Assembly (NCBI GenBank): GCA_031272035.1
Contig: JAISUO010000102.1
Coordinates: forward strand, 1 to 41,236
DNA from: Synergistaceae bacterium
GTDB lineage: Bacteria; Synergistota; Synergistia; Synergistales; Aminobacteriaceae
Reading direction: 5' to 3'
DNA length: 41,236 nucleotides
Of this stretch, positions 1 through 41,236 are shown piece after piece. Numbering within the stretch: position 1 is the first letter of the stretch; each line of letters starts with the position of its first letter. The position numbers and the translations under genes are program-made. A model generated the notes under the pieces. That model saw nothing but the letters and a program-made list of their open reading frames with translations, had not been told where the DNA came from and made no database searches.

Positions 1-218
1 AATAGAGTTTTCACCACCAAACGATGTGCGGGAATTGAACACCCATCGGCCTGGAAGAATGCGCAGCATTCTTCACCAGCAACCCGCGAAGCGGCGTTGC
101 TGACGCCACCTCCAATAGAGTTTTCACCACCAAACGATGTGCGGGAATTGAACACCCATCGGCCTGGAAGAATGCGCAGCATTCTTCACCAGCAAACGAT
201 GTGCGGGAATTGAACAGC
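1..218. repeat. Palindromic intergenic repeat cluster at window edge
   Basis: Bases 1-82 recur almost exactly at 114-195, a 113-bp direct repeat. A 22-base core starting AAACGATGTGCGGG occurs three times, at 19-40, 132-153 and 194-215. Between cores lies a perfect hairpin (9-bp arms, 3-base loop) at 54-74 and again at 167-187. A second, imperfect hairpin (arms GCAAC/GTTGC) lies near 80-101 and is lost in the second copy. No coding frame is supported. The cluster probably continues left of the window and abuts the stop codon of the HD-GYP gene. It resembles a REP/BIME-like or other miniature palindromic element; its family is not recognised. Confidence 0.8.
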
Positions 219-1316
219 TTATGCCGCCTTCAATTGCTGATTGTAGGCGGAGGCAATATCGGCAAACTGGAATTTTAAGTCCTTGAACAAATCCACCAGC
301 ACCGGGTCAAAGTGGGTTTCCCTGCTCTTTAGGATAATGTCCTCCGTTTCGGCGGCGCTTAAGGGCTCCTTGTAGGGGCGTTTGGCGATAAGGGCGTCGT
401 ACACGTCGGCTATGGCCATAAGCCGTCCTTCCAGGGGGATGTCGTCGCCCTTAAGGCCGCGCGGGTAGCCCGAGCCGTCCCACTTTTCGTGGTGGGTCGC
501 GGCAAAGACCCTGGCATGGCCGAGGAATTCCTTTTTGCGGGTGTTTTTCATGATGGCGTCGATTGCCGCTTCCCCGTAGTCAACGTGCTTTTTCATAATG
601 GCGAATTCTTCCGGGGTAAGGCGGCCCGGCTTGTTGAGGATCGTGTCGCTGATGGCGATTTTGCCCACGTCATGGAGCTGGGCCGACGGAATGAGGTATT
701 CCATGTTCCACTTGGAGGTCGCATCGCGGTACAGGCCCTCGTCGAGGATTTTATCCACCAGGAGAGTAAGGTATTGCTGGGTACGGTTGATGTGCCCGCC
801 CGTCACGCTGTCCCGCGCTTCAACAAGCTCGGCGACGGTGTTCAAAATGGCGTTTTGCAGTTCGTCCACCTGGCCGGTCCGCTTGACCACGGTCTCGACG
901 AGCAGTTCGTTGTAGCTTTCCAGGGTCTTCCGCTGTTCGGCCATGGTAAGGTGGTTTTCAAGGCGCTTTAAGAGGAGCGGCGCCGAGAAAGGCTTGGAAA
1001 TATAGTCGACCGCCCCCAGGTCAAGCCCTTCCAGTTCGCTGCCCGGGTCGCTTAACGCGGTTAAAAAGATTACCGGTATGCTTTTCAGATCATCGTCGGC
1101 TTTAAGCTTGCGAATGGCGGTATAGCCGTCCATCCCCGGCATTTCTATGTCGAGGAGTATCAGGTCGGGGCTTACCTTTTCGAGCAGTTCAAAAAGGTCG
1201 GGGCCGGACTGTACAGGAAAGACCTTGTACTTTTCCTTAAGAATGGCCTTCCCCGTGTTAAGGTTCGTTATGTTGTCGTCAACCAGAACGACGGTTTTGC
1301 GTTCGTTTTTCATCAT
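219..1316 (-). CDS. Response regulator with HD-GYP c-di-GMP phosphodiesterase domain
   Basis: A 365-residue two-domain protein. Residues 8-123 form a receiver domain with acidic pair D13-D14, phospho-acceptor D56 in LLDIEMPGMDG, T86 and K108. A helical linker (about 125-165) leads to an HD-GYP domain with the HD pair at 215-216, HH at 275-276 and the GYP signature at 283-285. HD-GYP proteins hydrolyse cyclic-di-GMP in the cytoplasm, so phosphorylation probably adjusts c-di-GMP level. A GGGAGG ribosome site lies 1 base before the first ATG and 4 bases before the second (1313), so the second Met may be the true start. It follows the hybrid kinase gene by 12 bases, which implies one transcript and a cognate pair. 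The gene ends right at the repeat cluster. Confidence 0.93.
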   Translation of the reverse strand: MMKNERKTVVLVDDNITNLNTGKAILKEKYKVFPVQSGPDLFELLEKVSPDLILLDIEMPGMDGYTAIRKLKADDDLKSIPVIFLTALSDPGSELEGLDLGAVDYISKPFSAPLLLKRLENHLTMAEQRKTLESYNELLVETVVKRTGQVDELQNAILNTVAELVEARDSVTGGHINRTQQYLTLLVDKILDEGLYRDATSKWNMEYLIPSAQLHDVGKIAISDTILNKPGRLTPEEFAIMKKHVDYGEAAIDAIMKNTRKKEFLGHARVFAATHHEKWDGSGYPRGLKGDDIPLEGRLMAIADVYDALIAKRPYKEPLSAAETEDIILKSRETHFDPVLVDLFKDLKFQFADIASAYNQQLKAA

Positions 1317-1328
1317 ACCTCCCGGGTA

Positions 1329-3989
1329 TTACGCGCTTTGTGCGGCAAGGCTCTTTTCCAGAAGCCCGCCGAGCCTTTCGGCAATTTCCTCGAAGGACGT
1401 CGTGTCCACCTGGCCGCGCAGCCAGGCGACAAGGTCGCCGCCTTCCTCGTAATCGAATTTTTCCAGTTCTCCCATAGCCTCGTCGGCGGCGTCCACATCG
1501 TATTCCCTTGCCGCTTCCCACAGGGCGGCGAGGGTTTCTTCGTCCGGCGACGGGAGTTTTTCCTTGCCGCTTCCCGCGCCGTCAAGGAATTCCTCCAGGC
1601 CGTCCAACAGCATGTGGAGCTTTACCATGAATTCGGGGTGTGAATTGGCGATGTAAAGGTCGTCGCCGTCCTTCGCCGCCTTTTCGAGCTTTTCGGCCAG
1701 ATCTCCCACCTCAAGCGCGCCGATGCTGCGGCTGGAACTCTTGATACCGTGGGTAAGGATGCCGTATTCCTTTATGTCTACCCCGGCGGCGCGGTTTGCT
1801 TTTTCGGCAAGCTCCGGCGTGTTTTTCGCGTAAGAGCCGAGAATTTCCAGATAGATGTCTTCACTGCCGCTGAAATGCGCAAGCCCCGCGGCTATGTCCA
1901 CGCCGGCAATGGCGGCGCCGTCGAGGCGGCCTGGAGACGGCGGCTGCGGAGGCGGGACAAGTCTGCCGGCGAGCTCTTTTTCCAGCTTGCGGTCCCGCAC
2001 CCAGCGGTCGATTACTTCGTCAAGCTTTATGATGTCGATAGGCTTGGAAAGAAAATCCTGGAAGCCCTTGTTCTTAAACATCTCGTCGTTGCCCACCAGG
2101 GCGTTTGCGGTCAGGGCGATAATCGGAACGTTCTTCGCGTATTCGGTGCCTATTTCTTCCTTTATGATGCGGGTCGCCTCTATTCCGTCCATTTCGGGCA
2201 TCATGTGGTCCATAAACACCAGGTCGAAGGGCTTTTCCTTCAGACGGGCCAGAGCTTCCGCCCCGCTTTCGGCCACATCCGCGTCGATTCCGTAATAGCG
2301 CAGAAGCTCCTGAGCCACCAGCAAATTGACGTTGTTGTCGTCCACAATCAAAATATTGGCGTCTTTGACCCTGAAGTTTTCGGAAGAGTCCTCTGCGGAG
2401 CTGCCTGCGGAGGCCTCGACCTCCACCTCCGTTTTGTTCAGAGCCCGGGCCAGAGCAAAGGCCAGAACGGGCTCGAAAAGAACCTCGGCTCCCGGCGCCG
2501 TTCTCTGCCGGGCGGCGAACTTCATATTTTTGATCGCGATGACCCGGGCCCCGAAGCGCCAGGGCGCGTAACGATCCATGATCAGGGCCCCGTCCGCGTG
2601 GCGGTAAAGGACGTGGGTGAAATCGGAACGCATCGCCTTCGCGAATTCCGCCTCGTTTTCGCACATCACGAAGGGAACGAACAAACGGCGCAGCATGTTC
2701 GCGAAGGCCTCTCCGTAACGGGGGTGGTCCATAAGGCACAGCACCCGTTTTTTGTCGGGATCTTCCACCAGGGCAAGAACGTCGGACCCCACCGACTGCT
2801 GAGGGATCTCGAAGGCAAAGACGCTCCCCTTCTCCTGAACGCTGGACACGCTGATGGTTCCGTTCATCAGCTCCAGCAGACGCCGGCAGATGACCAGCCC
2901 CAGCCCGCTGCCCCCCGTGCTTCCGGTTCCCTGCTGTTCCGTCTTGAGGAAGGGCTCGAAAAGTCGGGGAATATCCTCCTCTCTGATGCCGATGCCGGTA
3001 TCCTCCACCCGACACACCAGGTCGAAGTTCCGGCCTTCGCGTTTTCGGACTTCGATGACAAGGCTCACGCATCCCTCGGAGGTAAATTTCACCGCGTTGT
3101 CCAGCAAATTGAGCAGGATCTGCTTGACGCGCACCGCATCCCCCATAATCATGGCGGGAACGGAGGGATCGATGTCCGCCACGAAGTCCAGTCCCTTTTC
3201 CGTGGTCTTCAGATGGATCATGTTCGCCACGTCGGAAATCATCGATCCGGCGTCATAGGGAGCCGTCACAATCTCCAGTTTGTCCGCGCTGATCTTCGAA
3301 AAGTCCAGAATGTCGTCCACGATGTTCAGGAGCGAATCCGTCGCCCCGAGAATGTTGCGGACGTACCCCTTCTGAACCTCGTCCAGCGGCATGAGAAGAA
3401 GAAGATCGCTCATCCCTTTTATGGCGTTCATGGGCGTCCGCAGCTCATGGCTCATCTTCGCCAGAAAGGTCCCCTTCACCCGGGCGGCCTGCTCCGCCTG
3501 CTCCACCGCGGCAAACAGTTCGGTGACGTCGTGCATGGCGACGACAACCCCCAGGCACTTTCCATTTTTGTCCAGAGCGGGAGAAAGAGTTGTCTGAAAC
3601 TTCAAAACGCAGTCCTCAGAGAAAGACAGCGTGTCGTTGCAGCGGGCAGGCTGAGTGGTTGCGTACACCCGCCTTGCATTGGCCAGGGTTTTTTCCGTCC
3701 AGGCAGGGGGAAATTTCCGGGCGAACAGTTCCTGAAAGGGCCGATCCACCATCTCTCCCCGATCGGAGATCCCCAGCTGACGGGCCAGCGTGTCGGTAGC
3801 CAGCACGACCCGCATCTGCCCGTCCAGAACCAGGATGACGTCGGTGCAGGCCTCCAGCAGCAGACGAGCGTAAAAGGACTTCAGGTCCCCTTCCGCCTCA
3901 CCGGCGTTCTTCAGACCCTCGTTTTTCAGGCCCTCGTCCTTCAGGTCTTCGTTTTTCAGGCCCTCAGCGCCCTCATCGGAGTTTCCCAT
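1329..3989 (-). CDS. Hybrid sensor histidine kinase (PAS-HisKA-HATPase-REC-Hpt)
   Basis: An 886-residue phosphorelay kinase. Order: a low-complexity N-terminus with LKxEG-type repeats (about 9-30), a PAS-like sensor (about 40-158), a dimerisation/phospho-acceptor helix with H181 in MSHELRTPMN, and an ATPase domain with N298 in NLLDNAVKF, DTGIGI at 330-335 and GSGLGL at 360-365. Next comes a receiver-like region without a clear acceptor Asp (about 405-515), a good receiver with D594 in MDHMMPEMDG, and a C-terminal Hpt domain with H747. No transmembrane segment is evident, so the protein is probably cytoplasmic and senses an internal signal through PAS. AGGAG lies 7 bases before the ATG. The HD-GYP regulator is the likely output. 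The signal is unknown. Confidence 0.93.
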   Translation of the reverse strand: MGNSDEGAEGLKNEDLKDEGLKNEGLKNAGEAEGDLKSFYARLLLEACTDVILVLDGQMRVVLATDTLARQLGISDRGEMVDRPFQELFARKFPPAWTEKTLANARRVYATTQPARCNDTLSFSEDCVLKFQTTLSPALDKNGKCLGVVVAMHDVTELFAAVEQAEQAARVKGTFLAKMSHELRTPMNAIKGMSDLLLLMPLDEVQKGYVRNILGATDSLLNIVDDILDFSKISADKLEIVTAPYDAGSMISDVANMIHLKTTEKGLDFVADIDPSVPAMIMGDAVRVKQILLNLLDNAVKFTSEGCVSLVIEVRKREGRNFDLVCRVEDTGIGIREEDIPRLFEPFLKTEQQGTGSTGGSGLGLVICRRLLELMNGTISVSSVQEKGSVFAFEIPQQSVGSDVLALVEDPDKKRVLCLMDHPRYGEAFANMLRRLFVPFVMCENEAEFAKAMRSDFTHVLYRHADGALIMDRYAPWRFGARVIAIKNMKFAARQRTAPGAEVLFEPVLAFALARALNKTEVEVEASAGSSAEDSSENFRVKDANILIVDDNNVNLLVAQELLRYYGIDADVAESGAEALARLKEKPFDLVFMDHMMPEMDGIEATRIIKEEIGTEYAKNVPIIALTANALVGNDEMFKNKGFQDFLSKPIDIIKLDEVIDRWVRDRKLEKELAGRLVPPPQPPSPGRLDGAAIAGVDIAAGLAHFSGSEDIYLEILGSYAKNTPELAEKANRAAGVDIKEYGILTHGIKSSSRSIGALEVGDLAEKLEKAAKDGDDLYIANSHPEFMVKLHMLLDGLEEFLDGAGSGKEKLPSPDEETLAALWEAAREYDVDAADEAMGELEKFDYEEGGDLVAWLRGQVDTTSFEEIAERLGGLLEKSLAAQSA
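3910..3969 (-). repeat. 15-bp tandem repeat inside kinase N-terminus
   Basis: Four 15-base units begin with TTCAG on the plus strand (3910-3924, 3925-3939, 3940-3954, and a diverged unit at 3955-3969). They are in frame and encode LKNEG/LKDEG/LKNED-type pentapeptides on the minus strand. Copy number can change without breaking the reading frame. Confidence 0.85.
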
Positions 3990-4049
3990 GTCATCGCTCC
4001 TTTCGCTTCCTCAGGTCCAGCCCGGGCAAATGCGACAAGCTGCAAAACT

Positions 4050-4055
4050 ATTATA
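4050..4055 (-). promoter_or_regulatory. Possible -10 of kinase/HD-GYP operon
   Basis: The minus strand reads TATAAT about 60 bases before the kinase ATG. No good -35 hexamer is seen at 16-18 bases, so this is only a candidate. It sits just downstream of the glnN terminator, which suggests the two units are transcribed separately. Confidence 0.4.
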
Positions 4056-4077
4056 ATATACCCCCTCATTTCACGCG

Positions 4078-4134
4078 AAAAAGAGGACCGTCTCTCCGGT
4101 CCGAAAATACACCGGAACGTGACGGTCCTCTTTT
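4078..4134 (-). terminator. Rho-independent terminator after glnN
   Basis: A perfect 10-bp stem (GAGGACCGTC at 4083-4092 with GACGGTCCTC at 4121-4130) is flanked by A and T runs, so it could work on both strands. On the minus strand it is followed by TTTTT. The loop holds a small nested CCGGT/ACCGG stem. It lies about 60 bases downstream of the glnN stop codon. Confidence 0.85.
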
Positions 4135-4192
4135 CTGTTTTCAGTTTTCTGTTTTTCTGTTTTTAATCCGAAAAAATCTGAAAATCAGGCGG

Positions 4193-6322
4193 TCATGCGG
4201 ACAAAGACAGCAGGTTGCGATAGATGGGATAGGGCCAAATCTCCGCGGAAATCAGAAGCTCCGCCGCGTCGCAGGTGGAACGTATTGAATCCATCAGAGG
4301 AACGACGTCCTTCACCAGCAGGTCCGCCCGCTCCCGTCCGCTGTTCTTCTTGGCCAGCTTCTCCTTCAGAGACCACAGTTTCTGCGACTCCGTCATGAGG
4401 CCCGTCTTGAAGCCGCCCAGCTCCAGAATAAATTTCTTCCAGGGAGCGCTGTCCGGGAAGTTCATGCCGTCCAGAGCGGAGAGAGAGCTCTTTTCGAGGA
4501 TGAGCTGCTTCGAGATCGCGGGCAGAACGCCCTCCCACACCATATCGTACAGGACGGAAAGTTCGATCTCCAGAGCCCGTTCGAAAGAATCCATGCGGAT
4601 TTCATGCAGAACGTCGATTTCATGTCCCTTGAATATGCCCAGCTTTTCCAGCATTTCCCTGTTTTTCGGACGAAGGAAGAGGTCGATTTTCTCGGGTATG
4701 GTCTCGGCCTCGATCAGGCCCCTCTTGCGCGCCTCCGCGTGCCAGGCGGGAGAATAGGCGTCCCCTTCGAAGAGAACGGAAGACCCCTTGCGAATCGCTT
4801 CCTTCACCGCGTCCAGAGCGACGTCGATGGCGTCGGCGCCCTGGGCCATTCTCGCTTCGATCATTCCGGTCAGCTGCTCCAGACCCCAGGCCCAGATGGC
4901 GGAGAACATCGTCACGGGAAGGGCGATGGACTGAGACGCGCCCGGCGCGCGGAACTCGAACTTATCTCCCGTGAAGGCGATGGGAGACGTCCTGTTGCGG
5001 TCGCAGTCGTAGGGCGTAAGGGTGGGCAGTTTTGCGAGCCCCGTGTCCAGCTGTTCCCTGTCGGGCAGCTTCAGATCCGCCTTGTCGAGCTGCGACAAAA
5101 GCTCCGTCAGGGTCTGTCCCAGATAGACGCTCATGATGCTGGGAGGCGCCTCATGTCCGCCCAGACGGAACATGTTCCCCGCCGTGGCCACGCTGGCCTG
5201 CAGAAGGCTGTGGTACTCCGACACGCCCAGAACCAGAGCCGACAGGAAGGTCAGGAAGATGACGTTGCGCCGATGATTGTTGGAGGACTTGAGGAGGTTG
5301 CGCCCCTCGTTGTCCATCAGAGAAATGTTGATGTGCTTGCCGCTGCCGTTCATGTCGCTGAAGGGCTTCTCATGGAACAGAAGGCGCAGGTTGTGAGACC
5401 GGGCCAGTTTGCGCATGGTCTCCATGACGAGCTGGTTCTGGTCGCAGGCCCTGTTGGCCTCCGAGAAAAGGGGCGCGAACTCGAACTGACAGCGGGCCAC
5501 CTCGTTGTGCCTGGTCATGATGGGAACACCCAGCACCGCCAGCTCCCGTCCCACGTCGTCCATGTAGGCGATGACCCGGGGAGCGATGGCTCCCATGTAG
5601 TGATGGTCCAGCTTCTGGTCCTTGGCGGGCTGGGCCCCGATGAGGGTACGGCCGCAGAAACGGATGTCGGGTCTCAGCTGAGCCCTTGGACGATCCAAAA
5701 GGAAATACTCCTGCTCTGGCCCCACCGTCACGTAGACGTTGTGCACGCCCCGCTGCCCGAAAAGCTTCAGCAGTTTAAGCGATCGGTCCTCAATGGCGGT
5801 CAGAGAACGCAGAAGAGGCGTTTTCTGGTCGAGAGGCGTCCCGTCGTAGGAGAGGAAGACCGAGGGGATGCAGAGCGTACCGCCCTTTTCGCTCTTTACG
5901 ATGAAAGCCGGACTGCTGGGATCCCAGGCGCTGTAGCCCCGCGCTTCGAACGTGGAGCGCATACCCCCTGAAGGGAAGGAAGACGCGTCCGGCTCGCCCT
6001 GAATCAGATCCTTGCCCCGAAAGATGTCGATGGGAGTCCCGTCCGCCGAGGGCAGCGCGAAAGCCAGGTGCTTCTCCGCCGTCAGCTCCGTCAGAGGATG
6101 GAACCAGTGCGTCCAATGGGTCGCTCCCTTGCTGACCGCCCAGTCGCGCATCGCCATGGCGACCGTATCCGCCAGAGACGCGTCCAGCTTGTGCCCTCCC
6201 TCCATAGCGGAAATGAGACGCTCATACACGTCGCTGTTCAACTTTTCTTTCATTACCTTACGATCGAAAACCATTGATCCGAATATTTCTCTCATTTTTG
6301 GATATTCTACGGCCGTGCTCAT
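4193..6322 (-). CDS. glnN: Glutamine synthetase type III
   Basis: A 709-residue cytoplasmic enzyme that makes glutamine from glutamate, ammonia and ATP. The length matches GSIII (about 700 residues), much longer than GlnA type I. Recognisable stretches are VGPEQEYFLLD, HNEVARCQFEFAP and DMNGSGKHINIS, which carry the metal and ATP ligands of the catalytic barrel, plus the long GSIII-specific C-terminal helical part. The ATG is preceded by GGGGGAG with 7 bases between. The gene stands alone: it has its own consensus promoter upstream and a terminator downstream, although the ABC exporter operon lies on the same strand just upstream. No GlnB or GlnR partner is visible. GSIII is common in Bacteroidetes, Synergistota and some Firmicutes. 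Confidence 0.96.
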   Translation of the reverse strand: MSTAVEYPKMREIFGSMVFDRKVMKEKLNSDVYERLISAMEGGHKLDASLADTVAMAMRDWAVSKGATHWTHWFHPLTELTAEKHLAFALPSADGTPIDIFRGKDLIQGEPDASSFPSGGMRSTFEARGYSAWDPSSPAFIVKSEKGGTLCIPSVFLSYDGTPLDQKTPLLRSLTAIEDRSLKLLKLFGQRGVHNVYVTVGPEQEYFLLDRPRAQLRPDIRFCGRTLIGAQPAKDQKLDHHYMGAIAPRVIAYMDDVGRELAVLGVPIMTRHNEVARCQFEFAPLFSEANRACDQNQLVMETMRKLARSHNLRLLFHEKPFSDMNGSGKHINISLMDNEGRNLLKSSNNHRRNVIFLTFLSALVLGVSEYHSLLQASVATAGNMFRLGGHEAPPSIMSVYLGQTLTELLSQLDKADLKLPDREQLDTGLAKLPTLTPYDCDRNRTSPIAFTGDKFEFRAPGASQSIALPVTMFSAIWAWGLEQLTGMIEARMAQGADAIDVALDAVKEAIRKGSSVLFEGDAYSPAWHAEARKRGLIEAETIPEKIDLFLRPKNREMLEKLGIFKGHEIDVLHEIRMDSFERALEIELSVLYDMVWEGVLPAISKQLILEKSSLSALDGMNFPDSAPWKKFILELGGFKTGLMTESQKLWSLKEKLAKKNSGRERADLLVKDVVPLMDSIRSTCDAAELLISAEIWPYPIYRNLLSLSA

Positions 6323-6369
6323 TCCATAACTCCCCCCTGAATTTTTATGATGTATGCGGACTGGAATGA

Positions 6370-6405
6370 ATTATAAGCAGATAAAAATAATAAATCAACT
6401 GCTTA
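6370..6405 (-). promoter_or_regulatory. Sigma-70 promoter of glnN with flanking inverted repeat
   Basis: The minus strand reads TTGATT (6398-6393), a 17-base spacer, then TATAAT (6375-6370), which is close to consensus. A 7-bp inverted repeat TAAGCAG/CTGCTTA (6399-6405 and 6374-6380) brackets the spacer and overlaps both hexamers. It is a plausible operator for nitrogen control, though no regulator is identified here. Confidence 0.75.
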
Positions 6406-6417
6406 AAAAAAATTTTT

Positions 6418-8199
6418 CTATGTTTTTGTACGAGAGAATGGAATCTCCTCCGCCTGTTCCGTAAGGCGGATGAAAGCGTCCTCCAGGGTGGGGGCGGGGT
6501 TGAAAGAGACGGCCGCCGCGGCCTTCAGTTCGTCCGGGGAGCCGGAGGCCGCCAGCCTGCCGTTGCAGACCAGCGCGACCCGGTCGCAGTACTCCGCCTC
6601 ATCCATGAAATGAGTGGTTACCATCACGGTGACCCCCCGCAGGGCGGCGCTGTTGATGCAGGTCCAGAACTCCCGTCGGGTCACGGGGTCCACTCCGCTG
6701 GTGGGCTCGTCGAGAAAAAGCACGTCGGGACCGTGCATGATGGCGCAGCCCATGGCCAGCCGCTGTCTGAAGCCGAGAGGCAGAGATCGGGTCGGAATTT
6801 TCAGATATGGAGCGAGGCCAAAGGCGGCGACGACGTGGTCGACCTTTTCTCTTCGGGCTTTCCCCCTCAGCCCGTAGGCCCTTGAGAAAAAGTCGAGGTT
6901 CTGCCGCGGGGAGAGCTCCCCGTACAGAGAAAATTTCTGGGCCATGTAGCCGAGACGGGAACGCGCCGCGCCGGGGGCAACGCGAAAATCCAGGCCGATG
7001 ATGGAACAGCGCCCGGAGGTTGGGGCAAGCAGACCGCACATCATTTTGAAGGTGGTGGACTTGCCCGCGCCGTTGGGCCCCAAAAGGCCGAAGATCTCCC
7101 CCCGCCGAATCGAAAAGGAGACCCCGTCCACCGCGGTAAAGGTTCCAAACCGCTTCACCAGGTTTTCCGCCCGGACGGTTTCCTCCCCGGTGTCCTTCAG
7201 CTCGAAAAAATCGGCAATCGCCGGACTGGCGGCTCTGGCGCCCCCCAGAACGTCCATAAAGGCGTCCTCGAAACGGGGTTCCGCCGCCGCGAGAGAAAGT
7301 TCCGTCGAAAAAGCCCCGGACAGGGCGTCCATGCCGGATCGGGCCTCTTCTCCCCGGTCCCGGGTCAGGATTCGAACGGCGCTGCCCTGAATGACCGCGT
7401 CCAGCGTCTGAGATTTTTGCATCAGCGGCCCCACCAGCAGGCGGCGCTTTCCGCCTCCTCCGCGGATCAGAAAAACACGCCCCCTCACGCGGTCGGAGAG
7501 GTCCCCGGGAGGCCCGGCGTAAAGCAGTTCTCCGTCGTTCATCAGCAGCACGTCGTCGCAGGCTTCCGCCTCGTCCAGGTACGCGGTGCTCCAGACCACC
7601 ACATGGCGGGAGGTCAGCAGCTTCCGCACCATGCTCCACAGCTCCCGCCGCGCCAGGGGGTCCACCCCCACGCCGGGTTCGTCCAGAAACAGCGCCCTGG
7701 GACGGGCCAGCAGGGTACAGGCCAGGCCCAGCTTCTGCTTCATGCCGCCGGAAAGATGTCCGGCGAGACGGTCCGTGAAGGGAGAGAGGCCGGTAAAGTT
7801 CAGGAGTTCCGCGTAGCGATCGTTTCTTTCCCCGGGAGGAACGTTGCGGAGGTCCGCCTGAAGGTTCATGTTCTCCATGACGGTAAGGTCCTCGTAAAGC
7901 CCGAACTTCTGAGGCATGTAACCGGTAAGCTCACGAACGGCGTCGGGCCGGGAGCCCACGTCGAGCCCCAGCACGGAAATACGCCCCCGATCCGGAAGCA
8001 GCAGCCCGCAGAGAAGCCGCAGCAGCGTCGTTTTTCCCGCTCCGTCAGGCCCCGCCAGCCCGGTGATCCGTCCCCCCTGGATTCTGGCGGTGACGTCGTT
8101 CAGCGCCGGACGTTTTCGGGGGTCGAAGGATTTCACGATCCCCGAAAGGGAAATCCCCTCTTCAGATATCAATATTTCAGGCATCAATATTTCAGACAT
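6418..8199 (-). CDS. ABC exporter ATPase with two fused nucleotide-binding domains (YbhF-type)
   Basis: About 593 residues, two ATPase halves in one chain. The first half has Walker A GPDGAGKTT (about 50-58), signature LSGGMKQK (about 149-156) and Walker B LFLDEP. The second has GPNGAGKST (about 374-382) and the signature variant LPLGFRQR, which is also seen in the YbhF family. It powers the two ABC-2 permeases encoded upstream, probably for drug or lipid export with the membrane-fusion protein. The frame could open at TTG 8202, but ATG at 8199 is the more likely start; no clear ribosome site is seen, so translation may be coupled to the preceding gene, which ends 15 bases before. The N-terminus is made of a 15-bp tandem repeat. 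Last gene of the operon. Confidence 0.92.
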   Translation of the reverse strand: MSEILMPEILISEEGISLSGIVKSFDPRKRPALNDVTARIQGGRITGLAGPDGAGKTTLLRLLCGLLLPDRGRISVLGLDVGSRPDAVRELTGYMPQKFGLYEDLTVMENMNLQADLRNVPPGERNDRYAELLNFTGLSPFTDRLAGHLSGGMKQKLGLACTLLARPRALFLDEPGVGVDPLARRELWSMVRKLLTSRHVVVWSTAYLDEAEACDDVLLMNDGELLYAGPPGDLSDRVRGRVFLIRGGGGKRRLLVGPLMQKSQTLDAVIQGSAVRILTRDRGEEARSGMDALSGAFSTELSLAAAEPRFEDAFMDVLGGARAASPAIADFFELKDTGEETVRAENLVKRFGTFTAVDGVSFSIRRGEIFGLLGPNGAGKSTTFKMMCGLLAPTSGRCSIIGLDFRVAPGAARSRLGYMAQKFSLYGELSPRQNLDFFSRAYGLRGKARREKVDHVVAAFGLAPYLKIPTRSLPLGFRQRLAMGCAIMHGPDVLFLDEPTSGVDPVTRREFWTCINSAALRGVTVMVTTHFMDEAEYCDRVALVCNGRLAASGSPDELKAAAAVSFNPAPTLEDAFIRLTEQAEEIPFSRTKT

Positions 8200-8206
8200 C
8201 AAAACT
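8162..8206 (-). repeat. 15-bp tandem repeat at start of the ABC ATPase gene
   Basis: Three 15-base units begin with TCAG on the plus strand (8162-8176, 8177-8191, 8192-8206) and differ at a few positions. On the minus strand they carry the candidate start codons and encode SEILMPEILI-like residues. They are in frame, so unit gain or loss shifts the usable start without a frameshift. Confidence 0.85.
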
Positions 8207-8214
8207 CACGGACG

Positions 8215-9252
8215 TCAGCGGTCCGTCCCGGACTCCCGCTCCAGAAGGACGGTGACGGGCATCCCGTTTTTCAGCAGTCCTTCGGAATCCTCCTCCACCT
8301 GGAGGCGGATGCGATAGACGAGGGCGGTGCGCAAATCCTCCGTCTGCACCTGCTTCGGAGTGAACTCCGCCTCCGGCGAGATATAGCTCACCGTCCCCCA
8401 AAGGAAGTCCGAAGACGCGTCCGTACAGATTTTTCCCCTCATGCCCATCCGGATTTTTCCCAGCTGCGGTTCCGAGACGTACGCCCGAACCTGCAGGGGC
8501 CGGGCAAGCTGAAGCGCGCAGACCGTCTGTCCCGCCGCCAGAATGGTCCCGGGCTCGGCGACCCGGGTCAGAAGCGTTCCCTCGGAGGGAGCGTAAAGTT
8601 TCGTATCGGCAAGGGCGTTTTCCGCCTCCCGCAGCTGAGTTTCAGCCACATCCGCCGCGGCCGCGGCCGCCTCCACGTCCTCCGTCCGGTAGCCCTCGCG
8701 GGCCAGGTTCAGCGCGGACTCCATCGAGGTCAGCTGAGCCCGAAGCTGGTCTCTGGACGAGGTGACGCCGTCCAGCGCCTGCTTCGAAACCGCCCCCTGA
8801 GCGTAAAGATTCGCCATGCGCTTATAATCCGCCTCCGCCAGGTTCAAAGACGCCCGCACCTGATTGCGGCCCGCCACGGCCTGACGAATTTCCTCCGGAC
8901 GGGAACCGCGGCTCATTTTCCGGAGGTTCGCCTGAGCCTGGGCCAGCAGGGCCACCTGCCGATCTCTCTGGATTTCATACGGAACGGGATCCAGCGCGGC
9001 CATCAGAGCTCCCGCCGTCACCCGCTCCCCCTCCTCAAAGCGAAGCTCCGCGAGACGACCCGAAACGCGAAAACCCAGAAGCGCCTGACGGTACTCGACG
9101 CTGCCGAAAAGTTTCATTTCATCGTTCTTCCCGGGGCGAAATTCCCCGCCGAGATACCGCGCAAGGCCGTCCCGCAGCTCTTCCCGCCGGTACAGCAGCC
9201 CAAGAACAACCCCCGCGAGAATCAGGGCGAACAGGATTTTTCTCTTTTTCAA
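8215..9252 (-). CDS. HlyD/YbhG-type periplasmic membrane-fusion protein
   Basis: A 345-residue membrane-fusion protein that would link an inner-membrane ABC exporter to an outer-membrane channel. It has an N-terminal membrane anchor (about 6-20), a lipoyl/barrel half starting near FGSVEYRQALLGFRVSG, a long alpha-hairpin coiled coil (about 85-195, rich in A, Q, R, E), then the second lipoyl half with LYAPSEGTLL and a beta-barrel region. The frame opens with TTG at 9252; AAGGGG lies about 10 bases upstream. It sits between the permease and ATPase genes, as in the E. coli ybhGFSR locus. No TolC-like gene is in the window, so the outer-membrane partner is encoded elsewhere. Confidence 0.92.
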   Translation of the reverse strand: MKKRKILFALILAGVVLGLLYRREELRDGLARYLGGEFRPGKNDEMKLFGSVEYRQALLGFRVSGRLAELRFEEGERVTAGALMAALDPVPYEIQRDRQVALLAQAQANLRKMSRGSRPEEIRQAVAGRNQVRASLNLAEADYKRMANLYAQGAVSKQALDGVTSSRDQLRAQLTSMESALNLAREGYRTEDVEAAAAAADVAETQLREAENALADTKLYAPSEGTLLTRVAEPGTILAAGQTVCALQLARPLQVRAYVSEPQLGKIRMGMRGKICTDASSDFLWGTVSYISPEAEFTPKQVQTEDLRTALVYRIRLQVEEDSEGLLKNGMPVTVLLERESGTDR

Positions 9253-9338
9253 TAAACGCCTGCCCCTTTCTTACAGTTCTTACATTTCCTGCATTTCTTA
9301 CGTTTACCGCATTTTATGCGTCTCATCCGGCGTGAATT
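9253..9338 (-). repeat. Degenerate GTAAGAA-type repeats in the gap before the membrane-fusion gene
   Basis: On the minus strand the 86-base spacer holds several close copies of GTAAGAA separated by short, similar stretches (for example GTAAGAAATG and TGTAAGAACTG). No hairpin or promoter is evident. It lies inside the operon between the permease stop and the next ribosome site. Confidence 0.5.
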
Positions 9339-10490
9339 TTACTGCGTCTTCTTCCGGAAAAACCAGGCGGCGAAAATCAGGGTCGCCGTGGCGATGCCCG
9401 ACAGCCAGGCCAGCTCCGGCAGAACGTCCGCCAGGGACATGGCCTTCAGGTAGATGCCCAGGGTGATGGAGAGAACGTGCCGCGCGGGGTTCAGCAGGGT
9501 CAAACGCTGTAAAAAAACGGGCATGTTTTCGAGAGGCGCGGCAAACCCCGACAGCAGCACCGCCGGAACCATATAGACGAAACACCCCAAAAAGGCCTGC
9601 TGCTGCGTGTTGCACAGCGACGAGACAAAGAGCCCCACCCCCGTCACGGCCAGAATGAACAGCCCCTCCCCCAGCGCCAGAAAAAGGGCGTTCCCTGCAA
9701 AAGGAACCCCAAATCCGAAAATAGCGACGCAGTGAACAAAAATTCCCTCGCAGAAGGCCAGACAGAACGCCGGAATGGCCTTGCCCAGCATAATTTCAGC
9801 GGAGGAAAGGGGCGACACCAGAAGCTGCTCGAAGGTCCCCAGCTCCCGCTCCCTGGCCACGGACATCCCCGACACCACAAGAGCCACCATCTGGGTCATC
9901 AGCACCAGCAGCACCGGCAGAGTGAACCACAGGTACTCCAGATTGGGGTTGAAAAGCTGCCGCGTGGCCACGTCCAGCCGAAGCGGGGAAAGGGCGGCCG
10001 CGTTTTGAAGCTCCGCCTCCTCGAACCGCCGGGCGATAAGGCGGGCGTACCCGTCCGCGATTCTGGCCGCGTTGACTTTCCGCCCGTCCAGCACGGTCTC
10101 TACCGACACGGGCCGGGCGGACAAAAGTTTCGAGGAGAAATCTCCGGGAATGGACAGCACCATCAGAGCTTTCTGATTTTCGATCACCGGACGGATTTCC
10201 TCCGCGTCGTTCAGGGTAAAAACCCGCGTAAAAGTGGGGCCGGAGGTAAAATACGATACAAATCGCCGGCCCATGTCGCCTCTGTCCAGGTTCAGCACTC
10301 CCAGAGAGGCGTTTTTCACCTCCATCGTGATGGCAAAGCTGAAGACCGCCAGCATCACGAGGGGCGCGACAAAGAGCTGTGCCCGGCTCTTCCGGTCCAG
10401 CAGGACGGCGTAAAACTCACGGATCGCCAGAGCGCCCACCCGGCAGGAGGAATTTCGAATCGAAACGAAAAAGCGAACGAAACGCATCAT
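9339..10490 (-). CDS. ABC-2 type permease (YbhR/YbhS-like), distal copy
   Basis: A 383-residue integral membrane protein. It has one N-terminal transmembrane helix (about 40-57), a large extracytoplasmic domain (about 60-180) and a five-helix C-terminal bundle starting near WFTLPVLLVLMTQMVALVVSG. The motif SVARERELGTFEQLLVSPL is typical of ABC-2 permeases. It probably pairs with the other permease to form a heterodimeric channel driven by the double ATPase. Two ATG codons open the frame 3 bases after the stop of the preceding gene, so translation is likely coupled. Confidence 0.92.
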   Translation of the reverse strand: MMRFVRFFVSIRNSSCRVGALAIREFYAVLLDRKSRAQLFVAPLVMLAVFSFAITMEVKNASLGVLNLDRGDMGRRFVSYFTSGPTFTRVFTLNDAEEIRPVIENQKALMVLSIPGDFSSKLLSARPVSVETVLDGRKVNAARIADGYARLIARRFEEAELQNAAALSPLRLDVATRQLFNPNLEYLWFTLPVLLVLMTQMVALVVSGMSVARERELGTFEQLLVSPLSSAEIMLGKAIPAFCLAFCEGIFVHCVAIFGFGVPFAGNALFLALGEGLFILAVTGVGLFVSSLCNTQQQAFLGCFVYMVPAVLLSGFAAPLENMPVFLQRLTLLNPARHVLSITLGIYLKAMSLADVLPELAWLSGIATATLIFAAWFFRKKTQ

Positions 10491-10493
10491 GGT

Positions 10494-11618
10494 TCAGAGG
10501 CGCTTTCGGGTGCTGCACAGAGTCAGGCCCAGCAGGACGACGCCGAAGGCGGCCAGAGTCAGCATGTCGGGGATCAGGACACCCCAGGCGTCTCCCACCA
10601 GAAAAAGGGTTTGAAGGGAGGAAACCAGATAACGCGCCGGCAGAACCGCGGCCACGGCCCTCTGGAGCGGAGGCATGGCGTCGATTTCAAAGATGAAGCC
10701 CGACAGAAGCGCCGCTGGAAGAAAGGCGGACAGGAGCGCCGCAAAGGAGGCCACGTACTGATTTTTGGCCAAAGTCGAGATGATCAGCCCCTGTCCCAGA
10801 GCGGACAGCATAAACAGCGACCCCACGCAAAAGAGCATGATCAGGGAGCCCCGGAAGGGGATGCCGAACAGCCCCACCGCCACGCCGAGGCTGAAAAACG
10901 TGGAGAAAATCGCCAGAAGATAATAGGGGATCAGCTTGCCCAGCAGAATTTCCATTGCCCCCACCGGCGTGGACAGGAGGGCCTCCATGGTCCCGCGCTC
11001 CCATTCCCGGGCCACCACGAGAGACGTGAGCATCGTCCCGATCAGCGACATGATCATCGCCATGATCCCCGGAAGAAGCGAATAGCGGCTCTCCAGCTCA
11101 CTGTTGTACCAGTACCGGGATTCCACCTCCACTCCGCCGGCGGACCCCGACAGCCCCTCCGCCCACTGAGAGAGAAGACCGAGGCTGTAATTTTCCACCA
11201 TGCTCCCCGTGTTGGGAAACGTTCCATCCGTCGCCAAAAGAACCGTCGCCAAAAGAACCTGGGTTTCGCGCTCCGCCCTCCCCGAACGCAGCGCGGCGGA
11301 AAAACCGGCGGGAATCACGAGAACGCCCTTCAGGTCGCCGGCGACCACTTTCTGAAAAAGCTCCTGCCGGGCGGGGCTCACCAGGGGACGAAAATACGGG
11401 CTGCCCAGAAACGCCGCCGTCAGGTCCCTGGCTTCCCATCCCCCGTCCTCCGCCGCGATCCCAAGGCGAATTTCCCTGGCGTCCAGAGACAGGCCGTAAC
11501 CAAACAAAAATAAAAGCACGAGAGGAATCACGAAAGCGATGACGATGCTGCTGGGGTCTCGAAGGATCTGAACCCATTCTTTTTTGACCAGCGCCAGCAG
11601 CCTTCTTCCACTTTTCAT
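10494..11618 (-). CDS. ABC-2 type permease (YbhR/YbhS-like), first gene of exporter operon
   Basis: A 374-residue membrane protein of the same plan as the next gene: one N-terminal helix (FVIPLVLLFLFGYGL), an extracytoplasmic domain, and a C-terminal helix bundle with the motif VAREWERGTMEALLSTPV. The open frame extends to 11747, but ATG 11618 is preceded by GGAGG at 7 bases and gives the normal MKSGRRLLALVKKEW start, so the longer form is rejected. An in-frame 15-bp duplication (11229-11258) adds an extra TVLLA-type pentapeptide to the extracytoplasmic domain. It is the first gene of the exporter operon and is divergent from the ligase gene. Confidence 0.92.
   Translation of the reverse strand: MKSGRRLLALVKKEWVQILRDPSSIVIAFVIPLVLLFLFGYGLSLDAREIRLGIAAEDGGWEARDLTAAFLGSPYFRPLVSPARQELFQKVVAGDLKGVLVIPAGFSAALRSGRAERETQVLLATVLLATDGTFPNTGSMVENYSLGLLSQWAEGLSGSAGGVEVESRYWYNSELESRYSLLPGIMAMIMSLIGTMLTSLVVAREWERGTMEALLSTPVGAMEILLGKLIPYYLLAIFSTFFSLGVAVGLFGIPFRGSLIMLFCVGSLFMLSALGQGLIISTLAKNQYVASFAALLSAFLPAALLSGFIFEIDAMPPLQRAVAAVLPARYLVSSLQTLFLVGDAWGVLIPDMLTLAAFGVVLLGLTLCSTRKRL
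11229..11258 (-). repeat. Perfect 15-bp tandem duplication inside permease gene
   Basis: CGTCGCCAAAAGAAC occurs twice with no gap (11229-11243 and 11244-11258). It is in frame and doubles a pentapeptide in the extracytoplasmic domain. Perfect identity suggests a recent event. Confidence 0.9.
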
Positions 11619-11651
11619 ATTTTTCCTCCGATCGTTTCCCCCGTCAGGAAT

Positions 11652-11676
11652 TTTATACCAATTTGAAGTAAAAGGC
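11652..11676 (-). promoter_or_regulatory. Extended -10 promoter of ABC exporter operon (copy of 24-bp recurring element)
   Basis: The minus strand reads TTCAAATTGGTATAAA. TGGTATAAA fits an extended -10 (TG-N-TATAAA). Transcription would start near 11645, about 27 bases before the ATG at 11618, which fits the GGAGG site. No consensus -35 is seen. The 24 bases 11653-11676 match 35805-35828 at 22 positions. Confidence 0.6.
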
Positions 11677-11747
11677 TCAGATGGTCGCGGCGGAGGGAAA
11701 TCTGATATACAATAGGGAGATACGATTTCCGAAAGGTAGTGGTCCAT

Positions 11748-13868
11748 GTGGCGGCTTCAAGGCCGGTGAACGAAAACAAAAAAAGACAGGAAAGACCTTT
11801 TTCCTCCAGCCCGGCGTCCGCGGGAGAGCCCCTTCCTCTCGTTCCGCCGCTTCTTCTCGCACCGCTCTGGTTCATCTCCCTGGCGCTGCCCAACCTGGTC
11901 TACTCCGGGGTCTACTGGTACGATACCCTGCACCTCCTCAAGTTTTTTGTGGCGGGGGTACCGGTGGGAGTTGCGCTGATCGTGGCGGGGATACGTCTGG
12001 CCGTGTACGGCCCGGGTCGCATCGATTTCAGGGTGGATCCCTTCGGCATGGCCTGGCTGCTGCTCCTGGCCTACTCCATGCTGCAGCCCCTGTGGATCCC
12101 CATTCTCTCCAAGCCGAGCTTCATTCAGGAAATTCTGTGCTTTTCCGCCGTCTGGGCCTTCTACATCATCTCCTGGAACTCCTTCCCCAACCGGACGATC
12201 CGGCCGCTTCTCTGGCTGGCCAACATCAACGCGGCGATCAACGTCGTATTCGCTGAACTTCAGATACGCTCTCTCAACGGTTTTACCCCTCTGATCCTTC
12301 CCACCCCCGGCAACTACATCGGCAACACGGGGCAGCAGAACATGTTCGGACTGTGGATGGCGGTCTGCATCATGAGCTCCATTTACCTCTACATCGCCTA
12401 CGCCGCCTCTCCGGAGGGGAAAAAGCGGCATCCCGCCCTGACGACGCTGAATCTGGTCCTTATGGGAATCAACATCTGGGGGCTCTGGAACAGCACCAGC
12501 CGCTCGGCGATTCTGTCTCTGGGGGTGGCCCTCGTGGTGCTGGCCTTCGTCATTCTCCGCCAGTTCGGCGATCAGGATTTGTCTCCCGCGGCGAAAAAAT
12601 CTCCGGCTCTGACGGGGGGCATCCTGCTGCTCATCGTTCTGGCGGTGTGGCTGCTGACGCGAATCCACTCCCAGCCGGGAGAGGGCGCGGGAACCATGGC
12701 CGCCTGGGGTCTCTACGGCCTGCTGATTCTCCTGATCCTGTCGCTGGTTTTCACGCTCCACCGGCAGATGCGAAGCGGCTACACGAGGCGCCTGCTGCAT
12801 GTTTTCGGGCTTTTTCTCGTGGTGCTGACCCTGAGCACGGCCTTCAACCAGCAGCGCTCCGTGGAGCTGATCTCCAAAACCGCCGACATGGTTCAGCACG
12901 CGGAGACCTTCGGCGGCCGCGCGGGCATATGGACCACTTCCCGCACCCTGTTTGGAATGTACCCCTGGAAGGGCGTGGGCATCGGACAGTACAAGTGGCA
13001 TTACCTCGAAGCCCAGCGCGAGATGTTCAAAAACCGGTCGGACATTCTCTGGCAGTACACCCACTGGGCTCACAACGAGTTTTTGCAGTGGTTCTGCGAG
13101 GGGGGCACAGCGGGGGGCATCCTGCTGCTGTCCATGTGGGTTCTGTGGGGAGGCGCCCTTCTGGTCATGCTCTGGCGCAGGCAGCACGTGGCGCCGGAGG
13201 TTATCTGGGCCTGCTCTCTGGTGGCGCTGATCTCCTTCAACGCCTTCTGGACCCGCCCCTTTCACCGGATCGAGAACATCCTGTGGCTCTCCCTTGGCTT
13301 CGCCATCTCCAACAGGGACATGTTCACCATTCTGATGCCCGACAGAACGGCCAGGCTGGGGACTCTGTCCCGGCTCTGCGGAGTGGTGTTCACCGCGGGC
13401 GCTCTGGCGGGGCTCCTCTATCTGGGAGACGGCATGGTGGGAGACCGGACGATCCGGGAGGCCCTGCTCACGTCGAACCCCACCGTGCAGGGCAACCTTC
13501 TCCAGCAGGCCTCGAAGCATTTGATGGTGCGCAACGAAGCCCTGAAAAACCTGGGCTATCATTACCTTCGCCGGGGAGAGCAGGAGCAGGATATTCGAAT
13601 GCTCTCCGAAGGATACCGGCTTCTGAAACAGCATTTTATGCGGGAACCTCACTCCGAGGAGCTGCGCGTTCTGCTGGAGTGGTCCCAGCGTTTTCAGGAC
13701 GTGAACGCCCTGAAGGAGCTCGCCGGCTATCTGAAGCCAGGGACCTACAGACTGGAGACGGAGAAGAACATCCGGGACAGCAACGGCAACCTGGTGGACG
13801 CCCTGATTCTGATTCCCCTCCACGAGTCCGGAGGCATGAGAATCACCACTCCCGCCGAGGGGAACTGA
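11748..13868 (+). CDS. Wzy_C/O-antigen-ligase-like membrane protein, possible pseudopilin glycosylation ligase
   Basis: About 706 residues with ten or more hydrophobic segments between about 35 and 560, then a soluble, helical TPR-like tail (about 580-700). The motif THWAHNEFLQWFCEGG near residue 440 matches the HNxxL signature of the periplasmic loop in Wzy_C proteins (WaaL, PglL/PilO ligases). These transfer lipid-linked glycans to lipid A or to pilins. Because it sits directly before the T2SS genes on the same strand, transfer to pseudopilins is possible, but this is inference. The start is uncertain: GTG 11748 has GAAAGG at 11 bases, while GTG 11739 also keeps the frame. A weak TACAAT -10 lies near 11707. 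Confidence 0.8.
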   Translation: MAASRPVNENKKRQERPFSSSPASAGEPLPLVPPLLLAPLWFISLALPNLVYSGVYWYDTLHLLKFFVAGVPVGVALIVAGIRLAVYGPGRIDFRVDPFGMAWLLLLAYSMLQPLWIPILSKPSFIQEILCFSAVWAFYIISWNSFPNRTIRPLLWLANINAAINVVFAELQIRSLNGFTPLILPTPGNYIGNTGQQNMFGLWMAVCIMSSIYLYIAYAASPEGKKRHPALTTLNLVLMGINIWGLWNSTSRSAILSLGVALVVLAFVILRQFGDQDLSPAAKKSPALTGGILLLIVLAVWLLTRIHSQPGEGAGTMAAWGLYGLLILLILSLVFTLHRQMRSGYTRRLLHVFGLFLVVLTLSTAFNQQRSVELISKTADMVQHAETFGGRAGIWTTSRTLFGMYPWKGVGIGQYKWHYLEAQREMFKNRSDILWQYTHWAHNEFLQWFCEGGTAGGILLLSMWVLWGGALLVMLWRRQHVAPEVIWACSLVALISFNAFWTRPFHRIENILWLSLGFAISNRDMFTILMPDRTARLGTLSRLCGVVFTAGALAGLLYLGDGMVGDRTIREALLTSNPTVQGNLLQQASKHLMVRNEALKNLGYHYLRRGEQEQDIRMLSEGYRLLKQHFMREPHSEELRVLLEWSQRFQDVNALKELAGYLKPGTYRLETEKNIRDSNGNLVDALILIPLHESGGMRITTPAEGN

Positions 13869-13997
13869 TTCGGGCTTTTAACTTTATATTTTAATTTGAT
13901 ATAAATTTGGTATAAGAGAGGTTTTTTATATAAACAGCAAAAGAATTTATGAAAGAATTTATGATGAAAGAAGAGTTCAGGCCAGGGGAGGCAGAGG
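13869..13997 (+). promoter_or_regulatory. AT-rich leader with likely T2SS promoter
   Basis: A 129-base gap, much richer in A+T than its surroundings. At 13892-13915 a sequence ending in TTTGGTATAA resembles the recurring extended -10 element (16 of 24 positions shared with 11653-11676). A 12-base direct repeat AGAATTTATGAA/AGAATTTATGAT follows at about 13942-13965. ATG codons at 13949, 13961 and 13964 open only a short frame that does not match the pseudopilin frame. Confidence 0.5.
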
Positions 13998-14607
13998 ATG
14001 GAGCAATGCCTTTTTCCGGGGAAAGTCCGCCTTTACCCTTGTGGAGGTTCTTCTGGCCCTTGCCCTGACTGGAGTGATCGCTTCCCTGTCTCTGGCCCCC
14101 GTGATCTACGCCGTGCGTCAGGTCTCCGAGACGGAAACGGCCTGGGCGGACAGCGTGGCGCTTCAGCGCACAGCGGTCTTCATGTCGCAGGAAGTGGCAG
14201 CCGGGCTGCGCCTCGCCTCCATTGTGGTGCGCCTCGTGGGTCATGAACCGTTCGGCGGTTCGGGGCGGGAGGACACCCTGATCGTGGCGAGTTCGGCTCC
14301 GGTGAAACAGAACCAGCCCAGCGGCAGCGTGGTCTACAAACTGGTTCGGGAGAGCTTCATGAGCAACGCCATTCCCGGTCTTTACCGCTGGCTTTTGCCG
14401 GGGAAGCTGCCCGAGGACGTGGAGCCCGATAAACTGGAGGCCGACGACGGTCAACTGGTGATTCCCCGGGTGACGGCTCTGGGATTTTCTGTTTTCGAAC
14501 CTCCCGAGTGGGTTTCCGACTACGAAGGCCCCATTCCGAAGGGCATGCGTTTCACTCTTTCGCGAGGAGGAGAAAGTGTCGAGTATGTGTTCAGTTTTTC
14601 CCAATAA
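13998..14607 (+). CDS. gspJ: Minor pseudopilin GspJ-like; start region apparently frameshifted
   Basis: About 200 residues. The class III signal AFTLVEVLLALALTG lies at 14029-14073 in one frame, but no ATG, GTG or TTG opens that frame upstream of the processing site. The well-placed start (GGGGAGG, then ATG at 13998) is in another frame. Removing one base from the T5 or G4 run at 14011-14021 would give the leader MEQCLFRGKSAFTLVEV, a textbook prepilin leader. So there is a one-base frameshift (real, or an assembly error), a rare start such as ATT 13957, or programmed slippage. The rest of the frame is intact to the TAA at 14605. It is the first of five pseudopilins in the cluster and overlaps gspK by 32 bases. 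The J assignment rests on size and position next to K. Confidence 0.7.
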
Positions 14608-15577
14608 AAATTTACGGTCCTTTTCCCTGTCGTCGTTTTTCGCGGGGCTCAGGCGTTCACGGGGCCGCAGGCGCTCACGGGATGGTTTTATCCTGATTTC
14701 CGTCCTGCTTCTGGGGGTGATTTTCATTTCCTGCGCCACCGCTTTCGCCTGGTTCACCCGTCTGCAGATCAAAAGCGCGCTGCGGGAAAAAATCTCCCTG
14801 GAAAACCGGAGTATGGCCAGAGTGCTGACCGGAGCCATCATCAGCGGCCTGAAGAGCAATACCCTGACCAACTACGACTCTCCCCGGCTCGCCTGGTTCA
14901 AGCCCTTTCTCTTCCCAGCCGACAATCTGGGGCTGTGGGCCGTGCAGATCACCCCTCTGGACGACAGGATCCCCGTGAGAAACCTCTTTCTCCCCGACGG
15001 CAACACGCTGCGCAACGAGCTGCGGAAAACCTGGGAGGACCTTTGGGTGAAGCTGGGGAAGCGGGAGATGATCTACGCCACCCTGGACTTTCTGGACAGG
15101 GACAAAAAACCCCGCATGGGGGGAGCCGAAAAGGACCATTACATCAACCGTCAGGTCCTCGACCTGTCGGAATTTCTGCTCATCGAGACCATGACCCCCG
15201 CGCTGCTGTACGGCGAGGGAAGCGGAAAGGAAAGAAAGCCGGGTCTGGCGGACTACTGCACGCTCTGGAGCGGGGGGAAAATCAACCTCAACGTCGCCCC
15301 CCGGGAGGTTCTGGCGATTCTTCCGGGTCTGGACGACTCCATGGCTCAAAAGATCGTGGATTACCGGGAGGAGACGTCTCTGAAAGGCACCTCCGACCTG
15401 CGAAACGTGCCGGGATTGCCGCCGAAGTCGGTGACGGCCCTGATGAACCTGGCGGATTTCAAAAGCCGCTACTTTTCGATTCAGATCGAACTGCTGGAGG
15501 AGACCGGCGGAGGGACGAACTTCAACGTCGTCATCGATAAAACGGCCGGTAAAGTCGTCCGTTGGGAGGAGATTTGA
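14576..15577 (+). CDS. gspK: T2SS minor pseudopilin GspK
   Basis: 333 residues, the usual size for GspK, the large pseudopilin capping the pseudopilus tip. After a basic leader (RSRGRRRSRDG) comes GFILISVLLLGVIFIS, a prepilin-type segment lacking the usual Glu at +5, as is normal for GspK. The C-terminal half includes INLNVAPREVLAILPGL and VPGLPPKSVTAL, the helix-hairpin-helix-like GspK region. GTG 14576 has AGGAGG 5 bases upstream and lies inside the end of gspJ, so the two are translationally coupled. Confidence 0.92.
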   Translation: MSSMCSVFPNKNLRSFSLSSFFAGLRRSRGRRRSRDGFILISVLLLGVIFISCATAFAWFTRLQIKSALREKISLENRSMARVLTGAIISGLKSNTLTNYDSPRLAWFKPFLFPADNLGLWAVQITPLDDRIPVRNLFLPDGNTLRNELRKTWEDLWVKLGKREMIYATLDFLDRDKKPRMGGAEKDHYINRQVLDLSEFLLIETMTPALLYGEGSGKERKPGLADYCTLWSGGKINLNVAPREVLAILPGLDDSMAQKIVDYREETSLKGTSDLRNVPGLPPKSVTALMNLADFKSRYFSIQIELLEETGGGTNFNVVIDKTAGKVVRWEEI

Positions 15578-15578
15578 A

Positions 15579-16742
15579 GTGTCTTACGAAAGTACCGTAT
15601 TTTTTCGCGTAACCGAAAACGGAACGGAGAGGATTCCCTCCGCTTCCCTGCCCAGACGCGTGCGGCGTACCGTTTCGCTGTCGCCTCTGAAGTCGGTCGC
15701 GATTTCTTCCTTTGCGTTTCCCTTCTCCAGCGTCGTGCGGATAAGAGAAGCGCTGAAGCTGCAAATTCTGCCCTACACGGCGGCGGGAAAGGTGGACCTT
15801 TTCCCCTCCGTTCTGGAAAAAACGGCCCGCAGCAGCAGCGGCGTCGTCTGGTTCACCTCCGAAGGGGAGTCCGAGGGCGTCACGGCGCCCATGAGCGGCG
15901 TCGAAAATCGCATCTGGCCGGCCCCTCTGCCCCTCGTTTCCCAAATCCACGGCAACGGAACTACGCTCTGGGCGGACAGGGCCAACATCTGCTCGATCCT
16001 CTGGCGGAACGGCATCCCCGTCCTCTGCCGTTGGAAACCCGCCGCCCGAACCACTCCGGACTCCGAGCGGGAGTGGATGGAGGCCTACTGCAAATCCCGG
16101 TCGGAGGAGCCCGGAGAATTTTTTGCGCTGAACGCGGAAAATCCCTCCGAACTGGCCCGTCTTCCGGAGATCATCAACGAAAGCATCGCCCGATACCCCT
16201 GGATCGAGGAGGTCAATCTCTCTCACAGCGCTCTGAACAGCGCACTGGGCCTTGAGCGCGCGCTGGCTCTGGGAACCCGCGCGGCGGTGTGGCTGCTGAT
16301 TCTTGGGCTCCTGGTCGCCGGAGGAAACGGAATGCGCTGGTACGGAATACGGCAGGACATCGGCGACCTCCAAAGCCGCTCCGCCGCCCTCTATCGCGAA
16401 ACCTTCGACCCGGCGCGAACGGGGCCCGTCTCCGACCCTCTGGGCCTCGCCCGGGCGAAAATCGCGGAGCTGAAGGGAAACGGAGCCTCCGAAGGGCGCA
16501 TGATCAGCGAGGTGTTCTCCGAGCTGGGGACGATTTTCGAAAACAACCCCAGCATGGACGTCACGCTGGACTCCGTGCGCTACAATGTGGACAGGGTCGA
16601 TTACACGGGATCCGCGCCGGACGTGGGAACGGTTCAGAGTTTTCAGAGAGCCTGTCTGGAGAACTCCAGCTCGGCCACCCTCGAAAACCTGCAGGCCGCG
16701 CCGGGAGTCGGGTACCGGTTCAATCTGAGCGTCAGGTGGTGA
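15579..16742 (+). CDS. gspL: T2SS inner-membrane platform protein GspL-like
   Basis: 387 residues: a large N-terminal cytoplasmic domain (actin-like in the family), one transmembrane helix at about 232-250 (LGTRAAVWLLILGLLVAGGN) and a periplasmic ferredoxin-like C-terminal domain. GspL couples the ATPase GspE to the pseudopilus assembly platform. Sequence similarity is hard to see by eye, so the call rests on topology, size and place between K and M. GTG start, with GGGAGGAG 6-8 bases upstream, two bases after the gspK stop. Confidence 0.8.
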   Translation: MSYESTVFFRVTENGTERIPSASLPRRVRRTVSLSPLKSVAISSFAFPFSSVVRIREALKLQILPYTAAGKVDLFPSVLEKTARSSSGVVWFTSEGESEGVTAPMSGVENRIWPAPLPLVSQIHGNGTTLWADRANICSILWRNGIPVLCRWKPAARTTPDSEREWMEAYCKSRSEEPGEFFALNAENPSELARLPEIINESIARYPWIEEVNLSHSALNSALGLERALALGTRAAVWLLILGLLVAGGNGMRWYGIRQDIGDLQSRSAALYRETFDPARTGPVSDPLGLARAKIAELKGNGASEGRMISEVFSELGTIFENNPSMDVTLDSVRYNVDRVDYTGSAPDVGTVQSFQRACLENSSSATLENLQAAPGVGYRFNLSVRW

Positions 16743-16752
16743 GGAGATGGCG

Positions 16753-17256
16753 ATGAATTTCGACGTGCATTCCAACCAGGTCCGCTCCATTCTGAGAGGG
16801 GACGTCAACGGCGGAGCCCGCTTCCTTCTTGTGGCGCTCTGCGTCGTCGTCGCCTGGGGCGCGGCGGGATGGATGAACGGGCTTTCCAGAAGCTCCGCCT
16901 CCAGTCTCACCCTCCAGCGGGGGCGCTACGCGTCTCTGGTCCGTCTGGCGGCGGAGTACAGGGCGATCGCCCCCGGACAAAAAGGCGAGAAAATGGAAAC
17001 GTCGGACGCCCTGACGGCCTTCAACCAGGTGGCCTCCGACATCGTGCAGGGGGATCGGGTCAGCCGGATCGTCCCCATGCCCGACGGGAAAAGGCTTTCC
17101 GTGGAAATCAACCGAATTTACGCCGAGGAGCTGGCGGAGATGATCCGGGGGTTGATGATCCGGGGAATTTACGTCATCTCGGCCGAAATACGGGCCATTC
17201 CCTCGGGGGAAGAGCGTCTGCTTTCCATGACCCTCATCATCGGCCCCGATATGTGA
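16753..17256 (+). CDS. gspM: T2SS platform protein GspM-like
   Basis: About 167 residues: a short cytoplasmic tail, one transmembrane helix (FLLVALCVVVAWGAAGW, about 24-40), a helical stretch, then a small alpha/beta periplasmic domain ending in LSMTLIIGPDM. This is the topology of GspM, the partner of GspL. ATG 16753 is preferred to ATG 16747 because GAGGAG (16741-16746) is directly against the earlier ATG but 6 bases from the later one. It follows gspL by 10 bases. Confidence 0.78.
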   Translation: MNFDVHSNQVRSILRGDVNGGARFLLVALCVVVAWGAAGWMNGLSRSSASSLTLQRGRYASLVRLAAEYRAIAPGQKGEKMETSDALTAFNQVASDIVQGDRVSRIVPMPDGKRLSVEINRIYAEELAEMIRGLMIRGIYVISAEIRAIPSGEERLLSMTLIIGPDM

Positions 17257-17296
17257 TGGTTTTGACGGACTTGACGGAGACAGAGGCAGACTTCAT

Positions 17297-17956
17297 ATGA
17301 AAAAAATACTGCAAACCATGCTGAAGGGACTTGTTTTCGCGGCGGGCATCGCGATCGCGGCATGGGTGTTCATGCCCTGGAAACAGCTTGGAGAGGCCGT
17401 TCTGCAAAGGGCGGATCAGCGCCTCGGGGAATCCTCGACGATTCGATATTCTTCGGTGGAGAGCGCGCGGGGGGGATTTCTCGTCCGCGACCTGGACGCC
17501 CGGCTGACCCTGATGGGCCTGCCGGTGACCTTCTCCTGCAAAACCCTGACCGTCGTTCCCCACGTTTCGGGTTCTCTGGTCAACATGGCCCCCACCGGCG
17601 GGTTCAGCTTCACCGGAGCCGCACTGGGGGAGATTCCCGTACTGCTCAAAAAAATTCCGGCAATAACCCTGGGGGACGGACATATCACCCTGTCGGCCAG
17701 CAGGCGTCAGATCCTCCTCGAAGACATACGAAGCGGCGGAGAGCTGGCCCTGGCCGGAGCGATGGCCCTCACCCCCTCCGATTCCCGGCTTATCGGCTGG
17801 GCGGACCTGAAGATAAACGTGAAATCGGAGGCCTTCGAGCAAAACCTTCCCTCCCTGCAGTCCGCGCTGGGCCTGCCTCTTGAGCAGGAGGGCCCCGGCC
17901 GCTGGGTTCTGCGCAGGGACCGGCCGGCAGACAAAAAAGGAGGCGCGAAACAATGA
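17297..17956 (+). CDS. gspN: T2SS protein GspN-like
   Basis: 219 residues: an N-terminal transmembrane segment (LVFAAGIAIAAWVFMPW, about 11-28) and a periplasmic beta-rich domain with AsmA/GspN-like phrasing (SSVESARGGFLVRDLDARLTLMGLP). GspN is an accessory inner-membrane protein found in some T2SS operons. The weak ribosome site (GAGG, about 10 bases) may mean reduced expression. Its last codons overlap the gspC start in an ATGA overlap at 17953. Confidence 0.78.
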   Translation: MKKILQTMLKGLVFAAGIAIAAWVFMPWKQLGEAVLQRADQRLGESSTIRYSSVESARGGFLVRDLDARLTLMGLPVTFSCKTLTVVPHVSGSLVNMAPTGGFSFTGAALGEIPVLLKKIPAITLGDGHITLSASRRQILLEDIRSGGELALAGAMALTPSDSRLIGWADLKINVKSEAFEQNLPSLQSALGLPLEQEGPGRWVLRRDRPADKKGGAKQ

Positions 17957-18957
17957 ACCTCAAAAACCTGAGCCTGAGACAAATGTTTCACAGAAAATCC
18001 CCGAAAAGGGAGAGGTCCGCGTCCGGAAATCTCCAGAGCGCCTCTTCTCTTCCCCTTGAAGGAGGGAAGGTGTGGAAGGCCTGGGGTTGGATTCTGCCCC
18101 TGCTGCTGGGGCTGACTCTGGGATGGTTCGGGATGGTCTGCCTGGAGGGATGGCTGGAGAAGAGCAACCGGCCCCGACGGTCGGAGGCCGAGGCGGCTCT
18201 GCTTCCCGCCGCCGTCGCCGACACGGAGAACCTGAACATGACGGCGTTTCTGGACGCCAATCCCTTCCGCATCTCCCCCCGGCCTTTCCAGGAGGAGGAC
18301 GCTTCGGGGGGCGAAATCAGCGGGGACTCCCCCGCCGTCATCACGGGAGACCTGGCGACCGCCGTCCTGAAGTGGCCCATGCCCGACGTGGGCGTCTGGA
18401 TCGAAAACCAGGGCAAACAGCACATCCTTCTCATCGGCGAGAGCTTCGACGTCTACACGCTGGAGAACGTGGGCGTTCGGCAGGCTCTTTTCAGCAAAGG
18501 CGAGGAGTACGTGATCAAGGACCTGCTTTTTGGGGCAACGTCGCCCTCCGGCGGCGCTCCGGGCTCCGCCGCCCGCCGGAGCGAGGACTCCACATCCGCC
18601 GCGTCCGCTCCTTCCGGAAGTCAGGTGGTCGCCGCCGAACCGGGGGGGAAAGAGGGCATGATCGAGGGGACCCTCGTCACAAAGCTCCTGGAAAACCCCT
18701 TCGAGGAGCTGAAGAACGTCCGCCTGCGACCGCCCAAAGACGGAGAGGGTCTGCAAATTCAGTGGATCAACAAGGACAGTATCCTCAATCAGCTGGGAGT
18801 GAACAAGGGAGACACGATCCGCTCAATTAACGGAATCGCGTTCAGAAACGTGACGGACATCACCAATTCCCTGAACTCGCTCATGAACAGCGACCGTTTT
18901 GACGTCGAAGTCATACGGGACGGGGCGCCCGTCTCTCTGAAGTACGTCGTTCGCTGA
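17953..18957 (+). CDS. gspC: T2SS inner-membrane protein GspC with PDZ domain
   Basis: 334 residues: a cytoplasmic N-terminus (about 1-40), one transmembrane helix (WILPLLLGLTLGWFGMVCL, about 46-64), a homology region (about 100-180, AVITGDLATAVLKWPMPDVGVWIENQ), a linker rich in Ser, Ala and Gly, and a C-terminal PDZ domain (about 245-334, SILNQLGVNKGDTIRSINGI). GspC connects the inner-membrane platform to the secretin GspD and helps choose substrates. An ATGA overlap with gspN indicates coupled translation. Confidence 0.9.
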   Translation: MNLKNLSLRQMFHRKSPKRERSASGNLQSASSLPLEGGKVWKAWGWILPLLLGLTLGWFGMVCLEGWLEKSNRPRRSEAEAALLPAAVADTENLNMTAFLDANPFRISPRPFQEEDASGGEISGDSPAVITGDLATAVLKWPMPDVGVWIENQGKQHILLIGESFDVYTLENVGVRQALFSKGEEYVIKDLLFGATSPSGGAPGSAARRSEDSTSAASAPSGSQVVAAEPGGKEGMIEGTLVTKLLENPFEELKNVRLRPPKDGEGLQIQWINKDSILNQLGVNKGDTIRSINGIAFRNVTDITNSLNSLMNSDRFDVEVIRDGAPVSLKYVVR

Positions 18958-18969
18958 CCGGGGTGCCGT

Positions 18970-19314
18970 TTGCGACGCAGGGGTTTTACGCTGATCGAGG
19001 TGCTGGTGGCCGTGGCGATTACCGGACTTGTGACCGTAAGCGGGTTCAGGCTCATCGCGATGTCCATCCGCGCTCTGAACGACGTCCGGCTGGAGCAGGA
19101 GCTGATTGCCGAGGCGCAGAAGGTGCAGCTCGAATTTCTGATGAAGGAAGATATGCCCGACAGCGGAGAAAAAGACGGTGTAAAATGGACAGTGGCGACC
19201 GACTCCGTTCCCGTGGCGGGAGATGTGGAACTGACTTTTCGAAGGCTGACGGTGGAGTATAAAGGTCGGGAGATGGTTCTCTATCTGCCGGAAAACAACG
19301 CCGAAGAAAAATAA
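18970..19314 (+). CDS. gspI: T2SS minor pseudopilin GspI-like
   Basis: 114 residues. It starts with a minimal leader MRRRG and a consensus type IV prepilin segment FTLIEVLVAVAITGLVTVSG, with Glu at +5. The small size fits GspI (about 120 residues). The start codon appears to be TTG 18970; no ATG is available before the processing site and the ribosome site is weak (GGGGTG). The gene sits between gspC and gspD, which is an unusual place for a minor pseudopilin. Confidence 0.8.
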   Translation: MRRRGFTLIEVLVAVAITGLVTVSGFRLIAMSIRALNDVRLEQELIAEAQKVQLEFLMKEDMPDSGEKDGVKWTVATDSVPVAGDVELTFRRLTVEYKGREMVLYLPENNAEEK

Positions 19315-19407
19315 AAGGACATGCGCCTGATACGGCAAGAGGGTAAAAAAGAGGCTTAAATCACCGAACCTCTCGCCGCGTCAGGAATTTTAAGAGGGTG
19401 AGCGCTT

Positions 19408-21414
19408 TTGAAGGTACCGAAAAAGACGGTTATGGCCGTATTTTTGCTGTTTATTTTGTTCTGTGCCGTTCCTGATCCCGCTCAGGCCGCTCCCGCCGCC
19501 GGCGGAGGGACCAATGGAAAGAGCGCCGCGGCCGCGGAAAACGCTCAGGACGAGAAAGCCCTTGTGGAAGCCGCTCAGGCCATGCGGCGCAAGGGAATCG
19601 TGTATTTCAACTTCACGGACATCGATCTCGTGAAGTTCGTCCGTTTCATGTCGGAGATTCTGGAGAAAAATATCGTGGTTCCGCCGAACATCACCGGCAA
19701 AATCACGGTCATCTCCCCCAAACCCTCCTCCATTCAGGAGGCTCAGCAGATCATGCTGTCCGTGCTTCAGACCTACGGCTGGTCCCTGCAGGACATGGGG
19801 GCGTACTTCAAACTGGCTCAGGGCGGCGTCAGCACCTCGACCCAGGTGGGCCGGGGCAAGGGCGGACCTGGGCCCGGGGAGCAAACCGTCACCCATATCG
19901 TCCCTCTCGACTACATCACTGCGGACTACGTGATCCAGGCGCTGCAGCAGGCCTTTGGACAGAACATTATCGTCCTCCCCATCGGGAACGGCCGCGACAT
20001 CATGCTGCAGGGGCGAGCCGTGGACGTCAGCAAAAGCGTCCAGATCATCCGGGACATGGACAACCCCAGAATCGCCAAAATCAGCCGGGTGTTTTCGGTG
20101 GAGCACGGAGATCCGGTGACCATCGCCAACCAGCTCAACGCCATCGCTCAGACGGGGGGACACCTTCGGGGGCTCACCGCCATTCCCGACCCCAACAGCC
20201 GGAAAATTCTCGTGGCGGCCGAACCCTCCGTTCTCGTGGGGGCGGCGCAGCTCATCCGGGAACTGGACGTCCTGCCCAGCAAAACGGGAGATTTTCATAT
20301 TTACAAACTGCAGAACATCGACGCCACAGCGGCGGCCGAGCAAATCGGCAAGGTTCTGGCGGCCTCGGCCATGCTCCAGCCCAACCAGGAGGGGAAATTC
20401 CCGGCCACCGTCGTTCCCGACGTGACCACCAACAGCCTGATCTTCGCCGCAAGCCAGAGACAGTACGACGCCCTCGAAAAAATCCTCATGGAAATCGACG
20501 TCCAGCCCAAACAGGTTCTGATTCGGGGTTTCATGGCGGAGGTCAACGTCACCAATCTGGACCGGGCCGGAATCGACTGGTCCATCATGGGAGGGCAGAT
20601 CTGGGACAACCTCATGCTGGGCGGCCTGGGTCAGCTGGGCGAGGGCAGCGTCCCCAGCCAGTTCACGGAGTGGTTCAACGAGCTGTCCCGCAGCGAGGAG
20701 CTGGTCGACCGCAACGGGTCCACCTACTCCGTGACCAACTACAAACCCCTCGCTTTGATCTACACCACCGTCGAGATGCTGAAAAAATACGACGCGGTGA
20801 ACATTCTGTCCGTTCCGCGCCTGATGTGCACCGACAACAAGGAGAGCTCGTTTCAGGTGGGACAGGTCATCCCCGTCCTGAAGGGCTCCACGTCGGACCT
20901 TTCCAACCCCGGCGCGGTCCAGCAGAGCATGGACTACAAGGACACGGGACTGACCCTGACCGTAACCCCCCACATCCGGAGCGGCAACCTGGTGGCCCTG
21001 GACATCGAGCAGACCACGGAGGACGTGCTCACCGCCACCACCTCCGTGACCCCGGTGACGGCCAAGCGCAAGGTCAAAACCTCGGTGGTCGTGGAGGATG
21101 GCGAAACCATCGTCCTGGGCGGCATCATCAAGGAAACGGAAAAATCCCTGAAACGCCGGGTACCCGGTTTTTCCTACATTCCTCTCCTGGGCGGGCTTTT
21201 TCAAAAGACCTCCAAAGAGAAGGAAAAAATCGACTTCATCATCTTCCTGACGCCTCAGATCATTCGCAATACCGAAGAGATGCGCCAGGCCACGACCCAG
21301 ACGGCCATCGAGTCCAGCGATTCGAAACGACCGGCGGCGGGTCCCATGGAGACGGAAGTGGACAGGCGTTTCTCCGAGCTTTACCAGAAAAGCATAAAGA
21401 AAAACAGAAAATGA
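19408..21414 (+). CDS. gspD: T2SS outer-membrane secretin GspD
   Basis: 668 residues. A signal peptide (about 1-27, VMAVFLLFILFCAVPDPAQA) is followed by N0/N1-N3 periplasmic domains (INFTDIDL-like start YFNFTDIDLVKFVRFMSEIL at about 60, repeats near 150-330) and the secretin core (about 370-640) with VPGFSYIPLLGGLF and the EKIDFIIFLTPQII beta-strand end. It forms the multimeric outer-membrane channel, which confirms a diderm envelope. TTG start with GAGGGTG about 7 bases upstream. No pilotin gene is seen. A 93-base spacer separates it from gspI, and its stop overlaps the gspE ATG (ATGA). Confidence 0.96.
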   Translation: MKVPKKTVMAVFLLFILFCAVPDPAQAAPAAGGGTNGKSAAAAENAQDEKALVEAAQAMRRKGIVYFNFTDIDLVKFVRFMSEILEKNIVVPPNITGKITVISPKPSSIQEAQQIMLSVLQTYGWSLQDMGAYFKLAQGGVSTSTQVGRGKGGPGPGEQTVTHIVPLDYITADYVIQALQQAFGQNIIVLPIGNGRDIMLQGRAVDVSKSVQIIRDMDNPRIAKISRVFSVEHGDPVTIANQLNAIAQTGGHLRGLTAIPDPNSRKILVAAEPSVLVGAAQLIRELDVLPSKTGDFHIYKLQNIDATAAAEQIGKVLAASAMLQPNQEGKFPATVVPDVTTNSLIFAASQRQYDALEKILMEIDVQPKQVLIRGFMAEVNVTNLDRAGIDWSIMGGQIWDNLMLGGLGQLGEGSVPSQFTEWFNELSRSEELVDRNGSTYSVTNYKPLALIYTTVEMLKKYDAVNILSVPRLMCTDNKESSFQVGQVIPVLKGSTSDLSNPGAVQQSMDYKDTGLTLTVTPHIRSGNLVALDIEQTTEDVLTATTSVTPVTAKRKVKTSVVVEDGETIVLGGIIKETEKSLKRRVPGFSYIPLLGGLFQKTSKEKEKIDFIIFLTPQIIRNTEEMRQATTQTAIESSDSKRPAAGPMETEVDRRFSELYQKSIKKNRK

Positions 21415-22976
21415 GCGTTGCAATGAATGAACCTGCCGCCGCGACTGCCTCCGATGCCATAAACGATTCCCGGACCGCGCCGGCCACCGGCGAGAAAAGC
21501 CCCGCGCTGCCCGAGGCCAAAGAAATTGCGGAACTGCTTCCCGAAAGCATGGGGCTCGACGTTCTGCGCAGCGCCAAAATCGTGCCCCTTCGCGTGGAGG
21601 ACGGCGTCCTGATCGTCGGCGCGACGTCCGTCGAGGCGTTCTCCAAAGCCCAGATGCTGGGAACGGCCATGGGTTTGCCCGTGGATCTGGAGCTGTACCC
21701 CGACCGGGACATCTCGGAGCTGCTGCGCCGGCTCTACGACATCCGAAGCGTGGCGGCGGACGAAGCGGCCAAAAATATGGAGGGCATCGAGGACATCGAC
21801 GATCTGAACCGGGAGGACGTTTTGAGCGACTCCGTGGACGTCCCCGTCATCCGTCTTGTGAACGGCCTTTTTGTGGACGCCCTGAAGCAGAGGGCCACGG
21901 ACATTCACGTGGAGCCCTACGAGGACGAGGTGCTGATCCGCTTCCGCATCGACGGAGTTCTCCAGGACCGTCTGCGTCTCCCAAGAACCCACCAGGCCCC
22001 CCTCACCAGCCGCATCAAGGTCATGTCGCGAATGGACATCGCCGAGCACATGGCCCCCCAGGACGGACGAATCGGCATCACTCTGGCGGACCACGCCGTG
22101 GACATCCGCGTGGGCCTCGTTCCGACCCAGTACGGAGAGCGGATAGCCATGCGTATGCTGGACAAGGGGCACGGGCTCCTGACTCTGGAGGACCTGGGCA
22201 TGGAGAAGGCGGAACGGGAGGTCATGGACGGACTGATCTACCGCCCCCACGGCATGATCCTTTTCACGGGTCCCACGGGATCGGGGAAAACCACCAGCCT
22301 CTACGCCATTCTTCAGGCGCTGGCCCGACCGGAAGTCAACATCATCACGGTGGAGGACCCCGTGGAGTACGCACTTCCCGGCGTCGCCCAGATTCAGGTG
22401 AACGAGAAGGCCGGCGTGACCTTCGCTTCGGCCCTGCGCTCCATCCTGCGTCAGGACCCGGACATCGTCATGATCGGAGAAATGCGGGACTTCGAAACGG
22501 CCCACATCGGCGTACAGGCGTCCCTGACCGGACATCTGGTTCTTTCGACCCTGCACACCAACGACTCCATAGGGGCGGTCATCCGTCTGGTGGACATGGG
22601 CATCGAGCCCTACCTGGCGGCGAGCTGTATCATCGGAACCGTCGCTCAGCGCCTGGCCCGGCGTCTGTGCCCTCACTGCCGCAGAGAAACCTCCGTTCCC
22701 GCGGTCATGGCCCGGCAGGGCGTCAAAACGGCCTGGGAACCCGCGGGCTGCCCCCGGTGCAACGGAACGGGATACCACGGACGTCTGGGACTTTACGAAC
22801 AGTTTGTAATCGACGAGGAAATCCAGGAGGCCATCGCCGCCGGCGCTCAGGCCTCGAAACTCCGGGAAATCGCCCGAAAGCGCAGCTTCAAGACCCTCTG
22901 GGAAATCGGGCTCGACGCCGTGGCGGCCGGAAAGACCTCTCCCGACGAGCTGATTCGAGTGGCCGGAGAGGAGTAG
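21411..22976 (+). CDS. gspE: T2SS assembly ATPase GspE
   Basis: 521 residues. An MshEN-type N-domain (about 36-115) is followed by the ATPase core: Walker A GPTGSGKTT at 287-295, Asp box DPVEYALPG, Walker B DPDIVMIGEMRD at 349-360, His box GHLVLSTLHTND at 374-385, and a zinc-binding set C420, C423, C447, C450. This cytoplasmic hexamer drives pseudopilus extension. The open frame runs upstream through gspD, but the ATG overlapping the gspD stop (21411) is the natural start; ATG 21423 is a possible alternative. It is followed by gspF after 4 bases. Confidence 0.96.
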   Translation: MSVAMNEPAAATASDAINDSRTAPATGEKSPALPEAKEIAELLPESMGLDVLRSAKIVPLRVEDGVLIVGATSVEAFSKAQMLGTAMGLPVDLELYPDRDISELLRRLYDIRSVAADEAAKNMEGIEDIDDLNREDVLSDSVDVPVIRLVNGLFVDALKQRATDIHVEPYEDEVLIRFRIDGVLQDRLRLPRTHQAPLTSRIKVMSRMDIAEHMAPQDGRIGITLADHAVDIRVGLVPTQYGERIAMRMLDKGHGLLTLEDLGMEKAEREVMDGLIYRPHGMILFTGPTGSGKTTSLYAILQALARPEVNIITVEDPVEYALPGVAQIQVNEKAGVTFASALRSILRQDPDIVMIGEMRDFETAHIGVQASLTGHLVLSTLHTNDSIGAVIRLVDMGIEPYLAASCIIGTVAQRLARRLCPHCRRETSVPAVMARQGVKTAWEPAGCPRCNGTGYHGRLGLYEQFVIDEEIQEAIAAGAQASKLREIARKRSFKTLWEIGLDAVAAGKTSPDELIRVAGEE

Positions 22977-22980
22977 AATC

Positions 22981-24135
22981 GTGCCTTCTTTTAACTATTC
23001 AGGATACGACAGCCGGGGGAAGCAGACAAAGGGAACCCTGGAGGCCTCCTCTTCCGCTCAGGCCGTGGAGCGTCTGACGGAGCGGGGCGTGGTGGTGGTC
23101 GAAATCTCTCAGGCAGAGGAAAAAGCGGTTCGCTACGACAGAAAACGCCCTTTGTCCCTTGACGTTCACATCATGTTCTGCCGTTCTCTGGCCTCCTACC
23201 TGAAATCGGGGCTTCCTCTGGCCGACGCCCTCAAAATTCTGGGCCGTCAGAGCCGGGACAGGCGCATCGCCGCGGCGTTCGACGGCGTGCTTCGAGACGT
23301 GGTGGGAGGGAAAAAATTCCACACCGCCCTGGCGGAAAGCGGGGCCTTCCTCGAAAGCCTGTGGCGGGTGGTGGAGTCGGGGGAGCAAAGCGGCTCTCTC
23401 ATCGCCGTTCTGGAGCAGTCCGCCGCCCAGTTCCGCATGGAGGCGTCCCTGAAGCGCAGGATCAAAAGCGCCATGACCTACCCCGTCGTCATGATCGTGG
23501 TGGGTGTGGGAGTCGTGGCTTTCCTCCTGACCTTCGTCGTGCCGAAACTGGCCGCGATGTTTCAGGATCTGGGGCAGACTCTGCCTCTTCCCACCCGGCT
23601 TCTGCTGGCGCTTTCGAGCTTCCTCAACAGCTTCGGACTGCCCATCCTGATCGCGATTCTCGTTTTCTGGCTGATCCAGAAACGCCGCGGCAAAAAATTC
23701 TCGCTGCCCTTCATGAAGGGAATCCGCGAACGTCTGACCCTGGCTTTGATCATGTCCCACCTGGCCACGCTTCTGAAATCCGGCATTCCCCTGGTGCAGG
23801 GGCTGCGCATGGCCTCCTCCATGGACGTCCGCCCCCAAAAATGGCTGAACATCGCCGACCTGGTCAAAGCGGGGCATCGCTTCGACAAAGCCCTGGAAAA
23901 AGAGGGCTTCGACGAAGATGTGGTCTACGTGGTTCGGGTGGGCGAAATGGGAGGAGACCTGACGGAAGCCCTCACCAACGTGGGGCAGAACAACTGGGAG
24001 ATCGCCCAGGCCCAGATGGAACGTCTCGCAACTTTGATGGAACCCGCAATGGTACTGATTCTCGGTTTTGCGGTCGGTTTTATCGTTCTGGCGATACTTT
24101 TGCCGATTCTGAATCTCTCCGGCATGGTAAAGTAA
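22981..24135 (+). CDS. gspF: T2SS inner-membrane platform protein GspF
   Basis: 384 residues with two homologous GspF domains (about 60-185 and 255-380), each ending in hydrophobic helices (VMIVVGVGVVAFLLTFVVPKLA; LPILIAILVFWLI; MVLILGFAVGFIVLAILLPIL). Family signs include FCRSLASYLKSGLPLADAL and SHLATLLKSGIPLVQGL. It is the polytopic core of the assembly platform that contacts GspE. GTG start with GAGGAG 7 bases upstream. Confidence 0.96.
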   Translation: MPSFNYSGYDSRGKQTKGTLEASSSAQAVERLTERGVVVVEISQAEEKAVRYDRKRPLSLDVHIMFCRSLASYLKSGLPLADALKILGRQSRDRRIAAAFDGVLRDVVGGKKFHTALAESGAFLESLWRVVESGEQSGSLIAVLEQSAAQFRMEASLKRRIKSAMTYPVVMIVVGVGVVAFLLTFVVPKLAAMFQDLGQTLPLPTRLLLALSSFLNSFGLPILIAILVFWLIQKRRGKKFSLPFMKGIRERLTLALIMSHLATLLKSGIPLVQGLRMASSMDVRPQKWLNIADLVKAGHRFDKALEKEGFDEDVVYVVRVGEMGGDLTEALTNVGQNNWEIAQAQMERLATLMEPAMVLILGFAVGFIVLAILLPILNLSGMVK

Positions 24136-24224
24136 ATGCCGACCGGCGCAGGAAGGCCTATAATGATTCCGGGCAGGAGTTCTTTTCGTGCCCCGTACAA
24201 TAATAATCCAACAGGGAGGTCTGT
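24136..24224 (+). promoter_or_regulatory. Gap before gspG with possible internal promoter
   Basis: This 89-base gap contains TATAAT at about 24161-24166 and TACAAT at about 24199, but no convincing -35 for either. Extra transcription of gspG, the major pseudopilin, would make sense. GGGAGG lies 5 bases before the gspG ATG. Confidence 0.35.
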
Positions 24225-24713
24225 ATGATGCAAAAAAACGTCGGTGAACGACGCGGAGTTTCCTTCGATTCCGAAAACATCAAACCCCAAAGACGCAGAA
24301 AGGCGTTCACTCTGATCGAAATCATGGTCGTGGTGGTGATTTTGGGTATTCTGGCCACGGTCGCCACCGTTCAGGTCGTAGCCCGTCTGGAAGAAGCGCG
24401 CCGCACCACGACGAAGGCCCAGATCGAGGCGTTCGTCACGGCCCTTGACATGTACCGTCTGCACAACGGCGTCTACCCCACGACCCAGCAGGGCCTCGAC
24501 GCTCTGGTGAAAAAGCCCGTCACGTCCCCCATCCCCAAACGCTACCCGGAGGAACCCTACATGAAAAATATCCCCGACGACCCCTGGGGCAACCCCTACA
24601 TCTACCGCTGCCCCGGCGAGCGCGGCGCCTACGACATCATCTCCACAGGGCCCGACGGCGAAGAGGGCGGCGAGGGCAGAAACGCGGACATCAACAACCA
24701 CGACCCGCTGTAA
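24225..24713 (+). CDS. gspG: T2SS major pseudopilin GspG
   Basis: 162 residues. A long leader (about 27 residues, ending PQRRRKA) precedes FTLIEIMVVVVILGILATV, with Glu at +5. The C-terminal part has the GspG hallmarks YPTTQQGLDALV, DDPWGNPYIY and GAYDIISTGPDGEEGG (calcium-binding loop). It is the main subunit of the pseudopilus. The residue before the cut is Ala instead of the usual Gly, the same as in the gspJ-like gene. The prepilin peptidase that would process it is not in the window. Confidence 0.95.
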   Translation: MMQKNVGERRGVSFDSENIKPQRRRKAFTLIEIMVVVVILGILATVATVQVVARLEEARRTTTKAQIEAFVTALDMYRLHNGVYPTTQQGLDALVKKPVTSPIPKRYPEEPYMKNIPDDPWGNPYIYRCPGERGAYDIISTGPDGEEGGEGRNADINNHDPL

Positions 24714-24727
24714 AGCTGAAGTTCATC

Positions 24728-25219
24728 ATGCGATTTTCCCGACGGCGGGGTTTCACTCTGATCGAGCTCACGATCGTGATGGTCATCATCGCTCTGGCGG
24801 CGGTCATGGTCATGCCGAAGGGGTTTCTTTCCTTCGAGTCCCCCATGCGCGGTCTGCAGCGGACGGTGATGGAGCTGTCCGACCTGGCCCTCGACGGCGT
24901 CAGCGTGCGAATGAGGCTCGATGCTTCCGAAAGAGACGAGAGAGGCCCTGTCGTTATCGAAGGCTTCATGCAGGTCGAAGATCCTTTCGACCCCACAAGG
25001 CGCACTCTGGAGTGGAAACCACTGACGACGCGCTATCCGCTGGCGGGGAACGGCTGGCGTCTGGAGCCGCCTGTCATCTATTTTTTCAGGGACGGAACCT
25101 GTACGCCGGCACGCATCATGCGGGCGGATCGGAATACCCGCCTCTCGGAGGGAGAATCCGCGCTGCTGACCGTAACGGGCTATCTCTTCGAGGAAACCGG
25201 CCGGCAGAGTCGACTGTAA
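24728..25219 (+). CDS. gspH: T2SS minor pseudopilin GspH-like
   Basis: 163 residues. Leader MRFSRRRG, then FTLIELTIVMVIIALAAVMVMP with Glu at +5. The C-terminal domain is beta-rich without clear motifs. Size and position after gspG fit GspH. It is the last gene of the T2SS run, 14 bases after gspG. The next 460 bases lack a long gene. Confidence 0.85.
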   Translation: MRFSRRRGFTLIELTIVMVIIALAAVMVMPKGFLSFESPMRGLQRTVMELSDLALDGVSVRMRLDASERDERGPVVIEGFMQVEDPFDPTRRTLEWKPLTTRYPLAGNGWRLEPPVIYFFRDGTCTPARIMRADRNTRLSEGESALLTVTGYLFEETGRQSRL

Positions 25220-25227
25220 ATTACAGC

Positions 25228-25241
25228 GGATTACGTAATCC
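25228..25241. promoter_or_regulatory. Perfect 14-bp palindrome
   Basis: GGATTACGTAATCC is perfectly self-complementary. It lies 8 bases after the gspH stop and just upstream of the putative promoter of the UGA-containing leader frame. There is no T run, so it is more like an operator for a dimeric regulator than a terminator. Its regulator is unknown. Confidence 0.45.
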
Positions 25242-25245
25242 TGCA

Positions 25246-25275
25246 CTGAAAATATGGCGCTCAAAAGATTATAAT
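25246..25275 (+). promoter_or_regulatory. Candidate promoter of the selenium leader/yedE unit
   Basis: CTGAAA (25246-25251), an 18-base spacer and a perfect TATAAT (25270-25275). The -35 matches TTGACA at 4 of 6 positions. Transcription would begin near 25283, about 48 bases before the leader ATG. Confidence 0.5.
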
Positions 25276-25330
25276 TACCGATAAAAATCTGCGCAAAAAT
25301 AGCCGACCGCTATAAAAAGGAGGGTTTGTC

Positions 25331-25456
25331 ATGGCTGTTTTATTTTCGGGCGTTACCTGATGTGAAGCGTCCAATGCACGGGTCTGCATTTACGGATCGA
25401 CGGAGAAAAGCAGAACGGCCATGAGCGACACTCCAGCTTTAAATCTGGAAATTTGA
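25331..25456 (+). CDS. Candidate 41-residue selenocysteine-containing leader peptide or mini-selenoprotein
   Basis: AAGGAGG is followed 7 bases later by ATG 25331. The frame reads MAVLFSGVT, then UGA (25358-25360), then CEASNARVCIYGS and 18 further residues to a UGA at 25454. If the first UGA is read as selenocysteine, the product is 41 residues with Sec10 next to Cys11 and another Cys at 19. Directly after the UGA is a hairpin with bacterial SECIS geometry (25368-25399). The next genes, yedE and the yedF-like gene, belong to selenium metabolism. The frame is too short for a computed ORF list and stops at nine codons under the standard code. I do not recognise a family. It may be a regulatory leader that senses Sec-tRNA, or a small redox protein. 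Sec insertion itself is inferred. Confidence 0.55.
25361..25399 (+). promoter_or_regulatory. SECIS-like hairpin
   Basis: Starting right after the UGA: a 6-bp stem AATGCA/TGCATT (25373-25378 with 25385-25390) closes the loop CGGGTC. A lower stem TCC/GGA and CG/CG is interrupted by a TAC and a T bulge on the 3' side. The apical loop begins 18 bases after the UGA, has G among its first two bases and contains GGTC between TGCA arms, much like the tip of the E. coli fdhF SECIS. The 5' bulged U known from fdhF is absent. Confidence 0.6.
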
Positions 25457-25497
25457 ATTTGGAGATTTTGACCCGATATTTTTGATCTGAAAATTTT

Positions 25498-25546
25498 CGT
25501 CTGAGGTTCAGGGCGTGTTCCTGTCGTCAGACGCTCTCCATTTTTC
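25498..25546 (+). terminator. Terminator-like hairpin between leader frame and yedE
   Basis: CGTCTGA (25498-25504) pairs with TCAGACG (25527-25533), with an inner CAGG/CCTG stem. CTCTCC then separates it from a T run, with a second T-rich stretch after that. It is a fair but not perfect intrinsic terminator. Its position between a short leader and yedE is that of an attenuator. It could also simply end transcripts from the T2SS side. Confidence 0.5.
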
Positions 25547-25679
25547 ATTTTTTGTCCTCCGCTCCGCGTTCTTCATCGTTTTTTCTCCGAATCGATTCTG
25601 TCCCCTGCTCTCAAAATCGCAAAATCTGTAAAAAAATATATTGTTCAGGATTCAGGAAATCATTGGAGGTGGATGTGTT
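25547..25679 (+). other. Gap before yedE
   Basis: A pyrimidine-rich stretch with a possible TATATT -10 near 25637 but no matching -35. GGAGG at 25665-25669 precedes the yedE ATG by 10 bases. A nearer ATG at 25673 opens only a four-codon frame that overlaps the yedE start by two bases. Confidence 0.4.
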
Positions 25680-26777
25680 ATGGATAAAATTTTGACGTCC
25701 CGTCAGGGGCCATTGGTGGCCGGCGGGGTGCTTGGCGCTTTGGCGGCTCTGCTGGTCTGGTGGGGAAACCCCGCCAACATGGGGTTCTGCGCGGCCTGTT
25801 TCACCCGCGACATCGCGGGGGCTCTGGGGCTTCACCGGGCGGGTATCGTTCAGTATCTGCGGCCTGAAATTCCCGCCGCGATTCTCGGCGCCTTCGCGTC
25901 GGCTCTGTTCTTTCGGGAGTACGCCCCCCGGGGCGGATCGTCTCCGCTGGTGCGCTTCTTCCTGGGGGTCTGCGCCATGTTCGGCGCTCTCGTTTTTCTG
26001 GGATGCCCCTGGAGGGCCTACCTTCGCGTGGCCGGCGGAGACTGGAACGCGCTTTACGGAATCGGCGGTCTGGCCGTCGGCGCGCTGATCGGCATCGCGT
26101 TTCTGTGGAACGGCTTCAGCCTGGGAGCTGCCGAACGCAATCCCAAGGCCACAGGGCTGGTCATGCCCGTCATCGCCGTCATCCTGCTGGCCCTCGTGGT
26201 CCTGAAGCCCCTTTTCGGACCGGTCGGTTCCGACGGAGCGGCAACGGGACCCATCTTCTTCTCCAAAGAGGGACCAGGGGCCGCCCACGCGCCCTTCCTG
26301 ATCTCCCTGGCCGGAGGGCTCATCATCGGCTGGCTGGCCCAGCGCAGCCGCTTCTGCACCGTTGGCGCGCTTCGCGACCTCTTCATGCTGAGGGACGGCT
26401 ACCTGTTCCGGGGCATCGTCTCCTTCACCGTCGCGGCCTTCGTGGTCAACTACGCCCTGGGGCAGTTTCATCCGGGTTTTGAAAAACAGCCCATCGCCCA
26501 CACGCAGGAGCTTTGGAACTTCCTGGGCATGGTGCTGTCGGGGCTGGCTTTCACGCTGGCCGGCGGCTGTCCCGGTCGTCAGCTCATCATGGCGGGTGAG
26601 GGCGACGCCGACGCAGGGGTTTTCGTTCTGGGACTGCTGACGGGAGCCGCGTTCGCCCACAACTTCAGCGCCGCGTCCAGCGGAGCCGGAGTGGGCCCCT
26701 GGGGGATTCCGGTCACCATCGCCAGCCTTGTGGTCTGTCTCCTGATCGGTTTCAGCTGCACCAGGAAACAGGCCTGA
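25680..26777 (+). CDS. yedE: Selenium metabolism membrane protein YedE (FdhT-type transporter)
   Basis: 365 residues with about ten hydrophobic segments, two YeeE/YedE repeats. The N-terminal stretches NMGFCAACFTRDIAGALGLH and RFFLGVCAMFGALVFLGCPW are hallmarks of the selenium-associated YedE family rather than the thiosulfate YeeE branch. Conserved Cys in CAAC, GCP, FCT and GGCPGRQ probably line the path for a selenium or sulfur compound. The frame opens earlier (TTG 25641) but ATG 25680, with GGAGG about 10 bases before, fits the family start. It is followed after 35 bases by the yedF-like gene, the usual partner. The upstream UGA-containing leader strengthens a selenium role. Confidence 0.88.
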   Translation: MDKILTSRQGPLVAGGVLGALAALLVWWGNPANMGFCAACFTRDIAGALGLHRAGIVQYLRPEIPAAILGAFASALFFREYAPRGGSSPLVRFFLGVCAMFGALVFLGCPWRAYLRVAGGDWNALYGIGGLAVGALIGIAFLWNGFSLGAAERNPKATGLVMPVIAVILLALVVLKPLFGPVGSDGAATGPIFFSKEGPGAAHAPFLISLAGGLIIGWLAQRSRFCTVGALRDLFMLRDGYLFRGIVSFTVAAFVVNYALGQFHPGFEKQPIAHTQELWNFLGMVLSGLAFTLAGGCPGRQLIMAGEGDADAGVFVLGLLTGAAFAHNFSAASSGAGVGPWGIPVTIASLVVCLLIGFSCTRKQA

Positions 26778-26812
26778 GAAAAGCATTCAATCGAGTCAGG
26801 AGGAAATTAAGG

Positions 26813-27031
26813 ATGAACGACGTCATTACCATCGACACTTCGGGGCTCTCCTGCCCTCAGCCCGTTATAGAGCTCAAAAAGGTTCTCGATAAAACGCCCT
26901 CCGGCAGGGTGGAGGTTCTCGTGGACACCGCGACTTCCCGCAACAACGTCGCCCGCTTCGCCGGGGACAAAGGCTGGAAAACCACCCTGGAGGAACGCGA
27001 CGGAGGCTACAAAGTCATTCTGGAAAAATGA
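26813..27031 (+). CDS. yedF: TusA/SirA-fold sulfurtransferase-like protein (YedF N-domain type)
   Basis: 72 residues covering one TusA/SirA domain. IDTSGLSCPQPVIELKKVLD holds the conserved CPxP active-site Cys (about residue 14) that carries persulfide or perselenide. Selenium-linked YedF proteins are usually about 200 residues with a second DsrE-like domain, which is missing here with a normal stop codon, so this is a single-domain version or a plain TusA-like partner. AGGAGG lies 9 bases before ATG. It follows yedE in one transcript and is closed by a good terminator. Confidence 0.85.
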   Translation: MNDVITIDTSGLSCPQPVIELKKVLDKTPSGRVEVLVDTATSRNNVARFAGDKGWKTTLEERDGGYKVILEK

Positions 27032-27046
27032 AGAGGATACCAACAG

Positions 27047-27081
27047 GCTTTTGATTTCAATCTGGTATAAGCTGGTATAAG
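27047..27081 (+). repeat. Copy of 24-bp promoter-like element plus 10-bp duplication
   Basis: 27047-27070 matches the reverse complement of 11653-11676 at 19 of 24 positions and ends in CTGGTATAA. The last part is tandemly duplicated: CTGGTATAAG occurs at 27062-27071 and 27072-27081. It lies directly before a terminator and between convergent genes, so it cannot drive a normal gene on the plus strand. Confidence 0.6.
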
Positions 27082-27083
27082 GC

Positions 27084-27122
27084 ACGGGGGATATTCGAAC
27101 TCTGAACGTCCCCCGTTCTTAT
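27084..27122 (+). terminator. Rho-independent terminator after yedF-like gene
   Basis: A perfect 8-bp stem ACGGGGGA (27084-27091) with TCCCCCGT (27109-27116), 17-base loop, followed by TCTTATTTTT. On the minus strand no T run follows, so it serves the yedE-yedF unit. Confidence 0.85.
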
Positions 27123-27126
27123 TTTT

Positions 27127-28167
27127 CTATTCCTTCCAGGGTAAAATCACCGTTCGTCCCAGCGACTCACTGTTGCGCAGACGGTTCAAGGCTTCGTTGA
27201 TTTCGGAAAACTCGCAGGTCTGGTAAACAAAAGGTTTCAGGACGCCCTTTTCTACCAGTGCGATCGTTTCGCGCAGTTCTTTCGGAGTGCTGCCACGAAT
27301 TCCGATAATTTCCTTTTCATAAAGGACTAAATCCTGATAGTTCACGCTGAATTCAGGGTCACTGTAACCTGCCGCCACCACTCTGCCGCCCCGCCGCAGA
27401 ACCGCCACCGCCTCACCCACGGAAGCGGCGATTCCAATGTTGTCAAAAACGACATCACATCCGGCGCCATCGGTAAAACGCATAATTTCTTCCCTGAAAT
27501 TCTGAGTTTTGGTATTGATTACACCATCCGCTCCCGCTTTTTCGGCAAGAGCCAGTTTCCGATCCTGCCGACTGGTGACAACGACTTTCGCCCCCAGATG
27601 CCGGGCGATCTGGATTCCCTGGAACCCAAGCCCGCCGACCCCAAGGATACATACGATATCTCCACGCTGAACTCTGCCCTGAGCGGTGAAGGCATGATAC
27701 ATGCAGGCCACCGCATCGGGGATAATCGCCGCCTGTTCACAGGGAATTTCTCTGGAGATCGGGAAAACATTGGCGGCCGGAACAACACAATATTGCGCGT
27801 GGGAACCGTCGCGTTCAAAACCGATCCGCGTTCTGTGAACACACAAATTTTCTCTGCCTTCCCGACAAAAACGACATTTGCCGCACAGCACATCAATGGC
27901 GGCCACAAAACGGTCTCCCTTTTGGAGGTTATCCACCCCGGGGCCCACCGTATGGACTTCACCGCAAAGTTCATGGCCTGGCGTGTAAGGCAGGCGCACC
28001 GTGGAAATTTTTCCCTCCATAATATGCAGGTCGGAGGCGCAAATACCACTGGCCAAAACTCTGGCAAGCACTTCTCCTTCTCCGGGTTCAGGAATTGGAA
28101 GCTCGACCAGGTTCAGTTTTTCGTGAAATCTGAAAAGACGTGTCGCTTTCATAAATTCCTCTTTCAT
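27127..28167 (-). CDS. Zinc-dependent medium-chain alcohol/polyol dehydrogenase
   Basis: 346 residues. Catalytic zinc ligands are C43 (GICASDLH) and H65-E66 (GHELCGEV). The structural zinc set is C95, C98, C101 and C109 (CGKCRFCREGRENLC). The NAD(P)-binding Rossmann motif is GVGGLGFQG at about 175-183. It would oxidise a secondary alcohol or sugar-derived polyol. Two starts are possible: ATG 28167 (GGAG 6 bases before) or ATG 28152 (GAGG 5 bases before). It is the last gene of the mgl-type operon, 12 bases after the cyclase gene, so it probably acts on the imported compound. Confidence 0.9.
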   Translation of the reverse strand: MKEEFMKATRLFRFHEKLNLVELPIPEPGEGEVLARVLASGICASDLHIMEGKISTVRLPYTPGHELCGEVHTVGPGVDNLQKGDRFVAAIDVLCGKCRFCREGRENLCVHRTRIGFERDGSHAQYCVVPAANVFPISREIPCEQAAIIPDAVACMYHAFTAQGRVQRGDIVCILGVGGLGFQGIQIARHLGAKVVVTSRQDRKLALAEKAGADGVINTKTQNFREEIMRFTDGAGCDVVFDNIGIAASVGEAVAVLRRGGRVVAAGYSDPEFSVNYQDLVLYEKEIIGIRGSTPKELRETIALVEKGVLKPFVYQTCEFSEINEALNRLRNSESLGRTVILPWKE

Positions 28168-28179
28168 AAAGTTCTCCGT

Positions 28180-28866
28180 TCAGTCTCTCAGGGCCAACAC
28201 CCGCGTGGGAGAACCCTCTGCGCCGATGATCTTCAGGGGCAGGGCAATGACATCGAAGATGCTGTCCACCACTTTCCCCAGATTGGTCAGGTGTTCGATG
28301 TTCAAACAGCCGTGCTCCAGAAGAATTTTATGCACTTTGAACAAAGCGGGATTGAGCACGGGTTGCTTTGCGCCGATCTCCTGGAAGAAATCGAACCCCG
28401 CGATCTTCGTTCCGTGATCCACCAGCCACTGGGCCGCATCTTCCCCGAGGAAAGGAGAATCGTTCCAGTAGGCGTCCTGCCCGAACATTTTGTCGCTCCA
28501 TCCCGTATAAAGGAACGCCATCATCCCTTTTTTTATTTTTGATGACGCATAATCCAGCATAGCGGCTGTAACGGGTTCGTTGGGTTTCACCGCGGTACAG
28601 TTGATGCAGTACCCTTTGCCCATGAAATAATCCAGCGGCAATTCATCGATGGTTTTACCGCCGGGAACGATGTGACGCGGTGCGTCCAGATGGGTTCCCG
28701 CGTGGATGCCCTGCTGATAAAAACCCACCTGGATGCCGTCCTTCGAGGCATCACTGTAGAGCCGGAATTCCACAGGAGGCAGTGTTTTCCTGTTTCCGGG
28801 AGGTACTGACATATTGGAGACGATTCCCAGCGTCAAATCGATGATTTCTCTGTACTGAACAGACAT
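28180..28866 (-). CDS. Cyclase-family metal hydrolase (KynB/arylformamidase fold)
   Basis: 228 residues. The motif HAGTHLDAPRH (about 54-64) is the metal-binding signature of the cyclase family, which includes kynurenine formamidase and isatin hydrolase. No other kynurenine-pathway genes are nearby. In this operon, between a sugar permease and a dehydrogenase, it may open a lactone or hydrolyse an amide or ester formed in catabolism of the imported compound. That role is inference. The metal site and fold are well supported. Confidence 0.88.
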   Translation of the reverse strand: MSVQYREIIDLTLGIVSNMSVPPGNRKTLPPVEFRLYSDASKDGIQVGFYQQGIHAGTHLDAPRHIVPGGKTIDELPLDYFMGKGYCINCTAVKPNEPVTAAMLDYASSKIKKGMMAFLYTGWSDKMFGQDAYWNDSPFLGEDAAQWLVDHGTKIAGFDFFQEIGAKQPVLNPALFKVHKILLEHGCLNIEHLTNLGKVVDSIFDVIALPLKIIGAEGSPTRVLALRD

Positions 28867-28893
28867 AACCCACTTCCCCCTTTTATGCTTCGG

Positions 28894-29928
28894 TTACTTG
28901 CGCTGAATGTACTTCTGCGTGTCGATGGACACCGCCAGCAGGATGATGATGCCCTTAATCAGATACTGAACGTAGGTATTGACCCGCAAATACACAAGAC
29001 CGTAGCTGATGACCTGAAAAATCAGCACACCGATGACCACGCCGCCCACAGAGCCCACTCCGCCTCGCATGGAGACGCCCCCCACCACGCAGGAAGCGAT
29101 GGCGTCCAGTTCATAGCCGGAGCCCAGAGAGTTTGCCGCACTCCCCGTGCGCGCCGCCTCCAGAGAGCCGCCGAAACCGTAAAGCAACCCCGCCGTGGTG
29201 TAGATCATCATCATCGTCAGGACGATGTTGATTCCCGAGACGCTGGCCGCCTCGCTGTTGCCGCCGATCGCGAACATGTTGCGTCCCAGTCGGGTTTTAT
29301 TCCAGATGAACCATATGACCAAAGTAGTCAGAGTGGCGTAAATAACCAGATAGGGAATACCGGGGTTGCCCAGAGGAACGTAGCCCTGCGCAAAATGTTT
29401 GAATCGTTCGTCCAATCCTCCGATGGGAGAAGATTTATTCACCACGTCGAAATAGATGGACTGAATTCCGTAAAGAACCAGCTGAAAGGCCAGAGAGGCA
29501 ATGAACGGAGCAACCTTCACCTTAGCCACGAAGTAACACTGCAGAACCGCGAACAACGCGCAGAGGAGCATCGCCCCCAAAATGGGAATGAAAATCGGCA
29601 GCTCCGGCATTCCGGCGAAAATTCTGCGTTCGTAGGAGACACTTTGCAAAAGGCTCGCCGTCATAATGCCCGCAAAGCCCACCGCTCTTCCCAGAGAGAG
29701 GTCGGTGCAGCCCAGCACGATGATACCCGCCACTCCCAGCGCCAGAATGACGCGGGTGGAGGCCTGGGACAAAATGAACAGGAGGTTTCTGAACGTCAGG
29801 AGTCCGGGTTCAAGCACCACCATGCCAAAAAAGATCAGCAACAAAATGATATAAATCGCGTAGGTGAGCAAAAAACTCCCATACAGGGACGCCGCAGACT
29901 TGCCTGGTTCCGTTCCGGATCTCCACAC
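28894..29928 (-). CDS. mglC: Sugar ABC transporter permease, MglC/RbsC family
   Basis: 344 residues with about ten hydrophobic segments. The family motif GSGYELDAIASCVVGGVSMRGG (around 265-286) contacts the ATPase, and LGCTDLSLGRAVGFAGI is the conserved early loop. It forms the inner-membrane channel for the sugar captured by the MglB-like protein. It follows the ATPase gene by 19 bases and precedes the cyclase gene by 27. Length is close to E. coli MglC. Confidence 0.92.
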   Translation of the reverse strand: MWRSGTEPGKSAASLYGSFLLTYAIYIILLLIFFGMVVLEPGLLTFRNLLFILSQASTRVILALGVAGIIVLGCTDLSLGRAVGFAGIMTASLLQSVSYERRIFAGMPELPIFIPILGAMLLCALFAVLQCYFVAKVKVAPFIASLAFQLVLYGIQSIYFDVVNKSSPIGGLDERFKHFAQGYVPLGNPGIPYLVIYATLTTLVIWFIWNKTRLGRNMFAIGGNSEAASVSGINIVLTMMMIYTTAGLLYGFGGSLEAARTGSAANSLGSGYELDAIASCVVGGVSMRGGVGSVGGVVIGVLIFQVISYGLVYLRVNTYVQYLIKGIIILLAVSIDTQKYIQRK

Positions 29929-29947
29929 CTTCTCCGCCTCGCCTTAC

Positions 29948-31450
29948 TTAGAGGTATTTTGCGCTCAACAACATAATTTCTTCCTGGGTCGTTTCTCCCG
30001 CATTGAGGATCCCCGCCACTCTGCCGTTGCTCATGACAAGAATGCGATCACTGACGCCTAAAAGCTCCGGCATTTCCGAAGAAATGAAAATGACACTTTT
30101 GCCTTCCCGGGCCACTGCGTCGATAATTTGGTAGATTTCGTACTTCGCCCCCACGTCGATACCCCTTGTGGGTTCGTCAAGCAAAAAAATATCCGGACCC
30201 GCCAAAAGCCAGCGGGCGATGATGACCTTTTGCTGATTTCCTCCCGAAAGAGCGCGGGCAAAGGTTTTTTGGGAGGGCGTTTTGATTCGCAGCTTTTCAA
30301 TCATCGCTTTCGTATCCGCTTTGATGGCTTTATCGTTTACGACGCCCATTTTACAATAAGCCGGCAATTTCACTATGGCCGTATTGAAAGAGACGCTAAG
30401 ATCCTCAAAGATCCCCGACCTCCGGCGTTCCTCCGTAATGAGGGCAAAACCGTTGACAATGGAGGTGTGAGGCACAGGAGGCGGCAATTTTCTGCCGTTT
30501 TTCTCGATCGTGCCCTCCGCAAGGCGGCGAATGCCGAAAATCGTTTCCACCGCTTCCGTACGGCGGGCGCCCATAAGTCCCGCTATCCCCAAAACCTCCC
30601 CTTCATGCAGATCGAAGGACATATCTCTGACCGTGGGCTGATAATAGCCCGTCAGACCTCGGACACTCAGCACGACCCTGTCAGAAGGCCTGTTGTGTTT
30701 GGGAGGGAAGCGATTGACGATCTCCCGCCCCACCATCAGCCGGATAATTTTATCCGTGGTCAGATCCGAAGCCGCTTGAGTGGCGATCCATTCCCCGTCC
30801 CGCATAATCGTGACGTCATGAGACACCTGGAGGATCTCTTCCATCTTATGAGAAATATAAATGACGGCGCAGCCTCGCTCCGTCAGCCCGCGTATCATTT
30901 CGAACAGATGCCGTACTTCCTTGTCCGTCAGGGAAGAGGTGGGTTCATCAAGAACCAGTACTTTGGCCTGACAGGAAATTGCCTTCGCAATTTCTACCAT
31001 TTGACGCTGAGAGACTGAAAGCGTTCCTATTTTTATACGAGGGTGGATGTCGATTTTGAGCTGCTCGAAGAGGGCCTTTGTCTCATCGAACAATTTTTTT
31101 CTGTCCACAACGAAACCCCGGCAAAACAGGCGGCCAAGCCACACGTTTTCCATGACGCTCAGCTCCAGAACCTGGTTCAGCTCCTGATGGACCATGGATA
31201 CGCCGTGAGTCAGCGCCTGATGCGGATTTTCAAAAGAGACGGGGCATCCTTCCAGTAAAATTTCTCCCTCGTCCCGGATATAAATCCCGAAGAGGCATTT
31301 CATAAGCGTGGATTTGCCCGCTCCGTTCTCCCCCATCAATGCGTGAACCGTTCCAGGACGCACCTGCAGCCTTGCGTTTTTCAACGCCTGAACTCCTGGA
31401 AAATATTTATAGATTCCCCTCATTTCAAGAATATAGGGCGTATCTGCCAC
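29948..31450 (-). CDS. mglA: Sugar ABC transporter ATPase with two domains, MglA family
   Basis: About 500 residues, close to MglA (506). First domain: Walker A GENGAGKST at about 40-48, LSVSQRQMVEIAKAI, Walker B VLVLDEPTSSL. Second domain: degenerate Walker A (GLMGARRTE) as in all MglA/RbsA proteins, ALSGGNQQKVIIARWL, and FLLDEPTRGID. The frame extends to TTG 31489, but GTG 31450 has GAGGG 7 bases before it and gives the usual start just before YILEMRGIYKYFPGVQAL. It is separated from mglB by 100 bases with a small hairpin. Confidence 0.93.
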   Translation of the reverse strand: MADTPYILEMRGIYKYFPGVQALKNARLQVRPGTVHALMGENGAGKSTLMKCLFGIYIRDEGEILLEGCPVSFENPHQALTHGVSMVHQELNQVLELSVMENVWLGRLFCRGFVVDRKKLFDETKALFEQLKIDIHPRIKIGTLSVSQRQMVEIAKAISCQAKVLVLDEPTSSLTDKEVRHLFEMIRGLTERGCAVIYISHKMEEILQVSHDVTIMRDGEWIATQAASDLTTDKIIRLMVGREIVNRFPPKHNRPSDRVVLSVRGLTGYYQPTVRDMSFDLHEGEVLGIAGLMGARRTEAVETIFGIRRLAEGTIEKNGRKLPPPVPHTSIVNGFALITEERRRSGIFEDLSVSFNTAIVKLPAYCKMGVVNDKAIKADTKAMIEKLRIKTPSQKTFARALSGGNQQKVIIARWLLAGPDIFLLDEPTRGIDVGAKYEIYQIIDAVAREGKSVIFISSEMPELLGVSDRILVMSNGRVAGILNAGETTQEEIMLLSAKYL

Positions 31451-31529
31451 AGGGGATCCCTCCGCTCCACCAAAACGAGAGCGCGACAAAATGTCACGCC
31501 CCCGCAGCGTTCATATCCAAAATACTTTT

Positions 31530-31541
31530 GTGCTTTCGCAC
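31530..31541 (-). other. Small GNRA-loop hairpin after mglB
   Basis: On the minus strand GTGC-GAAA-GCAC forms a stable tetraloop hairpin 10 bases past the mglB stop, inside the operon and without a strong T run. Such hairpins often protect the binding-protein mRNA from 3' decay and so raise its level over the permease genes. Confidence 0.4.
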
Positions 31542-31550
31542 CGAATTCGC

Positions 31551-32573
31551 TTACTTCAGGATTTTGCCGTAAATCTCCCGCGCAAGGCTCGTGTTGCTTT
31601 TATCGATGGGGATATAGGGGATACGGACGTCATTCATGGATCCGAAGCCCTCCTTCAGTCCGGTCAGTACATCTTTTCCTGTGGCGAGGTTGTAGCTCAT
31701 CGTGTAAATACACACGCCCTCCCGACCTGCGTCCGACAGAATCGAGCCGATCAGCGTTCCGTTGTCGATGAGGGGAAGAACCTCCGGTAAAGCGTTGATC
31801 CCTACGATGCCCGATTTGATCTTTGCGCCGTTCAGAGATTCGACTGCCCCCAGCGTCATAGCGTCGCTGTTGGTGAGCACCATCTCAATCTTATCGCCGA
31901 ATTTACCCACCCAGGCGTCCATGACGTCCTTTGCCTCTGCCGTGCGGAAACGGCCTGTCTGAATGTCCAGTAATTCGACGGAGGCATTCAGATTTTTGAG
32001 GGTATACTGATTTGCCTCGGTACGGGCTTCGGCATCGGGATGTCCCGGCTCTCCCTTAATAATGACGTACTGCATTTTGCCGTCGCCATTTTTGTCGAAG
32101 GCCGAGTTGGCCTTAAAAGCCTCCCACGCCATTTTAGCCTGCATTTCACCGGACTGAGCCGGCGTCGTTCCCACATAAAAACATTTGTCGTAGCTCTTCA
32201 GGTCCTTTTCGGAAGGACAGCGGTTGAAAAACACCACGGGAATCCCTGCCGCCTTGAGTTTGTCGATCATGGCCCCGGCGGATTCGGGCGCCACAGCGTT
32301 GATGGCGAGGGCATCCACACCCTGCTGAATCAGATTGTCTACCTGTTCGACCTGTTTTGCCTGGTCATTCTGGGAGTCGACCATGATCAGTTCGGCTTTA
32401 CCGTCCGCGTTACTGTGTTCGATGCTGTTACGAATGTAGGAAACGTACGCATTTGAGTAATCAAAGATGAGCACACCCAAACGAGGTTTTTTTTCTGCCG
32501 CCGCCACTCCGGAAGCAAAAATCGTGAGAAGAGCCATGAAACCTGCCAACAGGATCAACGAAGATTTCTTCAT
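31551..32573 (-). CDS. mglB: Periplasmic sugar-binding protein, MglB family with altered ligand site
   Basis: 340 residues. A signal peptide (about 1-25, ILLAGFMALLTIFASGVAAA) precedes a periplasmic-binding fold with clear MglB features: DSQNDQAKQ, VVFFN, KGEPGHPDAEAR and the calcium-loop-like DKNGDGKMQ. Compared by eye with E. coli MglB as I remember it, His152, Asp154, Arg158 and Asn91 are kept. The positions of Asp14, Trp183 and Asp236 hold Asn, Phe and Asn, so the ligand may not be glucose or galactose. The frame extends to 32669 but ATG 32573, with GGAGGAG about 8 bases before, gives the signal peptide. First gene of the operon. Confidence 0.92.
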   Translation of the reverse strand: MKKSSLILLAGFMALLTIFASGVAAAEKKPRLGVLIFDYSNAYVSYIRNSIEHSNADGKAELIMVDSQNDQAKQVEQVDNLIQQGVDALAINAVAPESAGAMIDKLKAAGIPVVFFNRCPSEKDLKSYDKCFYVGTTPAQSGEMQAKMAWEAFKANSAFDKNGDGKMQYVIIKGEPGHPDAEARTEANQYTLKNLNASVELLDIQTGRFRTAEAKDVMDAWVGKFGDKIEMVLTNSDAMTLGAVESLNGAKIKSGIVGINALPEVLPLIDNGTLIGSILSDAGREGVCIYTMSYNLATGKDVLTGLKEGFGSMNDVRIPYIPIDKSNTSLAREIYGKILK

Positions 32574-32875
32574 CTTGTAACTCCTCCTTTGGTATTCAGG
32601 CGCCTGAGACACCGCCTGTATTTTTTTGCCCGAGAGTTCCGTCTTTTCCATAGCATACCTGCACCACAAGGTTCACCGAAATCAAACTATGAACGTCTTC
32701 CGCGCAGAAATCTCTCCATCGTTTTTTCATAATTAATGTTATTTACTTCTTCTTCTGGACGAAGGTATTATCACATATTGAGTATCACATTGCAACTTGA
32801 CATAATATACATGATAATATGCTAAATCCATGTTTGAAGGCATATTTTAAAACGCTCGAAGAGGAGGAAAGGTTA
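32574..32875. promoter_or_regulatory. Divergent control region between mglB operon and dehydrogenase
   Basis: This gap is AT-rich toward its right end. Plus strand: TTGCAA (32790-32795), a 17-base spacer and GATAAT (32813-32818), a good promoter for the dehydrogenase. An overlapping TTGAGT/CATAAT pair with 17 bases is also possible. An inverted repeat TATTATC/GATAATA (32766-32772, 32813-32819) touches the -10 and could be an operator. No strong minus-strand promoter for mglB was found by eye. Confidence 0.55.
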
Positions 32876-33967
32876 ATGGATAATTACTCAATTCCTGAAA
32901 AAATGAAGGCCGTCGTGCTTACCGCTCCCGGACAGTTCGAGATCCAGGAGGTGCCCGTCCCCGTTCCCGGCCCCAACGAAGTGCTTTGCCGAATCGGAGG
33001 CGTGGCAATCTGCGGCAGCGATCCGGAGATCGTTCGAGGAGACCTGGCGGGGAACTGGCCTCCGAGTTACCCCTTTATTGCCGGGCATGAGTGGGCAGGG
33101 CGCGTGATAGCCCTGGGCCCCCAAGTTTCTGCCTTCAAAATCGGCGATCGTGTGGCCGGTGAAGCGCATAAAGGCTGCGGATTCTGCAAAAACTGTCTGG
33201 CGGGGCGTTACACGCTCTGCTACAACTATGGAAATACCGCAGCGGGGCATCGCCACTATGGTTTCAAAGTCAACGGAGCCTACGCTCAGTACGCCGTCTA
33301 TCACATTCAGAGCCTCACTCCACTTCCCGATAACGTCTCCTGGCAGGAGGGGGCCATGTGCGACACCGCGGGAGTGGCGCTCCATGGACTGGAACTTTCG
33401 GGAATCACTCCCGGAGGAACCGTGGCTGTCATCGGCCCCGGACCCATCGGTATGATGGCCATGAAGCTCGCCCGGGCCATGGGAGCGGCGCGTCTCATCG
33501 TCGTAGGGCGCGGGTCGAGGCTTAAAACGGCTCAGAGCTATGGCTGCGACGACGCCGTAGATTTCACCACCTGCGATCCCGTCTCCAAAGTGAGAGAGCT
33601 GACCGGAGAATTGGGAGTCGACGAATGTTTCGAATGTTCCGGAGCCCCGGGGACCTTTGTCCAGGCCGTGCGTATGGTGCATAAAGGGGGTGTCGTCACG
33701 CTTTTGGGCGTCGCTACCGATGACGTCATGGAACCGCTGCCTTTCAAGTACGTCACTCACAACGAGATCACCATCCACGGGTCTCGGGCCAATCCCAACG
33801 TCAGCGGCAAAGTCCTCTCCCTGATCTCACGGGGCAATATCGTCGTCCGGGACATGGTGACTCACACCTATCCTCTGGAAAAATTCGCGGAGGGACTGGA
33901 AACCTTCGTCAAACGCAAAGACAACGTCATGAAGGTTGTCTTCCTGCCCAATGGAGAAAACGCCTGA
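32876..33967 (+). CDS. Zinc-dependent medium-chain dehydrogenase (Tdh/sorbitol-dehydrogenase-like)
   Basis: 363 residues. Catalytic zinc ligands C46 (AICGSDPE) and H71-E72 (AGHEWAGRV); structural zinc C101, C104, C107, C115 (CGFCKNCLAGRYTLC). The Rossmann motif is GPGPIGMMAM. The overall phrasing resembles threonine 3-dehydrogenase and related polyol dehydrogenases. ATG 32876 is chosen because GGAGG precedes it; the frame opens at 32819 without a ribosome site. It is divergent from the mgl operon, which ends with another dehydrogenase of this superfamily, so the two may perform successive or opposite oxidations of the imported compound. Confidence 0.9.
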   Translation: MDNYSIPEKMKAVVLTAPGQFEIQEVPVPVPGPNEVLCRIGGVAICGSDPEIVRGDLAGNWPPSYPFIAGHEWAGRVIALGPQVSAFKIGDRVAGEAHKGCGFCKNCLAGRYTLCYNYGNTAAGHRHYGFKVNGAYAQYAVYHIQSLTPLPDNVSWQEGAMCDTAGVALHGLELSGITPGGTVAVIGPGPIGMMAMKLARAMGAARLIVVGRGSRLKTAQSYGCDDAVDFTTCDPVSKVRELTGELGVDECFECSGAPGTFVQAVRMVHKGGVVTLLGVATDDVMEPLPFKYVTHNEITIHGSRANPNVSGKVLSLISRGNIVVRDMVTHTYPLEKFAEGLETFVKRKDNVMKVVFLPNGENA

Positions 33968-34110
33968 ATGGATCCTCGTCCCGCTCACGCGAACCGGTGA
34001 CGGAGGACAGCCTGAAATACAAATGACAAAGTCCGTGAGCGGGAAAACCGTTTATAATGAATACTGTTCGTTGAACAGAAGGAAAATCCCGCTGAAAGGA
34101 GGAAAAGGCG
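33968..34110 (+). promoter_or_regulatory. Gap with long inverted repeat and -10 before the ATPase/nuclease gene
   Basis: CCCGCTCACG (33980-33989) pairs with CGTGAGCGGG (34034-34043), a perfect 10-bp stem with a 44-base loop but no T run after it. TATAAT follows at 34053-34058 without a good -35. AGGAGG at 34097-34102 precedes the apparent ACG start. Confidence 0.5.
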
Positions 34111-35736
34111 ACGAACAGCAAACTGCCCAGGCTGCCCATTGGCATCCAGACGTTCGAGATTATTCGAAACGAAGGATATCTTTACGTGGACAAGACAAAA
34201 TATCTCGTGGATCTTATCGATAACGGCAGAGCCTATTTTTTGTCTCGGCCCCGACGCTTCGGCAAGTCTCTGACCATATCCACCTTTGATGCGCTTTTTT
34301 CAGGCAAAAAGGAACTGTTCCGGGGCCTTTACGCTGAAGAATTCATGAATCGCCCCGATTACAGAGCATATCCCGTCGTACGGCTGGACATGAGCGACCT
34401 GACAGCGAACATGGGACCTGACCTTCTTCGTTCATCCATGTTGGCCAGAGTCAAAGAAAATGCCGAACGGCTCGGCGTGGAAGTCAAAGATGCCGCGCCC
34501 GGGGATGCCTTTTCCGGGTTTTTGAAACGTACGGCCCAAAAATACGACTCACCGGTCGTCCTTCTGATTGACGAATACGACAGCCCCGTCCTGCAACATG
34601 TTTTCAATCTTCCGGCAGCCGAAGCAATACGGGAAATTCTGAAGGATTTCTATATACGGATTAAATCCGCCGATGAACACCTGCGTTTTATTTTTATGAC
34701 AGGAATGAGCAAGTTTTCGAGGATGGGAGTTTTTTCTGCGCTGAACAATCTTGAGGACATTTCGATGGATACGGCTTTTGCGGGGATGTTGGGTTACACT
34801 GAAGAAGAACTCGTGAGCAACTTTGGAGTATATCTGGATAAAATATCTGTCGACGCAAAAACAAGCAAAGAAGGACTCTTCACTCAGATCAGAGACTATT
34901 ATGATGGATTTTCGTTCGATGGAGAAACTCGTCTCTATAACCCGTTTTCTGTACTGAACTTTTTTAAAAAGAAAACATTCTTCAATTTTTGGTTTGAGTC
35001 CGGAACGCCATCATTCCTGGCCGATTACGTCAAACGGAATGATCTGGAAGTGGAAATTTTCAGGGGTTTTCCGACGGACGACGAATTTACTTTGACTGCG
35101 GAAATAGAGCAGGCTCCTCCGGAAAGTTTCCTGTTTCAGAGTGGATACCTGTCCGTCCGCGAAAAAAACGGAAGAAAATTGCTTCTGGACTATCCAAATA
35201 TGGAGGTCCTTTCCTCCGTAGCACGACTTTTTTTGCGCGAAAAACTGGAAATATCCAATGCCGGATTCGCGACGGTTGAGCTGGAAGACGCTCTGACACG
35301 AAAAGACGCTGAAAGTCTCGTAAAAACATACAACATCCTGCTGACAAGCCTTCCCTATGATCTGTACGAGCAGGAAAATCGAAAATACGAGATCGAAAGG
35401 GTCAAAAAAGGAACTGTTTCACAGTATGCGGAAAGTTTTTATCACGCTTTGCTCTTTACGATGCTCTGGTCGTCCCGTATCCATACCACGGCGGAAAATC
35501 ACAGCTATAAGGGCAGAAGTGATATAGAAGCCGAAAAGAACGGGCATCGTTATATCATAGAATTAAAAATCGCCGAAGGAAAAGAAGCCTCCGAAAAAGC
35601 CGCCGAAGCGGCTATAAGACAAATCCATGAAAAAGGTTACGCGGATAAATACGCCGGGCAGGACGTCACGCTCATTGGCCTGGGTATAGACAGACAGGCG
35701 AGACGAGCAGCAAAAGCCAGAATAGAACACCTGTAG
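34111..35736 (+). CDS. AAA-ATPase-like/PD-(D/E)XK nuclease family protein (DUF1703 type), apparent ACG start
   Basis: 541 residues from ACG 34111. The N-terminus LPIGIQTFEIIRNEGYLYVDKT and the P-loop variant SRPRRFGKSLT (about 45-55), with Walker B VVLLIDEYDSP (about 148-158), define the AAA-ATPase_like family. The C-terminus GRSDIEAEKNG then YIIELKIAEG is a PD-(D/E)XK nuclease motif. Such proteins occur in many copies in anaerobe genomes; the function is unknown. The conserved N-terminus lies upstream of GTG 34186, and the frame is open only back to 34096. AGGAGG is 8 bases before ACG, where the family normally has ATG. So either ACG is used or the start codon was lost by mutation. Base composition is more AT-rich than in the T2SS region. 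Confidence 0.82.
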   Translation, partial: TNSKLPRLPIGIQTFEIIRNEGYLYVDKTKYLVDLIDNGRAYFLSRPRRFGKSLTISTFDALFSGKKELFRGLYAEEFMNRPDYRAYPVVRLDMSDLTANMGPDLLRSSMLARVKENAERLGVEVKDAAPGDAFSGFLKRTAQKYDSPVVLLIDEYDSPVLQHVFNLPAAEAIREILKDFYIRIKSADEHLRFIFMTGMSKFSRMGVFSALNNLEDISMDTAFAGMLGYTEEELVSNFGVYLDKISVDAKTSKEGLFTQIRDYYDGFSFDGETRLYNPFSVLNFFKKKTFFNFWFESGTPSFLADYVKRNDLEVEIFRGFPTDDEFTLTAEIEQAPPESFLFQSGYLSVREKNGRKLLLDYPNMEVLSSVARLFLREKLEISNAGFATVELEDALTRKDAESLVKTYNILLTSLPYDLYEQENRKYEIERVKKGTVSQYAESFYHALLFTMLWSSRIHTTAENHSYKGRSDIEAEKNGHRYIIELKIAEGKEASEKAAEAAIRQIHEKGYADKYAGQDVTLIGLGIDRQARRAAKARIEHL

Positions 35737-36051
35737 ACCTGCAACGATACTTTTTGCATGAAATTGGAGGAAATATATACCCTTGATATTCACCTAAAGA
35801 TAGTTCATACCAATTTGAAATAAAAGGCCTGATGAAGAAACTAAGCGACTCACACGGCTCATACTTTACCGGTTCGCTGCTTATAAAGTTAGAATAGCTG
35901 GAAGCAATGACATTCAAACATCAGCTTCTTCATTGATACTCGATCAAAAATATTCGATGGAAAGCAAACCGCCATGAATCCTCGGGGTATCTGACCTCTG
36001 AAAGCGGAATGCCATTAGACACCATAAATTATTATTTCGACTGGCGGATGA
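35737..36051. other. Gene-free region with one copy of the 24-bp element
   Basis: No supported gene. On the minus strand 35805-35828 is the near-identical copy (22 of 24) of the element that drives the ABC exporter operon, but its TATAA is changed to TATGA and no minus-strand gene follows. A 21-codon plus-strand frame (ATG 35758) has no ribosome site. No convincing terminator was seen between the two convergent genes. Confidence 0.6.
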
Positions 36052-36714
36052 TTATTTTGCAAAGTCGATAATCACCTGTTTAGCGTGATTGATATGATTT
36101 CTCATGGCATTTTCCGCTTTCACCCCATTGCCTTCCAATATCGCCTGATATATTTCTTCATGTTGCGTTTGAGCCAAACCAATATCCGCTATAATTGCTC
36201 GACGCACGTATTGACTGTAAACAAGCTGGGAATGTAATCTCTGATGCGAATTTCTGAGGTAACGATTACCTGAATTATCGGCAATGAGCGAATGAAATTG
36301 AGCATTCGACTTTCTTGCGAGTTCGTAGTTTTTCTGTTCGACGGCCGCACGTCCTATCTGAACAACTTCTTTCAGTTGCTGCAACACGTTTTGATCGACA
36401 TATTCCGCGATAAGCCGCGCGGAAAGTCCTTCAATATACTCCCGCACCAAATACAGATCCATCACATCCTGAAAATTGATCGTCCGAACTCTGATGCCTT
36501 TATGAGGAACGAGTTCCGCAAGCTCATCATTCAACAGGCGGCGCAAAGCTTCACGGACTGTTGTGCGGCTAACTTTGAACTCTTCGATCATCTCTGATTC
36601 AACAAGATGATTACCTGCAAGGTATTCACCCTTTAAGATCCGGTCCTTCATCGCCTGATAAACATAGTCCACTTTTAAAGTATTGATGTTATCAACTCCA
36701 AAAGATTTTTTCAC
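36052..36714 (-). CDS. GntR family transcriptional regulator, FadR/FCD subfamily
   Basis: About 220 residues. N-terminal winged helix (VYQAMKDRILKGEYLAG through VSRTTVREALRRLLNDELAEL) and a C-terminal all-helical FCD ligand domain with likely metal ligands in FHSLIADNSGN and NHINHAKQ. The frame opens at TTG 36762, but a consensus promoter lies inside those codons (36724-36753), so GTG 36714 or a later codon must be the start; no good ribosome site is present, so the transcript may be nearly leaderless. It is divergent from the lyase/dehydratase operon and probably represses it until the substrate or a related acid binds. Confidence 0.85.
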   Translation of the reverse strand: MKKSFGVDNINTLKVDYVYQAMKDRILKGEYLAGNHLVESEMIEEFKVSRTTVREALRRLLNDELAELVPHKGIRVRTINFQDVMDLYLVREYIEGLSARLIAEYVDQNVLQQLKEVVQIGRAAVEQKNYELARKSNAQFHSLIADNSGNRYLRNSHQRLHSQLVYSQYVRRAIIADIGLAQTQHEEIYQAILEGNGVKAENAMRNHINHAKQVIIDFAK

Positions 36715-36723
36715 TGAGGAGTC

Positions 36724-36753
36724 ATTATAATAACTGGTCGTAAATAAAGTCAA
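36724..36753 (-). promoter_or_regulatory. Promoter of gntR gene
   Basis: The minus strand reads TTGACT (36753-36748), an 18-base spacer and TATAAT (36729-36724). It is close to consensus and lies only about 10 bases before GTG 36714. A one-mismatch match to the FadR-type operator consensus, TCGTACAGCAA, sits at 36768-36778. Confidence 0.7.
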
Positions 36754-36790
36754 GGCAAACAATTCTTTCGTACAGCAATTTATAGAAATA

Positions 36791-36830
36791 TTGACAATGA
36801 AACTAATTATATTACAATTTTGTCATACAA
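36791..36830 (+). promoter_or_regulatory. Promoter and FadR-type operator of lyase operon
   Basis: TTGACA (36791-36796), a 16-base spacer, TACAAT (36813-36818). Directly downstream, TTGTCATACAA (36820-36830) matches the GntR/FadR-subfamily consensus TNGTNNNACNA exactly. It covers the likely transcription start, a good place for repression by the divergent regulator. Confidence 0.7.
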
Positions 36831-36849
36831 TCAGAGGGAGGGATTTTTC

Positions 36850-37809
36850 TTGAAAGGCAATCCACGTACAAATATGCGAAAAATGTTCGAAAAGAAACTT
36901 GGCTGGCCTTATTTAATGCCGGGAGTTTACGACGCCTGCACAGCTCTTTTAGCAGAATCTGCCGGATTTCAAATTACGTCTGTTTCCGGCTTTTGTTTGT
37001 CTTATACAAAACTTGGCAAGGCAGATGTTGGGCTGGTGACACTCAAAGAGTTGAGTGAAACTGTCTCCAACATCGCAAAAGTTAGTCAAACGCCAATTTT
37101 AGTCGATGCTGACACCGGCTTTGGCAATGCGATAGGCGTGATGCGTACCGTTGAAGAATTGATTGACTCAGGTGCTGCAGCTCTGTTCATCGAAGACCAG
37201 GTCGCGCCCAAAAAATGTGGCCATATGTCTGGAAAAATGGTAGTGTCGAGCGAAGAATTCGAGGGCAAAATGCGTGCCGCGGATAAAGTTCGCCGGGAAT
37301 TGGCTCCTGATTTACTGTTGGTAGCACGCAGCGATGCCAAAGGAGCAGTGGGTGGTTCAATAAAAGATCTGATCGAGCGTGGAAAGCGCTATCGCGACGC
37401 CGGTGCGGATATATTTTTCGCCGAAGCGCTCACTTCCGCCGACGAAATCGAACAATGCGGGCGCGAAGTCGGCCTGCCACTGTTATACAATATGGCAGGT
37501 ATTTCGCCTCGATTGCCTCTCAAAGAACTGGCTGACTACGGTGTATTTTTAGTCGCTCTGCCGGCATTGGTTATGCAGGCCTCCATTCGCGGCGTTATGG
37601 CTCTACTGCAGGGTATTCGGGAAAAAGGTGAACAATATATCGTTCAATTCGAAAAAGAATTGAAAGGTCATCCTGTCGATAATATTCAGCAATTTGTAGG
37701 ATTTTCCGACATCCGTAAACTTGAGGAAGAATTTCTGCCTTCCGCTGAACTGCTAGCCCGTTATGAATCCAGCACATCAGGCTACAATCTGGGCGCAAAA
37801 AAGGAGTGA
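36850..37809 (+). CDS. Isocitrate lyase/PEP mutase family lyase, likely 2,3-dimethylmalate lyase type
   Basis: 319 residues. It has the family signature KKCGH at 121-125 with catalytic C123, and metal-binding D86 and D88 in VDADTGFGN. The family cleaves 2-methylisocitrate, 2,3-dimethylmalate or similar 2-hydroxy acids to pyruvate or succinate plus a second acid. The pairing with a LeuCD-like dehydratase recalls Dml next to DmdAB in nicotinate fermentation (Eubacterium barkeri). Methylisocitrate lyase (PrpB) is the main alternative, but no methylcitrate synthase gene is near. TTG 36850 is chosen because GAGGGAGGG is about 7 bases upstream; the longer frame from 36820 would overlap the operator. 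Confidence 0.8.
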   Translation: MKGNPRTNMRKMFEKKLGWPYLMPGVYDACTALLAESAGFQITSVSGFCLSYTKLGKADVGLVTLKELSETVSNIAKVSQTPILVDADTGFGNAIGVMRTVEELIDSGAAALFIEDQVAPKKCGHMSGKMVVSSEEFEGKMRAADKVRRELAPDLLLVARSDAKGAVGGSIKDLIERGKRYRDAGADIFFAEALTSADEIEQCGREVGLPLLYNMAGISPRLPLKELADYGVFLVALPALVMQASIRGVMALLQGIREKGEQYIVQFEKELKGHPVDNIQQFVGFSDIRKLEEEFLPSAELLARYESSTSGYNLGAKKE

Positions 37810-37815
37810 TGCGCC

Positions 37816-39072
37816 GTGGGAATGAACATCGCGGAAAAAATCCTCGCTCGTAATTCCGGCAGAAAAACAGTGCGTCCCGGCGATGTCGTCGTTGTAAATG
37901 TAGAATCTGCCGTGGTTTTGGACATGAATTTTCTGATCAGGGGCGCGTTTGATACCTGGCCCGTCAGGCTGTTTGATAACGACAGAGTGATTGTCATCAA
38001 CGATCACATATCTCCTCCGAAAGATATTCCCACTGCCGAAAGCGTTCGAAAAAGTCGCCAGTTCGCTCAAAAATATGGTATACGTCGATTTCATGACGTG
38101 GGCGCGAACCAGGGCATTGTCCATCAGGTAATTGCGGACGCGGGATATGCCCTGCCGGGAAGAGTGCTGGTCTGCAACGATTCCCATACCTGCAGCAGCG
38201 GTGCATTCAACAATTGTGCAAGAGGAATTGGCCTCGCTGACCTGCTTTATGTCCTCTGTAAAGGAGAAACATGGTTCAAAGTAGGCGAAACCATTCGCTA
38301 CGATTTTACAGGAACTCTGCCGCAATATGTTTCGGCGAAAGACGTTTTTCTCCATATCGCCGGCAAATACGGTGCACATGTGGGTCAGAACATAGAATTT
38401 GCCGGTCCTGCGGCGGATTCTTTCAGCCTAGACGCACGCAAAACTCTGTCCGCCATGTCCGCTGAACTCAGTGCGGAATTTGCGATCTGGCTCCCCAATG
38501 AAGAATTGGACCGACACATGCGTACGCGAACAAATCGCCCTTACGAACTGACGTTTCCGGACAACGACGCTGAGTATCTGGAAGTACGCAAAATAAATCT
38601 GAGTGAAATAGTTCCTTATGTGGCGCTTCCGGACAGCGTCCCCAATAACACCGTTCCTGTGGCTCAGCTTGAGAAAGATAAAATATGTGTGAATCAGTGT
38701 CACGTAGGATCCTGCGCTAACGGAACCATAGAAGACATACATGCAGTTGCCCAGATTCTGAAAGGAAAGAAGATAGCTCCCCATGTGAGATTTATCGTAA
38801 CTCCCGCCTCCCAGGAGGTTTACAGAGAATCATCGAAAAACGGAGATATCAACATTTTAATTGAGGCAGGGTGCCTCCTTACGCCCCCAGCCTGTGGCGT
38901 GTGCGGGGGGCTCGACTTCGGCGTGCTGGCAGGAGATGAAGTCTGCCTGACGGCCAGCCCCAGAAATTTTAAAGGCAGGATGGGAAGCGCCGACGCCAAA
39001 ATCTACCTCGGCTCGCCCGCTGTTGTTGCCGCATCCGCTGTTGCCGGGTATATTACAACCCCACGGAGGTGA
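37816..39072 (+). CDS. Aconitase/LeuC-family dehydratase large subunit (DmdA-like)
   Basis: 418 residues, the size of archaeal-type LeuC/DmdA. Iron-sulfur ligands C300 (VGSCANG), C360 and C363 (PACGVCGG) are all present. Substrate-loop phrasing HDVGANQGIVHQ and CNDSHTCSSGAF is conserved. It would bind a 4Fe-4S cluster and add or remove water, for example 2,3-dimethylmalate and dimethylmaleate. No leuA or leuB is nearby, which argues against leucine synthesis. GTG start with AAGGAG 9 bases upstream, 6 bases after the lyase. It ends 4 bases before the small subunit. Confidence 0.85.
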   Translation: MGMNIAEKILARNSGRKTVRPGDVVVVNVESAVVLDMNFLIRGAFDTWPVRLFDNDRVIVINDHISPPKDIPTAESVRKSRQFAQKYGIRRFHDVGANQGIVHQVIADAGYALPGRVLVCNDSHTCSSGAFNNCARGIGLADLLYVLCKGETWFKVGETIRYDFTGTLPQYVSAKDVFLHIAGKYGAHVGQNIEFAGPAADSFSLDARKTLSAMSAELSAEFAIWLPNEELDRHMRTRTNRPYELTFPDNDAEYLEVRKINLSEIVPYVALPDSVPNNTVPVAQLEKDKICVNQCHVGSCANGTIEDIHAVAQILKGKKIAPHVRFIVTPASQEVYRESSKNGDINILIEAGCLLTPPACGVCGGLDFGVLAGDEVCLTASPRNFKGRMGSADAKIYLGSPAVVAASAVAGYITTPRR

Positions 39073-39076
39073 TGTC

Positions 39077-39580
39077 ATGATTATTAAGGGAAAAGTTTGG
39101 AAATTCGGCGACAATATCAATACAGATCTTATTTTACCCACTCAGGCAGTCGCGATGTCCCCCAAAGAGCGCGCTCAATACGTCTTCAGCGCCAACCGCC
39201 CGGGATGGGCACAACAGGTTTCCAGCGGCGATATTGTGATTGCAGGCACCAACTTCGGCACAGGTTCCAGTCGCCCCGCGGCTTTAACAATGAAAGACCT
39301 CGGCCTCGGCTGCCTTTTAGCAGAAAATATCAACGGATTGTTCTTTCGCAGCTGTGTAAACGAATCATTTCCAGCTTTGGAAGTAAAAGGAGTCTGCAAT
39401 TGTTTTGAGGAAGGAGACATCGCTGAGGTGGACTTCACTTCCGGGAAAATTGTCAACATGAGAACCAGTCAGGAGATTCAGGGCGATGCCTGGCCCGATC
39501 AATTGCTCGCGATTTATAACGCAGGCGGCATCATCCCTTTGTTAAAATCTCAGGATCTTTTGGAAGAGCAGAGTTGCTGA
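39077..39580 (+). CDS. LeuD-family dehydratase small subunit (DmdB-like)
   Basis: 167 residues, typical for LeuD/DmdB. The swivel-domain signature GTNFGTGSSRPAA (about 58-70) and DNINTDLILP near the N-terminus are present. It completes the active site of the large subunit. The frame extends upstream to 39023, inside the large-subunit gene, but GGAGG 7-8 bases before ATG 39077 and the normal MIIKGKVWKFGDNINTD start decide the call. It precedes the permease by 10 bases. Confidence 0.88.
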   Translation: MIIKGKVWKFGDNINTDLILPTQAVAMSPKERAQYVFSANRPGWAQQVSSGDIVIAGTNFGTGSSRPAALTMKDLGLGCLLAENINGLFFRSCVNESFPALEVKGVCNCFEEGDIAEVDFTSGKIVNMRTSQEIQGDAWPDQLLAIYNAGGIIPLLKSQDLLEEQSC

Positions 39581-39590
39581 GGAGGGAACT

Positions 39591-40877
39591 ATGAGTATAC
39601 ATATTTTGATTTTAGCGGCAATTATCATCGCAATCACGTTAGGATATGTGACCAGGATCAATATCGGGCTCTATGCCATCGCTTTCGCCTATCTTACAGG
39701 AGTCTGTGTTCTTGGGTTGCGCGTAAACGCAATTATTGCAATGTGGCCCGTCCGTCTTTTCTTTATTCTGTTTTCCATCAGCATGTTCTATGGCTTCGCC
39801 ACCATCAACGGTACCCTTGAAAATCTGGCGCTAAAAACGATATTTGCTTGCAGGAAAGTTCAGTTTTTGCTGCCAGCAGCCATATTCGTAATTTCCCTCG
39901 TACTCTCGGCCATTGGAGCTGGCGCGTACGCCGTCATCGCGCTGATGGCTCCTCTTACCATGGCTATCTGTAAACATACGGAAATGAGCAGACTGTTGGG
40001 CTCAATCGCCGTTTGCTGCGGTTCGGTTGCAGGGGCGACTCTTCCCATTAGTGTCACCGGTCTGGTAGCCAAAGGACTGATCGAACGGGCCGGATACCCG
40101 GAACAGGCGGATGCATATGTCATGAAACTCTTTCTCCAGGTGTTTTTGGCCCAAACATTGATTTTTGTGCTGGGTTACTTTGGCCTAAGAGGCTTCAAAA
40201 TAAAGCCTACGCAATTGGAAACACCTCCCTCACTGAATAATCAGCAAAAAAATAATCTGATCCTGTTGGGAATTGTCGTGTTGTTGATTGTAGTCCCCCC
40301 GTTGACAAATCTGATAGTTCCAGGAATACCTCTTATTAAAATGTTTATAGCCAGTACAGATATAACGATGTTGGCTATATTGGGCTCCATCGCCGCTATT
40401 CTGCTCAAAATTGGAGACGAAAGAAAAGTTATCGCAAAAGTTCCCTGGAATACCATTATTCTTTTGTGTGGAATGGGAATGTTAATTGAAATTGCGGTTA
40501 AAGCCGGCACGATAAACATTTTGGCCACATTTATCGGCAACAATGTTTCCTATTCAATGGCGCCTGTTGTCATTATTCTGGTAGCTGCGTTTATGAGTTT
40601 CTTTTCAAGTTCTACAGGCGTGGTCATGCCGACGCTTTATCCTGTCATTCCGGGTATCGCAGCGGCAGTTTCCAGAGATCCGGCCTTTTTGTTCGCAGCT
40701 GTCACAATCGGCGCCAGCTGCACCGGCTTCTCACCTTTTTCTTCCGGTGGCGGCCTGCTTTTGTCTGGCGTAGAGGAAGAAAAACATCGTGACGAACTAT
40801 TCTCCCAATTACTGGTGTTGCCTTTTGTTTTTACCGGTTATGTCATCATACTGACGATGGTCGGAGTTTTACGCTGA
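39591..40877 (+). CDS. Dicarboxylate permease, MatC-N/SLC13-like
   Basis: 428 residues with about twelve hydrophobic segments. The N-terminal part (IAFAYLTGVCVLG, MWPVRLFFILFSISMFYGFA, INGTLENLA) resembles the MatC N-terminal domain of malonate/dicarboxylate carriers. The SSSTGVVMPTLYPVIPGI and CTGFSPFSSGG stretches resemble the repeated substrate-binding loops of the ArsB/SLC13 superfamily. As the last main gene of the operon it probably brings in the branched dicarboxylate used by the dehydratase and lyase, or exports a product. AGGAGG lies about 6 bases before ATG. Confidence 0.82.
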   Translation: MSIHILILAAIIIAITLGYVTRINIGLYAIAFAYLTGVCVLGLRVNAIIAMWPVRLFFILFSISMFYGFATINGTLENLALKTIFACRKVQFLLPAAIFVISLVLSAIGAGAYAVIALMAPLTMAICKHTEMSRLLGSIAVCCGSVAGATLPISVTGLVAKGLIERAGYPEQADAYVMKLFLQVFLAQTLIFVLGYFGLRGFKIKPTQLETPPSLNNQQKNNLILLGIVVLLIVVPPLTNLIVPGIPLIKMFIASTDITMLAILGSIAAILLKIGDERKVIAKVPWNTIILLCGMGMLIEIAVKAGTINILATFIGNNVSYSMAPVVIILVAAFMSFFSSSTGVVMPTLYPVIPGIAAAVSRDPAFLFAAVTIGASCTGFSPFSSGGGLLLSGVEEEKHRDELFSQLLVLPFVFTGYVIILTMVGVLR

Positions 40878-40878
40878 T

Positions 40879-40989
40879 TTGTTCGAGTATAAATTCATAG
40901 AACTGGGCAGACAAAAAATCTCATGGTTTCCGGTGATATTGGCTGTTATTCTCTGGCTTTTGACGAACCCTATAATGCCATGGATTTAA
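40879..40989 (+). CDS. Possible small membrane peptide coupled to permease
   Basis: A 36-codon frame starts with TTG 40879, one base after the permease stop. It has a polar start (LFEYKFIELGRQK) followed by a strong hydrophobic segment (WFPVILAVILWLLTNPIMPWI) and TAA. GGAG lies 12 bases or so upstream, so translation would need coupling. It reads like a single transmembrane helix or a remnant of a transporter end. No family recognised. Confidence 0.3.
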   Translation: MFEYKFIELGRQKISWFPVILAVILWLLTNPIMPWI

Positions 40990-41012
40990 GTGTGTATGGG
41001 AACCAGCATCAG

Positions 41013-41059
41013 TTTCGGATATCCGACGGACGACCTGAGTCTGCGCCGGATATCCGAAA
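41013..41059. terminator. Long inverted repeat between convergent genes
   Basis: TTTCGGATATCCG (41013-41025) pairs perfectly with CGGATATCCGAAA (41047-41059), a 13-bp stem with a 21-base loop. Each arm contains CGGATATCCG, itself a palindrome. There is no clear T run on either strand. It lies 4 bases past the stop of the minus-strand oxidase gene, so a terminator or mRNA-end stabiliser is likely. Confidence 0.55.
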
Positions 41060-41063
41060 TAAA

Positions 41064-41236
41064 CTATTTCTCTTCCCGGATCAGCTTGCCGGGGTTCATG
41101 ATCTCCAGAGGATCGAAGGCCAGCTTGATCGCCCGGTGTATTCCCGCTTCCTCGGGGGTCTTGGACGCCAGCAGCGCGGGCAGCTTCAGATATCCCACTC
41201 CGTGCTCTCCGCTGCCCATCCCTCCCAGTTTCACCG
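41064..41236 (-). CDS. C-terminal end of FAD-linked oxidase (GlcD/D-lactate dehydrogenase type), partial
   Basis: The last 57 codons of a gene that continues beyond the window. The translated end has GSGEHGVGYLKLP and the closing motif IKLAFDPLEIMNPGKLI, which is the conserved C-terminus of GlcD-type FAD-binding oxidases acting on glycolate or lactate. TAG at 41064-41066 ends it. Its base composition is GC-rich again, unlike the preceding dicarboxylate operon. Confidence 0.88.
   Translation of the reverse strand, partial: VKLGGMGSGEHGVGYLKLPALLASKTPEEAGIHRAIKLAFDPLEIMNPGKLIREEK

Follow-up and report, generated by a model that had tools for sequence, protein, structure and literature searches.

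A probable selenocysteine-gated leader reading frame in front of yedE and other selenium genes

Bacterial SECIS elements of the fdhF and selD type combine a UGA codon, a spacer of about 10-13 nt and a short stem with an apical GG(U/C) or GU loop, in genomes that have SelB and SelC. The element analyzed here, found in a 41 kb stretch of DNA (the window) of which both strands were scanned, shares all of this, but it sits in a non-conserved open reading frame (ORF) of about 23-66 codons rather than in a selenoprotein gene. With the amino-acid attenuation leaders (trp, his, leu) it shares a short ORF that needs one charged tRNA, placed before genes for that nutrient, and predicted competing RNA pairings. 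Its gate, however, would be recoding versus termination at a single UGA with a SECIS, where those leaders rely on stalling at several successive codons, and a transcription terminator is not general among these leaders. As in the translation attenuation leaders of ermC and cat, the position of the ribosome on the leader ORF would alter pairing around a downstream ribosome-binding site (RBS), whereas the signal in the mechanism proposed here is selenocysteine (Sec) supply and not an antibiotic.

A further relative comes from E. coli, where the 5' UTR of selAB holds a SECIS-like element that, as Thanbichler and Boeck reportedly showed in 2002, acts via SelB binding and involves no translated Sec codon. 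It too is a SECIS-type RNA before a selenium gene, with a proposed feedback on Sec supply, but the leader described here keeps an apparently translated ORF with a UGA. The earlier note, made from the sequence of the window, knew of no described family of this kind. We likewise found no description of a Sec-decoding leader in a full-text search of the open-licence literature or in the newest selenoproteome review (PMC13188914).

The leader frame and its genomic setting

The leader ORF occupies positions 25331-25456 of the forward strand, on which all features listed here lie, and encodes 41 residues including Sec, plus a stop codon; a frame is present at the homologous position in loci L003, L004, L005, L006 and L008. 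Its Shine-Dalgarno sequence, AAGGAGGG, lies at 25317-25324 and has a counterpart in all relatives, where it was required by the search rule. The ATG (25331-25333) opens a run of nine sense codons, Met counted (MAVLFSGVT), which is followed by the UGA at 25358-25360. This codon is predicted to specify Sec from the UGA-specific enrichment and the open frame beyond it in relatives and from the selA, selB, selC and selD genes of the genome. The complete peptide would read MAVLFSGVT-U-CEASNARVCIYGSTEKSRTAMSDTPALNLEI, with 31 open codons after the UGA and a UGA stop at 25454-25456. A SECIS-like hairpin, AAUGCA(CGGGUC)UGCAUU, starts 12 nt past the UGA (25373-25390), as judged from its fold, from covariation in relatives and from a geometry like that of the SelD SECIS of the same genomes. 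The segment 25358-25390 thus holds an in-frame UGA followed, within the 8-17 nt expected of a SECIS, by a stem-loop with a G-rich GG/GU apical loop. The earlier note had recognized the whole series, from Shine-Dalgarno sequence to the 31 further codons, and we find it as described, except that the loop it gave as GGTC is CGGGUC, of which GGUC forms the last four bases.

The folding energy of the hairpin is unremarkable by itself (z around 0 against shuffled sequences), so that proof must rest on comparison. A search of Rfam 15 gave chance matches only and no curated family for the element. The motif of a Shine-Dalgarno sequence with AUG, at most 12 codons, UGA, a GG/GU-loop hairpin and at least 18 open codons has one match on the two strands of the window, which is the element at 25331.

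The gene downstream, yedE (25680-26777; TIGR04112, 473 bits, cut-off 200), encodes a predicted selenium-related transporter (PMC5322559). Its Shine-Dalgarno sequence GGAGG (25665-25669) is predicted to be mostly paired, with a mean unpaired probability of 0.06 in the free leader. It is followed by a small SirA/TusA-like gene (26813-27031) whose similarity to YedF is confined to the N-terminal part (61.7 bits, under the TIGR03527 cut-off of 110); a full two-domain YedF adjoins selAB on another contig of this genome (L244:6885-7520). Just upstream of the leader, positions 20670-25219 carry genes resembling a type II secretion or type IV pilus cluster, and similar genes precede a yedE without leader in genome G006 (L007).

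The machinery for Sec insertion, which the earlier note had proposed to look for, is present in the genome with all four components: SelB (TIGR00475, 358 bits) and SelA (TIGR00474, 544 bits) are encoded side by side, tRNA-Sec scores 75.9 bits and is called tRNA-SeC by ARAGORN, and SelD contains an internal UGA. GrdA also has an in-frame UGA, at CFV-U-TAAGAMDL. One large genus of the same family has selC next to yedE in many of its genomes. In genus g17 (G029, G067, G070, G072, G101 and others; e.g., locus L014) selC adjoins yedE-yedF, and most genomes of this genus that have no yedE also have no selC above the cut-off.

Conservation of the leader and decoding of its UGA

For comparison we used 149 distinct yedE 5' regions, drawn from additional members of the order and from named genomes in other phyla. 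The search rule called for a Shine-Dalgarno sequence, a start codon, at most 14 codons, the tested codon and a GG/GU-loop hairpin 8-16 nt later. At the strict score of at least 14, the architecture was found 41 times with UGA, once with UAA and never with UAG. When the motif and an open frame were required on both strands of 1.17 Mb, there were 57 matches for UGA, 7 for UAA and 5 for UAG, where the 57 are hits and not independent elements, since some loci overlap; all but a few of them precede yedE. Frame and hairpin thus recur upstream of related yedE genes, a point that the earlier note had proposed to check.

The phyla with yedE leaders are Synergistota, Chloroflexota and Desulfobacterota. 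At the corresponding position, the two other genomes of the window's genus carry MFLGVT-U-CAYSNARVCING and MFPGVT-U-RASSNARVCIDG, and the frames before yedE in further genera of the family begin with MFSRVT-U, MFSGFT-U and MFFGVT-U. More distant examples are LSMLSVIDRR-U with hairpin GGAUGCG(GGUUC)CGCAUUC in Acetomicrobium (L077), MTYRCR-U with GAGUGCG(GGUUC)CGCACUC in Thermovirgaceae (L079), and MT-U with GGCUCG(UGUAC)CGAGUC in another Synergistales family (L167). Chloroflexi provide MLMHRRT-U with GCUGCAC(GGU)GUGCAGC (L139) and MRVLNRRT-U with GAUGCAU(GUU)GUGCAUC (L084), and a Syntrophales genome has MIVMNRRT-U (L082). The leader is absent upstream of many yedE genes in this order (e.g., L018-L030). 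Very short MT-UGA or even AUG-UGA frames with a good Shine-Dalgarno sequence precede yedE in L010, L011, L012, L017, L044, L047, L015 and L052; several of them have no GG/GU loop, and they are possibly reduced forms of the leader.

Leaders are also found in front of other selenium genes. In G006 the frame VAKFTGFT-U directly precedes an operon of the SAO (Sec-assisted organometallic) system, comprising saoT, a saoE-saoC fusion, saoX, saoB and saoP, and no in-frame UGA was seen in the parts of this operon examined. The operon lies on the minus strand of contig 101 (L245, 4377-3); its fused saoE and saoC share a single frame, and cysteine stands at the candidate Sec sites seen, with the UGA leader directly in front. 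Similar leaders before saoT in G024 and Fretibacterium fastidiosum bring the SAO cases to three genomes. G054, which gave no yedE hit, has a leader before selD (L274) that is nearly the same as the yedE leader of its sister genome G045, where leader, yedE and selD follow in a row. The other 28 selD upstream regions contain no leader and serve as a control for specificity. As with attenuation leaders, a short ORF, whose translation is suggested by frame conservation, thus stands upstream of genes for the same nutrient (yedE, the SAO operon and selD).

Decoding of the UGA is indicated most strongly by the open frame behind it. This frame stays open for at least 20 codons in 41/41 leaders, or 27/27 after removal of redundancy, and openness was no part of the rule by which the 41 leaders were selected. 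The other two frames are open over this length in 18/27 (+1) and 12/27 (+2) leaders (Fisher 6e-6), and 38% of background UGAs of the same regions are followed by at least 20 open codons. The stems agree with this, with 92.8% of cells paired and all seven pairs changed on both sides; the compensatory changes looked for by the earlier note are therefore present. Stem covariation is 0.80, versus 0.31 for shuffled sequences and 0.03-0.22 for sliding controls, a count that leans in favour since the 41 leaders had been picked for a hairpin. It was derived from 19-mers around the hairpin, as the UGA came out misaligned when whole UGA-hairpin stretches were aligned with MAFFT.

As a comparator of known type we used the SECIS of SelD in place of that of GrdA, because the bona fide grdA SECIS of the window's genome could not be resolved to a hairpin of the leader type. 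Of the 30 loci examined, 29 encode SelD as a selenoprotein with a UGA, which holds for nearly all Synergistota covered (L274-L302). Its SECIS in the same order typically lies 10-12 nt after the UGA and has five to seven pairs and mostly a GGC loop; the near-invariant AGGUCC(GGC)GGACCU has the same layout as the leader hairpins. Taken together, the comparative sequence data strongly support read-through of the leader UGA, and with the Sec machinery and the related frames with their covarying hairpin they also lend support to the selenium sensor or leader that the earlier note had proposed.

Proposed control by Sec supply and its sign

The element is probably a Sec-gated leader ORF that controls selenium genes. 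Ribosomes would start at the AUG at 25331 and arrive at the UGA at 25358. Given a sufficient supply of Sec-tRNA and SelB, the SECIS hairpin would direct Sec insertion, and 20-56 further codons (31 in the window) would be translated. This read-through would unwind the hairpin together with a segment that can otherwise pair with the leader's own RBS (25416-25435 in the window, duplex z = -3.9). When Sec is lacking, termination at the UGA would leave the segment free to pair, and it could close the leader RBS. The end point of the ribosome would in this way report Sec supply to the downstream selenium gene or genes, here yedE with its largely paired RBS, and we infer that yedE output changes with leader read-through.

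Complementarity between the leader RBS and a segment within the read-through frame was found across the leaders, with a mean z of -1.54 (17/40 below -2, none above 2) as compared to -0.20 for reversed-RBS controls (2/40 below -2). The segment often ends at the second stop. Ribosomes that pass the UGA would move through it and keep it open, and termination at the UGA would let it close the leader. The yedE RBS is predicted to be mostly paired across leaders as well (mean unpaired 0.20). An anti-Shine-Dalgarno strand common to leader and yedE was considered and rejected, as the mean z was only -0.5. General transcription attenuation was discarded too, since terminators occur in few leaders and predictions for the window and L251 are opposite. 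In the window, the weak terminator-like hairpin over the second stop codon (25431-25464) is doubtful, being followed by only four Us. Locus L115 has a perfect 11-bp intrinsic terminator between leader and yedE (ACGTCCTCTGC...GCAGAGGACGT TTTTTT, 103-130 nt past the leader UGA).

As to the sign of control, we lean weakly toward negative feedback, with yedE on when Sec is scarce. This preference comes from three observations. Only L251 has a clear attenuator, in which the antiterminator arm contains the second stop codon; read-through with Sec would there be expected to promote termination. The leader before selD in L274 would mean positive feedback if read-through switched genes on. Finally, yedE mRNA of Methanococcus maripaludis rises by 5.28 log2 units on selenium depletion (PMC11097638), although this response belongs to another domain and probably to another mechanism. 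The same three observations speak against the opposite sign, by which read-through would turn yedE on if YedE exports or buffers excess selenium. This is a variant of the Sec-gated leader, whose likelihood overlaps with it, and it is a possible but less likely arrangement. It would fit the proposal that YedE is an exporter (PMC5322559), and also the position of the second stop, which in the window, L003 and L031 falls within or at a terminator-like hairpin. Read-through also raises predicted accessibility of the yedE RBS in 45% and lowers it in 16% of 31 leaders, which is not significant (p = 0.11).

Other readings of the frame and meaning of the leader

If the UGA is read as Sec, the frame could instead encode a genuine small selenoprotein, with the Sec peptide itself acting, e.g., as a redox helper of YedE or YedF. 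The translation through the UGA suggested by the open frames would suit such a protein, as would a G-[VFY]-T-U core that recurs in Synergistaceae before both yedE and SAO, and changes before the UGA in genus g1 that fall mostly at third codon positions. Past the hairpin, however, substitutions in related pairs are spread evenly over the codon positions (33/38/39), and the spacer between the UGA and the hairpin AAUGCACGG...UGCAUU measures 12 nt in the window but 13 nt in L038 and L251, which places the same hairpin sequence in two different reading frames. Both observations argue for a leader and not a selenoprotein. The peptides differ fully between groups, from MT-U-... to MAVLFSGVT-U-..., with unrelated tails; the leader peptide matches nothing in Pfam or NCBIfam, and no conserved protein family in which homologues have Cys in place of Sec was recognized for the ORF. 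A selenoprotein is therefore improbable, and the 41-residue selenoprotein that the earlier note offered beside the sensor is not upheld, nor does a conserved Sec-Cys motif run through the family.

Slightly less probable still is an RNA that binds SelB in the manner reported for E. coli selAB, where hairpin-bound SelB would repress and read-through would be incidental. The conserved SECIS geometry agrees with that precedent, but all 41 leaders retain the start codon and the UGA, followed by an open frame of 20 codons or more, which simple binding of SelB would not require. An ordinary upstream ORF ending in UGA, or a chance look-alike of a SECIS, is very improbable given the bias for UGA over UAA and UAG both in the yedE 5' regions and in the 1.17 Mb, where the UGA matches nearly all precede yedE, and the frame open past UGA in every leader, even if the single-sequence fold is no better than shuffled.

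We regard the Sec-decoding leader as real and widespread, and as apparently undescribed, and a regulatory role is likely. We consider it reasonably likely that these leaders are cis-regulators that cross phyla, in which UGA/SECIS decoding in a throw-away ORF serves as selenium sensor for yedE, SAO and selD operons, and that they form a class of leader peptides gated by stop-codon recoding. Little is known of how selenium is sensed in bacteria, and a transporter dedicated to selenium has yet to be established (PMC5322559, PMC11097638). A leader whose read-through depends on Sec would gauge the end product of the pathway directly, and it would offer a way to learn which signals act on YedE and the SAO system. 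It would also reveal short UGA-containing ORFs that selenoprotein finders, which seek conserved proteins, would miss, and it would add the 21st amino acid to those covered by leader-peptide control, the switch being recoding and not ribosome stalling.
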